From contig CAIQQH010000006.1 of assembly GCA_903873915.1 (NCBI GenBank), forward strand, positions 1-48,541: a stretch of 48,541 bases of DNA. Direction: 5' to 3'. Below are positions 1-48,541 of this stretch, piece after piece (within the stretch, counting starts at the first letter, position 1; each line of letters starts with the position of its first letter). Below the pieces are notes generated by a model. The model ran no database searches, had not been told where the DNA came from, and saw only the letters and a list, made by a program, of their open reading frames with translations. Source of the DNA: an uncultured Flavobacteriia bacterium. GTDB lineage: Bacteria; Bacteroidota; Bacteroidia; Flavobacteriales_D; Crocinitomicaceae. A program made the translations under genes and the position numbers.

Positions 1-1128
1 TAATTTTTTTGAATGTAGAATATCGCCTTTTTCATAGGTAACGATATAAACGCCGGGATTGAAATCAACCAAAGAAATTGATTGACCTGAATAGTTTTGA
101 ATTGATTGAATCACTTTACCATCAAGATGTGTAAAGGTCACATGACCAACAATTCCTTGAAGTGTAACTTTATCGCTAGCTGGATTTGGATAGATTAAAA
201 GGTTTTCTGCTTCATTTTCATCCAAACTAAGGTAATTCGCATCTATGGCAATATCAAAAGCACCGGTCTCATTACCCCAACCTTCAACGATCACATATAC
301 CAATCCTTGACCTTGAGGGTCAAAACTTAATTCAGATGAGGTACCGCAATTGTCACTGTCATCATTAAACGCAAGAACATTTCCTTGTGCATCAACAACG
401 GATAAAAAGGTATCGAATGAAGAACCACAAAGCGATACGTGGATCGATTGCATCAGTGGAGATGGGTTGAGTTGATAATACAGGTCAGGTGAGTTGTACA
501 CCAAGTTTTGATTGGAATAACAAATGGAATTATCGCCTGATGAGGTATAGGGAAGTGTCGTCACTGCGATGGCATCATTCGTGAAATCTCCGGGATAAGC
601 TGAGCAATCGATTCCATTTGAAATAGTGATGGAGAAATCCATTACTGAACCCCAAGCAAATGATGCACAAGGACTCAAAGGCAAGGAGGAAGCTCCTTCT
701 TGTTGAGTAACACGCATACGCGATACACCATTTTGTGACCCTGCTGGCACAGTGAATGTGAATGTTGATAGTGTTGTTGGCGGAGTTCCTTCCCATGTTC
801 CCAAGCTTTCCGCAGGATCAAAAATTCCATCACCGTTATAATCGATCCATGCTTGACCTTTCCCTGTGTAATTACCACCACAGGTTCCGAATTGTATCGA
901 AATGGTGTAAGTGCTTCCGGCATTGAGGTTTGTGCTGAGTGCTGTTAAATCTTGAACACCAACTACCCCGGGACATCCTACAAAATTTATAGTTCCTGAA
1001 GAGCCTACAAGTACGACAGATTGAACATTGGAATCTGCTGTTGTTGTAGGTCCAACATTGGTGATGCACCATTGTGAGTAGGAGTGGTAAAATAAGAGCA
1101 GCGCAATGGTTGTAGCGAATATTTTCAT
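1..1128 (-). CDS. Secreted GEVED-domain protein with T9SS type A sorting domain (3' end cut by window)
   Basis: An uninterrupted frame of 376 codons runs from an ATG at 1128 to the window edge, so the stop is missing. Residues 1-20 look like a signal peptide (MKIFATTIALLLFYHSYS). A GEVED-type domain follows, with the segment GKGQAWIDYNGDGIFDPAES at about residue 90. The middle is a Cys-containing beta-sandwich-like region resembling PPC/CUB modules. The last ~70 residues look like a type A C-terminal sorting domain: IYPNPASDKVTLQG, then FNPGVYIVTYEKGD, and the final visible residues SKKL. Such domains normally end within a few residues of this point, so only a handful of codons are probably lost. 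The protein should be exported by Sec and then by the type IX system to the cell surface or medium. Its substrate cannot be told. Confidence 0.88.
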   Translation of the reverse strand, partial: MKIFATTIALLLFYHSYSQWCITNVGPTTTADSNVQSVVLVGSSGTINFVGCPGVVGVQDLTALSTNLNAGSTYTISIQFGTCGGNYTGKGQAWIDYNGDGIFDPAESLGTWEGTPPTTLSTFTFTVPAGSQNGVSRMRVTQQEGASSLPLSPCASFAWGSVMDFSITISNGIDCSAYPGDFTNDAIAVTTLPYTSSGDNSICYSNQNLVYNSPDLYYQLNPSPLMQSIHVSLCGSSFDTFLSVVDAQGNVLAFNDDSDNCGTSSELSFDPQGQGLVYVIVEGWGNETGAFDIAIDANYLSLDENEAENLLIYPNPASDKVTLQGIVGHVTFTHLDGKVIQSIQNYSGQSISLVDFNPGVYIVTYEKGDILHSKKL

Positions 1129-1178
1129 GGTAATGTTTTGCGTTGGAAAGGTAGTGAAAATTAATAGTAATTTAACAT

Positions 1179-2375
1179 TCAAGCATTTGCCTTAACCCAT
1201 AAATCTGTGGTTGTTCGAATTTCCTCGAGGGCGGAAATGAGTTCATCAATTTCTTCTTCTCGGTTGAATGGTTGAAAAGAAAAGCGGAGATAACACTTGT
1301 CACCATGCTGCATCACCGGTATTTCAATGCCGTAGTTGGTAAAAAGAATGCGCTGTAATTCTTCTGGATAGAGTGTTTCAATTTGCGCAGAATAGAGTTG
1401 GCCGTAAAATTCATCGTTAAGCGGAGCCAGTGGGTATGTCCCCAAGTAGCTCGATAATTCAGCACCCTTTTTAAGTACAGAAGCTCTACATTTTTCTATT
1501 TGTTTATCCCACTGATGTTGGGTTCGGAACTCAAGTGCAGCCGGAATGGTCAAATAAGCAGAAAAGTCTAAGGTGCCATTGTATTGATGATAGTCCTGAA
1601 ATTGAGTAGAATGAGGATTGTGCGTTTTATATCCCCAACTGATGATCAATGGGTCAAGGGTGTCTTGAAATTCTTTGGAAGCGTACAGGAATGAACACCC
1701 CTTTGGAGCCATCATCCATTTGTGACAAGCACCGGTATAAAAATCTGCCTGTAGGCTCGAAATGTTCAATGGAATATGTCCTGTAATATGCGCCCCGTCT
1801 ACAATGGTGATTAATCCTCTGCGCTTTGCTTCAGCACAAATTTCTTCAACCGGAAATATCAAACCTGTCGAACTGGTCATTTGACTGATGAAAACGATGC
1901 GTGTTTTTTTGGTAAATCCACTCCAAAACTCTTCGATGAATTGGGCCTTTGTTTTCAGTGGTAATGATATATGTTGACGGATGTATGTTGCACCAACTTG
2001 ATCACAATGGTATTTCCAGGTATAGTCCATGGCACCGTATTCCAAGTCCGTAGTTAAAATTTCATCGCCGTGACTTAGAATGTTTTTTGCTATGGTATTT
2101 ATTGCAAAGGTTGGGTTCGGAACAAAAATTAAATCGGATGCAGCAGCACCGATATAGCTACTCAAAGCTTCTTTCGATTCAACGAGAAACTTTGGGCCAT
2201 ATTCTATAATAAAGCGAACAGGTTCTTTTTCTAGAAGCCGTTGCCATTTGATCAGGTCCTCAAAAATAGGTAATGGACAGGCTCCAAATGACCCGAAATT
2301 TAGAAAGGAAATAGAATCGTCTAAAAGAAACAACTTTCGAATTTCTTTTGCGTTTTTTGTCTTTTTTTCTATCAT
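1179..2375 (-). CDS. PLP-dependent class V aminotransferase, isopenicillin-N-epimerase-like
   Basis: This 398-residue protein has the fold-type I PLP pattern of the class V aminotransferase/cysteine desulfurase family. VDGAHITGHIP near residue 193 carries the cofactor-contacting Asp and His. GACHKWMMAPKG near residue 216 carries the Schiff-base lysine after His. The N-terminal FLNFGSFGACP resembles the LNHGSFG start of isopenicillin-N-epimerase-like members. No desulfurase-type active-site cysteine loop is evident, so an epimerase, lyase or aminotransferase role on an unknown amino substrate is more likely than sulfur mobilisation. It is divergent from the TPR gene across 78 bp that hold candidate promoters for both. 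Substrate unknown. Confidence 0.85.
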   Translation of the reverse strand: MIEKKTKNAKEIRKLFLLDDSISFLNFGSFGACPLPIFEDLIKWQRLLEKEPVRFIIEYGPKFLVESKEALSSYIGAAASDLIFVPNPTFAINTIAKNILSHGDEILTTDLEYGAMDYTWKYHCDQVGATYIRQHISLPLKTKAQFIEEFWSGFTKKTRIVFISQMTSSTGLIFPVEEICAEAKRRGLITIVDGAHITGHIPLNISSLQADFYTGACHKWMMAPKGCSFLYASKEFQDTLDPLIISWGYKTHNPHSTQFQDYHQYNGTLDFSAYLTIPAALEFRTQHQWDKQIEKCRASVLKKGAELSSYLGTYPLAPLNDEFYGQLYSAQIETLYPEELQRILFTNYGIEIPVMQHGDKCYLRFSFQPFNREEEIDELISALEEIRTTTDLWVKANA

Positions 2376-2385
2376 GTACTTGTCG

Positions 2386-2416
2386 TTTGAGGTGATTAAA
2401 ATTATTCTTAAATTCG
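2386..2416 (+). promoter_or_regulatory. Candidate Bacteroidota-type promoter for the TPR/PorE genes
   Basis: TTTG at 2386-2389, a 19-bp spacer and TAAATTCG at 2409-2416 (one mismatch to TAnnTTTG). The start codon at 2454 lies about 30 bp beyond the predicted transcription start. Confidence 0.45.
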
Positions 2417-2426
2417 TTCAGTTCAA
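2397..2426 (-). promoter_or_regulatory. Candidate Bacteroidota-type promoter for the class V aminotransferase
   Basis: Read on the minus strand: TTG at 2426-2424, a 19-bp spacer, and TAATTTTA at 2404-2397 (one mismatch to TAnnTTTG). It overlaps the rightward candidate, so the two promoters may compete. Confidence 0.4.
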
Positions 2427-2453
2427 TGAAGAAATGAATAACTAAGTTCACTT

Positions 2454-3515
2454 ATGCAAATATCTAAGATTTTAACGGTCCTCATCGCGCTGTTTTTAAC
2501 GAATGTTCATGCTTGGTCACAGGGTGATACGATTATCCAAGCAAAAATTCTCGACGATGGAAGTCAAGATGCTGAAAAGTTCTACAATGCGGGAACCGAG
2601 TTTTTAAAAGCACAGAATTACCAAGCAGCAGTTGCAGAGTTTGACAAGGCGATTGGCCTTAAGCCTCAATTTGATGCTGCTTTTTTCAATCGCGCAACGG
2701 CAAAAAATGAGTTGAATGATCGCAACGGAGCCATTGAGGATTTGACTGCTGCTTTAGCCATTTCTCCGAAAGCAGAGTATTCATTCATGAGGGGGCAAAC
2801 AAAATTGCTTTTGAAAGATGGTCCAGGTGCAATTGAGGATTTTTCTTCAGCCATAAGTGCGGATGCAACATATGCACTTGCCTATTATGAACGAGGCGTA
2901 TTAAAGTTTGAAGCCGCTGATTACACTGGGGCCGTATCTGATTTTTCTGAAGCGATAAAAAATGATGCGTCCTTAGCCTATGCCTACAATGATCGAGGAA
3001 GTGCAAAACGTGAGTTAGGAGATCTAGATGGTGCCATATCGGATTACCAATCTGCTTTGAAAATTAAGCCAGACATGCCTTTTACGTTCAATAGTCTTGC
3101 AAGTGCAAAACGGAAAAAAGGAGATTTTAAAGGGGCTATTTTAGATTATTCTCAAGCAATAAAATTGAAAGGTGATTATTTCATAGCTTACAACAATCGC
3201 GGAAGCGCTAAGCTGGATGCTGGAGATTACACTGGTGCAATAGATGATTTTACCAAGGCCATTCAATTGAATTCAAAGTATGCCTATGCCTACAGCAATC
3301 GGGCAGCTGCAAAATACAAAATGAAAGATTACCAAGGAAGTGAATCGGATTGCACAAAAGCAATTGAGCTTGATCCAAGCAATGGAATCTCTTTCTTAAA
3401 TCGGGGGATAGCGCGTGAATTGCTGCGTAACGAATCCGGAGCTTGTGAGGATTGGAAAAAAGCGGTTGAATTGGGAATTGATTCTGCCAGAAACTACTTA
3501 GGTGATTGTCAATAA
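2454..3515 (+). CDS. Exported tetratricopeptide-repeat protein
   Basis: 353 residues with an N-terminal signal peptide (MQISKILTVLIALFLTNVHA, cleavage near WSQG). About nine consecutive TPR units of ~34 residues follow, from residue 38 to the end. The recurring pattern is AYNDRGSAKRELGDLDGAISDY, with YNNRGSAKLDAGDYTGAI and YSNRAAAKYKMKDYQGS as variants. The repeats form a superhelical scaffold for protein contacts; no enzymatic domain is visible. It is expected in the periplasm. The PorE-like gene begins 28 bp after its stop, so the two are probably co-transcribed, and a scaffold role in the same envelope machinery is a reasonable inference. No lipobox cysteine is present. Confidence 0.85.
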   Translation: MQISKILTVLIALFLTNVHAWSQGDTIIQAKILDDGSQDAEKFYNAGTEFLKAQNYQAAVAEFDKAIGLKPQFDAAFFNRATAKNELNDRNGAIEDLTAALAISPKAEYSFMRGQTKLLLKDGPGAIEDFSSAISADATYALAYYERGVLKFEAADYTGAVSDFSEAIKNDASLAYAYNDRGSAKRELGDLDGAISDYQSALKIKPDMPFTFNSLASAKRKKGDFKGAILDYSQAIKLKGDYFIAYNNRGSAKLDAGDYTGAIDDFTKAIQLNSKYAYAYSNRAAAKYKMKDYQGSESDCTKAIELDPSNGISFLNRGIARELLRNESGACEDWKKAVELGIDSARNYLGDCQ

Positions 3516-3543
3516 TACCCATACGTCCATGAACGATTTAAAA

Positions 3544-5613
3544 ATGAACATGATGAAATTGATTAGTGTTGTCGCTATTCTTCTTTTTACAAGTGTATCA
3601 AGCCTAGCTCAGAGCATTGAATTTACCAAAGAGAATTTTAAGGAACAGAAGGATGCCTTGAAGATTGCAAAAGACAATATCGCTCAAGGTGATTCCTATT
3701 TTGAGCAAGGTTTGATTTATTACAAACAGGCAATTGAACCTTATCTTGCGGCAAATAAGTTTAATCCAAACAATGCTTCACTGAATTACAAGTTGGGTCA
3801 ATGCTATCTCTTCTCAAATTTCAAGTTAAAGGCAATTCCTCATTTGGAGCTAGCCGTGAAACTTGATCCGAGCATCGACCCATTTTTGTACTATTTCTTA
3901 GGAAGAGCATATCACCTCGATATGCAATGGGACAAAGCTGTGAAGCAATACACTTCTTTTCAATCGAAAGTAAGTGGTGCGGAAAACGCAGAGTATGTTC
4001 AAGAAGTGCAACGGTACATTCAGGAATGTTACACAGGTAAGGAATTACAGCAAAAACCAGTACGTGTTTTTATTGACAATTTAGGAAAGGAGGTCAACTC
4101 GCAATACACGGATTATGGACCTGTTGTTTCCGCTGATGAATCTGTATTGCTTTTTACTTCGCGCCGTCCAAATACTGTCGGTGGTCAAATCGATCCAGGA
4201 ATCAATGAATACTTCGAAGACATCTACATTTCTTATCGTCAGCCTAATGGCAAATGGTCAAGTGCTCAGAATATGGGTGAACCTGTAAACACGAAGGATC
4301 ATGATGCGAATTCAGGCCTTTCGGCTGATGGAACCAAATTTCTAATATACATTGGAAAAAACAATGGTGATCTTTACGAATCTCAATTGTTAGGTGAGAA
4401 ATGGAGTACACCTGAAGCCATGAACAAAAATATCAATACAGAAAAATACCACGAGTCATCCGCTTGCTATGCGCCTAATGGAAAAGCCGTTTATTTTGTC
4501 TCAGACAAACCAGGTGGAATAGGAGATCGTGATATCTATATTTCCTATAAGGATTCCAAAGGAAAATGGGGTGAAGCTGTGAATCTCGGTCCTACAATCA
4601 ATACCAAATATGGGGAAGAGGGCGTGTACATTCATCCGGATGGAAAAACTCTTTATTTCAGTTCTCAAGGACACAAAGGCATGGGGGGATACGACGTGTA
4701 TAAATCAGTATACAATGACAGCACCAAAACATGGGGTATTCCTCAAAATATAGGTTATCCTGTGAACACACCAGACGATGATGTCTTCTTTGTGGTATCT
4801 GCCAGTGGCCGTCGAGCGTTTTATACTTCGTTTAATCCCAATGGATTTGGTGAAAAAGATTTGCACATGATTACATTTTTGGGACCTGAGAAGCCAATGG
4901 CTCAATCCAATGAAGACAATTTATTAGCGAGTAAGGTAGCTCCGATCAAACAAGCTGTAGTTGCCCCGACTGTGGCTATTCGTGAAGCACAGCTTACGAT
5001 TTTAAGAGGTGTAATTACGGATGCAAACAATGGTAAACCTCTTGAAGCGGAGATTGAAATCATCGACAATCAGATGAATCAAGTCATTGCTACATTTACC
5101 TCGAATAGCGCAACTGGAAAGTATCTTGTATCCTTGCCTGCAGGTAAAAATTACGGTATTGCTGTAAAGAAAATAGGGTATCCATTCCACTCAGAAAATT
5201 TTGACATCCCAGATACTGCTGCGTTCCAGCAAATAACCAAAGATGTTGCACTCAAAAACATGGTCGTGGGAACTAAAATTGTATTGAAGAATATCTTCTA
5301 TGATTTTGACAAAGCGACCTTGCGCTTGGAATCTACAAATGAGCTTCAACGATTGGTTCAGTTGCTCAACGATTACCCTAACATGAAAATTGAGATTTCT
5401 AGTCATACCGATTCCTATGGCGCCAATGATTACAATTTAAAATTGTCTGACAATCGAGCAAAGTCAGTTGTCGATTATTTGATTAAATCTGGAATTGCTT
5501 CAAATCGTTTGACCTTCAAAGGGTTTGGTGAAGATCAACCTATCTCTACCAATGAAACGGATGAGGGCAGACAATCGAATCGTCGAACAGATTTTAAAAT
5601 TACGAGTATGTAA
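3544..5613 (+). CDS. PorE-like T9SS component: TPR, PD40 propeller, regulatory-like domain and OmpA C-terminal domain
   Basis: About 689 residues. A signal peptide (MNMMKLISVVAILLFTS..SLA) is followed by TPR-like helices (~25-165), several PD40/WD40-like propeller blades (~180-440, motifs such as AVYFVSDKPGGIGDRDIYIS and TLYFSSQGHKGMGGYDVYKS), a carboxypeptidase-regulatory-like beta domain (~470-555), and an OmpA-type peptidoglycan-binding domain (~570-689, KIEISSHTDSYGANDYNLKLS). This is the order described for PorE of the type IX secretion system, which anchors the machine to peptidoglycan. Unlike lipoprotein homologues, no lipobox is seen. ATGs at 3502 and 3529 are also in frame. 3544 is preferred because it has the A-rich leader and gives a compact signal peptide. 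Confidence 0.82.
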   Translation: MNMMKLISVVAILLFTSVSSLAQSIEFTKENFKEQKDALKIAKDNIAQGDSYFEQGLIYYKQAIEPYLAANKFNPNNASLNYKLGQCYLFSNFKLKAIPHLELAVKLDPSIDPFLYYFLGRAYHLDMQWDKAVKQYTSFQSKVSGAENAEYVQEVQRYIQECYTGKELQQKPVRVFIDNLGKEVNSQYTDYGPVVSADESVLLFTSRRPNTVGGQIDPGINEYFEDIYISYRQPNGKWSSAQNMGEPVNTKDHDANSGLSADGTKFLIYIGKNNGDLYESQLLGEKWSTPEAMNKNINTEKYHESSACYAPNGKAVYFVSDKPGGIGDRDIYISYKDSKGKWGEAVNLGPTINTKYGEEGVYIHPDGKTLYFSSQGHKGMGGYDVYKSVYNDSTKTWGIPQNIGYPVNTPDDDVFFVVSASGRRAFYTSFNPNGFGEKDLHMITFLGPEKPMAQSNEDNLLASKVAPIKQAVVAPTVAIREAQLTILRGVITDANNGKPLEAEIEIIDNQMNQVIATFTSNSATGKYLVSLPAGKNYGIAVKKIGYPFHSENFDIPDTAAFQQITKDVALKNMVVGTKIVLKNIFYDFDKATLRLESTNELQRLVQLLNDYPNMKIEISSHTDSYGANDYNLKLSDNRAKSVVDYLIKSGIASNRLTFKGFGEDQPISTNETDEGRQSNRRTDFKITSM

Positions 5614-5658
5614 TTTATCTGTCGCAACTGCAATTGGTGAAGAGGAAAAAGTGAAAAT

Positions 5659-6462
5659 ATGGGTGTGATTGTCAGTTATTTCTTAGCACTTCTTGTCGGT
5701 GTGACATTGGGAGCAGTAGGAAGCGGAGGGTCGATATTGACCCTGCCAATCCTTGTTTATCTCGTTGGTCTAGACCCAAAAATTGCTTCGGGATATTCCT
5801 TGTTCATTGTAGGGTTTACAGCACTTGTAGGGGGGGGGCGAAGCATTTATTTGAAACGTATTGAATACCTTGCGGCCTTGGTGTTTGGTATCCCATCCAT
5901 CATCGCAGTCCTCTTGACGCGTTCTTTTGTTGTGCCAATGATTCCGGATGAACTGTTTTCTGTGGGTTCATTTGTGGTTTCCAGATCATTGTTTTTGATG
6001 CTGCTTTTTGCAGTATTTATGATTGTCGCATCCATTTCGATGATTCGGCATGAAAAAATTACCGAGATCGCTAATGAAGGCCCGCTGAAATTCAATTACC
6101 CGGTAATACTAATTGAAGGATTGGTTGTTGGAGTGCTGACAGGGCTAGTAGGCGCGGGCGGAGGGTTTTTAATTGTTCCTGCATTGGTCATCTTGTCTAA
6201 GATGACCATGAAAATGGCGGTTGGAACCTCCCTTTTAATTATTGCCGCAAAGTCCTTGATCGGTTTCTTGGGTGATGTGAAATTTGGAGCCGCAATTGAC
6301 TGGCCATTCTTATTGATATTTACAGGATTGTCTACAGTGGGCATTTTTATTGGGATGATCTTCGTGGAAAAAATCAATCCATCCAAATTGAAAAAAGGTT
6401 TTGGTTGGTTTATCCTAGTGATGGGAATCTATATTCTTGTTACAGAATTGATTCAAAATTAG
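5659..6462 (+). CDS. TauE/SafE-family (TSUP) anion exporter
   Basis: 267 residues, strongly hydrophobic, with seven to eight predicted membrane segments. The two internally repeated TSUP signatures are present: LGAVGSGGSILTLPILVYLV near the N-terminus and GLVGAGGGFLIVPALVILS near residue 165. Family members export sulfite, thiosulfate, sulfoacetate or related sulfur anions across the inner membrane. It ends 58 bp before a CstB-like sulfur enzyme on the same strand. A TauE gene beside cstB is also the arrangement in the staphylococcal cst sulfide-detoxification operon, so export of sulfite or thiosulfate made by the neighbour is likely. Confidence 0.88.
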   Translation: MGVIVSYFLALLVGVTLGAVGSGGSILTLPILVYLVGLDPKIASGYSLFIVGFTALVGGGRSIYLKRIEYLAALVFGIPSIIAVLLTRSFVVPMIPDELFSVGSFVVSRSLFLMLLFAVFMIVASISMIRHEKITEIANEGPLKFNYPVILIEGLVVGVLTGLVGAGGGFLIVPALVILSKMTMKMAVGTSLLIIAAKSLIGFLGDVKFGAAIDWPFLLIFTGLSTVGIFIGMIFVEKINPSKLKKGFGWFILVMGIYILVTELIQN

Positions 6463-6520
6463 AGATTATTGATGTACACATTCGCAGAGAATCACGAACT
6501 TTACACTTAGAAAATTTGAC

Positions 6521-7933
6521 ATGAAAGTAGAACAAATCTATACAGGGTGCTTGGCTCAAGGCGCTTATTACATTGTTTCAGAAAATGATTCAATCATTAT
6601 TGACCCACTGCGCGAAACAGCACCTTACATTGAACGTGCTGAAAGAGATGGTGTCGAGATTAGGTACATTCTCGAGACTCACTTTCATGCCGATTTTGTA
6701 AGTGGTCACATTGATTTATCAAAAGCAACTGGCGCAACAATTGTTTTTGGGCCAAATGCAGCACCAACATATCCTGTGCATGTGGCCACTGATGGTGAGG
6801 AATTGTCCTTTGGGAAGTGCAAAATCCGCGTATTACATACGCCTGGACACACCATGGAAAGCACCTGTTATTTATTGATCGATGAGGAGGGTAAAGCACA
6901 TTCTTTATTTTCGGGGGACACCCTTTTTATCGGTGACGTCGGAAGACCGGATTTAGCACAGAAATCAGCCAGTATGACACAGGAGCAACTTGCAGCAATT
7001 TTGTATCATTCACTTCGAACGAAGGTCATGACGCTTGCTGATGAGATTGTTGTGTATCCTGCACATGGAGCGGGTAGTGCGTGTGGAAAAAACATGAGTA
7101 AAGAAACCGTCAGTACAATTGGTGAGCAAAAACGTCTCAACTATGCATTACGCGCTGACATGACAGAAGCAGAATTCGTTGCTGAGGTCACCGATGGATT
7201 GTTGCCACCGCCTGGATATTTCGGTGCCAATGTACACATGAATAAGTCTGGCTATGACCGTATCGATGAGGTGATGCAACGCGGTCTTCAGGCATTGAGT
7301 GTAGCGGCTTTTGATGCAGCGGTTAATGAAACTGAAGCGCTAATCCTTGACACCCGAAATCCACAGCTCTTTTCAGAAGGACATATTCCAAACAGCATAA
7401 GCATCGGTATTGATGGTCAATTTGCGCCATGGGTTGGTGCTATGATCCCAGATGTAAAACAGAAAATTGCCTTGGTGGCTGAGATAGGACGTGAAGAAGA
7501 AACAGTGAAACGATTGGCACGTGTAGGTTATGATCATGTGATTGGTTTCTTGGATGGAGGATTTGATGCTTGGAAACGAAGTGGGAAAGAAACGGATACC
7601 GTAAATCGGATTACTCCAGAGGAGTTCGCATATACTTTTTCTAAGGAAATCCACGTCATTGATGTGCGCAAGCCAGGAGAATACTCAGGAGAGCATGTAG
7701 ATGGCGCTGAAAATATACCATTGGATTTTATCAATGATTCGATGGCTGAATTTCCGAAAGAAGCAGCTTTTACCATCCATTGCGCTGGTGGGTATCGCAG
7801 TATGATTGCGGCTTCTATACTTAAGTCACGAGGATATCACAATTTTTTAGAGGTTGCTGGCGGATATTCTGCAATCTCAAAAACAAATGTACCTGTTACA
7901 GATTTTGTTTGTCCATCGACTTTGAAGAAATGA
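6521..7933 (+). CDS. CstB-like persulfide dioxygenase fused to two rhodanese domains
   Basis: 470 residues. Residues 1-245 form a metallo-beta-lactamase-fold persulfide dioxygenase with ETHFHADFVSGH (His54, His56, Asp58), HTPGHTMES (~107-115) and FSGDTLFIGDVGRPDL (~129). Two rhodanese domains follow. The first (~265-355) has lost the active-site cysteine: its loop reads LVAEIGREEETV. The second (~365-460) keeps it in TIHCAGGYRSMIA. A dioxygenase, a pseudo-rhodanese and an active rhodanese in that order is the CstB architecture, which converts persulfide to sulfite and thiosulfate. Together with the upstream TauE exporter it should act in cytoplasmic sulfide/persulfide detoxification. No sulfide:quinone reductase or CstR regulator lies nearby. 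The nested repeat array begins 14 bp after its stop. Confidence 0.9.
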   Translation: MKVEQIYTGCLAQGAYYIVSENDSIIIDPLRETAPYIERAERDGVEIRYILETHFHADFVSGHIDLSKATGATIVFGPNAAPTYPVHVATDGEELSFGKCKIRVLHTPGHTMESTCYLLIDEEGKAHSLFSGDTLFIGDVGRPDLAQKSASMTQEQLAAILYHSLRTKVMTLADEIVVYPAHGAGSACGKNMSKETVSTIGEQKRLNYALRADMTEAEFVAEVTDGLLPPPGYFGANVHMNKSGYDRIDEVMQRGLQALSVAAFDAAVNETEALILDTRNPQLFSEGHIPNSISIGIDGQFAPWVGAMIPDVKQKIALVAEIGREEETVKRLARVGYDHVIGFLDGGFDAWKRSGKETDTVNRITPEEFAYTFSKEIHVIDVRKPGEYSGEHVDGAENIPLDFINDSMAEFPKEAAFTIHCAGGYRSMIAASILKSRGYHNFLEVAGGYSAISKTNVPVTDFVCPSTLKK

Positions 7934-7946
7934 TGGTGATTTAGAA

Positions 7947-8173
7947 TTTGATCCCTGCGGGAATTTGATGCCAGAGGCAATTAAGAATTTGATCCCTTCG
8001 GGAATTAAGGATTTGATCCCTTCGGGAATTGAGGATTTGATCCCTTCGGGAATTTGATGCCAGAGGCAATTAAGGATTTGATCCCTTCGGGAATTGAGGA
8101 TTTGATCCCTTCGGGAATTTGATGCCAGAGGCAATTAAGAATTTGATCCCTTCGGGAATTGAGGATTTGATCC
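7947..8173. repeat. Nested tandem array of 17-bp hairpin units and 7-bp spacers, with a 65-bp higher-order period
   Basis: Ten full units and one decayed unit start at 7947, 7964, 7988, 8012, 8036, 8053, 8077, 8101, 8118, 8142 and 8166. Steps are 17 or 24 bp; the 24-bp step is the 17-mer plus a 7-mer such as TTGAGGA or TTAAGGA. Type A, TTTGATCCCTTCGGGAA, has a TCCC/GGGA stem with a TTC loop (TGC in the first copy). Type B, TTTGATGCCAGAGGCAA, has a TGCC/GGCA stem with an AGA loop, a compensatory base-pair swap. Blocks 8036-8100 and 8101-8165 differ at one base in 65. The array fills most of the 357-bp gap between two convergent genes. Neither 17 nor 65 is a multiple of three, which argues against coding. 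Confidence 0.95.
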
Positions 8174-8227
8174 ACCATAAAAGGTCTTAGATGATTAAGT
8201 GTGGTCGAGTCTTAAACTCTTGATGTC

Positions 8228-8276
8228 TTTACAGTCTTTTGTCCCTTGTCCTTTGTATTTACAGTCTCTTGTCTTA
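8228..8276. repeat. Short direct repeat and GGGACAA-type motif in a convergent gap
   Basis: TTTACAGTCTTTTGTC at 8228-8243 recurs with one change at 8258-8273, a 30-bp period. TTGTCCCTTGTCCTTTG at 8239-8255 is the exact reverse complement of 33343-33359 inside the GGGACAA array 25 kb away. GTCTCTTGTCTT (8265-8276) is the reverse complement of 33311-33322. The rest of 8174-8290 shows no gene and no clear terminator. Confidence 0.75.
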
Positions 8277-8290
8277 AAACCTTAACGTCT

Positions 8291-9583
8291 TCACTCTAAA
8301 CCCTCAGGTTCATGGTGGGTCATCAACACTTTGTCGATCCGAAGTCCATCAATGTCCATGACTTCAAAAGAATAATGGCCGTAAGGGACACGATCTCCAG
8401 ATTTAGGTACAGCTTTTAAATGTTCAAGGATAAAACCTGCAACAGTGGTGTATTGCGAAATATTGTCTTCTATAATTTCTTTTTGAAAGTATTGATTTAG
8501 CTCATACACCAAGGTTTTACCGTTAATCAACCAGGAGCCATCTTCACGGACGATGATGTCTTTCTCATCCGACTCATCCTCATCGGGCAGATCGCCCACA
8601 ATGGCTTCAATAAGGTCGTGTAATGTAATGATTCCTGCTACACCGCCATATTCGTCAATCACAACACCGATGTATTGTTTTTTTGCTTTGAATTGATTGA
8701 GTATTCGAAATGCGGGGGTGTTTTGCACTACAAAAATCGGTTGCTGAATGATGTTTGCTAATTTGAACTCCGGGTGCTTGTAGTTTTCTAAGAAATCCTT
8801 AACGCTCAGTACACCTTTCACCGTATTGATGTCCTCATCGCAAACAATGAATTTTGAATGCGCACTCTTGAGCAACTGGTTTAATATTTCTTCCGTTGAC
8901 TCATCTATTTTCACCCATTCCACTTCTGAACTATGGGTCATTAATGACTTGGCTGTTTGGTCGTTGAAGGAAAATAAATTTTGATGTACCTGGCTTTCAT
9001 CGCTTTCTAACACTCCTTGTTTTCCTGCATTGAACAGCATAAACTTTAGTTCCTCTTCACTCATGTGATCAGCATCATTTTCTTTGATGCCAAAAATTTT
9101 TAAAATGAGTTTTGTCGAAAGTGAAAGTAGTTTCACAAAGGGAAATGTCGCCAGTGTAAAGTAGCGGATAATGGGTGCTGTAACGAGTGCTATTGGTTCA
9201 GCATTGTTCATGGCAATACTCTTGGGTACCAATTCACCCACAACGATTGTGAAATACGTAATGCTACCAATCACAATGACAAGAGATACTTCTTCAACAT
9301 ATCCCTGCAAAAAGTGCACATCCGAAAGGAGTTGTGCCATATCGTCTGAAAGAGCTGCCCCTCCGTAAGCACCAGCGATAATGCCGATTAGCGTGATTCC
9401 CACTTGAACACTTGAAAGGAAATTTTCAGGATTTTCAAGAAGTTTCAAGATGGTTTTAGCGCGTTTGTCCCCTTGATCAGCCAAGTGTTCGATGCGGTTC
9501 TTTTTTACTGAAACCAAAGAAATCTCAGATAGCGCGAAAAATCCATTGAGCAGTGTTAAAACGAAAATAATAAGAATGTCCAT
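8291..9583 (-). CDS. CNNM/CorC-HlyC family membrane protein with CBS pair
   Basis: 430 residues from the ATG at 9583. An upstream in-frame extension of 23 residues is non-hydrophobic and would overlie the terminator region, so the start MDILIIFVLTLLNGFFALSE is preferred because it begins the first membrane helix. Order: DUF21/CNNM transmembrane domain (~1-190), two CBS motifs (~205-330, including SVKDFLENY and VVIDEYGGVAGIITLHDLIEAIVG), and a C-terminal CorC_HlyC FAD-like domain (~345-425). Members are inner-membrane proteins linked to magnesium or cobalt efflux; Flavobacteriia also have the gliding protein GldE in this family. Sequence alone does not tell which subgroup this is. Confidence 0.88.
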   Translation of the reverse strand: MDILIIFVLTLLNGFFALSEISLVSVKKNRIEHLADQGDKRAKTILKLLENPENFLSSVQVGITLIGIIAGAYGGAALSDDMAQLLSDVHFLQGYVEEVSLVIVIGSITYFTIVVGELVPKSIAMNNAEPIALVTAPIIRYFTLATFPFVKLLSLSTKLILKIFGIKENDADHMSEEELKFMLFNAGKQGVLESDESQVHQNLFSFNDQTAKSLMTHSSEVEWVKIDESTEEILNQLLKSAHSKFIVCDEDINTVKGVLSVKDFLENYKHPEFKLANIIQQPIFVVQNTPAFRILNQFKAKKQYIGVVIDEYGGVAGIITLHDLIEAIVGDLPDEDESDEKDIIVREDGSWLINGKTLVYELNQYFQKEIIEDNISQYTTVAGFILEHLKAVPKSGDRVPYGHYSFEVMDIDGLRIDKVLMTHHEPEGLE

Positions 9584-9623
9584 TGTCGTGTGCGAATTGA
9601 TTTTTCCGCAAGTATATTTCCTG

Positions 9624-9649
9624 TAAAAATAAATGCCCCGAAGGGCATT
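9624..9649 (-). terminator. Intrinsic terminator of the RRM gene
   Basis: On the minus strand: AATGCCC, loop TTCG, GGGCATT (9649-9632), followed by TATTTTT. A 7-bp stem closed by a UUCG tetraloop, 25 bp after the RRM stop and just ahead of the next leftward gene. Confidence 0.75.
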
Positions 9650-9673
9650 CAAAACTAGTATAATGTAAAGGTA

Positions 9674-10300
9674 TTAGTCTTCTTGATCGTCTTCAAGATC
9701 AGTTTCTTCTTCTATGTCATCATCAGTATCAAAGAGTGAGGCGCTATTTGGATCCCAATCGTCGTCGTCGTCATCATCGCCAAAGAAACGATTGTTCTTG
9801 CCACTTTTTTTGTAGGCATTCATCTTTGGTTTTTTAGAACGTCCTTCTGAATCATGATCCGCGGGCTTTCGTTCTTTTTCTTTTTTTCTTGCTTCAATTT
9901 TCGAAGGTTCGGCAGCCGGTGGTGGTGCAAATGGACGGCCATCATCGGGTCTTCGCGAATCAGTTGGCCTATCGCTGGTGCGATTGGGTCCGTCATTTGA
10001 ACGAAATTGATCACGTGGTCTTGAATCATTCGATTCTCGGGGCGGTCGGCTATCACCGCGTTGTTCAGCTTCTTTAACTGCAATGGGTCTGCCACTTACG
10101 TGAAAGCCGTCCAACTGTTTAATTGCTGTCATGGCTTCCTCACGGTCAGCCATTTCTACGAAACCAAAACCTCTCGATTTACCTGTTTCTCGATCTGTGG
10201 CAACGGTCGCTTTTAGCACTGTTCCATAATCTTGGAACATTTGCCGCAATTGATCACTGGAAATACCAAAGTCCAGTTTGGCAACAAAAATACTCGTCAT
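9674..10300 (-). CDS. RRM-type RNA-binding protein with charged low-complexity tail
   Basis: 208 residues. Residues 2-76 form one RNA-recognition motif: RNP2 is IFVAKL (4-9) and RNP1 is KSRGFGFVEM (~42-51). The remainder is low complexity. Residues ~80-120 are rich in Arg, Asp, Ser and Pro (many RP, RD and DSR pairs), ~125-160 are Lys-rich, and the tail from ~170 is strongly acidic with seven consecutive Asp before WDPNSASLF. The Asp run is encoded by a short trinucleotide repeat. It should bind single-stranded RNA in the cytoplasm, perhaps as an RNA chaperone; the flexible charged tail may drive multivalent contacts. Stand-alone gene with its own terminator. Confidence 0.88.
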   Translation of the reverse strand: MTSIFVAKLDFGISSDQLRQMFQDYGTVLKATVATDRETGKSRGFGFVEMADREEAMTAIKQLDGFHVSGRPIAVKEAEQRGDSRPPRESNDSRPRDQFRSNDGPNRTSDRPTDSRRPDDGRPFAPPPAAEPSKIEARKKEKERKPADHDSEGRSKKPKMNAYKKSGKNNRFFGDDDDDDDWDPNSASLFDTDDDIEEETDLEDDQED

Positions 10301-10395
10301 AAAAAGAATTCGCTATAAATTTAGTTTTAACATTTTTTATTAGTTCCGAAAATAGTTTTTTTTTCCTTAATTTCTAACAACCAAAGTGTAAATTT

Positions 10396-11109
10396 ATGAA
10401 AAAACATTCCATGAACGCATTAATCCTTGGCGCATCCGGTCTCGTTGGTCATGAGTTACTTGAATTGTTAATCTTGGATCCCCGCTTTTATAAAATTGAT
10501 TTGCTGAGTAGAAGAGAACTTGATCTACGCGAAATAACGGTAACCAATCATGTCGTTGATTTGGATAATTTGTCAGATTTACCCCTACACCATGCCATCG
10601 ATGTGGTATTTATAGCTTTCGGAACGACCATTAAAAAAGCGTGTACAAAAACAAAGCAATGGGAAGTTGATGTAGATATTCCAACGAATGTCATGCGGCT
10701 ATGTCATGCGAAAGGAATTAAAAAATGTGTCTTGATTTCATCGCTTGGTGTGAGTAAAAATTCCCCATTTTTTTATTCAAGGATGAAAGCGCAATTGGAT
10801 GAAAATGCACGAGCGATGGGATTTGAGACTTTGGTCATCGTGAAACCATCTGTTTTGGATGGTCCGCGCTTGGAGCGAAGACCAGGCGAACGAATGGCTG
10901 TAGCAGTTGGACATGTCTTTGGAAAAACTGGACTATTTAATACGTACAGACCAATCGATGCCATTGATGTCGCAAAAACAATGATTCAAGGATTGATTGA
11001 GCTACCATCAGGCACTACAGAAATACGATCAGGTGAAATAAGGGCCTTTGCGAAAAGATATACTGAATCTGAGCCGACATCAATCATGGATGTGACAAGG
11101 CGCAATTAA
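10396..11109 (+). CDS. NAD(P)-binding Rossmann-fold protein, atypical SDR / HTATIP2-like
   Basis: 237 residues. The N-terminal nucleotide-binding motif is LILGASGLVGHELLELLI (residues 8-25). VVFIAFGTTIKKA (~70) and KKCVLISSLGVSKNSPFFYSRMKAQLD (~113) follow; the latter supplies the Ser and Tyr-x-x-x-Lys-like stretch of atypical short-chain reductases. This resembles the HTATIP2/Fmp52 subgroup (SDR family a). Substrate unknown; probably a soluble oxidoreductase or NAD(P)H sensor. Its last 4 bp overlap the end of recR on the opposite strand. Confidence 0.78.
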   Translation: MKKHSMNALILGASGLVGHELLELLILDPRFYKIDLLSRRELDLREITVTNHVVDLDNLSDLPLHHAIDVVFIAFGTTIKKACTKTKQWEVDVDIPTNVMRLCHAKGIKKCVLISSLGVSKNSPFFYSRMKAQLDENARAMGFETLVIVKPSVLDGPRLERRPGERMAVAVGHVFGKTGLFNTYRPIDAIDVAKTMIQGLIELPSGTTEIRSGEIRAFAKRYTESEPTSIMDVTRRN

Positions 11110-11711
11110 CCTTTAAACTCTTGACGTTGTGTGAGTGAACGTCCAAGCGTAAGCTCATCGGCATACTGCAATTCTGTTCCAACAGCTACACCACGTGATA
11201 AAGCGCTTATGAATATTCCGGTGTTCCCTAGTTTTTTGTACAAATAAAAATTGGTTGTGTCTCCCTCCATCGTTGGGCTTAAAGCGAAAATGATTTCACT
11301 TATTACCTCAGACGTTGCACGGTTAACCAAGGATTGTATGTTTAAGTCCGCTGGACCAATGCCGTCCATTGGCGAAATGATTCCGCCTAAAACATGATAA
11401 ACACCTTTGAACGTACCCGTGGATTCAATAGCCATGACGTCGCGAATGTCTTCAACTACACAAATTTGGGCATGGTTTCGGCGCTCATCAGCGCAGATTT
11501 CGCACATGGGCTGATCCGAAATATTTCCGCATACCTTGCATTCTTGAACATGTTTCTTCATGTCGGTAAAGGCAGTTGAAAACAATTCGACAGAATCACT
11601 ATCGCGACGTAAAATGTTCAAGACAAGTCGCAATGCCGTTTTTTTACCGATCCCAGGAAGAGATGATAATTGTTCGACGGCCTCTTCTATGTACTTTGAA
11701 TAAATTTTCAC
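11106..11711 (-). CDS. recR: Recombination mediator RecR
   Basis: 201 residues, the usual length. Helix-hairpin-helix SSLPGIGKKTALRLV (~16-30), four-cysteine zinc motif CKVCGNISDQPMCEIC (~57-72), and a Toprim domain from ICVVEDIRDVMAIE (~83) through GVYHVLGGIISPMDGIGP. RecR works with RecF and RecO to load RecA on gapped DNA. The start is GTG at 11711: GTGA overlaps the TGA stop of the upstream proline dehydrogenase gene, a translational-coupling arrangement that supports this start. Confidence 0.95.
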   Translation of the reverse strand: MKIYSKYIEEAVEQLSSLPGIGKKTALRLVLNILRRDSDSVELFSTAFTDMKKHVQECKVCGNISDQPMCEICADERRNHAQICVVEDIRDVMAIESTGTFKGVYHVLGGIISPMDGIGPADLNIQSLVNRATSEVISEIIFALSPTMEGDTTNFYLYKKLGNTGIFISALSRGVAVGTELQYADELTLGRSLTQRQEFKG

Positions 11712-12880
11712 TTGGCGAGCTTTCGTCGATTGCGCTCTCTGATGAGCAAAGACAATTCACGACTTGTTTGACCAGCCACTGACGTGTTTTCATTGGCGCG
11801 GCGAATGAGATAGGGCATCACCTCTTTAACAGGTCCATAAGGAACATATTTGGCTATATTGTACCCAGCATGCGCCATGTTGTAGGAAATATGATCACTC
11901 ATCCCCAATAACTGAGCACACCAAACACGTTTATCTGTTTTATCTATCGCTAATTTTTGCATCGTATCGACAAGGACATGAGCACTGTCTTCGTTGTGTG
12001 AGCCTGAACACAATGCTGCATGTGAAATGTTCTCCAAGATCAATTCAACAGCCGCATTAAAATCAGAATCACACGTTGTTTTATTGGGTTGAATGGGGGA
12101 GTTATACCCTTTTTCTTGTGCTCGTTCGCGCTCTTTCTCCATATAAGCACCGCGAACCAATTTAATCCCGTAGTGGAAATTTTCATTCTTGGCCATGGCT
12201 AAATGGGTGCGCACGAATTCCAAGCGGTCATGTCGATACATTTGTACTGTATTGAAAACGATCGCCTTTTCTTTGTTGTAGAGACGCATCATAGTGTGAA
12301 CAATTGTATCTATGGTATTTTGAATCCAAGTTTCTTCGGCATCAATAAAAAGCGGGACTTGAGCATCATACGCCGCTTGACAAATACGTTGTATCCGGTC
12401 GCTTACGATTTTTAAATCCCTTCGCTGCTGTTCGGTCAATGATGAATCGCCATTGTTCGCAGTTTCAAGAACACCAAAGCGTCCAATTCCTGTCACTTTA
12501 AACACGGCAAAAGGAACATGTGAGTCATTTGCAGCGCGATGAATGGTGTCAATGATTTCATTCACCGTAGCATCAAAATCTGCCTCACTGGTTTTGCCCT
12601 CAACGGAATAGTCGAGAATTGTCCCAATACCAAATTCACCAAGCTGTGCAATCGTACGATCACACTCTTTTATGGTTTCTCCTCCACAAAATTGTTTGAA
12701 TATGGTTTTCTTCACCATTCCACGAATGGGAATTCTATAGCGAAAGCAAAAGTCAGTAAACCATTTACCGAAGCGCACAAGACGCCGATTACCAACCAAT
12801 CTAAAGAGTATGTAAGCGCGGCGCAGGTCTCCATTTGTTTTGCTGCCAAAGGCGATTTCAGTGTTCTCGAATGTCAACAT
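11708..12880 (-). CDS. Proline dehydrogenase (stand-alone PRODH)
   Basis: 390 residues with the TIM-barrel proline dehydrogenase pattern: FAVFKVTGIGRFGVLE (~123), PLFIDAEETWIQNTID (~175), IKLVRGAYMEKERERAQEKG (~238) and the C-terminal PYLIRRANENTS (~363), which carries the substrate-contacting arginines. It oxidises proline to pyrroline-5-carboxylate with FAD and passes electrons to the respiratory chain. No P5C dehydrogenase domain is fused and none is adjacent. It is first in a two-gene unit with recR and divergent from aroB. Confidence 0.92.
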   Translation of the reverse strand: MLTFENTEIAFGSKTNGDLRRAYILFRLVGNRRLVRFGKWFTDFCFRYRIPIRGMVKKTIFKQFCGGETIKECDRTIAQLGEFGIGTILDYSVEGKTSEADFDATVNEIIDTIHRAANDSHVPFAVFKVTGIGRFGVLETANNGDSSLTEQQRRDLKIVSDRIQRICQAAYDAQVPLFIDAEETWIQNTIDTIVHTMMRLYNKEKAIVFNTVQMYRHDRLEFVRTHLAMAKNENFHYGIKLVRGAYMEKERERAQEKGYNSPIQPNKTTCDSDFNAAVELILENISHAALCSGSHNEDSAHVLVDTMQKLAIDKTDKRVWCAQLLGMSDHISYNMAHAGYNIAKYVPYGPVKEVMPYLIRRANENTSVAGQTSRELSLLIRERNRRKLAK

Positions 12881-12961
12881 GCAACAAATTTAATGCTTTG
12901 CCGAAACAAATCTCCTTCCTTGAGACTCTTTCCTTATTTTTGTCAAATTATCGCTTGAAAA

Positions 12962-14032
12962 ATGAATTCAGAAGAACTTTTAAAGGCTTGCCACATTGAG
13001 AATGGATCATTGGTAGATTCTAGTTTTCAAGCAGTGCTCAATGAGCAGTATGCCAGTTCACGCATTGTGATCATGGTGGACGAAAACACTCACGATTGTT
13101 GCTTGGAATATCTCATCACTTCATTTGATCAACTCGCTGAAGCGGAAGTGATGCTTTTACCTGTAGGTGAGGAGAATAAGGTGATGGAAGTTTGCTTTCA
13201 AGTGTGGGAAGCCTTGACCGAATATGGCATTGGTCGGGATGATTTAATCATCAATCTTGGTGGTGGAGTTGTTACGGACATGGGTGGATTTATTGCAGCA
13301 GTGTACAAAAGAGGCATAGATTTTATTCATATTCCTACAACCTTACTTGGAATGGTTGATGCCTCCATTGGTGGTAAAACAGGAATTGATTTAGGAAATT
13401 ATAAAAATCAACTTGGGGTATTCAAGGAGCCAGTTAAAATTTATACGGATGCTGGATTCTTAAATTCTTTGCCTGATCAAGAGGTGCTGAATGGATTTGC
13501 TGAAATGTTGAAACATGCCTTGATCACCTCAGCTGACTTGTGGTTGGATCTTAAAACTATTTCGAGCATTGATGAAATGAAGGACTTGTCTCGCATCAAA
13601 ACATCACAAGCCATTAAATGCAACGCTGTTTTACTTGATCCTTTAGATAAAGGCCAGCGAAAGAATTTAAATTTTGGACATACAGTTGGTCATGCCATTG
13701 AAGGTTTTTACCTCGATTCATTGGGACTTTCTCATGGACATTGTGTGGCACTGGGGATCTATGTGGAATCATATATTTCCTTTGCCAAAGGTTTTTTAAG
13801 CGAAGAGGAACTAAAGGAAATTTCCGAGACGATTCGGTTTTGGTTTGAAGTTCCAGAATTTGATTCTTCAGCTTTTGATTCCATTGTTCAATTGATGAAA
13901 AATGACAAGAAAAATTTGGCGAACAAAATCCTTGGCTGTGCGTTAAAAGGCGTCGGGAATTGCATGTGGGATGTAGAATACACGCACAGTGAAATCAAAG
14001 ATGGACTTAAATATTTACTTAAACTAAAATAA
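12962..14032 (+). CDS. aroB: 3-dehydroquinate synthase
   Basis: 356 residues. NLGGGVVTDMGGFIAAVYKRG (~97) is the NAD-binding glycine-rich segment, IPTTLLGMVDASIGGKTGID (~125) the characteristic signature, and GFAEMLKHALI (~178) and LNFGHTVGHAIEG (~234) carry the metal-binding Glu and His; a further His lies in LSHGHC (~256). It makes 3-dehydroquinate from DAHP, step two of the shikimate pathway, in the cytoplasm. A TATTTTTG box at 12935-12942 fits a -7 element, though no good -33 box is present. The DUF1295 gene follows after 6 bp. Confidence 0.95.
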   Translation: MNSEELLKACHIENGSLVDSSFQAVLNEQYASSRIVIMVDENTHDCCLEYLITSFDQLAEAEVMLLPVGEENKVMEVCFQVWEALTEYGIGRDDLIINLGGGVVTDMGGFIAAVYKRGIDFIHIPTTLLGMVDASIGGKTGIDLGNYKNQLGVFKEPVKIYTDAGFLNSLPDQEVLNGFAEMLKHALITSADLWLDLKTISSIDEMKDLSRIKTSQAIKCNAVLLDPLDKGQRKNLNFGHTVGHAIEGFYLDSLGLSHGHCVALGIYVESYISFAKGFLSEEELKEISETIRFWFEVPEFDSSAFDSIVQLMKNDKKNLANKILGCALKGVGNCMWDVEYTHSEIKDGLKYLLKLK

Positions 14033-14038
14033 ATTAAA

Positions 14039-14962
14039 ATGTTAATTACTATTATCTTACTCATTTTTACTGTTATTGTTGTTCCTTTTGTTTCCTTCTA
14101 TTTTGGGACACCTCTCAATGAACTTCAGCAACATGTTTTGTGCGGTGTGTCTATGATTGTTGCAGGTGTGATTGCATATTGTTTTGTGATTGGAGAGCTC
14201 TCTAAGAACAATTCGCAAGTAGATAAGCTATGGAGTGTTGTGCCCATTGGATATGTCTGGTACATGACCATAGAAGGAGGATTGAATGAGCGCATGGTGC
14301 TGATGGCAATTCTTGTGACCATTTGGGGGTCGAGATTGACGTTCAACTTTGCACGTAGAGGAGCATATACATGGCGTTTCTGGGCAGGTGAAGAAGATTA
14401 CCGCTGGGAAATATTGAGAAAGCGTCCCGGGTTTAATAACCGATTTGTGTGGATGATTTTTAATCTGCTTTTCATTTCAGCGTACCAAAACGTGCTGATC
14501 TTCCTATTCACCTTGCCTATATTGTCAAGTTTAGCGAACGATACCTCTGCACTTGGATTGGCCGATTATGCCTTAGCAGCCGTGTTTGTAGCATTCGTTG
14601 TGATTGAATTCATTGCAGATCAGCAACAGTTTGATTTTCAAACCGAAAAGCATCGTCGTTTAAAGGCAGGATTGCCATTGGAGCACTATGAAAAAGGATT
14701 TGTTTCAACAGGATTGTGGTCGATTGTTCGTCACCCAAACTATGCTTGTGAGCAAGCCATTTGGGTGGTTTTCTATTTCTTCAGTGTAGTGGCAACAGGG
14801 GAGTGGTTGAATTGGTCTGTGGCGGGATGCGTGTTGTTGATCATTCTATTTAAAGGAAGTTCAGATTTCTCGGAGGACATTTCCGCAGGGAAATATCCAG
14901 AATATCCAGAATACCAGCGCAGAGTGCCGCGCTTTATTCCTTTTCTGAAAGGAAATAAGTAA
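14039..14962 (+). CDS. DUF1295 integral membrane protein, steroid 5-alpha-reductase-like fold
   Basis: 307 residues with about seven to eight membrane helices. The family motif appears as GLWSIVRHPNYACEQAIW (~226), equivalent to the RHPNYxxE motif that binds NADPH in the isoprenylcysteine methyltransferase/5-alpha-reductase superfamily. The preceding AEEDYRWEILRKRPG also matches DUF1295 proteins. Reaction and substrate are unknown; a membrane NAD(P)H-dependent reductase acting on a lipid is plausible. It lies 6 bp after aroB and is probably co-transcribed, with no obvious metabolic link. Confidence 0.85.
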   Translation: MLITIILLIFTVIVVPFVSFYFGTPLNELQQHVLCGVSMIVAGVIAYCFVIGELSKNNSQVDKLWSVVPIGYVWYMTIEGGLNERMVLMAILVTIWGSRLTFNFARRGAYTWRFWAGEEDYRWEILRKRPGFNNRFVWMIFNLLFISAYQNVLIFLFTLPILSSLANDTSALGLADYALAAVFVAFVVIEFIADQQQFDFQTEKHRRLKAGLPLEHYEKGFVSTGLWSIVRHPNYACEQAIWVVFYFFSVVATGEWLNWSVAGCVLLIILFKGSSDFSEDISAGKYPEYPEYQRRVPRFIPFLKGNK

Positions 14963-15319
14963 TTAGTTTTTCAGTGAAAGAAGGCCTTGCTTGATGGATT
15001 CCAACCGAGCAACGAGCTCTTCGTTTTGCGTAGCAGAAGTTGATGATTCTGCATTTTTTTCTGTAGAAAACTTACTAGTTTTTAATGCGCGTTTCGCCCC
15101 TTCTAGTGTATACCCATTGGTTTTAACGAGTTGATAAATCTTGTTAAAATTGACAATGTCCTTAGGGGTGAAAATACGATTTCCTTTTGAGTTTTTCTTT
15201 GGCTGTATGAATCCAAATTCTTTTTCCCAAAATCTTATTAATGAAGCGTTTACTTCAAACATATCGGATACTTCACCAATGGTGTAGTATAGTTTTGTTA
15301 GCGTTTTAGGATCAATCAT
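14963..15319 (-). CDS. MerR-family transcriptional regulator
   Basis: 118 residues from the ATG at 15319. A longer frame reaching 15367 is rejected because it would start 5 bp from the divergent NlpC/P60 start. The N-terminal winged helix reads YYTIGEVSDMFEVNASLIRFWEKEFGF, then KKNSKGNRIFTPKDI and YTLEGAKRAL: a MerR-type DNA-binding domain at ~8-80. The C-terminal ~40 residues are polar with no cysteine or ligand motif, so the effector is unknown. Such short MerR proteins are common in Bacteroidota. It is convergent with DUF1295, with stop codons back to back. Confidence 0.88.
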   Translation of the reverse strand: MIDPKTLTKLYYTIGEVSDMFEVNASLIRFWEKEFGFIQPKKNSKGNRIFTPKDIVNFNKIYQLVKTNGYTLEGAKRALKTSKFSTEKNAESSTSATQNEELVARLESIKQGLLSLKN

Positions 15320-15372
15320 CTTTACTTCCTTGATTTTGAGGTAACGAAAATAATTATAATTTTGCATCCATT

Positions 15373-15918
15373 ATGCAGTGCAGAACGCTCACAGTAAAAT
15401 ATTTATTGGTGCTCGTTTGTTCTTTGAGTTTAAATTCATTTGCTCAATCCGTTGAAAATGAAGTAGATTTAAGCCAAAGTACGGGTCCAACTGCCGACAC
15501 CCTAAAGAAAAATAGTGAGCAGGTTGATCAAATCATCTCTTTTGCAAAAACTTTTTTGGGAACACCTTACCGTTACGCGGGGACCACACCCTCTGGATTT
15601 GATTGTTCGGGTTTCATCTCCTACGTATTTGGAAATTTTGGATTCAGTTTAATTCATTCAAGTTATGGAATGGCTGAATTGGGAGCAACAGTTAAACTTG
15701 CAGAAGTTCAACCAGGTGATTTACTTTTCTTTAAAGGAAGTAATATAAACTCGACACAAGTTGGTCATGTAGCTATGGTTACGGAGGTTCGGCCTGATGC
15801 CATCTTGTTCATTCATTCAGCGAATGGTGGTGTCATGATCAACAACTTTAAAACAAGCAAATACTACATTTCTCGGTTTATCAAAGCCAAACGCTTGGAC
15901 TACGGTCAAGGGCGTTAA
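15373..15918 (+). CDS. NlpC/P60 (C40) cell-wall hydrolase
   Basis: 181 residues. A signal peptide covers ~1-25 (LLVLVCSLSLNSFAQ). The C40 peptidase domain occupies ~50-170: catalytic Cys78 in SGFDCSGFISYVFG, catalytic His132 in VGHVAMVTE, and His148 in FIHSANGGV as the third polar residue. These enzymes cut gamma-D-Glu-diaminopimelate bonds in peptidoglycan stem peptides and act in the periplasm. Single domain with no SH3 or LysM targeting module. Divergent from the MerR regulator, which could control it. Confidence 0.92.
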   Translation: MQCRTLTVKYLLVLVCSLSLNSFAQSVENEVDLSQSTGPTADTLKKNSEQVDQIISFAKTFLGTPYRYAGTTPSGFDCSGFISYVFGNFGFSLIHSSYGMAELGATVKLAEVQPGDLLFFKGSNINSTQVGHVAMVTEVRPDAILFIHSANGGVMINNFKTSKYYISRFIKAKRLDYGQGR

Positions 15919-15968
15919 CGAACTTCTTTTTGGCTTATTTGTTCTATCTTCATCCAAAGTTTTGAAGC

Positions 15969-16691
15969 ATGGAAATTACCCAGAAAAGCGGAATCTACAA
16001 TCAAAGACGCCAATGGCTCTTTGTGTTTTTAGCTGGTTTGTTCATTACCAATGCTGTAACGGCAGAATTGATTAGCAATAAACTTATCGAAATACCTGTT
16101 TCCTTTTCCATTGGTTCGATGAGTTTTGGTCCGTTCACAACGATTGTAGGCGTTTTGCCATGGCCTATTGTGTTTATTTTGACCGATATTTTAAACGAGT
16201 TTTATGGTCAAAAGGCGGTGCGTCGTTTGTCTTGGATTACGGCAATTTTGATCGCATATTGTTTTATTGTTGTAGGATTGGCATTGAAAATTCCAGCCAA
16301 AGAAATTCCTGGATCAAATCTAGCCGGCGATGCTGAATTCACAAAAGTTTTTGGTCAAGCTCAACTTGTTATTGTTGGAAGTATAGCAGCCTTTTTACTC
16401 TCGCAATTACTGGATGCGGTGCTTTTTGAACGCATTAAAAGACGAACAGGAAATAAATACATTTGGCTGCGAAGTACAGGAAGTACTGTTGTTTCTCAGC
16501 TCATAGATTCGATTGTTGTCTTGTATGTTGGATTTGTGCTACCCGGCTCAATAAGTTTTAATGATTTTATGTCGATTGCTCCAACGAATTACTTTTTGAA
16601 GTTGCTTATTGCATTATCCTTGACACCGCTTATTTATGCAGGACATTTTGCCGTCCGTAAGTATTTGGGAACGCATCACGAAACAGATTGA
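15969..16691 (+). CDS. Queuosine-precursor transporter (YhhQ/VUT family)
   Basis: 240 residues with about six membrane helices. Family features include FITNAVTAELISNKLIEI near residue 26, VLPWPIVFILTDILNEFYGQ near 61, and a C-terminal region with RSTGSTVVSQLIDSIVV. The VUT/ECF-related YhhQ family imports the queuosine precursors preQ0 or preQ1 for tRNA modification. Its last 16 bp overlap the end of the convergent MFS gene. Confidence 0.88.
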   Translation: MEITQKSGIYNQRRQWLFVFLAGLFITNAVTAELISNKLIEIPVSFSIGSMSFGPFTTIVGVLPWPIVFILTDILNEFYGQKAVRRLSWITAILIAYCFIVVGLALKIPAKEIPGSNLAGDAEFTKVFGQAQLVIVGSIAAFLLSQLLDAVLFERIKRRTGNKYIWLRSTGSTVVSQLIDSIVVLYVGFVLPGSISFNDFMSIAPTNYFLKLLIALSLTPLIYAGHFAVRKYLGTHHETD

Positions 16692-17839
16692 CGCTTCAGC
16701 AAGTGCCAAATCAAATAGATCATCGACGCAAGTGAAAAGAATGCGGCAATGATGAATGTTGTTTTCACGCTCGACATGCTGTTGTCATACGAAATGAGCG
16801 TAAGTGTTGACCCCACCATAATTCCTATTTCAAGGGCTATGAACATTGTTCCAGACCCAACTCCACGGCGTTCAGGGTGACTTAAGTCGGCGGTCCAAGC
16901 AAATAGTGTTGGACTTGAAATCCCCGTTGCTATACCAAAGATTACTGCAGATATGCCATAAGAGAATATACTATCGGCATATCCAATCAAAAGCATACTG
17001 ATCGTTAGAAACCCAAAACCTATAAGCAAGGTTTGACGTCGTCCTATACGGTCGGAGAGTGAGGAGGAAACGAGTCGAATAACAATTGTTGCCAAAACAT
17101 AGATTCCGAAAAACCAGCCTTTATTTTGTATGCCCAAGTAGGCGGAAAGATCTGGTGTTACAACAAAGATTATTCCTGAGCATGTCGCGGACAATGCCAT
17201 TACCATTGCGGCAGGAAGCACACTCGGTTCAAACACATCGCGGATACCGAGTTTTAATAGCTCAGGCTTAAAGGGCTCTTGTACTTTCAATGTTTCTTCC
17301 ACATAATACATGAGGAGGAAGGATAGAATGGCCACAGCTGCAGAAATGAAAAACAAACTGTTTAGACCGAGGTGGTCACCTATGAACGATCCCAATGATT
17401 GACCGACACCAATGCCAAGAGAAATGAATGTACCCCAAATACCCATTCCTTCCCCGCGTTTTGTATCGGGCAACAAATCGGTAACCAAGGCTGTTGCTCC
17501 TGTTGGAGAGAAGCCAACGCTAAATCCGTGAATAAATCGTAGCACAAGAAAAAACCAAATCGAATAGGATAAGGGATAGAGTAGGGAGCTTGCGAAACAA
17601 ACGATTAATCCAAAATAGATGACTTTTTTACGTCCAATATGATCTGAAAGTTTACCTGAAAATGGGCGTGCAAGACCAGCTGAAATGGTAAATGTAGTAA
17701 TGATTAGACCTTTCCATTCTGCCCCGTCGAGCAGCGTAATGAAGGCATTGAGTTCTGGCATGATGAGATTAAAACTCGTCATGAAAAGAAACATTCCACC
17801 ACAAAGAAGCCAAAAATTGCGACTGTATCGCCTAAACAT
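16676..17839 (-). CDS. Major facilitator superfamily transporter
   Basis: 387 residues from the ATG at 17839. The longer frame to 17962 adds 41 polar residues and would overlap the divergent msrA start, so it is rejected. Twelve membrane helices are expected. The MFS A-loop motif appears twice, as GKLSDHIGRKKVIYFGL in the first half and SSLSDRIGRRQTLLIGF in the second. A motif-C-like stretch LGIGVGQSLGSFIG lies in helix 5. Probably a proton-driven exporter of small molecules; substrate unknown. Confidence 0.88.
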   Translation of the reverse strand: MFRRYSRNFWLLCGGMFLFMTSFNLIMPELNAFITLLDGAEWKGLIITTFTISAGLARPFSGKLSDHIGRKKVIYFGLIVCFASSLLYPLSYSIWFFLVLRFIHGFSVGFSPTGATALVTDLLPDTKRGEGMGIWGTFISLGIGVGQSLGSFIGDHLGLNSLFFISAAVAILSFLLMYYVEETLKVQEPFKPELLKLGIRDVFEPSVLPAAMVMALSATCSGIIFVVTPDLSAYLGIQNKGWFFGIYVLATIVIRLVSSSLSDRIGRRQTLLIGFGFLTISMLLIGYADSIFSYGISAVIFGIATGISSPTLFAWTADLSHPERRGVGSGTMFIALEIGIMVGSTLTLISYDNSMSSVKTTFIIAAFFSLASMIYLIWHLLKRQSVS

Positions 17840-17943
17840 ACACAAAGGTACATTTAAGAAATCACTCCAAATGAGTGAAGTGTTTAAAATGTCAAGATTA
17901 GAACATACCTTCGTGTTCTTGTGTTTAATATGAAAAGACGCGT

Positions 17944-18477
17944 ATGATTCAAGAAGCAACATTGGGTGCAGGATGTTTTTGGTGCATTGAGGCCTGTTAC
18001 AAAGAGTTAAAGGGGGTTATTGACGTGTATCCGGGATATTCTGGGGGACATACGGTTAATCCTTCGTACAAGGATGTGTGCAACGAAATTACTGGTCATG
18101 CAGAAGTTGCACGGGTCGTATTTGACGATGAACAAGTGAGTTTTGATGAAATTCTAAAGGTGTTTTGGTTTGTACATGACCCAACCCAACTCAATCGACA
18201 AGGGAATGATGTGGGGACACAATACCGTTCTGTGGTATTCTTCAACAGCGATTCTCAAAAAGAGGTCGCCGAAGCTTACAAGTTGCGTTTAACAGAAGAA
18301 AAGGTTTGGGAGAAATCGATTGTTACTGAAATCTCACCGCTCACAAACTTTTATCGAGCAGAGGACTATCACCACGATTATTTCGAAAATAACCCAGGTA
18401 ATTTGTATTGTCAATCGGTTGTTCGTCCGAAAGTCGAGAAATTTAAAAAGGTGTTTTCAAGTCACCTGAAAGACTAA
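17944..18477 (+). CDS. msrA: Peptide-methionine (S)-S-oxide reductase MsrA
   Basis: 177 residues, typical length. The catalytic motif is GAGCFWCIEACYKELKGV with nucleophile Cys11. YPGYSGGHTVNPSYKDVC, GHAEVARVVFD and the C-terminal HHDYFENNPGNLYCQ, which supplies a possible resolving cysteine, all match MsrA. It repairs methionine-S-sulfoxide in proteins. There is no MsrB fusion and no signal peptide, so it is cytoplasmic. Divergent from the MFS gene. Confidence 0.95.
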   Translation: MIQEATLGAGCFWCIEACYKELKGVIDVYPGYSGGHTVNPSYKDVCNEITGHAEVARVVFDDEQVSFDEILKVFWFVHDPTQLNRQGNDVGTQYRSVVFFNSDSQKEVAEAYKLRLTEEKVWEKSIVTEISPLTNFYRAEDYHHDYFENNPGNLYCQSVVRPKVEKFKKVFSSHLKD

Positions 18478-18507
18478 TTCAGGGATCTTGAGAGCAAAAA
18501 ATAATGC

Positions 18508-18879
18508 TTACAGATTGTTTGACTGACCGTTCGTTGCCAATTCAGCTTCATACACTTGAAGCGATTGCATTTGAGCGGGAGTCAAAAAATAACCATAGCG
18601 TTCTATACGAGCAGCATTGTTGCTTTGAAGTATGTCAGCTTTTTGTTGGGCGCTAAAGTTTGTGTTTGATCGAATCCCATCGTTTTTCATGGCAATTCCA
18701 AGATTTATTTCTTCCATTTTAACGATTTGGTCTTCGGTCAAAACAAGAAGTGTCGTCAATGAGGTTGTATATGCATTCGCACGAACTTCAGCAGTTGCAG
18801 TTGTTGACGCTTGCGCATTCACAGCTGAAATACCGATGAAAAGAACTCCTATAGCAAGGAACATTTTGAAAATTTTCAT
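18508..18879 (-). CDS. Small exported helical protein of unknown function
   Basis: 123 residues, not recognised. A signal peptide spans 1-22 (MKIFKMFLAIGVLFIGISAVNA, cleavage before QAS). The mature part is almost entirely polar helix: LTEDQIVKMEEINLGIAMK, FSAQQKADILQSNNAARIERYG and LTPAQMQSLQVYEAEL. The Thr/Ser-Pro/Glu-x-Gln caps and spacing recall small periplasmic CpxP/Spy-like chaperones (LTxxQ motifs), but similarity is only general. No cysteine. It is monocistronic with a good promoter immediately upstream. Confidence 0.72.
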   Translation of the reverse strand: MKIFKMFLAIGVLFIGISAVNAQASTTATAEVRANAYTTSLTTLLVLTEDQIVKMEEINLGIAMKNDGIRSNTNFSAQQKADILQSNNAARIERYGYFLTPAQMQSLQVYEAELATNGQSNNL

Positions 18880-18922
18880 ATCAAATACAGTTAATCTAAT
18901 TGTTAATTTACCTTCAGACGTA

Positions 18923-18952
18923 CGAATATAGGAACAAGTGGCTTTGCTTCAA
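18923..18952 (-). promoter_or_regulatory. Bacteroidota-type promoter of the small exported helical protein
   Basis: Minus strand: TTG at 18952-18950, a 19-bp spacer, TATATTCG at 18930-18923 (one mismatch). Predicted leader of about 38 nt to the ATG at 18879. Confidence 0.5.
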
Positions 18953-18976
18953 CAATAAATTGCAATAAATTCGCTC

Positions 18977-19720
18977 ATGACTTTTTTGTTCACTCGTGTT
19001 TATTGGATGTTATCCTTCATTTGCTTTCTACTTATAGCAAGTTCTTGTACAGTGGTTGATCGCATTCAGTATGGAGCCACACTCGCGGACTTGAGCAAAA
19101 AAGGTCTTGATTCAATTCCCGATGATATATATTCTGATACATCACTGCGTGTGCTTCGTCTGTATGGAAACTCTTTAGATTCCTTGAGTTTCCGAATTGG
19201 AGACCTTGTCAATTTGGAAGAGTTGTATCTCGGGAGAAATGATTTAAAAACCCTGCCTCATGAGATAGCAAATCTTAAAAAACTGCGTATTCTTTCGGTT
19301 CAGTACAACAATATCAAGGAACTTCCAGCTGAAATAGGACAATTGGACCGATTGGAACAATTGATTTTGAATCAAAATGAATTGAGGTGCTTGCCCTCAA
19401 CTCTTGGGGACATGAAAAGTCTTCAAATGCTTCAAGTGAAATACAATTTTTTAGACAGTTTGCCCTCTTCGATTGGTGAATGTCAGCAGTTGCAATTTAT
19501 TTATCTCAATCGGAATAATCTTCTAGCCTTGCCGGAATCCCTCTCGGAGATATCGGGATTAAAGGAAATATACATGGCTGGTGCCGGACAAATGACGGAT
19601 GTACCAGAGATCTTATGTAAGCTCAGAATGCTGGAAGTTCTGGAAGTGGATCAATTCACACCCTTACCAACTTGTTTCGTTGTTAGGCAAACTGGTCGTT
19701 TAACGATAATTCGGCGTTGA
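18977..19720 (+). CDS. Leucine-rich-repeat lipoprotein
   Basis: 247 residues. The N-terminus has a hydrophobic stretch ending at a lipobox-like LIASSC (Cys24), implying a lipidated, envelope-anchored protein; a second in-frame ATG at 19007 would still keep the lipobox. From about residue 55, at least six LRR units of 22-23 residues follow, e.g. LEELYLGRNDLKTLPHEIANL, LRILSVQYNNIKELPAEIG and LQFIYLNRNNLLALPESLSE. They form a curved binding surface with no catalytic part. The ligand is unknown. Its last 21 bp overlap the end of the convergent CPBP gene. Confidence 0.85.
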   Translation: MTFLFTRVYWMLSFICFLLIASSCTVVDRIQYGATLADLSKKGLDSIPDDIYSDTSLRVLRLYGNSLDSLSFRIGDLVNLEELYLGRNDLKTLPHEIANLKKLRILSVQYNNIKELPAEIGQLDRLEQLILNQNELRCLPSTLGDMKSLQMLQVKYNFLDSLPSSIGECQQLQFIYLNRNNLLALPESLSEISGLKEIYMAGAGQMTDVPEILCKLRMLEVLEVDQFTPLPTCFVVRQTGRLTIIRR

Positions 19721-20272
19721 GGGACTTTTATCACTTATTATGGCATACATGAGTACGATGTCATAGGCGAAATGCGCTGAGATACTGAACCATAATCCGA
19801 AATGATTAAATCCCATCGATATCAATAAAATGAAAGGCAATACGACAAGGCCATAGAGCGACATGAGCGGTTTTTTAATACTAAAATACCCATGTATGGC
19901 AATGAAAAAAAATGAAGTGATCCAAATTCCAGCATAGTATTGCATCCCCGAACGAAAAAGCAATTCCTCTCCTACACCTGCACACACAGAAAGAAAAAAT
20001 CCGTCGAAGTAAGTGAGATTCATGGATTTAATGGCATGTTCGAATTTTAGGGGAATCCGATCAAAAATGGGCGCTTTCAATAGAATGATCGCAAGGTAAG
20101 CATAGACAATTCCAAATTCTAATCCATACACAATCGGAATGGTTTTTATGTTTTTCACCTGGAAAAATTCAGCAAAGGACATGCCTTCAAAAAAATGCAT
20201 CCAAATCAATGAGGGGAGAGGAAAAATGAGGAGCGTAATGAGCCCCATCAGATAAATGAACCGTTTAGACAT
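19700..20272 (-). CDS. CPBP-family intramembrane metalloprotease
   Basis: 190 residues with about five or six membrane segments. The three family motifs are present in order: GVGEELLFRSG (EExxxR, ~100), FIAIHGYFS (His, ~125) and SISAHFAYD (His, ~167). These form the membrane-embedded zinc or glutamate active site of the CPBP (CaaX protease and bacteriocin-processing) family, used for prenyl-protein processing, immunity or stress signalling. At 190 residues it is compact. No bacteriocin or peptide gene is next to it, so its substrate is unknown. Overlaps the LRR gene tail to tail. Confidence 0.82.
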   Translation of the reverse strand: MSKRFIYLMGLITLLIFPLPSLIWMHFFEGMSFAEFFQVKNIKTIPIVYGLEFGIVYAYLAIILLKAPIFDRIPLKFEHAIKSMNLTYFDGFFLSVCAGVGEELLFRSGMQYYAGIWITSFFFIAIHGYFSIKKPLMSLYGLVVLPFILLISMGFNHFGLWFSISAHFAYDIVLMYAIISDKSPSTPNYR

Positions 20273-20399
20273 AGTCTCTAAAGTTCATAAACTTAAACGG
20301 CAATGCAAAATAAAAAAGCGGACATCTCTTTTAATAGGATTCGAATAATCCAGTACAGGTGCCGCATCATTCGTGCAAAATAGTATGGGGGATACTAAT

Positions 20400-21026
20400 T
20401 CAATGATGAGAAAAGTAACCGACAGGAATTTTTTCACCGGCTAAAATCGACACCTTTAAAGTGTTTTCGGCTGGGGGGATAGGACAGGAATAGCGTTCAG
20501 AATAGGCGCAGTATGGATTGTAATTTAGGTTGAAATCAATAAGGAGTGTGTCGTTTTTAGGTATTCGTGCATCCAAAAAGCGACCGCCACCGTATGTTTC
20601 TTTGCCTGATGTGGCATCCCTGAAGGGCATAAACAGATAATCTTTGTAGTCTTTTCGTGTTGAAAAATGGAGAAAGCCACTCAACTCTATGTTTTGATAT
20701 ATCGTTAATCGGCAAATGGTGTCATGAAGTGTAAATTCAACAAAACCAAAGCGACGATAAGTAGGTCGGCGATCGGTTGAGGTAATCATTTTGAAACGTT
20801 TTCCTATATTCTTAGTAAATCGTGCTTGAATTCGGTAATTGGTATCGACATCAAAATAAGCTAAACCCTGAAAATTCTTGATTTCGGATAGATTCAGTAC
20901 CCCCGAGGAAGTGTCCATCAAATCGACCATATGCATAATGCGAATGTCATCAATCGTGTCTGAATAGCTCTGGCCAGAGGCAAAATTGCCAATAAGAAGT
21001 GAGATGGCAAGAAAGAGTCCTTTCAT
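20400..21026 (-). CDS. DUF1684 protein, exported
   Basis: 208 residues. Signal peptide 1-18 (MKGLFLAISLLIGNFASG). The hallmark DUF1684 C-terminal stretch is present: LLIDFNLNYNPYCAYSERYSCPIPPAENTL, with the conserved NPYCAY and CPIPPxEN. An upstream GGGRFLDAR segment fits the same family. Biochemical function unknown; possibly ligand-binding or redox given the paired cysteines. It is last of five in the serC operon, its ATG overlapping the yggS stop (ATGA). Nothing ties it to serine metabolism besides position. Confidence 0.85.
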   Translation of the reverse strand: MKGLFLAISLLIGNFASGQSYSDTIDDIRIMHMVDLMDTSSGVLNLSEIKNFQGLAYFDVDTNYRIQARFTKNIGKRFKMITSTDRRPTYRRFGFVEFTLHDTICRLTIYQNIELSGFLHFSTRKDYKDYLFMPFRDATSGKETYGGGRFLDARIPKNDTLLIDFNLNYNPYCAYSERYSCPIPPAENTLKVSILAGEKIPVGYFSHH

Positions 21027-21685
21027 CGTGAACCAAAAATAGTACTTCCCACTCGAATCATTGTGCTGCCTTCCTCGATAGCAATTTTATAGTCACCACT
21101 CATTCCCATTGAAATCTCTTTGAATGCATTATCTCCCGGAAAATGTGATTCTTTTAGCGAATGGAATATGGATTTCAATGATTGAAATTCACTGCGAATA
21201 AGTGATTCGTTTTCAGTAAAGGACGCCATTCCCATAATACCAACAACGCGGATGTTTTTCATTGATGTGTATTCCTTTGAATCCAATAATTCAATAGCTT
21301 CAGATTGATATAATCCAAATTTCGTTTCTTCGGTGGCCACATGGAATTGAAGGAGACAATCAATGATTCGATTGTTCTTAAGCGCTTGCTTATTGATTTC
21401 TGTCAAGAGTTTTAAACCATCAACAGAATGGATTAAATTCACAAAGGGAGCAATGTATTTCACCTTGTTGCTTTGCAGGTGTCCAATCAGGTGCCAATGT
21501 ATGTCTTTCGGAAGAAGTTCATATTTCGCCACCAATTCTTGAACTTTATTCTCCCCATATTCTCGTTGCCCCGTTGTGTAAGCTGCTAAAATTGCTTCGA
21601 CAGGTTTCGTTTTTGAAACAGCAACTAGGGTCACCGATTCATTTATTTCGTTTCGAATGGCTGCAATACACTCTTCGATACTCAT
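21023..21685 (-). CDS. YggS/PLPBP pyridoxal-phosphate homeostasis protein
   Basis: 220 residues, the usual size. VTLVAVSKTKPVEAI carries the PLP lysine (Lys25). REYGENKVQEL (~41), IHWHLIGHLQSNKVK (~60), IHSVDGLKLL and the phosphate-binding C-terminus SMGMSGDYKIAIEEGSTMIRVGSTIFG are diagnostic. It is a non-catalytic PLP-binding regulator of vitamin B6 and amino-acid balance. Start and stop overlap both neighbours (ATGA each side). Placement behind serC fits, since SerC is a PLP enzyme and pyridoxine synthesis shares SerC in some bacteria. Confidence 0.93.
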   Translation of the reverse strand: MSIEECIAAIRNEINESVTLVAVSKTKPVEAILAAYTTGQREYGENKVQELVAKYELLPKDIHWHLIGHLQSNKVKYIAPFVNLIHSVDGLKLLTEINKQALKNNRIIDCLLQFHVATEETKFGLYQSEAIELLDSKEYTSMKNIRVVGIMGMASFTENESLIRSEFQSLKSIFHSLKESHFPGDNAFKEISMGMSGDYKIAIEEGSTMIRVGSTIFGSR

Positions 21686-22911
21686 TCGTTGATGTTGTAA
21701 ATGGTGAGACCGCTTCGGAGTTTTGGTTCAACCCATGTCGATTTCGGAGGCATAATCATATGATTGTCTGCAACACGTTTCACTTCATCCATCGCAACAG
21801 GGTAAAGAACGAAAGCCACTCTGAATTTAGAGCTGGCAATTTTCTCTTCCATTTTACGTATTGGTTCTGCTCCACTCATGAATTCAATGTTTTCATCTGT
21901 CTTTAAATCATTGATGCCCAAGATTGGAGTGAGCACAAACTGAGTTAAGATCTCTGCATCCAAGCAACGAACGGGGTGATTCTCATCCACAATGTTGCTG
22001 TGGCAATTTAAGCTATACCAATTCCCATCAAGACACATGGACATGAGGTGTTCGTGGGTAGGTTTTTGAAATTCTTTCAAGGGAAGGACATCAAAGGACA
22101 GCGATAACTGGGATAAAAACTCTTCAGTTGAAAGGCCATTTAATGTTTTAATAATACGGTTAAATTCCAAGATCTGAAGTGTTTCTTCATCAATAAAAAA
22201 GGCAAGAAAATAGTCTTCATTGGAAAAGTGAGAGTTTCCTTTTCGTTTCTTTTTCAATCGGGCTGACGATGCGGACCGGTGATGACCATCAGCAATGTAG
22301 GTCACAGGAATCTCAAGAAAAGCGTTCTGAAGGGCAGTTGTTTGTTCCGCATTGACCACCCAAAGCTCATGTTTGATGCGGTCAGTGGTTGTAAACTCAT
22401 ACTCTGCTCGAACAGCTGTACATTGATTCAATAGTAGCTCTACGCCCCTGTGGTGCGGGTGCGCAAGCAACACTGGTTCAGCATTGTAACCTACAATATC
22501 TAGATAATTGGTGAACATTTCTTCGCGTGAAGTCAAGGTTGCTTCGTGCTTTCGAATCAAATCAGACTCATATTCGTCGATGCTCGCACCTGCAATTACA
22601 CCAGTGAAAATGTGTTCACCTTTCGATTGTCTGTAAATATAAAGATGTGCTTCCGAGTCTTGAAATAAAACCCCATCAGCCATGAATTCAGCATACTTTT
22701 CCTTGACCAATTCAAAGCGCTCTGGAGTATTGGGTGAGGTTTGTTTTTCACTTTCAAACTCTGGGTTGATGATGCGCAAAAGGGTAAAGGGATTGTCCTC
22801 CAATTTTGCTTTCAGTACATTTTGTGTGTACGAATAATAAGGACGAGTAGCGACAAGATGTACTTTGTCGCGGACTGGCCTTATTGCCTTGAATGGTGAG
22901 ATTCGAGCCAT
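21682..22911 (-). CDS. DUF1015 family protein, candidate serine-pathway enzyme
   Basis: 409 residues of the DUF1015 family. Recognisable segments are the N-terminal ISPFKAIRPVRDKV, HLYIYRQSKGEHIFTGVIAGASIDEY (~95), IRKHEATLTSREE (~125) and VTYIADGHHRSASSARLKK (~208), whose His-His-Arg-Ser is the most conserved polar cluster and a likely active site. It is the third gene after serC and serA, 24 bp after serA. That linkage suggests it completes serine synthesis as a phosphoserine phosphatase or serine kinase-like enzyme; this is inference. No classical serB is in the window. Confidence 0.85.
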   Translation of the reverse strand: MARISPFKAIRPVRDKVHLVATRPYYSYTQNVLKAKLEDNPFTLLRIINPEFESEKQTSPNTPERFELVKEKYAEFMADGVLFQDSEAHLYIYRQSKGEHIFTGVIAGASIDEYESDLIRKHEATLTSREEMFTNYLDIVGYNAEPVLLAHPHHRGVELLLNQCTAVRAEYEFTTTDRIKHELWVVNAEQTTALQNAFLEIPVTYIADGHHRSASSARLKKKRKGNSHFSNEDYFLAFFIDEETLQILEFNRIIKTLNGLSTEEFLSQLSLSFDVLPLKEFQKPTHEHLMSMCLDGNWYSLNCHSNIVDENHPVRCLDAEILTQFVLTPILGINDLKTDENIEFMSGAEPIRKMEEKIASSKFRVAFVLYPVAMDEVKRVADNHMIMPPKSTWVEPKLRSGLTIYNINE

Positions 22912-22935
22912 CTGTATTGGAGTTGATTGTTGGGC

Positions 22936-23895
22936 TTAGCTATTCTTCCCGAAGGCAGCAATGATTAAAGAAGCAAGTTCTTCACCAATACGGTCTTGTG
23001 CCTCAATTGTTGCAGCACCGATGTGTGGCGTGCATGCAATGTTTGGATGAGACAAAAGTTCCTTACGTGGGTTTGGTTCGTTTTCAAAGACATCCAATGC
23101 GCAACCAGCAACATGGCCACTCTCAAGCGCTTTGAGTAAATCATCCTCATTGATCACACCACCGCGTGCAGCATTTACCAAACGCACACCTTTTTTCATT
23201 TGTGCAAATTGTTCAGCAGAAATAATGGCTGACCCATCCGCTTGCTTTGGAACATGAATCGATATATAATCCAAATCGCCCAAGACTGAAGCAAGTGATG
23301 TATGTGGGGTTATCGTAGCTGTAGCATTTAACCCATTACCTATAGGAATATGTACAAGCACTGGGTCGGATTTTTTATCTATAGCTATGACGTTCATTCC
23401 ACAGCCCAATGCATACGAAGCAACACTTTGACCAATGCGCCCAAATCCAATGATTCCTAGAGTCTTACCTCGAAGTTCAACGCCTTTCGCATAGTTCTTT
23501 TTCAAGGTGGAAAAATCACCAGATTCTATGTGTTTGTAGGAATCGTTCAAAAAGCGTGATAAGGCAAAAAGATGTCCCATGACCAATTCGGCGACAGATT
23601 GCGATGAAGATGCAGGAGTATTGATTACTTGAATGCCTTTCTCACGCGCGTAGGCAACATCAATGTTGTCCATTCCTACACCACCGCGTCCAATCAATTT
23701 CACGCCAGGACATGCATCGATTACTTCTTTGCGCACTGTTGTCGCGCTGCGCACCAAAATCATTTCGATACCTTGTTCATTAACAGCCTGTGCTAAATTT
23801 TCTTGCGCCACCTTGTCAGTGATCACTGTAAATCCGGCTTCCTCCAAAAGTGACTTTCCGAGAGCAGAGATTCCGTCGTTCGCTAGTATTTTCAT
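22936..23895 (-). CDS. serA: D-3-phosphoglycerate dehydrogenase
   Basis: 319 residues from the ATG at 23895. A TTG two codons upstream is less likely. Short-form SerA without an ACT regulatory domain, typical of Bacteroidota. VKLIGRGGVGMDNIDVAYA (~67), the NAD-binding LGIIGFGRIGQSVASYALG (~143), the catalytic Arg in NAARGGVINEDDLLKAL (~234) and His in CTPHIGAAT (~290) are all present. It oxidises 3-phosphoglycerate to 3-phosphohydroxypyruvate. Without an ACT domain, classical serine feedback is not expected. 20 bp after serC. Confidence 0.95.
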   Translation of the reverse strand: MKILANDGISALGKSLLEEAGFTVITDKVAQENLAQAVNEQGIEMILVRSATTVRKEVIDACPGVKLIGRGGVGMDNIDVAYAREKGIQVINTPASSSQSVAELVMGHLFALSRFLNDSYKHIESGDFSTLKKNYAKGVELRGKTLGIIGFGRIGQSVASYALGCGMNVIAIDKKSDPVLVHIPIGNGLNATATITPHTSLASVLGDLDYISIHVPKQADGSAIISAEQFAQMKKGVRLVNAARGGVINEDDLLKALESGHVAGCALDVFENEPNPRKELLSHPNIACTPHIGAATIEAQDRIGEELASLIIAAFGKNS

Positions 23896-23915
23896 TGTCA
23901 AATTATTAAAGTCTG

Positions 23916-24983
23916 TTAGCCATTTTTACGCGTAAACTCGCGCATTACTTCAACCAAAACCTGAACACTTTCAATAGGCAGGGCATTGTACATTGACGCA
24001 CGATATCCGCCTGTTGAACGGTGTCCCGGGAGACCAACAATATTTGCAGATTTCCAGAGCAAATCAAAAGCGGCTTGGTGTGCTTCGTTATTCAAGGTAA
24101 ATGTCACATTCATTTTCGAACGATCTTCGCGGGCAACAGTGCCGTTGAAGAGTGGGTTATTATCAATCTCTGCATAGAGCATTTCTGCTTTCGCATTGTT
24201 TTTTACTTCCATCGCTTTTACTCCACCATTCGCCATTAAATTGCGTAGATTGAGCATGGCTACATAAACGCTGAAAACAGGAGGAGTGTTGAGCATTGAT
24301 TCTTTCTCCACGTGTTGTTTAAGATCCAAATATGTAGGCATAAATGGCGAAGTAGATTTGCCCAGCACCTCATCTTTTACGATATACAATGTTGCACCAG
24401 CTGGACCAAGATTTTTTTGAGCACCGGCATAAATCAAATCGAAATCAGAAACATTTATTTCTTTAGAGAAAATGTCGGAGGACATATCGCATACCAAAGG
24501 TAAATGAGTTTTCGGAAAAGCATGGAACTGTGTACCATAAATCGTGTTGTTTGACGTGAAATGAATGAAATCGGCTTCAGAAGGCATTGAATAATCCTTT
24601 GGGATGTATGCAAACTTCTTGTCCTCAGAGGATGCGAAGACATTTACATCCATTCCTACTTTTTTAGCTTCCTTAATGGCTCCTGAGGCCCAAGTACCTG
24701 TGTTTATGTACCCAGCTTTTTTGGTGTCGCGCATCATGGTCAATGCAGCAATTGTAAAGCCCAGTGAAGCTCCACCTTGAAGATAGGCAACAGAATAACC
24801 TTCGGGAACATGTAGCGCCTTTTTGACCAAATCAATGGCTTCGTCCATGACAGCAACAAAGTCTTTGTGTCTGTGCGACACTTCAAGGATCGATAAGCCA
24901 TTAAAGTCAAGAACAGCATCAGCTGCTTGATGAAAAACTTCTTGAGGGAGTATGCACGGACCGGCACCAAAATTATGTTTCAT
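23916..24983 (-). CDS. serC: Phosphoserine aminotransferase
   Basis: 355 residues from the ATG at 24983; a GTG three codons upstream is possible. HNFGAGPCILPQEV at the start, SILEVSHRHKDFVAV (~32), YLQGGASLGFTIAAL (~68) and DLIYAGAQKNLGPAGATLYI (~183, PLP lysine in AQKN) identify SerC. GLPGHRSTGGYRASMYNALP near the C-terminus binds the substrate phosphate. It converts 3-phosphohydroxypyruvate and glutamate to phosphoserine and 2-oxoglutarate. First gene of the five-gene leftward operon. Confidence 0.96.
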   Translation of the reverse strand: MKHNFGAGPCILPQEVFHQAADAVLDFNGLSILEVSHRHKDFVAVMDEAIDLVKKALHVPEGYSVAYLQGGASLGFTIAALTMMRDTKKAGYINTGTWASGAIKEAKKVGMDVNVFASSEDKKFAYIPKDYSMPSEADFIHFTSNNTIYGTQFHAFPKTHLPLVCDMSSDIFSKEINVSDFDLIYAGAQKNLGPAGATLYIVKDEVLGKSTSPFMPTYLDLKQHVEKESMLNTPPVFSVYVAMLNLRNLMANGGVKAMEVKNNAKAEMLYAEIDNNPLFNGTVAREDRSKMNVTFTLNNEAHQAAFDLLWKSANIVGLPGHRSTGGYRASMYNALPIESVQVLVEVMREFTRKNG

Positions 24984-25077
24984 TTGAATCACTTGTTTGT
25001 TTGTTCAAAATTGTCATTTAATTGAAGATGCACACCTTGGATAAAAAATATTTTTTCACGGCACATCGTTAATAGAC

Positions 25078-25105
25078 AAAAAAAAAGCTGTCAAACAGAC
25101 AGCTT
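25078..25105 (-). terminator. Intrinsic terminator of the THX gene
   Basis: Perfect 8-bp stem AAGCTGTC / GACAGCTT with a 5-nt loop (25105-25085 read leftward), running into nine T on the minus strand. It lies 6 bp after the THX stop and also insulates the serC operon downstream. Confidence 0.9.
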
Positions 25106-25111
25106 AAATTT

Positions 25112-25327
25112 TTATTCCGCAGAAATTTCTTTGGTTTTTGTCGTTGCTTTTTTAGCAGCAGGCTTTTTAGCAGCAGGTTTTTTTTCAGTGTCAGCAGCTT
25201 TAGCAGGTTTTTCAGCTTTCACTTTCGCTACTGGAGCTGCGGTCGCTGTTGTTTTTCTTTTTCGGCTGTTCCCGAAAGAACCCATTGTTCTTTTTCCTTT
25301 GGCTGTTTTTTTATCACCTCTTCCCAT
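25112..25327 (-). CDS. 30S ribosomal protein THX with histone-like Lys/Ala tail
   Basis: 71 residues from the ATG at 25327. The N-terminal 25 residues MGRGDKKTAKGKRTMGSFGN and then SRKRK match the small THX peptide that sits at the top of the 30S head. Upstream codons belong to the end of trmH and are not part of it. The C-terminal ~45 residues are unusual: a lysine/alanine/proline-rich tail with KKPAAKKPAAKKA, like histone-H1-type bacterial proteins, ending in acidic EISAE. The tail is probably disordered. It has its own terminator, and a TATATTTG -7 box overlies the trmH end. Confidence 0.85.
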   Translation of the reverse strand: MGRGDKKTAKGKRTMGSFGNSRKRKTTATAAPVAKVKAEKPAKAADTEKKPAAKKPAAKKATTKTKEISAE

Positions 25328-25377
25328 AAGTGTAGATTTTATTTTAATTGCATTTTCAGTAAACCTGAAAACGGATA

Positions 25378-25385
25378 CAAATATA
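25378..25385 (-). promoter_or_regulatory. Candidate -7 element for THX
   Basis: TATATTTG, a perfect TAnnTTTG match, directly behind the trmH stop and about 50 bp before the THX ATG. No convincing -33 TTG at normal spacing. Confidence 0.4.
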
Positions 25386-26078
25386 TTATTCTTTTTCCAA
25401 TAAGCGACGACGAATCTCTGCTTCAATGTGCGTTCCGCCATTCAAAATGCTTTTGCACCATGTCAATTTGAGATTTGTCTGTTCAATTTCGTTGAGTTTC
25501 CAGTTTATACTACTTTCCTCTAGGCGCTGACGAAAAACATTCAACATGATAGCAACGGAAACTGAGATGTTGAAACTTTCAGAAAATCCATACATTGGAA
25601 TGCGCACGAACTCGTCGGCGGTCAATTTTACCTCTTCAGAAATTCCGCGACGCTCGGTGCCAAAAATCAATGCAAATGGTTTGGATATATCCATGTCATG
25701 AATACTTGGTATGTTTCCATGTGGTGATGTAGCTACTATTCGGTATCCTTGACTCCGCAGCTCATTTATGCATTGAGTTTCAGGCGACATATCTTGGTTA
25801 TAAGTAAACAGATCTACCCAACGGCCAGCGCCGAGTGCAATGTCACGCTGAATTACATAAGGATTGTCTTTTTCGATGACGTGCAATTCTTGAAGCCCAA
25901 AACAATCACACGAACGCAATACAGCAGAGGCATTGTGCTCCTGGTAAATGTTTTCTAAGGCAACAGTCACGTGTCGTGTTCGGTTAGCAGCAATACGATC
26001 AAACATTTCCCGCTTAGATGGTGTAATAACGGAATACAACTCACTCAATACATGCAAATTCTGCTCGTGCTCGTTCAT
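25386..26078 (-). CDS. SpoU-family tRNA/rRNA 2'-O-methyltransferase, TrmH-like
   Basis: 230 residues. SPOUT fold motifs: RTRHVTVALENIYQEHNASAVLRSCDCFG (~33, motif 1 with the catalytic Arg and N-A-S-A-x-x-R), FALIFGTERRGISEE (~148, motif 2) and IPMYGFSESFNISVSVAIML (~172, motif 3, the knot that binds S-adenosylmethionine). The opening VTVALENIYQEHN is closest to TrmH, which methylates G18 in the tRNA D-loop; other SpoU targets remain possible. No N-terminal substrate-binding extension of the RlmB kind. Confidence 0.88.
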   Translation of the reverse strand: MNEHEQNLHVLSELYSVITPSKREMFDRIAANRTRHVTVALENIYQEHNASAVLRSCDCFGLQELHVIEKDNPYVIQRDIALGAGRWVDLFTYNQDMSPETQCINELRSQGYRIVATSPHGNIPSIHDMDISKPFALIFGTERRGISEEVKLTADEFVRIPMYGFSESFNISVSVAIMLNVFRQRLEESSINWKLNEIEQTNLKLTWCKSILNGGTHIEAEIRRRLLEKE

Positions 26079-26099
26079 TTTTCTTAAAAGATATAAAAC

Positions 26100-26128
26100 A
26101 AAAAAAGAGGAACCCGAAAGTTCCTCTT
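26100..26128 (-). terminator. Intrinsic terminator of the HU gene
   Basis: 9-bp perfect stem AAGAGGAAC / GTTCCTCTT (26128-26105) with a six-base loop, followed on the minus strand by seven T. It stands 20 bp after the HU stop and 21 bp before the trmH start, so trmH needs readthrough or its own promoter. Confidence 0.88.
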
Positions 26129-26148
26129 CTTCAATTTCTCAAAGAGAA

Positions 26149-26421
26149 TTAGTTTACGTTACCAGTCAAATCAGCACCAGCTTTGAAACTTACTACGTTT
26201 TTTGCAGCAATTTGGATTTCTTTTCCAGATTGTGGGTTACGTCCAGTTCTTGCAGCACGAGTGTTTACTTTGAAAGTTCCAAATCCAACAAGTGAAATTT
26301 TGTCGTTGCTTTTCAACGCATGAGTTGTAGCTGCGATAAAACCATCTAATGCTTTCTTTGCATCTGCTTTTGATAATCCAGCGTTAGTCGCCATTGCATC
26401 AATTAATTCTGCTTTGTTCAT
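26149..26421 (-). CDS. HU-family nucleoid protein
   Basis: 90 residues. [28 protein letters not shown] is the dimerisation helix pair. [26 protein letters not shown] is the HU/IHF signature with the DNA-bending arm and its Pro at RNPQSG. A typical homodimeric HU, binding DNA without sequence preference. Monocistronic: strong Bacteroidota promoter upstream and intrinsic terminator downstream. Confidence 0.96.
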
Positions 26422-26460
26422 GATAATGTTTTTTAGTTTGTTTGTAATAAATTAACAGGA

Positions 26461-26489
26461 CAAATATATCTGAATTCCTAAGCCTACAA
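26461..26489 (-). promoter_or_regulatory. Promoter of the HU gene
   Basis: Minus strand: TTG at 26489-26487, 18-bp spacer, TATATTTG at 26468-26461, a perfect TAnnTTTG. Leader of about 35-40 nt to the ATG at 26421. Confidence 0.65.
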
Positions 26490-26555
26490 GGGCTTTCAGC
26501 GAAAAAAAAGTAAAATTTGTTAATAAAAGTAGGTAATTGTTGATAAACACGCCTG

Positions 26556-26579
26556 AAACCCTTGTTTTATAAGGGGTTT
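26556..26579. terminator. Weak candidate terminator hairpin behind fmt
   Basis: AAACCCTT at 26556-26563 can pair with AAGGGGTTT at 26571-26579, leaving one bulged G and a 7-nt loop. The minus-strand side lacks a long T-run, so termination of fmt here is only possible. Confidence 0.35.
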
Positions 26580-26604
26580 TCGACCAGTTACAAGAAAACT
26601 TCGT

Positions 26605-27567
26605 CTAATTTTTTTCGCTCATCAATTGCCAATCGGCCAATGAATTGCCTGCAAGGAAGGATTGTGCATCCATTTTTCGCTTTCCTTCTGGCTGAATTTC
26701 CTGAATCAAGAGGTAATAATCGCTGCAAGGAAAAAGAATTCCTCGATCATTGGAGCGAAGTTCATTTGCTGCAGGAATACTCGTTTGCTCTGACGCAAAA
26801 AATTTAAAGCTTTTGCTTTCGTTTTTCACTCTATTATATAAGGTATACCATGCGCTAGGAAATGGGTCGAGTCCTCGAATGAAATTGTGTACATTTTTTA
26901 CTGGCTGATTCCAATTGATTTCGCAATCCGGCTTGAATAATTTATTCGCCAATTTTTCGTGTCCCTCGATCAATTGATTTTGATCAATCGCGAGAATATC
27001 ACCCGAGTATATTTTATCGACAGTTGAACATGTGGTTTTTGCCCCGAGCTCCATCAATTGTGCATAGACCATTCCAACGGTGTCGTTTGGCCCTATGGTA
27101 ATTTTGTCTTGCTCGATAAGTTTGCCCGTATCCATTTCTTTTTGAATGAAGAAAGTACTCACACCCGTTTCTGTTTCTCCGTTCATCACAGCGCGGTGTA
27201 TAGGGGCGGCCCCTCTGTAGTTTGGAAGTAATGAGGCGTGCAGGTTGATTGTTCCTAGCCGTGGCATTGACCAAATCGATTCGGGTAACATTCTGAACGC
27301 AACCACTACAAAAAGATCTGCTCGAAACGTGGCTAGTTCCTCACGAAAGGCTTCATCTTTTAAATTTATGGGTTGAAGAATAGGAATGCCTTGATTTAAT
27401 GCTTCAACTTTTACGGCACTTTCTGAGATTTGCTGACCTCGACCAGCTGGTTTGTCGGCAACGGTAACGACAGCAACGATGTTAGCACCATGATCGCAAA
27501 GTGCTTTAAGAATATGGGAGGCGAAATCTGGCGTCCCCATGAAAACGATGCGAAAATCTTTCTTCAT
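26605..27567 (-). CDS. fmt: Methionyl-tRNA formyltransferase
   Basis: 320 residues. IVFMGTPDFASHILKAL (~8) starts the Rossmann-like domain, VADKPAGRGQQ follows, and the catalytic region is NLHASLLPNYRGAAPIHRAV (~107) with the formyl-transfer His and Asn. TGVSTFFIQKEMDTGKLI completes it, and the C-terminal OB-like domain starts at about 205. It formylates initiator Met-tRNA. The ATG shares a base with the MATE stop (TAATG). Confidence 0.95.
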   Translation of the reverse strand: MKKDFRIVFMGTPDFASHILKALCDHGANIVAVVTVADKPAGRGQQISESAVKVEALNQGIPILQPINLKDEAFREELATFRADLFVVVAFRMLPESIWSMPRLGTINLHASLLPNYRGAAPIHRAVMNGETETGVSTFFIQKEMDTGKLIEQDKITIGPNDTVGMVYAQLMELGAKTTCSTVDKIYSGDILAIDQNQLIEGHEKLANKLFKPDCEINWNQPVKNVHNFIRGLDPFPSAWYTLYNRVKNESKSFKFFASEQTSIPAANELRSNDRGILFPCSDYYLLIQEIQPEGKRKMDAQSFLAGNSLADWQLMSEKN

Positions 27568-28901
27568 TAGATTTCTTTTTTCTTCCAGTCAAAATACCGA
27601 AGGTACACGATAGACAATATTCCCATCACCCCGAAATAGATGTATTCATTGGACCAAACCCACATGATGTCCATGTTGGCCACTTTTATTAAATAGTAGG
27701 AATACAAAAGGTAGCATATACCGCAAATTATTTCAATCAAAAATGTCACTTTGGTATTACCACTTCCATTGATGGTTTGGAAATACACGCTAAAAAATCC
27801 GTACATAAAAATAGAGCCCGCAATAAAACGCAAGGTCTCGGCACTTTGAGCTATGTATGTTTGGTTTGGATTGATCATTCGGATTAAAACGTCCGGGTAA
27901 AAAATGGCGCCATGGAAGGAAATGAACAAAAAGATCAAGGTCAAGAACTGGATTCTGCGTTGAATGAATTTTAAGGATTGTTGTTTTCCACGTCCAATGT
28001 ACTGCGAAATATAGGTTTTTGTGGTTCCCGCAAAGCCCCAAACAGGAACATAACACAAGAAATAAATGGAGCGTATATTTTGAGAAACTGTGAGGTCCGC
28101 ACTTCCTCGTTGTTCAAGCCAGGTAAAGAATACAGTCCATGTGGTTAGTGCAATAAATCCTTGCAGCATAAGCGGACTTCCCACATTGAAAAGTTCTTTC
28201 ATCGAGGGCAAATTGAAGGAGAAGTGCGAAAATACTTTCATTTGTTTTCCCGCTCTAGAGAAAAATAGCGATACCATCAAAACCAACATGCCTAAAAAGT
28301 CAGCGATTGTCGATGCCCATGCCGCTCCTTTCAATCCAAGTTCAGGGAAGCCTCCTTCGCCAAAAATCATGAAGTAGTCGAGTAGCACATTTGACAATGC
28401 AGTAGTCAAGGCTGCGATCAGCACAATCCACGTTTTTCCGTTAGCGATAAAGAAAGCTTGGATTGCCAAGGAAATCATCGCGAAAAAGAGCGCGTAACTG
28501 CGAATGCCAATGTAATCGTTCTGCATGTCTGCAAGTATTTTATTGGCCGAATAATAACGCAAGGCATCAGGCAAGGCAAACTGGAGCAAGACGAAAAGTA
28601 CTATGGCAATAAAGAATAAGGTGAAAATTGTTGTTCCAAAAATTCTTCCAATGGCATCAAACTGACGCTGACCAATACGTCTTGCGATAAGTATCTGAGC
28701 ACCATCTCCCATGCCTGCCAAGGCCATGAATACTGTGACATACAACAATCCGCCATTTCCAATAGCGTCAAAGGCCAATGATGTCGGGTCGTAACGGCTT
28801 ATAAAGGAAGAGTCGGTGATCAGTACAATCGCCTGAATGAAACTCGAAGTCATTAGAGGCAAGGCAACACCAAGTATCGTTTTATACCGTAAGTTTAGCA
28901 T
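27567..28901 (-). CDS. MATE-family efflux transporter
   Basis: 444 residues, twelve membrane helices. MATE features include LPLMTSSFIQAIVLITDSSFISR (helix 1-2), GMGDGAQILIARRIGQ (~65), and the half-repeat at ~235 (VGSPLMLQGFIALTTWTVFF). Exchanges Na+ or H+ for drugs or metabolites across the inner membrane; substrate not predictable. Middle gene of an rlmI-like/MATE/fmt unit with TAATG overlaps on both sides. Confidence 0.9.
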   Translation of the reverse strand: MLNLRYKTILGVALPLMTSSFIQAIVLITDSSFISRYDPTSLAFDAIGNGGLLYVTVFMALAGMGDGAQILIARRIGQRQFDAIGRIFGTTIFTLFFIAIVLFVLLQFALPDALRYYSANKILADMQNDYIGIRSYALFFAMISLAIQAFFIANGKTWIVLIAALTTALSNVLLDYFMIFGEGGFPELGLKGAAWASTIADFLGMLVLMVSLFFSRAGKQMKVFSHFSFNLPSMKELFNVGSPLMLQGFIALTTWTVFFTWLEQRGSADLTVSQNIRSIYFLCYVPVWGFAGTTKTYISQYIGRGKQQSLKFIQRRIQFLTLIFLFISFHGAIFYPDVLIRMINPNQTYIAQSAETLRFIAGSIFMYGFFSVYFQTINGSGNTKVTFLIEIICGICYLLYSYYLIKVANMDIMWVWSNEYIYFGVMGILSIVYLRYFDWKKKEI

Positions 28902-30070
28902 TAGTCCACACGAATTACGAGTCCTTTTAGGTATTCACCTTCAGGATGAAAGGCGTTTATAGGATGGTCGGCCGGTTGATGAAGCTGCTCTAAAATACGT
29001 ACATTTCTGCCCGCTTCTATGGCCGCGGCTATAATGGTGTTGTTGAAGAGAAATTTGTCTACTACTTGAGAACAAGAGAAGGTGAAAATGATTCCACCTG
29101 GACGAATTTGTCTTATGGCATGTGCGTTCAATCGCTTGTATCCTTGAATGGCTTTGTGTCTTTTTTCACGGTGCTTTGCAAAGGCTGGCGGATCTAAGAC
29201 GATAATATCGTATTCTTCCTTCAAGTCTTTCATGTATTCCATGGCATCGGCAACGATGGAATCGTGACGGTCATTAAAGCCATTCAGCTCAATGTTGTCG
29301 TTGGTTAAATCAATGGCTTTTCGTGAACTATCCAATGAATGGACAAGGCTTGCACCATTTTGGAGTGCAGATAAACTGAATCCTCCAGAATAGCAAAAGG
29401 TGTTCAATACTTTCTTACCGTTGGAATATTTCCCCAATAAATAGCGGTTTTCGCGTTGGTCGATAAAGAATCCTGTTTTCTGTCCTTTGATCCAATCTAT
29501 GTTGATTTGAACTCCGTGTTCTTTGGCAATGTGCGGAGTTTCGCAAGTTCCAAACACATATCCATCTGCAGCTTCAATGCGCTCAGGTAGGGTGTCGGAT
29601 GATTTCGAATAGATTGCAATTAACTCTTTCCCCAAAGCATTTTTTAAGGCTTCTGCAATATGGTTCACTGAGCGGAACATTCCAATACTATGGCATTGAA
29701 CAACAGCTACGCCATTGTAAAAGTCGATGATCAGTCCTGGGAGTTTATCTCCTTCGCCATGCACGAGACGACAAATGGTGTTTTCTGCAGAGATCAGTCC
29801 GAGGTCTTTGCGCAATTGCACGGCATTTGAGATACATGACGTAAAAAATGCAGCATCAATTGGACCTTCCGTAAAACGAAGAACTCGAACGGCAATTGTT
29901 CCATGCTGAAAATGCCCAGAAGCAAGAAATTGCCCTGCTTTATCCAACAAAGTAACACATTCGCCATCTTCCAATTGAGAGGTGTCGCTAGCAATTGCAC
30001 CGCTAAATACCCATGGGTGTTTGCGAAGGATTGAATCTGTTTTCTGACGGTGGATGTTTAGCGTTTTCAA
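28901..30070 (-). CDS. RlmI-like class I SAM-dependent 23S rRNA (cytosine-C5) methyltransferase
   Basis: 389 residues if begun at the TTG at 30070 (MKTLNIHRQKTDSILRKHPWVFSGAI). PUA domain ~1-75, central EEHEE-like region, then a Rossmann methyltransferase: VLNTFCYSGGFSLSALQNGA (~215, SAM binding), YDIIVLDPPAFAKHREKRHKA (~285) and FTFSCSQVVDKFLF (~333, Cys of the TFSCS motif). Matches RlmI (m5C1962). No ATG is available near the N-terminus. A second TTG at 30103 lies upstream of the predicted transcription start, which favours 30070. First of three coupled genes. Confidence 0.88.
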   Translation of the reverse strand: MKTLNIHRQKTDSILRKHPWVFSGAIASDTSQLEDGECVTLLDKAGQFLASGHFQHGTIAVRVLRFTEGPIDAAFFTSCISNAVQLRKDLGLISAENTICRLVHGEGDKLPGLIIDFYNGVAVVQCHSIGMFRSVNHIAEALKNALGKELIAIYSKSSDTLPERIEAADGYVFGTCETPHIAKEHGVQINIDWIKGQKTGFFIDQRENRYLLGKYSNGKKVLNTFCYSGGFSLSALQNGASLVHSLDSSRKAIDLTNDNIELNGFNDRHDSIVADAMEYMKDLKEEYDIIVLDPPAFAKHREKRHKAIQGYKRLNAHAIRQIRPGGIIFTFSCSQVVDKFLFNNTIIAAAIEAGRNVRILEQLHQPADHPINAFHPEGEYLKGLVIRVD

Positions 30071-30091
30071 ATGTGGTCGGTCTGTTTCACA

Positions 30092-30099
30092 CAAAAGTA
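30092..30099 (-). promoter_or_regulatory. -7 element upstream of the rlmI-like gene
   Basis: TACTTTTG, a perfect TAnnTTTG match 22 bp before the TTG start at 30070. The -33 region is weak. It would put transcription start near 30086, downstream of the alternative TTG at 30103. Confidence 0.45.
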
Positions 30100-30135
30100 A
30101 CAAATGAATGTGGATTGAATGTTATTGTGGGCACA

Positions 30136-30164
30136 TTTGACTTGATTTATAGGCCGTAGATTTG
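30136..30164 (+). promoter_or_regulatory. Promoter of the unknown/ABC/YihY operon
   Basis: TTTG at 30136-30139, 17-bp spacer, TAGATTTG at 30157-30164, both perfect. It sits just before the ATG at 30177 and overlaps a TTG at 30162, ruling that out as the start. Confidence 0.6.
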
Positions 30165-30176
30165 ATAAAAAAGAAC

Positions 30177-30605
30177 ATGCGCTGTACCGTACATGCTTAT
30201 ATGTTGAATGATGATTTTTCACCCGAACATGCTGAGGCGCATTTTGACGGAAAAGATTCAGAGAACAATCGCCGCTTTGATTGGGAAGATGAGTTGCACA
30301 TTAAATCCGATGTGACTGGGATATCGATGCATGAATTTGTTTCTTTTCCTTTAGAAGGAACGTTCCCCGATGGGACATCTTTTCGTCACGAAGTCGCCAA
30401 CATGCGTTTGTACGAAATTGCATCGTCGGATGGTCCTACAGTGTTCGTAGGTGCATCAGAAAGTATCTTAGAACGAGCTGAACAAATAAAGGAGGGTGAT
30501 GTATTGACATTGCACATTTATTTGAAGGATTATGAACCTTGGGCAAATCCAATTCCAGGTATTTACATCGCCTCAAAAGAATTCCCTAAAGAGCTGCATG
30601 AATGA
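30177..30605 (+). CDS. Unknown 142-residue protein, first gene of an ABC ATPase operon
   Basis: Not recognised. Starts at the ATG at 30177 (MRCTVHAYMLNDDFSPEHAE). No signal peptide, membrane segment or cysteine pair; a single Cys at residue 3. Predicted mixed beta-rich protein: VTGISMHEFVSFPLEGTFPDG and GPTVFVGASESILERAEQI read like strand-turn-helix elements, and acidic residues are frequent, so it is probably a cytoplasmic single-domain protein. It overlaps the ABC ATPase start by 4 bp (ATGA), implying co-translation and possibly a physical partnership. Confidence 0.75.
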   Translation: MRCTVHAYMLNDDFSPEHAEAHFDGKDSENNRRFDWEDELHIKSDVTGISMHEFVSFPLEGTFPDGTSFRHEVANMRLYEIASSDGPTVFVGASESILERAEQIKEGDVLTLHIYLKDYEPWANPIPGIYIASKEFPKELHE

Positions 30606-31537
30606 TGCTATGCGTTGAAGATATTCATCTCAGCTTTGACAAGGAAGTCATTAAGGGCGTGTCCTTCGTTTTGAACGAGGGTCAGGTGCTTGGTATTGCG
30701 GGTAAAAGTGGCGCTGGAAAAACATCCTTATTGAAAATCATGGCGGGATTACTCGATGCAGATGCTGGTGTGGTGATGTTCGATGGGAAACAGGTGAAAG
30801 GACCCTCCGGCAAGCTTGTTCCTGGACATCCAGACATTCAATTGGTCGACCAACAGTTTCATCTGGACTCCTTCCATACTGTAGAGGAGAATATTCGCGA
30901 GATGGTACTTTATCTGCCAGTTAAACAACGGGATAAGCTTGTGGATGAGTTAATTGAACTCATGGAACTTGAGGATTTTCGAAAAAAACAGTCGCGTTAT
31001 TTATCGGGCGGAGAACAGCAGCGTTTGGCCTTGGCGCGCGCTTTGGCTTGTGAACCACGAATTGTTTTAATGGACGAACCTTTTGCGCACATTGATGCGC
31101 GCTTGCGAACGAAGTTGATCAATTATTTCTTGGAATTGAAAGCGCTTAGGAAGATGTCACTCGTACTGGTGTCACACGACGGTGCCGAAATGCTTGGATT
31201 TGCAGATCAAATCATTCACATGAAAAACGGGAAGATTGTGCGTAAATCAAGCCCTGAATCATTTTATTACCGCTTTGCAAGTATCGAGGAAGCACGCTTA
31301 TTTGGGTCAGTGAATTCTGTCAAGATAGATGGTAAACGCATGTATTTCAGGCCAGATGAATACACCTTGGAGGACATTCCGAATGCACCAAGGATTCAGG
31401 TGACCTATAGCCATTCCTTATTTACTGGTCCTGTGTATCAGAATTATTTTACGACGGAACGAAAGGAAAAAGTAGTTTTGTACAGTTTCAATAAACTCCA
31501 TCATGTCAACGGATTCAGCATCTTCAAAAAGTTTTAG
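30602..31537 (+). CDS. ABC transporter ATPase with C-terminal TOBE-like extension, no adjacent permease
   Basis: 311 residues. Walker A GKSGAGKTSLLKIMAGL (~36), Q-loop IQLVDQQFHLD (~80), signature YLSGGEQQRLALARAL (~137), Walker B RIVLMDEPFAHIDAR (~157) and H-loop LVLVSHDG (~190): a complete, active ATPase. After ~225 an extra ~85 residues contain YFRPDEYTL and FTGPVYQNYF, reminiscent of the TOBE/regulatory domains of iron and polyamine importer ATPases. No permease or binding-protein gene is adjacent. It overlaps the downstream YihY gene by 35 bp. Function open. Confidence 0.85.
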   Translation: MMLCVEDIHLSFDKEVIKGVSFVLNEGQVLGIAGKSGAGKTSLLKIMAGLLDADAGVVMFDGKQVKGPSGKLVPGHPDIQLVDQQFHLDSFHTVEENIREMVLYLPVKQRDKLVDELIELMELEDFRKKQSRYLSGGEQQRLALARALACEPRIVLMDEPFAHIDARLRTKLINYFLELKALRKMSLVLVSHDGAEMLGFADQIIHMKNGKIVRKSSPESFYYRFASIEEARLFGSVNSVKIDGKRMYFRPDEYTLEDIPNAPRIQVTYSHSLFTGPVYQNYFTTERKEKVVLYSFNKLHHVNGFSIFKKF

Positions 31538-32411
31538 ACACCTCACAATTAAGGATGTTTGGATTCTTATTAAAAATGCATTCAATGGATTTTTAGAGGA
31601 GAAGGGGCTCCATCATGGAGCAGCCTTGGCGTATTATGCGCTATTTGCACTCGTGCCGTTGTTATATTTAAGTATCACTTATGTGGGTAGAGTTATTGGC
31701 AAGGACGTGATCATTAACATTATTGGTGATGTACTAAAAAATAAAGTTGGACTAAGCGATGTGAAGGGGATCATGGAATTCATGAGTTCATTGGATTTTG
31801 AAAAAGGCAATTTTTTCTTGGAGTCGATGAGTATCATTGCCTTACTCATAGCGTGTTCGGCGTTTTTGGTGTGTTTAAAAAACAGCATCAATGCTTTTTT
31901 TGATATTGAAGTTAATTTTACTTCGACACGGAAGAAGTTCGTCCAGAATGTATTGTTCAGACTTCTTTCCATCCTCGGGGTCGCCATCTTTACGGGATTA
32001 ATAGTTTCTCTTTATTTCGCTCAAACAATTGTCATTTCCTTTGGTCATCATCTTTTTGATCAAAAGGAATGGTTGAGTTTGCTCTTTTTCAATGTGGCCA
32101 AACATGGATTTTCATTGTTGAGCAATCTCATCATTTTCAGTGTGGTCTTTAAGTATGTCCACGACGGGAAAGTGTCATGGCGACTGGCAATAGGAGGGGC
32201 CTTGGTGACTTCCCTATTGCTTTATATTGGTCAATTGTTGATCAAGTACTATTTGTTTCATTACTTTTTTGCTGCAAGTGGAGGACTTGCTGGCACCTTT
32301 TTTATCCTTTTAGCGTGGGTGTATTATTCCTCCCAAATCATTTTCTTCGGAGCCAAGTTTACGGCTGCTTATGCAAAGTATATGGGGCGTCCCATAAAAT
32401 TCAAACATTAA
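31503..32411 (+). CDS. YihY/BrkB-family inner-membrane protein
   Basis: 302 residues with about six membrane helices. GAALAYYALFALVPLLYLSITYVG (~40) and the C-terminal GALVTSLLLYIGQLLIKYYL plus GGLAGTFFILLAWVYYSSQIIFFGAKFTAAYA (~255-295) are hallmark UPF0761 (YihY) segments. Once assigned as RNase BN in error; real function unknown, perhaps transport. Its start lies 35 bp inside the ABC gene, in another frame, so expression is coupled. Confidence 0.9.
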   Translation: MSTDSASSKSFRHLTIKDVWILIKNAFNGFLEEKGLHHGAALAYYALFALVPLLYLSITYVGRVIGKDVIINIIGDVLKNKVGLSDVKGIMEFMSSLDFEKGNFFLESMSIIALLIACSAFLVCLKNSINAFFDIEVNFTSTRKKFVQNVLFRLLSILGVAIFTGLIVSLYFAQTIVISFGHHLFDQKEWLSLLFFNVAKHGFSLLSNLIIFSVVFKYVHDGKVSWRLAIGGALVTSLLLYIGQLLIKYYLFHYFFAASGGLAGTFFILLAWVYYSSQIIFFGAKFTAAYAKYMGRPIKFKH

Positions 32412-32434
32412 TTTGATTAAAATTTAGTCATTTA

Positions 32435-32465
32435 TTTGATTATTTAATCGGAATTATTAATTTTG
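32435..32465 (+). promoter_or_regulatory. Promoter of the XRE-S24 regulator with palindromic operator candidate
   Basis: TTTG at 32435-32438, 19-bp spacer, TAATTTTG at 32458-32465: perfect on both boxes. The spacer holds GATTA-TT-TAATC (32438-32449), a perfect 5-bp inverted repeat suited to a dimeric repressor. The ATG follows at 32482. Confidence 0.6.
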
Positions 32466-32481
32466 ATTTAAAATCGAGCAC

Positions 32482-33282
32482 ATGAATATCGGGACGAACT
32501 TAAAATTATTGAGAAAGCGCGTGAAGCGATCGCAGGAAGAGGTAGCACAGGACCTTGGATTAACACGTTCATCGTACAGTGGGTATGAAAATGGAGTGGC
32601 CCAACCGGGCATTGATTTATTGGTGACTTTATGTGATTATTACCTCATTCCGATTGATGATTTTTTGCGTAAAGATTTGGAATCCATGACTGAAAAGGAG
32701 TGGGAACAACTTGGTAAGCAGCCCTTGAATGATCTGAAAGGACAGAAATTGCGGGTGCTTACGACAGTGGTGAACAACGATGAAGAGGAGATGATTGAAA
32801 TGATTCCCATGCAGGCAAGTGCAGGGTATGCTTCTGGTTATGCCGATCCTGATTATTTGAAAGTGTTGCCCACGTTTTATCTGCCGTTCCTATCGAAAAA
32901 CAAAAAATACCGTTCATTTCCGATTAAAGGAGATTCAATGCCACCTGTTGTGGAAGGATCGTATGTTGTGGCGGAATATATCCAAAACTGGATGACCATT
33001 CGATCGGGTACACCATGTATTGTTGTCACCAAAGATGAGGGGATTGTCTTCAAAGTCGTTCACAATTTATTGGAGTCGAGTCAATCGTTCCAATTGTGTT
33101 CAACAAATACCTTCTATGCCCCTTACTTGGTCCACGCCAACAATATTATTGAAATCTGGAAATTCGTGAATTACATTTCACCTGAATTGCCTGAAGTTCG
33201 CATGGACGATAATGATTTAAGCAAGTCCATTCAAAGTCTTCAAAAGGAGGTGCATGAGTTGAAGGTGGCAATGGGGAAGTAG
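32482..33282 (+). CDS. XRE-family regulator with LexA-like S24 peptidase domain
   Basis: 266 residues. N-terminal helix-turn-helix ~5-60 (RSQEEVAQDLGLTRSSYSGYENG). A linker follows, then an S24 domain ~105-235: candidate self-cleavage site Ala114-Gly115 in MQASAGYASGY, nucleophile Ser152 in IKGDSMPPVVEGS, general base Lys191 in IVFKVVHN. The Ser-Lys spacing (39) and the cut site 38 residues before Ser resemble LexA (37 and 35). A short coiled-coil tail ends the protein. It could be a stress-cleaved repressor; the palindrome in its own promoter suggests autoregulation. Not LexA itself: the DNA-binding domain is XRE-type. Targets unknown. Confidence 0.88.
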   Translation: MNIGTNLKLLRKRVKRSQEEVAQDLGLTRSSYSGYENGVAQPGIDLLVTLCDYYLIPIDDFLRKDLESMTEKEWEQLGKQPLNDLKGQKLRVLTTVVNNDEEEMIEMIPMQASAGYASGYADPDYLKVLPTFYLPFLSKNKKYRSFPIKGDSMPPVVEGSYVVAEYIQNWMTIRSGTPCIVVTKDEGIVFKVVHNLLESSQSFQLCSTNTFYAPYLVHANNIIEIWKFVNYISPELPEVRMDDNDLSKSIQSLQKEVHELKVAMGK

Positions 33283-33302
33283 GCGTGTAGATCAAGTGAC
33301 AT

Positions 33303-33393
33303 AAGACGGAAAGACAAGAGACAAGGGACAAGGGACAAGGGACAAAGGACAAGGGACAAGGGACAAGGGACAAAGGACGGAAAGACAAGAGAC
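33303..33393. repeat. Heptanucleotide array, consensus RRGACAA (GGGACAA core)
   Basis: From 33311 the sequence reads in 7-bp steps as AAGACAA, GAGACAA, three GGGACAA, AGGACAA, three GGGACAA, AGGACGG. ACGGAAAGACAAGAGAC flanks it at both sides (33306-33322 and 33377-33393, 71 bp apart). It fills the 127-bp gap between two convergent genes. Open frames across it read as monotonous Leu/Pro/Cys/Val repeats and are not genes. Confidence 0.93.
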
Positions 33394-33409
33394 TTTGAGT
33401 CATCAAGCT

Positions 33410-35296
33410 CTATTTCACCTGAAACTTCCCATTCACATAGCCGATCTTTTCTTCCAAGTGCAATGTTTTCAGCGTTTTCCTTAAATTTTCTTTGCTGATC
33501 TGAAATTCTGCTAAACATTCTTGTTCGGTGCGAGGTTCATATAAAAAGTGAAGAATATTTTGCGTAGTGGAATACGTTGAATGCGACTCATGAAGCATCT
33601 TTGATCGACAGACATCGCAAATGCCACAGTCCTCTGAAGTTTGTCCAAAGTAGTCCAGTACTTCTGTCGTGCGACACGTATTCGATAGAAGGAAGTTCCG
33701 CACTGCCGAAAGCCTTTTTTCGGCATATTCTTTTCGTTGAGCGTATATTTCAGGTTGAAGATTTAAATAATCATCCGGTAAGCGCTCGTGGATGAATGTA
33801 ATCGTGGGCATGTCTGTTTTCCAAGTAAGGTCTAAAATGCCAAATTTCTCTAGGTCCTTGAGTTGTTTTTCTATTTGTGGATAGGTCAGTTTCAAGCGCT
33901 GTGAAAAGATTTTCTCGTCAATGGCAAAGTATTGGTCAAAGATCCCAGGATAACTTCTGCTCAACATGGAAATCAAGGGACGGTAAACCTCATGGTGAAC
34001 TTGAAAATCATACAGCGCTGTGTTTCCAATCGCAAATCGAATTTTTGTTGGTTGGTGAATGGCTTCAGACAGTGTTATTTCGCCATTCATTTCCAATAGC
34101 TTTAAGCTGTTGAATGTCGTTGATATATCCAAACTGAAGGTGCTACAAAATGACTTGAGGTCAAAAGGGTAGGTTTCGTCCTTGCCAGATCCAATGGCAA
34201 TTTTTAGAAAACTGCAAAGGGCTCTGTAGGTAAGTTTAATTTGATCAATCGGAGGAAACTGTTGACTAATTTGATCTTCAAGCTGTTGAATGTCATCTTT
34301 CGCGAGGTAGGTGATGGCTCTACTCGCTTTGCCATCTCGACCCGCACGACCAGCCTCTTGAAAATAAGCTTCAAGTGAGTAAGGAAATTCAAAATGCAAT
34401 ACAAAGCGTACATCCGGTTTGTCAATCCCCATCCCAAAAGCATTGGTCGCCACCATGATTTTTGTTTTACCAGAAATCCATGCGCTCATCATCTTCGATC
34501 GGTCATCTTTGTTCATTCCTCCGTGGTAAACACCAATGCTTAAGCCATGAGCGTGAAGCAATTGAGCAAGGTCTTTTACACTTTTTCGCGTTTGACAGTA
34601 GACAATTCCCGTCTGACCTGAAACCGTTTTACAAAAATCAATGATGTCCTTCGATTTGTTCGTTGAGGCATAACACTCATAACTCAAATTCGACCGATTA
34701 AACGAGGCTTCAAAAACCTGAGGTTTTCTTAACTCGAGCTGTTCTAAAATATCTTTCCGAACAGTGCTTGTAGCTGTAGCTGTTAGAGCAATTATTGGGA
34801 CTGCGGGTTGCAATATCCTCAATTCTTTGATGGCCAAGAATGAAGGCCTGAAATCGTGTCCCCATTCTGAAATGCAGTGTGCTTCATCCACCACAATCAA
34901 TCCGATGTTCATTAGCTGAAAGCGCTCTTTGAAAAGTTTGGATTGAACACGTTCGGGAGAGGTGTACAAGAAATCCAAGCCTCCGAAGCGCGCGTTGTCT
35001 AAGGTGAGATCAATCTCTCTATAACTCATCCCGCTAACAATAGATTTCGCCCGAATTCCTCGTTTTTCCAACTGATCTACTTGGTCTTGCATGAGCGCGA
35101 TAAGTGGTGAAATCACTAGGGTTAATCCTTCCCGCACCATTCCTGGCACTTGAAAACATACCGATTTTCCACCACCTGTAGGAAGGAGTGCCAAGACATC
35201 ATGACCATTGATGACCGCATCAGAAATTTCTTCCTGAAGTGGCCTGAACTGGTCGAAACCCCAATATTTTTTTAGTATGTCTCGGCTTTTCTGCAT
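33410..35296 (-). CDS. RecQ-family ATP-dependent DNA helicase
   Basis: 628 residues. Helicase motifs: Walker A LLPTGGGKSVCFQVP (~37), SPLIALMQDQV, VVDEAHCISEWGHDFRPSF (~133, DEAH), ALTATAT, GIVYCQTRKSVKDLA, FGMGIDKPDVR and QEAGRAGRDG (~317). A RecQ C-terminal region follows; near the end CRTTEVLDYFGQTSEDCGICDVC (~570) supplies zinc-type cysteines. No HRDC domain, so this is the short form common in Bacteroidota, which often carry more than one RecQ. Works 3'-5' in recombination repair. Confidence 0.93.
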   Translation of the reverse strand: MQKSRDILKKYWGFDQFRPLQEEISDAVINGHDVLALLPTGGGKSVCFQVPGMVREGLTLVISPLIALMQDQVDQLEKRGIRAKSIVSGMSYREIDLTLDNARFGGLDFLYTSPERVQSKLFKERFQLMNIGLIVVDEAHCISEWGHDFRPSFLAIKELRILQPAVPIIALTATATSTVRKDILEQLELRKPQVFEASFNRSNLSYECYASTNKSKDIIDFCKTVSGQTGIVYCQTRKSVKDLAQLLHAHGLSIGVYHGGMNKDDRSKMMSAWISGKTKIMVATNAFGMGIDKPDVRFVLHFEFPYSLEAYFQEAGRAGRDGKASRAITYLAKDDIQQLEDQISQQFPPIDQIKLTYRALCSFLKIAIGSGKDETYPFDLKSFCSTFSLDISTTFNSLKLLEMNGEITLSEAIHQPTKIRFAIGNTALYDFQVHHEVYRPLISMLSRSYPGIFDQYFAIDEKIFSQRLKLTYPQIEKQLKDLEKFGILDLTWKTDMPTITFIHERLPDDYLNLQPEIYAQRKEYAEKRLSAVRNFLLSNTCRTTEVLDYFGQTSEDCGICDVCRSKMLHESHSTYSTTQNILHFLYEPRTEQECLAEFQISKENLRKTLKTLHLEEKIGYVNGKFQVK

Positions 35297-35388
35297 TGAT
35301 AATTGTGCAAACCAAAGATACGTTATTTGGCCATGCCACTAGTTGTTCAAATCGAGTTTTGTATGTATATTCGCATACAATTTTTTAT

Positions 35389-36459
35389 ATGTTGCCAGAA
35401 ACTCTTTCCATTAAAGTAACACCAACAGCGCATAGCCGAATCGGTGAGGTAGATTTTGAAAATCTGCCGTTTGGTCGTATTTTCTCTGATCACATGCTTG
35501 TCATGGATTACAGAGATGGAGAATGGCAGCAGCCTGAAATTATGGCCTTTGGTAACCTTTCCTTGCATCCAGCAACGTCAGCAATTCATTATGGTCAATC
35601 CATTTTTGAAGGCATGAAGGCTAACAAAGCGGAGGATGGTGAAATTCTCATTTTCCGTCCAGACATGAATGCGCATCGTTTCAAAGAATCGTGCGAGCGC
35701 ATGTGCATGCCGACAATTCCAGATGATGTGTTCATCGAATTGGTTAGAAAAATAGTGGAAGTGGATAAGAATTGGGTACCTTCAAAAGAAGGAGATTCTT
35801 TGTATATCCGCCCATACATGTTTGCTACGGATGACTTCATTGGGATTAAACCTTCTGAAACATACAAGTTTGTGATTTTCACTTGTCCAGTTGGAGCGTA
35901 TTACTCTGAGCCGGTAAATGTAAAAATTGAAGAGTTCTATACCCGTGCTTCTGCAGGAGGTGTGGGTCGTGCGAAGACAGCAGGGAACTATGGTGCTGCC
36001 TTGTTTCCTGCGAAACAAGGACAATTGAAAGGATTCCATCAACTCGTTTGGACAGACAGCAAAGAGCACAAATACATCGAGGAATCGGGTACCATGAACA
36101 TCGTTTTTGTCATCAATGGCGTGCTTGTGACTCCTTCTGAAGAGACTGATACGATTTTGCGGGGTGTAACAAAACGTTCTGTCATTGAAGTGGCGCAAAG
36201 CTGGGGAATTCCAGTGGAGGAGCGCAAAGTTTCGGTGGAAGAAATCGTGAATGCAATTAAAGATGGTTCGCTGACGGATGCTTTTGGAGCTGGAACAGCC
36301 GCGACGATTGCTCCAATTGTGAAAATTGGATTCCGCGATGAAGTATTGAATCTACCACCATTGGAAGGAAGAGAAATCTCGATTAAAATCAAGAATTACC
36401 TCGATGATTTAAAAGGTGGTAAGGTGGAAGATACACACGGTTGGTGTCTTCATGTCTAA
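35389..36459 (+). CDS. ilvE: Branched-chain amino-acid aminotransferase
   Basis: 356 residues from the ATG at 35389; a longer frame starts at the recQ start and is rejected. FGRIFSDHMLVMDYRDGEW, AIHYGQSIFEGMKANK (~63), the arginine-rich RPDMNAHRFKESCERM, and GRAKTAGNYGAALFPAK (~197, PLP lysine) identify the class IV aminotransferase of IlvE type. EESGTMNIVFVING and LRGVTKRSVIEVA follow. It transaminates Leu, Ile and Val with 2-oxoglutarate. Upstream, TTG (35343) - 20 bp - TATATTCG (35366) is a possible promoter. Confidence 0.94.
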   Translation: MLPETLSIKVTPTAHSRIGEVDFENLPFGRIFSDHMLVMDYRDGEWQQPEIMAFGNLSLHPATSAIHYGQSIFEGMKANKAEDGEILIFRPDMNAHRFKESCERMCMPTIPDDVFIELVRKIVEVDKNWVPSKEGDSLYIRPYMFATDDFIGIKPSETYKFVIFTCPVGAYYSEPVNVKIEEFYTRASAGGVGRAKTAGNYGAALFPAKQGQLKGFHQLVWTDSKEHKYIEESGTMNIVFVINGVLVTPSEETDTILRGVTKRSVIEVAQSWGIPVEERKVSVEEIVNAIKDGSLTDAFGAGTAATIAPIVKIGFRDEVLNLPPLEGREISIKIKNYLDDLKGGKVEDTHGWCLHV

Positions 36460-36487
36460 ATAACGAGCCTAATCCCCCTGATTTATT

Positions 36488-37906
36488 ATGGATTCTAAGC
36501 GTTTCTGGCATCTATTGCGAAATGCAACTATGAAATCTGTAATCCTTGCTTTCTTTTTACTATCCTGTGTCGTGCAATCGAATGCGCAAGATTCTATCGT
36601 TGTTTGTATCAACGTCACCGATGATGAGCGCGGTGAACCCATACAGAACGTAACGATTCAAATCAATGGACTGAAAGTCAGTGATCAAGAGATTGTGCGA
36701 ACTTATATGAAAGGAATAAGTTGCTTCTCTGTTTCCGTGCCTACGACCTTGACCTTGTATTTTTCACATCCTTTGTTCAATCCGGTAACGGTAACCAAGA
36801 AAATCCCAAAATCATCAGATACCTTGCAGATTTCCGTTGAAATGCATCCCATTCGCGACCAGCTTTTGAATGAAGTAGTCGTCAAAGCACCAGGTGTTCC
36901 GGATACCGTTTTTGAATCCACGCGCTTGAGCGTTGCGGATTTCGAGGTTTTGAAGGATGGTCGAATGGTCTTGCTTACGTATCCGAAGAATTTGAAAAAG
37001 GGCAGTGAGCTTTTACTTTACGATGGATTGTCTATCTTGAATTCATTTCGTGTTCCAGGAAGGGCAGAGGAGCTCACGCGCGACTACCGCGGCAATGCCC
37101 ACGTGATTTGTCAGGACAATGTCTTTGGCCTTCTAGTGAATGACAAGCAAGTGGGGATGGCATCGCTCGAGAAATCCTATTTCCTGAAATACGTAGCGCC
37201 AATTGTGGACACCATACATTCAAAAATGTTCTTTTCCAATTACAGCGATGTTTATCCGGCATTTACCTATTTCACCTTTGACCAATACGATTCGACCTAT
37301 TCGAAAATCATTGATGTTCAGGATGATTTGATGATGGAGTTGTACCGTTCTGAATACAAGTGGGCAGATGTTCGCACGAAACTTTGGGCCAAGGAGCGGG
37401 AGAATGCTACAGGCATCGATGCTGAAGTGTGGGTCGGAGCCAATTACTTTACTCAGTCGCTGTATTACAAGGAGGTGTATGCACCGCTATTTTACAGGAA
37501 CGATTCTGTCTTCGTGTTTGACTATTACAAAGACTTATTGTTCCATTTTGACGCGCAAGGAAATCGCTTAGACAGTGTAGCCATTTATCACCATTATCAA
37601 CCCAAAGTGACAGGGTGGAAGCGTCAATTGATTCAAGATCGAGTCACTGGACAGGTCTATGCCGTGTTTGATCGAGCAGGCTATACCTATCTCGGATTGG
37701 TCGATTTAACAAGCGGACAAATTCCGGAGAAAGTGAAATTGGAGTTTAGATACATCGACAAAGTACAGGTATACAACAACCATGTCTATTACGTCTATCG
37801 TCCTTTTGAATCCGATCAAAAACGGTTCTTGTACAAAGAACGTTTGCCCTACGAATTTGGAACGTCGCGCGTTCTTGACGGTGATGCGACGACGATTGAG
37901 GAATAA
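36488..37906 (+). CDS. Unknown exported protein with regulatory-like N-terminal domain and probable propeller
   Basis: 472 residues, no family recognised. A second start at 36530 gives a cleaner signal peptide (MKSVILAFFLLSCVVQSNA, cleavage before QDS). Residues ~35-125 resemble a carboxypeptidase-regulatory/TonB-receptor-entry beta domain: VCINVTDDERGEPIQNVTIQ and the closing LNEVVVKAPG. The rest (~140-470) has strand-rich repeats such as GNAHVICQDNVFGLL, GQVYAVFDRAGYTYLG and NNHVYYVYRPF, consistent with a beta-propeller. No OmpA, barrel or sorting domain at the C-terminus. Probably periplasmic or surface-exposed. It lies 28 bp after ilvE. Confidence 0.75.
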   Translation: MDSKRFWHLLRNATMKSVILAFFLLSCVVQSNAQDSIVVCINVTDDERGEPIQNVTIQINGLKVSDQEIVRTYMKGISCFSVSVPTTLTLYFSHPLFNPVTVTKKIPKSSDTLQISVEMHPIRDQLLNEVVVKAPGVPDTVFESTRLSVADFEVLKDGRMVLLTYPKNLKKGSELLLYDGLSILNSFRVPGRAEELTRDYRGNAHVICQDNVFGLLVNDKQVGMASLEKSYFLKYVAPIVDTIHSKMFFSNYSDVYPAFTYFTFDQYDSTYSKIIDVQDDLMMELYRSEYKWADVRTKLWAKERENATGIDAEVWVGANYFTQSLYYKEVYAPLFYRNDSVFVFDYYKDLLFHFDAQGNRLDSVAIYHHYQPKVTGWKRQLIQDRVTGQVYAVFDRAGYTYLGLVDLTSGQIPEKVKLEFRYIDKVQVYNNHVYYVYRPFESDQKRFLYKERLPYEFGTSRVLDGDATTIEE

Positions 37907-37908
37907 GT

Positions 37909-38505
37909 TCAGTTTTCAGACAGTAACCATCTTCTCGCCATCGGACCCTCGTTCATGATGAGATCGAGGATGGAAAGATTCGGAATAAATCCATTTTCAG
38001 CTTCAAAAACTTGGGTGTATTTTTTAGTGTTCAATCGATCGTCAAAAGGGAAGCCCCTAAAATCTGATTCACTTTGAGCATATTCAATTGTATAATCCAA
38101 GGAGATGAAATCAATGGACATCCATGCTAAGAACGTATTGGTAATTTTTTCATTAAAACGCATTAAGTTTTCCTCCTTGGAAAAGATGAGTGCTTTCACT
38201 TCCTCGCCATAGTGCTCAAAAAATGGAGCAGAAGAGTAGGCACTTTCAATGGTTCGCCAATGGTCGTTTTTCCAGTTGTCGGTGAAAGAAATTTCAATGT
38301 CTTCCATCACCGTTTTGTTCCCATTTTTCTTAATGACTGGAACGGATAAATGCCGAAGTCCATTGGACACCAAGATGTCACAACGCGTGCGCACAGATTG
38401 CTTTACGAAATGCTCCTTCGCTTCGATGTGCACCTTTTGTGCACGAACAAGTTCTCGAAAATAGGCAATGCTTCCAAAATAAGCTGTTGGAAACACAGGT
38501 GTCAT
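37909..38505 (-). CDS. WbqC-family protein
   Basis: 198 residues. FPTAYFGSIAYFRELVRAQKVHIEAKEHFVKQSVRTRC at the N-terminus and LSVPVIKKNGNKTVMEDIEIS (~52) are WbqC family hallmarks; the family occurs in glycan-biosynthesis loci and is suspected of acting in sugar-nucleotide modification. Here the gene is coupled to lepB (TAATG overlap) at the end of the parA operon, as in other Bacteroidota, with no glycan genes around. Biochemical role unproven. Confidence 0.85.
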   Translation of the reverse strand: MTPVFPTAYFGSIAYFRELVRAQKVHIEAKEHFVKQSVRTRCDILVSNGLRHLSVPVIKKNGNKTVMEDIEISFTDNWKNDHWRTIESAYSSAPFFEHYGEEVKALIFSKEENLMRFNEKITNTFLAWMSIDFISLDYTIEYAQSESDFRGFPFDDRLNTKKYTQVFEAENGFIPNLSILDLIMNEGPMARRWLLSEN

Positions 38506-40397
38506 TAGCGAATGAATTTAAACAAGCGCTCCCAGCGAATTCCCAGGTAAGGACTTTTCGAGAACCACACCATGGAAGCTTTTCCAACGATATGATCTTC
38601 TGGCACAAAACCCCAAACTCTTGAGTCAGCTGAATTGTAGCGATTGTCCCCCATCATCCAGTAATAATTCATGCCAAATGTATAGGTCTTTGTTTTCTTA
38701 CCATCGATATAAATTCCGTCTTTCTTTTCTTGAAGTTTGTGTCCTTCATAGGCTGTGATTATGCGACGGTACCACGCGATATTTTCTGCACTTATTTTTA
38801 TTGTCTGACCTTTTCTTGGAATTTGAAACTCATGGAAGTCCGTTGTGGTATTGTTCCAATGAATGTCTTTTGGGAACATGTTCAAATTATTGATCATCTC
38901 ATAAGGCGTCGGCACATGGCCCTTGGCATATTGTGGCTCCAAGTCAACTGAAAATTTAGCATCAGGGAAACGTTTTTTCAAGGTGATTAATTGTGAGCGT
39001 GTAAGGTTCATTTTATACGTGAGACCTCCATCCTCAGAGTAGTAATCACCACGTTCTTCTTCGAGCCCATAGGTTTCGCGCATTGTCAAAAGACTTGGCA
39101 TGGTGAAATTCTCAACGACGTAACGTAAATTTTGGAACTGGTGCACTTTGGCTTTTTTTCCATTCACATAAAGAATCGATTTTTCCACGCGCAAGCGATC
39201 ACCAGGAACACCAACACAGCGCTTGATGTAGTTCTCGCGTTTGTCAACCGGGCGATAAATAACACCGTAATGTTGGATCAGCACCCCTTCACTATTGTCA
39301 AAGGCTATCTTATCTTCAGCAAGCATTTTACGGGCTTTATTTTTCCATATGTCTAAATCCTTGATGTACTGACCTCCATGTGCATTCATCAAGTATTCAT
39401 AGGCCATCATTTGTGCAACACGCTCCGGATTTTCAGTTTTTGGATCGGCTTTGATTAGACTGTCATAAACATATCTTGACGCCTGTGGCATCATCGGATT
39501 TACTTTCTCATCTTTCCAAAGTCGCAAAGCCTCATTGTTCACAATCCCATGATAATCATGCCCCATCAAGCCATTTGGCATTCTTGGATCATAAACCGCA
39601 GTATCCCCTGAAGGATAATTGAATACGACGACATCGTTGCGATGAACACCGGTAAATCCAGGAAGTCGCGTGTACGTTCCTTTCTCTAAAGTCGTGTATG
39701 AACGCACATTGACCCACGGAACGGTGTTGTGCACCAAAGGATAGGAGAGTGGCGTCACAGGAACCTTTGGTCCATAAGCCAACTTATTCACAAAAAGAAA
39801 GTCACCTACTAAAAGTGTTTTCTCCATGGAACCAGTCGGAATTTGAAAGGGTTCAAACACATAGGTGCGAATAATCAATGCAGCAACTAGTGCAAACCAA
39901 ATGGAATCACCCCATTCTTTCACCTTGGATTTAGTTCCAGGTTTTTCTCGGGTAACTGCATTTAAAGCAAGTGCAATGGCATGGCCAATCACAGGCAAGG
40001 CCAAAAATAAGGCAACGTGATCTCCCCACTTTCTATCTTCTGTTTCTTTGGCATTTGCCCAATTTGTTTCAGGAAGAAAATCTTTTTTTGATGAAGCAAT
40101 TTTAGCAAAAATCAAATAAGGGAAGAGTATCCCTTGAAGGGTGTCTGTGAAGGAGTAATACCCAAAGCGACGAATGTAGCTTACATTAAGAACCGACCAC
40201 ATCACCAAGTGAACACCCGGAAAAAGCAGGAGTAAGGACCAAAATGGTTTGTGACAAAATACTTTAAAGGCCACAAAATAGTTGTAGCCGGGTACTAGCG
40301 CTTCCCAAGATTTTCTGCCCGCTTGTTCAAAGCTTTTGTTCCACATCGCTAGGTATGGATGCGCAAGGATGAGTAGATAGAAATAGATAAAACTCAT
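38505..40397 (-). CDS. lepB: Signal peptidase I with N-terminal membrane domain and long insertion
   Basis: 630 residues from the ATG at 40397, 11 bp after dapB; a longer frame overlaps dapB and is rejected. Residues 1-150 hold about five hydrophobic helices. The last anchor at ~165-178 precedes the catalytic Ser190 in FQIPTGSMEKTL. The catalytic Lys392 is in NYIKRCVGVPGD, and MGDNRYNSADSRVWGFVPEDH near the C-terminus is box E. About 200 residues separate Ser and Lys, against about 55 in E. coli, so there is an insertion of roughly 145 residues; a second long stretch lies before box E. It cleaves signal peptides at the outer face of the inner membrane. Confidence 0.93.
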   Translation of the reverse strand: MSFIYFYLLILAHPYLAMWNKSFEQAGRKSWEALVPGYNYFVAFKVFCHKPFWSLLLLFPGVHLVMWSVLNVSYIRRFGYYSFTDTLQGILFPYLIFAKIASSKKDFLPETNWANAKETEDRKWGDHVALFLALPVIGHAIALALNAVTREKPGTKSKVKEWGDSIWFALVAALIIRTYVFEPFQIPTGSMEKTLLVGDFLFVNKLAYGPKVPVTPLSYPLVHNTVPWVNVRSYTTLEKGTYTRLPGFTGVHRNDVVVFNYPSGDTAVYDPRMPNGLMGHDYHGIVNNEALRLWKDEKVNPMMPQASRYVYDSLIKADPKTENPERVAQMMAYEYLMNAHGGQYIKDLDIWKNKARKMLAEDKIAFDNSEGVLIQHYGVIYRPVDKRENYIKRCVGVPGDRLRVEKSILYVNGKKAKVHQFQNLRYVVENFTMPSLLTMRETYGLEEERGDYYSEDGGLTYKMNLTRSQLITLKKRFPDAKFSVDLEPQYAKGHVPTPYEMINNLNMFPKDIHWNNTTTDFHEFQIPRKGQTIKISAENIAWYRRIITAYEGHKLQEKKDGIYIDGKKTKTYTFGMNYYWMMGDNRYNSADSRVWGFVPEDHIVGKASMVWFSKSPYLGIRWERLFKFIR

Positions 40398-40408
40398 GGG
40401 TTTATTTT

Positions 40409-41131
40409 TTAAAGATGTAAAACGTCGTTCATGGTAAAGACTCCAGTTTTTCCGTGGAGCCATTCGGCGGCAATGACAGCGCCTAAAGCAAAACCTTTAC
40501 GGGTGTGTGCTTCGTGTGAGATCTCTATGGTATCTATGTCAGAAACATAGCGTATAAGGTGTGTGCCTGGAACATCTGGTTTTCTGTGCGAGATTACAGC
40601 CAACTGACCTTCAGTCGTGTGAGGTGCTTTATTTTCGCCGTGCACCCAAGAAACATAGTCGTCATTGCTTTCCATCAAACCGTTGGCCAAGGTAATGGCT
40701 GTCCCGCTTGGTGCATCCAACTTTTGAAGATGGTGTATTTCTTCCAACACAGCGTGGTAATCACCATGTCCTTGCATCAATTCAGCCAAACGCTTGTTCA
40801 GCGCAAAAAAAATATTTACGCCAATACTGAAGTTGGACGCATACAAGAGTGTCGCGTCTTGTTCTTTTGCTTCGGATAGAATGCTCGTTTCAGAAGAATT
40901 CCACGCTGTAGTGCCTACGACGATTGGTAGTTTTTTATCGAAACAAAAGCGCATGTGACCGATGGCCAATTCAGGTCTGGAAAATTCAATGGCGACATCA
41001 GCTTGATCTAATTCGGCCTCGTCAATTGGATTTGCACTGTTCACACACGCAACAATGTGATGCCCACGCTCAATGGCAATCGTTTCGATTGATTTCCCCA
41101 TTTTCCCGTAACCGATCAGTGCAATGTTCAT
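40409..41131 (-). CDS. dapB: 4-hydroxy-tetrahydrodipicolinate reductase
   Basis: 240 residues. NIALIGYGKMGKSIE (NAD(P)-binding), VVGTTAWN, ASNFSIGVNIFFALNKRLAE (~98), the DapB signature EEIHHLQKLDAPSGTAI (~128, catalytic His pair and Lys) and ISHRKPDVPGTHLIRY. It reduces the DapA product on the way to diaminopimelate and lysine. The fourth gene of the parA operon, 21 bp after DUF5683. The tail TMNDVLHL is normal for Bacteroidota DapB. Confidence 0.95.
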   Translation of the reverse strand: MNIALIGYGKMGKSIETIAIERGHHIVACVNSANPIDEAELDQADVAIEFSRPELAIGHMRFCFDKKLPIVVGTTAWNSSETSILSEAKEQDATLLYASNFSIGVNIFFALNKRLAELMQGHGDYHAVLEEIHHLQKLDAPSGTAITLANGLMESNDDYVSWVHGENKAPHTTEGQLAVISHRKPDVPGTHLIRYVSDIDTIEISHEAHTRKGFALGAVIAAEWLHGKTGVFTMNDVLHL

Positions 41132-41152
41132 GCGTGTTGACTTTTTGTAAAA

Positions 41153-41755
41153 TTAAGGATTTTCGCGCGCTAAGACCGTTCTATTGGTGAAATTCCATTT
41201 CATGCCTATTCCTAAGGATTGCCCCATAGGGAAGGAGGGATAAATGGACATACTCAGATCTTCTGAAATATCGAAACGCACGAAATGGGCCTCAATCCCT
41301 GCATCTGCCAGCTGGAATAAATAGACCAAGCCGACACCAAGAATGGATAAATCACGTTGGTTTTGATACTGTTGAAACAATGTTAAAATGCCGTAATCGT
41401 CATAGAGCGACCATTTGTCTGACAAAACACCTCCATTTTGCCGATTGGTGTACTCCGTTTTCAATTCTTTAACGGTCTGTTGATTGGTGAAAAGAAAATA
41501 GCCAGTCGCTCCCAATCCAGCATAGATCAACGGAACCTTCCAAATGGCTTTTTTCTTCCCCTTCGGCATGTAGATGTGATTGTACACTTGTCCAGCCCCT
41601 GGAATGATTGCGGAAAAAATAAGTGCATCACGAACAGAGTGGACATAACCTTTGGTTGTATCATTGGCTATGTTTGAACTGTCTTTTGATAAATCCTTTT
41701 GAGCATGCACTGCGAAAGGAAGACAGCAGATGACAAAAAAGAAAACTCGAATCAA
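41153..41755 (-). CDS. DUF5683 exported membrane-associated protein
   Basis: 200 residues. Signal peptide MIRVFFFVICCLPFAVHA. The DUF5683 core starts at about residue 42: ALIFSAIIPGAGQVYNHIYMPKGKKKAIWKVPLIY, with Pro-Gly-Ala-Gly-Gln-x-Tyr-Asn, and LIYAGLGATGYFLF and ILGVGLVYLFQLADAGIEAHF as two further hydrophobic stretches. The conserved DAxxEAHF-like end is visible. The start is TTG: TTGA overlaps the parB stop, and no ATG is available. Function unknown; its fixed position between parB and dapB suggests an envelope role. Confidence 0.85.
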   Translation of the reverse strand: MIRVFFFVICCLPFAVHAQKDLSKDSSNIANDTTKGYVHSVRDALIFSAIIPGAGQVYNHIYMPKGKKKAIWKVPLIYAGLGATGYFLFTNQQTVKELKTEYTNRQNGGVLSDKWSLYDDYGILTLFQQYQNQRDLSILGVGLVYLFQLADAGIEAHFVRFDISEDLSMSIYPSFPMGQSLGIGMKWNFTNRTVLARENP

Positions 41756-42660
41756 CGGTTAAGAATTTCGATGATGCGGTTTAGGTCAACTTCTGAATTG
41801 AAATTCACCACAATCTTTCCGCCTCCAGCAATCGATTTTTTAATGTCAATTCGCGCTGAAAGCTTGTCTCCGAGGTGTTCCTTGAACGTAAACTGAGTAG
41901 AGGTTACGGCAGGTTTTCCAAGAGATTTGTGCTCAGGTGTTTTGGGTTCTATAGGCTCAACATATCCTTCACGAATAAGTGCCTCAACATCACGCACCGA
42001 CAAATCATCTTCTACAATTCGACTGTATATTGCGAGCTGAAGGTTTTCATCGCCAGCCGAAACCAAGGCACGAGCATGGCCCATTGAAATGACGGTGTCC
42101 CGAACTGCAGCTTGAATATCAGCGGGTAGTTTCAGTAAACGCAAATGGTTGGTGATGCTCGATCTAGATTTAGCCACCTTATGGCTCAATTGATCTTGTG
42201 TCAAGCTACATTCGTCAATAAGGCGTTGGTAGGAAAGGGCAACTTCAATGGCGTTTAAATCTTCCCGTTGAATGTTTTCCACCAAAGCCATTTCAAGCAT
42301 GGTCTGGTCATTCGCTACGCGGATATAAGCAGGAACTTCTTTCAGTCCAGCCATTTGAGAAGCACGAAAGCGGCGTTCACCCGAGATCAATTGGTACTTG
42401 TCACGTCCAAGTTTTCGAACGGTAAGCGGCTGAATAATACCATGTATAGAAATCGATTGACTCAACTGTTCCAAGGCATCTTGTTCGAAGGTCGTGCGGG
42501 GATTGAATGGATTGGCCTCAATACTTTCGATTGTAAGCATAGAAACAGAGTTTACCACTCCGGCATTGTCAGATTTCGTTGTGATATCGGTTTCTGAGTT
42601 TTCAAGTAAGGCACTTAAACCTTTCCCTAAACCTCCGCGTTTCTTCGGATTCGTCGTCAT
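41752..42660 (-). CDS. parB: Chromosome-partitioning protein ParB
   Basis: 302 residues. LGKGLSALL near the N-terminus, IESIEANPFNPRTTFEQDALEQLSQSI (~43), the CTP-binding GERRFRASQMAGLKEVPAYI (~93), ENIQREDLNAIEVALSYQRL, and the helix-turn-helix LTQDQLSHKVAKSRSSITNHLRLL (~150) are present. The C-terminal ~50 residues are a dimerisation domain. It is a CTP-dependent clamp loading at parS. No parS was found in the window. 7 bp after parA. Confidence 0.95.
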   Translation of the reverse strand: MTTNPKKRGGLGKGLSALLENSETDITTKSDNAGVVNSVSMLTIESIEANPFNPRTTFEQDALEQLSQSISIHGIIQPLTVRKLGRDKYQLISGERRFRASQMAGLKEVPAYIRVANDQTMLEMALVENIQREDLNAIEVALSYQRLIDECSLTQDQLSHKVAKSRSSITNHLRLLKLPADIQAAVRDTVISMGHARALVSAGDENLQLAIYSRIVEDDLSVRDVEALIREGYVEPIEPKTPEHKSLGKPAVTSTQFTFKEHLGDKLSARIDIKKSIAGGGKIVVNFNSEVDLNRIIEILNR

Positions 42661-42667
42661 CGTTGAA

Positions 42668-43462
42668 TTAAATTATTTTATCCTCATTGTCCATACGCGT
42701 CATGTTGTTCTTTTGCAACACTTCACGGGCAAAATTAAGGTAATTTATCGAGCCTTTACTTCCAGCATCGTGCATGACAATGGTCATTCCAAAGCTTGGT
42801 GCCTCGCTTAATCGTGTATTTCTGTGGATCACGGTGTCAAAAACCAATTCTTGAAAATGCGTTTTCACCTCTTCCACAACTTGGTTTGCCAAGCGCAAAC
42901 GGGTGTCGTACATGGTCAAAAGAATGCCTTCAATTTCTAGGTCTTGATTCAATCTGCCTTGAACAATCTTTATGGTGTGAAGTAATTTCCCCAATCCTTC
43001 GAGTGCGAAATATTCACATTGCACTGGAATCAATACAGAGTCAGCTGCAGTCAATGAATTTACAGTGATTAGGCCAAGTGAAGGGGAGCAGTCAATAATG
43101 ATAAAGTCATATTGGTCTTTGATTTTCTCCAAAGCCATTTTTAACTTTCTCTCGCGATTGGGAAGATTGATCATTTCCAATTCAGCACCTACTAAGTCAA
43201 TGTGTGAGGGTAGAATGTCAAGATTTGGGTTGTCCGTTTTAATGATCAACTCCGAGGGGTGAACTTCATTGATTAAACAATCGTAAATGTTTTTTGAACT
43301 TTTAGGGTCTAGTCCCACACCAGATGTGGCGTTGGCCTGTGGATCGGCATCAACAATCAGCGTTTTATACTCAAGTACTCCAAGACAACCCCCTAGATTT
43401 ATGGCCGTTGTCGTCTTTCCAACCCCTCCTTTTTGATTCGCTATTGCTATTATTTTTCCCAT
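42668..43462 (-). CDS. parA: Chromosome-partitioning ATPase ParA
   Basis: 264 residues from the ATG at 43462; a TTG one codon upstream is in frame but unlikely. Deviant Walker A NQKGGVGKTTTAINLG (~9), LIVDADPQANATSGVGLD (~36), FIIIDCSPSLGLITVNSL (~118, Walker B) and IPVQCEYFALEGLGKLLHTI. No N-terminal helix-turn-helix, i.e. the chromosomal Soj type. Head of the operon parA-parB-DUF5683-dapB-lepB-wbqC. Confidence 0.95.
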   Translation of the reverse strand: MGKIIAIANQKGGVGKTTTAINLGGCLGVLEYKTLIVDADPQANATSGVGLDPKSSKNIYDCLINEVHPSELIIKTDNPNLDILPSHIDLVGAELEMINLPNRERKLKMALEKIKDQYDFIIIDCSPSLGLITVNSLTAADSVLIPVQCEYFALEGLGKLLHTIKIVQGRLNQDLEIEGILLTMYDTRLRLANQVVEEVKTHFQELVFDTVIHRNTRLSEAPSFGMTIVMHDAGSKGSINYLNFAREVLQKNNMTRMDNEDKII

Positions 43463-43583
43463 CAAGATAAAATTCCTCGATAAAGATAGTACGATACAAG
43501 TGAATCAGGGAAAGATTTTTTCCCGAATTATCAACCATGAGTGTGTTGAAACTAAGGGCGGATGGATTTCTGAATAATTGGTC

Positions 43584-43901
43584 TTACAAATCTTCAAAGG
43601 AAATGGATGAAAACGATGAGTGCTCATCTGTCTTTTTGTCTACATTATCCGTTTCACGTAGTGATTCAATTTTACTCAATACATCGTCAAGCCCTTCTCT
43701 GAATTTTTCAAAATCCTCTTTGTACAAAAAGATTTTGTGTTTTTCAAAATTCTCGCGACCATCATTAAAAGTGGTCTTTTTACTTTCGGTCAGTGTGATG
43801 TACAAATCATTTCCTTTGGTTGATTTTACATCAAAAAAGTAGGTGCGTTTTCCAGCACGAACTACCTTTGAATACACTTCGCCATTCTTGTCCTGTTCCA
43901 T
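43584..43901 (-). CDS. PUR-alpha-like DNA/RNA-binding protein (DUF3276)
   Basis: 105 residues. GEVYSKVVRAGKRTYFFDVKSTKGNDLYITLTESKK is a PUR-repeat: four strands then the amphipathic helix in FLYKEDFEKFREGLDDVLSKI (~60-80). Single PUR proteins dimerise and bind single-stranded nucleic acids; they are common in Bacteroidota and spirochaetes. The tail (~85-105) is acidic and Ser-rich. It precedes parA by 121 bp and is probably separate. Confidence 0.88.
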   Translation of the reverse strand: MEQDKNGEVYSKVVRAGKRTYFFDVKSTKGNDLYITLTESKKTTFNDGRENFEKHKIFLYKEDFEKFREGLDDVLSKIESLRETDNVDKKTDEHSSFSSISFEDL

Positions 43902-43963
43902 AGTTTGGATGCGTTTGGGTCAGAACAATATTACACTAAAATTTAATTTGTTTGCAATGAAGC

Positions 43964-45721
43964 CTATTTTTCTTTCGATTCGGCAAGTTGTGCGGTGTAC
44001 ATTTCTGCATAAATGCCATTCAAAGCAATCAATTCGTCGTGGCTACCTTGCTCGGCAAGTTGCCCATGGTCTAAGACAATGATGCGGTCGGCATTGCGCA
44101 GTGAGGAGATGCGGTGACTGACGATGATGGTGCTTCGATTCTTTTGAACTTTCTTTAGGTTTGAAAGGATAATTTCTTCTGTTTCAGAATCTAAGGCAGA
44201 GAAACAATCGTCAAGAAGCAACAGTTTTGGCTCTCTTACCAAGGCGCGCGCGATGGAAAGACGCTGTTTTTGTCCACCACTCAAGTTCACTCCGCGCTCA
44301 CCGAGTAAGGTTTCATAGCGCTCTGGGAATTCTTGAATGTTGTGATCCACGTGTGCCAATTTGGCCATGTCAACTATGCGCTCATGCGTGATGTCTTCGG
44401 AATGGGCACCAAACGAAATGTTGTTGGCAATGCTATCTGAAAACAGTGTGATCTCTTGAGGCACTATTCCCGATTGATCACGAAACGCATCTATGTTGAT
44501 CGTGTTCAACGCTGCTCCATCCACGTAAATTTCACCAACTTCTGGGTCAACCTGACGGAGAATTAAGCGCAGAATGGTTGATTTTCCACTTCCTGTTTTA
44601 CCGACAAAAGCTAAAGTTTCACCTTTATTGATCGTGAAGCTTAAATCTTTAATCGCAGTAATGTTTGAATCAGCATAGGTGTATCTCACGTTCTTAAATT
44701 CAATCTTTCCTTGGAAATTAAAGGCGGATAAGGAGGGGTTGATGATCTCTGCAGGTTGATTGAGGAATTCGTTGATGCGTTCTTGAGAAGCCGAAGCCCG
44801 CTGTATAATTGAGGTGACCCACCCAATGCTTGCAAAGGGCCAAGTAAGGTTATTGACAAAGAAGATGAAAGCCACAATTCCTCCGATGCTCAATTCACCT
44901 GTGTAGGTCATTTTTCCGCCAATATAAATGGCGAGAATGGTGCTCAAACCAATCAGGAAAAAAATTGTCGGCATGAAAAGGGCATTCACCACAACTAGTC
45001 GCATTGTTTTCTTGTGGTAGCCTTCAGCTGATAATGTGAATTTGTCGTTCATTTCTTCGGCACGGTTGTAGGCCTTGATCAAGCGGATACCCGAGAATGA
45101 TTCTTGAACAATGGTGGACATCATCGATTGTTCAGCTTGTACATTCTTGCTCAATGCGTTCATTTTGCTCGAAACCTTGTAAATCATGAAGGACATAAGC
45201 GGAAGAGGAATCAACACATAAAGCGTAAGCATTGGGCTAATCTTCACCATTTGATATATGCAGAGCGCAAACATCACGACAAGATTTATGGTGTACATGA
45301 TACCCGGACCAAGGTAGGAGCGAACTTGTGACACGTCCTCGGAAATGCGATTCATTAAATCACCAATTCTGTTCCGTTGATAAAAAGCAAAACCCATCCG
45401 CTGGTATTGGGCGAACACTTCATTCTTCAGATCGTATTCAATCAAGCGGGACATAATGATAATGGTTTGCCGCATCAGAAAAAGAAAAAACCCCTTAATT
45501 AAAGAAAAGAGCATGTAAACGCCACCAATTTTCAAGGCCAATATCAAACTGGACTCAAGCGTCGAAGCGTACAATTCATGCTTCATTCCATTGACGGCAT
45601 CCATAACAATGACGGGCATTCGTGAACCGAAATAATTGGACACCACTGTAAACAGAATTCCTAAAAAGAAACGCCATTTGTATTTGATGAAATATTTGTT
45701 CAGATACCCGAGTGACCTCAT
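43964..45721 (-). CDS. ABC exporter, fused membrane and ATPase domains (MsbA-like)
   Basis: 585 residues. Six-helix transmembrane domain (~10-310), then the ATPase: Walker A FVGKTGSGKSTILRLI (~368), Q-loop GIVPQEITLFSD, signature NLSGGQKQRLSIARAL (~475), Walker B KLLLLDDCFSALDSETEE (~498), H-loop TIIVSHRISSLRNAD. The residue after the Walker B Asp is Asp instead of the usual catalytic Glu, as at degenerate sites of heterodimeric exporters. Probably a half-transporter forming a dimer for lipids or drugs; substrate unknown. It has its own canonical promoter. Confidence 0.92.
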   Translation of the reverse strand: MRSLGYLNKYFIKYKWRFFLGILFTVVSNYFGSRMPVIVMDAVNGMKHELYASTLESSLILALKIGGVYMLFSLIKGFFLFLMRQTIIIMSRLIEYDLKNEVFAQYQRMGFAFYQRNRIGDLMNRISEDVSQVRSYLGPGIMYTINLVVMFALCIYQMVKISPMLTLYVLIPLPLMSFMIYKVSSKMNALSKNVQAEQSMMSTIVQESFSGIRLIKAYNRAEEMNDKFTLSAEGYHKKTMRLVVVNALFMPTIFFLIGLSTILAIYIGGKMTYTGELSIGGIVAFIFFVNNLTWPFASIGWVTSIIQRASASQERINEFLNQPAEIINPSLSAFNFQGKIEFKNVRYTYADSNITAIKDLSFTINKGETLAFVGKTGSGKSTILRLILRQVDPEVGEIYVDGAALNTINIDAFRDQSGIVPQEITLFSDSIANNISFGAHSEDITHERIVDMAKLAHVDHNIQEFPERYETLLGERGVNLSGGQKQRLSIARALVREPKLLLLDDCFSALDSETEEIILSNLKKVQKNRSTIIVSHRISSLRNADRIIVLDHGQLAEQGSHDELIALNGIYAEMYTAQLAESKEK

Positions 45722-45761
45722 TTAAATAATTTCTATTTTTGCGACCTATTGCAAAACGATG

Positions 45762-45790
45762 CAAAAGTAGGCATTTCGCCTGTATTCAAA
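45762..45790 (-). promoter_or_regulatory. Promoter of the ABC exporter
   Basis: Minus strand: TTTG at 45790-45787, 17-bp spacer, TACTTTTG at 45769-45762, perfect on both boxes; leader of about 35 nt. A TATTTTTG at 45734-45741 on the plus strand could be the -7 box of the divergent dehydrogenase, without a clear -33. Confidence 0.6.
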
Positions 45791-45810
45791 TAAACACACA
45801 TGTTGGAGAT

Positions 45811-46908
45811 ATGTTTGAGGTAAAAAATATTGAGGCTGTAAACCTCGCCGAAAACCCAGTCATCGCAAGGATGGGTCAATATGATCACGAACAATTATTG
45901 TTCTGTAACGACAATTCAACAGGCCTCAAAGCGATAATCGCTGTGCACAATACGGTTTTGGGACCAGCATTGGGTGGGACGCGAATGTGGATGTATTCCA
46001 ACGAGCAAGAAGCCCTTACTGATGTATTGCGTTTGTCGCGTGGAATGACCTACAAAAACTCCATTTCTGGATTGAACCTCGGAGGAGGTAAGGCAGTGAT
46101 TATTGGTGATTCGCATTCCATGAAATCTGAAGCACTCTTCCGTCGCTTCGGAAAATTTGTAAATAGTCTTGCAGGAAAATACATTACTGCAGAAGATGTG
46201 GGTGTTTCGCCGATCGATATGACATGGGTAAACATGGAAACACCTCACGTTGTAGGTCTTCCTGGAAAAAGTGGAGATCCATCACCTGTTACTGCTCACG
46301 GAGTATATGTAGGAATGAAAGCCTGTGCAAAGCAACAGTTTGGTTCTGATTCTTTAGCTGGTAAAAAAGTCGCCGTGCAAGGTGTTGGCCACGTTGGTGA
46401 ATATTTAGTTCGTGCCTTGACAAAGGAAGGAGCTCATGTATTTATTTCAGATATTTACGAACCTACCTTGAAGCGTGTCGCACTAGAAACAGGTGCAACG
46501 GTTGTCGGTCTAGACGAAATCTATGACATGGACATGGACATTTATGCGCCATGTGCTTTGGGAGCAACAATAAATGACGAAACCCTTTCTCGTTTGAAAT
46601 GTTCAATCATTGCGGGTGCTGCAAATAACCAATTGAAACAGGAGGATATTCATGGCCGATTGGTGATGGAAAAAGGAATCATTTATGCACCAGACTTTGC
46701 GTTGAATGCAGGTGGGGTAATTAATTGTTATTCTGAAGTCAAAGGCTTAAGTGCCGAATGGGCCATGTCCAAAGCAGAAGAAATTTATGCAACAATTGGA
46801 AATATCGTTCGCCGTTCAGCGGATGAAAGTATTCCTACGTATCGGATCGCCAATAAAATGGCCGAAGAACGGATCGAGTCGATCGGAAAGGTGAAACTAC
46901 CCCTATAA
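45811..46908 (+). CDS. Leu/Phe/Val-type amino-acid dehydrogenase
   Basis: 365 residues from the ATG at 45811; upstream in-frame codons lie over the promoter. ALGGTRMWMY (~50), SGLNLGGGKAVIIGD (~82, catalytic Lys in GGGK) and AEDVGVSPIDMTWVNMETPHVVG (~127) form the substrate domain. GKKVAVQGVGHVGEYLVRAL (~183) is the NAD-binding motif. The length and GGGK context match leucine/phenylalanine/valine dehydrogenases, not the longer glutamate enzymes. It deaminates branched-chain amino acids reversibly with NAD. The stop shares a base with the nusB start. Confidence 0.9.
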   Translation: MFEVKNIEAVNLAENPVIARMGQYDHEQLLFCNDNSTGLKAIIAVHNTVLGPALGGTRMWMYSNEQEALTDVLRLSRGMTYKNSISGLNLGGGKAVIIGDSHSMKSEALFRRFGKFVNSLAGKYITAEDVGVSPIDMTWVNMETPHVVGLPGKSGDPSPVTAHGVYVGMKACAKQQFGSDSLAGKKVAVQGVGHVGEYLVRALTKEGAHVFISDIYEPTLKRVALETGATVVGLDEIYDMDMDIYAPCALGATINDETLSRLKCSIIAGAANNQLKQEDIHGRLVMEKGIIYAPDFALNAGGVINCYSEVKGLSAEWAMSKAEEIYATIGNIVRRSADESIPTYRIANKMAEERIESIGKVKLPL

Positions 46909-47858
46909 TGTTAAATCGAAGACACTTACGAATTAAAGTTTTACAGGCACTTTATGCCTATTTTCAGTCGGAGGAGGATAGCTTTCGTCGGACTGAAAAT
47001 GAATTGATGGCATCCATCGAAAAGATGTATGATTTGTATGTTTACTTGCTGTTGACATTTGGAGAAATTAAGTCAATTGCTCAGCATCGAATTGATGAGA
47101 ATAAGAAAAAGATGCGCCCGAGTGACCAAGATTTAAACCCCAATTTGAAGTTTGTAGACAACTTGCTGATTGCCAAATTGACAGGAAATAAGGTCCTTCG
47201 AGAACTTTCAGAATCCCGCAAAGTAAATTGGGTAGGTGATGAGCATCAGGAAATGTTTCGTAAAATGTTTCTGCAAATTAGAGATAGCGAAATCTTTTTC
47301 GAGCACATGAACAACGATCAATTAGGATTTGAATCCGACAAGTCGTTTGCCATTGAATTGTTCAAAGCAGAAATAGCAAATTCAGCGGTCTTGTATGACT
47401 TTTTCGAAGAGAAAAGCATCCATTGGCTCGACGATATTGATTTGTGTTGCTCGATGGTGTTAAAGACGGTAAAGGCTTCGACAGAAGAGGGTGGAATCGA
47501 CGTTATGCCCTTGTTCAAAGAGAACGATGATGAGGAAGAGTTTGTGCGCACACTGCTGCGAAAGACCATTTCTATGGATCGTGAAAATGAAGCGCTGATT
47601 GATGAACTTACGGACAACTGGGAACTGGACCGCATTGCCAAGATGGATATTATTTTAATGAAAATGGCAATTACTGAATTTCAAGTGTGCAATAGTATTC
47701 CAACCAAGGTGACATTAAATGAATACATTGAGATTTCAAAGTTCTACAGTACGCCAAAAAGCAATAGTTTTATCAATGGAGTTTTAGACAAAGCCATTGA
47801 CCGATTGAAGATAGAAAAGAAGATTGTTAAGGTAGGTAGAGGATTATTAAACGAATAA
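46908..47858 (+). CDS. nusB: Transcription antitermination factor NusB, long Bacteroidota form
   Basis: 316 residues, about double the usual length. Starts MLNRRHLRIKVLQALYAYFQSE, the RNA-binding arginine motif of NusB. Residues ~25-165 are an inserted helical region. The classical C-terminal helices follow at ~215-305: NWELDRIAKMDIILMKMAITEF, PTKVTLNEYIEISKFYSTPKSNSFINGVLD. It binds boxA of rRNA leaders with NusE. TAATG coupling to the dehydrogenase. Confidence 0.93.
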   Translation: MLNRRHLRIKVLQALYAYFQSEEDSFRRTENELMASIEKMYDLYVYLLLTFGEIKSIAQHRIDENKKKMRPSDQDLNPNLKFVDNLLIAKLTGNKVLRELSESRKVNWVGDEHQEMFRKMFLQIRDSEIFFEHMNNDQLGFESDKSFAIELFKAEIANSAVLYDFFEEKSIHWLDDIDLCCSMVLKTVKASTEEGGIDVMPLFKENDDEEEFVRTLLRKTISMDRENEALIDELTDNWELDRIAKMDIILMKMAITEFQVCNSIPTKVTLNEYIEISKFYSTPKSNSFINGVLDKAIDRLKIEKKIVKVGRGLLNE

Positions 47859-47866
47859 AAATAAAT

Positions 47867-48268
47867 ATGAAAAGTGCATTTTTAGCCATTGGTACGGGAG
47901 CTCTTTTTTTGCTGTTTTCATGCGGTGGAAATGACCAAGTGTCGATAGGACAAAAAACTACTATGGTAGTCAATCCAGTTTTTGATGCTGGCTGGGTAGT
48001 AAAAGGAGAAATCATTAAGGCAAAATTTATTGTCAAGAATACAGGAGATTATCCCTTGGTCATTGCTGAAGCAAAACCATCGTGCTCATGCACAATAGCG
48101 TCAAAACCAGAAGATCCTATTCAACCGGGAAAGACGGGGGTGATTCGCGCCAATGTGGACACCGGAAAAACTACCTTGAGTATCATTTCAAAAACAGTTC
48201 GTATTGTAGCAAATACGGAGCCTGGAACAACGGAGGTGTTGATTAAAGCGAGAGTGAGGAATAAATAG
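47867..48268 (+). CDS. DUF1573 lipoprotein
   Basis: 133 residues. Signal peptide with lipobox LLFSC (Cys19). A DUF1573 immunoglobulin-like beta domain covers ~35-130: NPVFDAGWVVKGEIIKAKFIVKNTGDYPLVI, then the typical PSCSCTIASKPEDPIQPGKTGVI with paired Cys. Likely anchored in the outer or inner membrane facing the periplasm. It follows nusB by 8 bp. In many relatives yajC comes next, but here a repeat array begins at its stop codon and the window ends. Confidence 0.88.
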   Translation: MKSAFLAIGTGALFLLFSCGGNDQVSIGQKTTMVVNPVFDAGWVVKGEIIKAKFIVKNTGDYPLVIAEAKPSCSCTIASKPEDPIQPGKTGVIRANVDTGKTTLSIISKTVRIVANTEPGTTEVLIKARVRNK

Positions 48269-48541
48269 TTACTAATTACTAGTGACTAATTATGAGTAAA
48301 AAATTAAGAATTAAAAATTAAGAATTAAAAATTACAAATTGCGAGTTGGGTGGCTGAGGTGCGATAGCAGTCTCGAAGCCACGAATTACGAGTTATGAAT
48401 TACGAGTTACTAGTGACTAATTACGAATTACAAATTATGAATTACAAATTACGAGTTTGGTGGCTGAGGTGCGATAGCAGTCTCGAAGCCACGAATTACT
48501 AGTTACTAATTACTAGTGACTAATTATGAGTAAAAAATTAA
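48266..48541. repeat. Heptanucleotide array (consensus DARTTAC) punctuated by two 33-bp hairpins
   Basis: Beginning at the TAG stop, the DNA reads in 7-bp steps: TAGTTAC, TAATTAC, TAGTGAC, TAATTAT and so on, twelve heptads to 48349. A 33-bp inverted repeat (48350-48382) follows, eleven heptads (48383-48459), the identical 33-bp repeat (48460-48492), and seven more heptads to the window end. The hairpin pairs GTGGCT with AGCCAC and GAG with CTC, and its centre is TGC-GATA-GCA. A 41-bp block at 48267-48307 recurs exactly at 48501-48541. The array continues past the window. Confidence 0.95.

Follow-up and report, generated by a model that had tools for sequence, protein, structure and literature searches.

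The window analyzed here is a 48,541-nt stretch of the genome of an uncultured freshwater member of the Crocinitomicaceae (G000; a 2.82-Mb assembly in 137 contigs, 87.5% complete). Two convergent genes face each other in this window, one encoding an MBL-fold and rhodanese-domain protein (6521-7933, plus strand) and the other a CNNM/CBS/CorC-HlyC protein (8291-9652, minus strand) that is GldE/PaeA-like but scores under the NCBIfam cut-offs of those families. Between them, as a preliminary description of the sequence had reported, lies a mini-hairpin array (7947-8173, plus strand). It consists of ten complete units of 17 bp, all in the same orientation and some of them separated by a 7-bp spacer, followed by an incomplete eleventh unit, TTTGATCC, at 8166-8173. 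The complete units have the form TTTGATnCCnnnGGnAATT and are spaced by 17 or 24 bp. Seven are of type A (CCC/GGG), with the loop TGC at 7947-7965 and the loop TTC at 7988-8006, 8012-8030, 8036-8054, 8077-8095, 8101-8119, and 8142-8160; the other three are of type B (GCC-AGA-GGC), at 7964-7982, 8053-8071, and 8118-8136 (all on the plus strand, the first coordinate being the unit start). The units at 8036 and 8101 open two 65-bp higher-order repeats, 8036-8100 and 8101-8165, which differ at exactly one base. All ten exact matches to the pattern in the window fall inside 7947-8160. With up to two mismatches allowed, there are 23 matches in the 48.5-kb window, compared with a mean of 8.0 and a maximum of 17 in 100 shuffles, none of which equaled the observed count. 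Thus, the array is real, and the layout and the two stem types first described for it hold.

The array is not an isolated feature. There are 65 exact copies of TTTGATNCCNNNGGNAATT in G000 and none of the reversed pattern. Four relatives in the genus carry similar numbers (G004, 86; G008, 84; G011, 41; G016, 40), such that high counts are seen in 5 of 26 genus genomes; the remaining 21 have 0-3 copies each, and 0 or 1 occur in each of the 34 genomes from outside it that were searched. A stem-free definition of the unit, TTTG-N11-AATT, gives 603 matches in G000 and 138 for the reversed pattern, a ratio of 4.4, with ratios of 4.3-4.9 in the four other carriers and 1.9-2.4 in four non-carrier members of the genus. 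Because the non-carriers indicate that the reversed pattern lies about twofold below the true background, copy number is best judged by the ratio, which suggests an estimated ~300 units of this length in G000 by the stem-free definition. A two-unit pattern with free stems, scanned over the genome contigs of ~85,000 species, matched 88 stretches. Of the 80 that were analyzed, 33 came from four named assemblies of the clade and 47 from other organisms; 80/90 units from the clade were fully paired, compared with 0/99 from the other organisms. The family is thus restricted to a clade, both by the genome counts and by the species-wide scan. No viral contig matched a narrower two-unit pattern with C-G fixed, and blastn found no match to the repeat in plasmids. 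Closeness to G000 was checked by protein identity for two carriers only, G008 (96%) and G011 (95%). The public records of the carriers are metagenome-assembled genomes, with CANGIC01 (G004) deposited as Flavobacteriales and JAJTDQ01 (G016) as Cryomorphaceae. Two further carrier assemblies, CALPWQ02 (G008) and CAMBMC01 (probably G011), are deposited as Chitinophaga pinensis and are apparently mislabeled; at least one of them is placed in one genus together with an assembly that was submitted as Flavobacteriales.

What is conserved in these units? Each combines an (A/G)ATTTG(A/G)T head, an AATT tail, and a hairpin in which three bases form the loop and the stem consists of a T-A pair and three variable pairs; the number of variable pairs is two in a 15-bp version. 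All three stem pairs are Watson-Crick in 97/167 anchor-only matches from 381 kb of G000, compared with 0/16 controls. Similarly, when 120 distinct 19-mers were collected from the carriers without regard to the stem, 68 were fully paired, whereas 2000 shuffles averaged 10.4 and never exceeded 21; there are 13 stem types. The outer stem pair is Watson-Crick in 218/232 copies from four genomes, compared with 100 expected under independence; the search pattern fixed CC and GG in all of these copies, which do not include the 84 of G008. The commonest outer pairs are G-C (116) and C-G (89), with one C.C and no G.G intermediate, and the exceptions to pairing are five of G.T type and nine others (four A.C, one C.A, and four of other kinds). 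Hence, compensatory stem changes are present across copies. Pairing is also tied to a narrow range of unit lengths. In 979 kb from three genomes, stems are paired in 39/62 matches with an inner length of 7, 23/55 with 8, 207/251 with 9, and 5/31 with 10, but in only 1/208 with inner lengths of 11-16; three stem pairs were demanded from length 9 upward.

Where the units lie bears on whether they act as RNA. The 381 kb of G000 contain 97 paired units, of which 90 are intergenic, six lie in called open reading frames, and one is at an edge. The intergenic units are divided among tandem (42), convergent (33), and divergent (15, in three regions) gene pairs, counts that rest on gene calls from a simple longest-ORF routine and do not represent a random sample, since the sequence was chosen partly around known copies. 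The preliminary description proposed that the array is an RNA element, either a bidirectional terminator or an mRNA 3′-end protector, and its convergent location fits such a role. Indeed, convergent regions carry units most often (6/26, compared with 12/146 tandem and 3/38 divergent regions in the G000 sample), as an end-of-gene function predicts. However, there is no terminator-like site, i.e., a G+C-rich stem followed by a T run, on either strand in 7600-8500. The four-pair hairpins are weak as RNA, with a mean of −2.1 kcal/mol, and 15 of the 97 units lie between divergent genes. Between tandem genes, units occur in both orientations (27 in the direction of the genes, 15 opposite). Rfam yields no match at the gathering score; a single sub-threshold match has an E value of 0.23 and 20.7 bits, where 57.3 are required. 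Moreover, the array is missing at the same convergent gene pair in another species, G022. An RNA role as terminator or 3′-end protector is therefore very unlikely. Binding of a protein to the array, the third role suggested there, is possible. A fold of the whole array as one RNA was also considered and rejected, with z-scores of +1.45 and −0.69 being no better than those of shuffles.

There is more in favor of a role as DNA. The loop had been described as free to change, but across the family it is not: its anchor strand usually reads TNC, and the other strand thus GNA, and the C-G closing pair is almost invariant (65/68 distinct paired units). A GNA loop is found on one strand or the other in 165/204 C-G-closed units (152 with TNC on the anchor strand, 13 with GNA on it), compared with 94/498 background hairpins of like make-up (36 TNC and 58 GNA on the anchor strand). 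For the units with an inner length of 7, i.e., the 15-bp version, 37/39 paired units have GNA on one strand, and 34/39 have GC(TNC)GC, the opposite strand of which is precisely the d(GCGNAGC) heptamer. Extraordinary stability is on record for DNA mini-hairpins that combine a GNA or GNNA loop with two or more G-C pairs (PMC4686876, PMC6479982). The units resemble mini-hairpins of the d(GCGAAGC) type in being closed by C-G, in having a GNA loop, and in having two to three further pairs rich in G-C; they differ in that the mini-hairpin is known as a physical motif and an aptamer tool, whereas here it is part of a dispersed genomic repeat. None of the best 15 of 32,334 literature matches describes GCGAAGC as the central element of a repeat dispersed in a genome. 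Energy tables do not tell the two strands apart; since they also contain no special bonus for GNA loops, the case for stability comes from the literature. Mismatches offer a further view of the strand type. In the 232 copies, outer mismatches of G.T type (five) are as rare as those of A.C type (five), with no sign of an RNA strand. Together with the weak RNA hairpins and the lack of a terminator-like T run, this points to DNA. As far as the letters of the units go, then, the family obeys the loop rule of the extraordinarily stable DNA mini-hairpin, GNA closed by C-G.

Covariation across copies need not mean that pairing is maintained at each site, and copies at orthologous positions in different species address this directly. 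Of 59 mapped pairs, 15 were set aside for a flank identity <0.75, five because they belong to the window array, and one for having ≥5 differences, leaving 38 comparisons that are not all independent. These differ at 11/228 stem sites, 3/304 anchor sites, and 15/114 loop sites (eight of the 15 at the middle base), with 10.1% difference in the flanks. The stem rate shows no constraint because the query copies were picked as fully paired, and a rate of about half that of the flanks fits neutral drift along one branch. There were ten stem events, of which one was two-sided and paired; the other nine were one-sided, two giving G.T and seven giving no pair, and two of the one-sided events come from one retained pair (G008 L222 vs. 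G011) that is possibly misaligned. Thus, the proposal that structure is kept rather than sequence holds across the family but is not supported at single sites. Put another way, stem changes rarely break pairing when copies are compared with each other, but they largely do so when the same copy is compared between species (7/10 unpaired). Since the orthologous changes are largely one-sided and mostly break pairs, place-by-place selection on structure is unsupported. Pairing instead seems to be needed for a unit to be copied and not to be preserved in place, to judge from the nine one-sided events in ten. Some in-place constraint is possible, because the anchors change less between species than either the stem or the flank.

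The locus in the window also varies. It holds ten units in G000, whereas G008 has 13 paired units and G011 two; there are none in G022, where the same convergent gene pair is separated by a 14-bp junction without the array. The first flanking protein in G022 is only 75% identical, and this array-free junction cannot be polarized. Elsewhere, whole blocks of hairpin plus heptamer are present in one species and missing in another, with no exact empty site.

Could mutation alone account for these patterns? Under mutational homogenization, template switching during replication would rewrite one arm of the hairpin from the other and slippage would make the arrays, with no need for selection or mobility. 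Published work credits template switching with both creating and repairing perfect stems (PMC8794818). The exchange of G-C for C-G, which dominates the outer pair, is a transversion swap with no G.U intermediate, and its C.C and G.G intermediates are nearly absent, which counts in favor of this explanation. On the other hand, nine of the ten stem events at orthologous copies are one-sided changes that stay uncorrected. Homogenization should also lengthen stems, yet these hardly ever have more than three variable pairs, and it leaves the anchors, the GNA loops, and the spread to hundreds of sites unexplained. We consider it an unlikely explanation for the family.

The family invites comparison with known short repeats. 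The closest may be the small dispersed repeats (SDRs) of Nostoc and its relatives (Elhai et al., 2008), which are reportedly 21-27 nt long and form families that share a hairpin with compensatory changes; they are said to occur often inside heptamer tandem repeats, to be clade-restricted, and to be probably mobile. The TTTGAT units share the size class, the covariation, and the confinement to a clade, and some of them adjoin 7-bp repeats. They differ in phylum, in their 15- or 17-bp period, in their TTTGRT and AATT anchors, in having one very short stem with a GNA-type triloop, and in forming long tandem arrays. Their length, 17 bp (19 bp with the common anchor) or 15 bp, falls below the SDR range. 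Of 149 paired units in stretches of G000 and G008, only 10 have two or more tandem CGTAAYT heptamers within 60 nt; such zones make up 0.5% of the sequence, a figure uncontrolled for the intergenic share. The 7-bp spacer of the array, AATTAAG or AATTGAG, resembles the AATTACG-type heptamers found elsewhere in G000. Heptameric intergenic repeats are described in other bacteria, e.g., the TAACTGA repeats of Beggiatoaceae (PMC4679880); the 7-bp register is common to both, whereas in the array the heptamer-length spacers alternate with hairpin units.

REPs and REPINs provide a second comparison. Like them, the TTTGAT units are short hairpins found between genes, are numerous, and occur in either orientation; 10/46 clusters contain units in both orientations, some of them through near-palindromic units that match both strands. 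Unlike REPs, the units have no GTAG/GTGG guide, the bases 5′ of the stem being TTTG(A/G)T by the definition of the search, and their stem is 3-4 bp, where REP search rules call for 7-20 nt (PMC6006769). A REP-type family would be expected to have its hairpins beside the tnpA_REP gene, whereas no TTTGAT unit occurs at the four Y1 transposase loci of the clade (L056, L168, L169, and L170; 2.6-3.3 kb each, with 1029 bases of L056 masked). Where REPs and REPINs have RAYT (TnpA_REP) transposases, the Y1 enzyme here is of the IS200-like subclass 1.2. The protein scores 28.6 bits against REP_Tyr_transpos (NF047646), below the cut-off of 80, and 77.9 against transpos_IS200, above the cut-off of 55.

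What, then, might move the units? One candidate is this Y1 enzyme. The idea is that the family is a REP-like element, in which a resident, single-copy TnpA_Y1 of subclass 1.2 binds the mini-hairpins in single-stranded DNA and spreads the units in trans. There is one Y1_Tnp gene in G000, and a gene resembling it is present in G008, G011, and G016, in flanking sequence that looks similar by eye, such that a single-copy enzyme is found in 4/5 carrier genomes. Its signature, DHVH or DHIH, WQ, and Y---Q--HH, is that of TnpA_Y1 subclass 1.2, an assignment that rests on signature and low copy number and not on the C-terminal domain of the subclass. Quentin et al. (2018) describe subclass 1.2, with its Y---Q--HH signature, as low-copy, mostly from Cyanobacteria and Bacteroidetes, and generally without IS ends, with no REPs listed and no hairpins associated with it (PMC6006769).

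Other members of the genus lend the idea some support. Y---Q--HH genes in six of them (G024 at L165, G022 at L166, G005 at L167, G020 at L171, G002 at L174, and G025 at L183) sit among multi-copy hairpins, with 5.4-9.9 hairpins per kb of intergenic sequence, compared with 0.9 at 24 control loci; the controls numbered one or two in each of five of these genomes, G024 had none, and the control locus of G022 itself reached 2.6 per kb from a single hairpin. The association is not special to subclass 1.2, since class-2-like Y1 loci reach 4.4 per kb, in a classification by motif script that covered 19/26 Y1 loci (unclassified: L172, L173, L181, L182, L184, L185, and L186). The hairpin GTCCC-NNN-GGGAC is multi-copy in 4/26 genomes (G005, 25; G022, 16; G007, 10; G024, 7; 0 or 1 in the rest), three of which have one Y1 type in common, while the unclassified Y1 gene of the fourth, G007, adjoins two of the hairpins. 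A second hairpin, AACCC-NNNNN-GGGTT, occurs 13 times in G002, and five of these copies lie no more than ~1.2 kb from the Y1 gene. Copies of GTCCC-NNN-GGGAC and of AACCC-TGAAG-GGGTT often form doublets ~51 bp apart.

Several observations weigh against the Y1 enzyme as the mover of the TTTGAT units. First, the units are absent from the four Y1 loci of the clade. Second, a different 17-bp hairpin, CCCCCTC-NNN-GAGGGGG, adjoins the gene in G000 (C10:11437-11453), G016 (C36:2667-2683), and G011 (C151:5620-5636). Among the 26 genus genomes it is found in those of the clade only (G011, 9; G000, 2; G008, 1; G016, 1; G004, 0), and it is for these reasons a better candidate for the partner of the enzyme. 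Third, G004 (91% complete) has no Y1 match despite its 86 TTTGAT units, and G009 has seven AACCC hairpins, likewise with no Y1 match. Fourth, class-2-like Y1 loci are hairpin-rich too. Fifth, the scores noted above fall on the IS200 side and not on the REP side. Sixth, a replication-strand bias is lacking: in stretches with GC skew beyond 0.02, 15 clusters have the same orientation as the skew and 15 the opposite one, with the G000 and G008 sites being partly orthologous. The enzyme is thus a candidate for the mover and not a demonstrated partner, because the hairpin beside it is of another kind and TTTGAT units are absent around it; spread of the units in trans by this enzyme is possible but doubtful. 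A broader reading is that subclass 1.2 is a REP-type single-stranded DNA system in its own right, the hairpins of which have been overlooked because they are short, with enzyme lineages of this genus owning hairpin families of their own and the TTTGAT units being a minimal derivative moved by the same enzyme. Among the literature matches listed, within open-licence PMC, neither hairpins of subclass 1.2 nor the TTTGAT repeat is described. We regard this broader reading as speculative and rather improbable; if it is true, subclass 1.2 would also be a possible engine behind the SDRs of cyanobacteria, the second phylum in which it occurs.

On balance, the array is probably one site of a clade-specific, dispersed, tandemly amplified, and mainly selfish repeat of the SDR/REP type, a single-stranded DNA mini-hairpin, a reading that we hold with modest confidence. 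The copy number, the clade restriction, the mostly intergenic placement, the narrow length, the covarying stems, and the constrained loop are direct observations; we infer that the unit acts in the form of single-stranded DNA. Copying to new places would be limited, wholly or for the most part, to units that fold into a stable mini-hairpin, and would be carried out either by an enzyme that processes single-stranded DNA or by fold-back synthesis during replication. Tandem arrays could then arise by slippage or unequal recombination in the 7-bp/17-bp register, and copies, once placed, would decay like the DNA around them. Such a repeat would be a very small element that behaves like cyanobacterial SDRs and REPs, with no demonstrated service to neighboring genes. 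Some findings count against this selfish, single-stranded DNA reading. The GC-skew bias that a lagging-strand mechanism might produce is absent; the copies that differ between species, the array-free junction in G022 among them, include no new insertion into a dated empty site; convergent regions carry units most often, and the anchors change least between species. In addition, G.T or T.G mismatches outnumber A.C or C.A mismatches (10 vs. 3) among the 25 distinct units with a single mismatch, a weak hint of RNA tolerance.

Other repeats surround the family. Arrays of AATTACG/AGTTACG-type heptamers occur near the contig end (48274-48541 in the window) and at L001, L056, and L168, and some of them contain a GTGGCT...AGCCAC palindrome. 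GACAAGG/GACAAAG heptamer repeats lie at 33313-33393 and ~8200-8300 in the window and in several other intergenic regions of the clade, and recurrent palindromes, e.g., CTTCTTCGCTCTTTGAGCTTCGAAGG and TTCCGCAAATGCGGAA, are found near repeats of this type (L160, L022, and L035). The intergenic regions of the clade thus look like mosaics of several repeat families.

What are the implications? We see the TTTGAT family as a clade-restricted variant of the small dispersed hairpin repeats, one in which the signature of a DNA mini-hairpin is unusually clear. If the favored reading is right, it would be a near-minimal dispersed DNA repeat, 15-17 bp long, in which what replicates is defined by its fold and not by its sequence, and it would be a genomic repeat that obeys a rule known from oligonucleotide chemistry. 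The association of Y1 enzymes of the subclass 1.2 type with hairpin families makes the mover of SDR-like repeats directly testable. Finally, stem covariation across copies, which is usually read as a sign of RNA function, could instead arise from the way in which a DNA element spreads.
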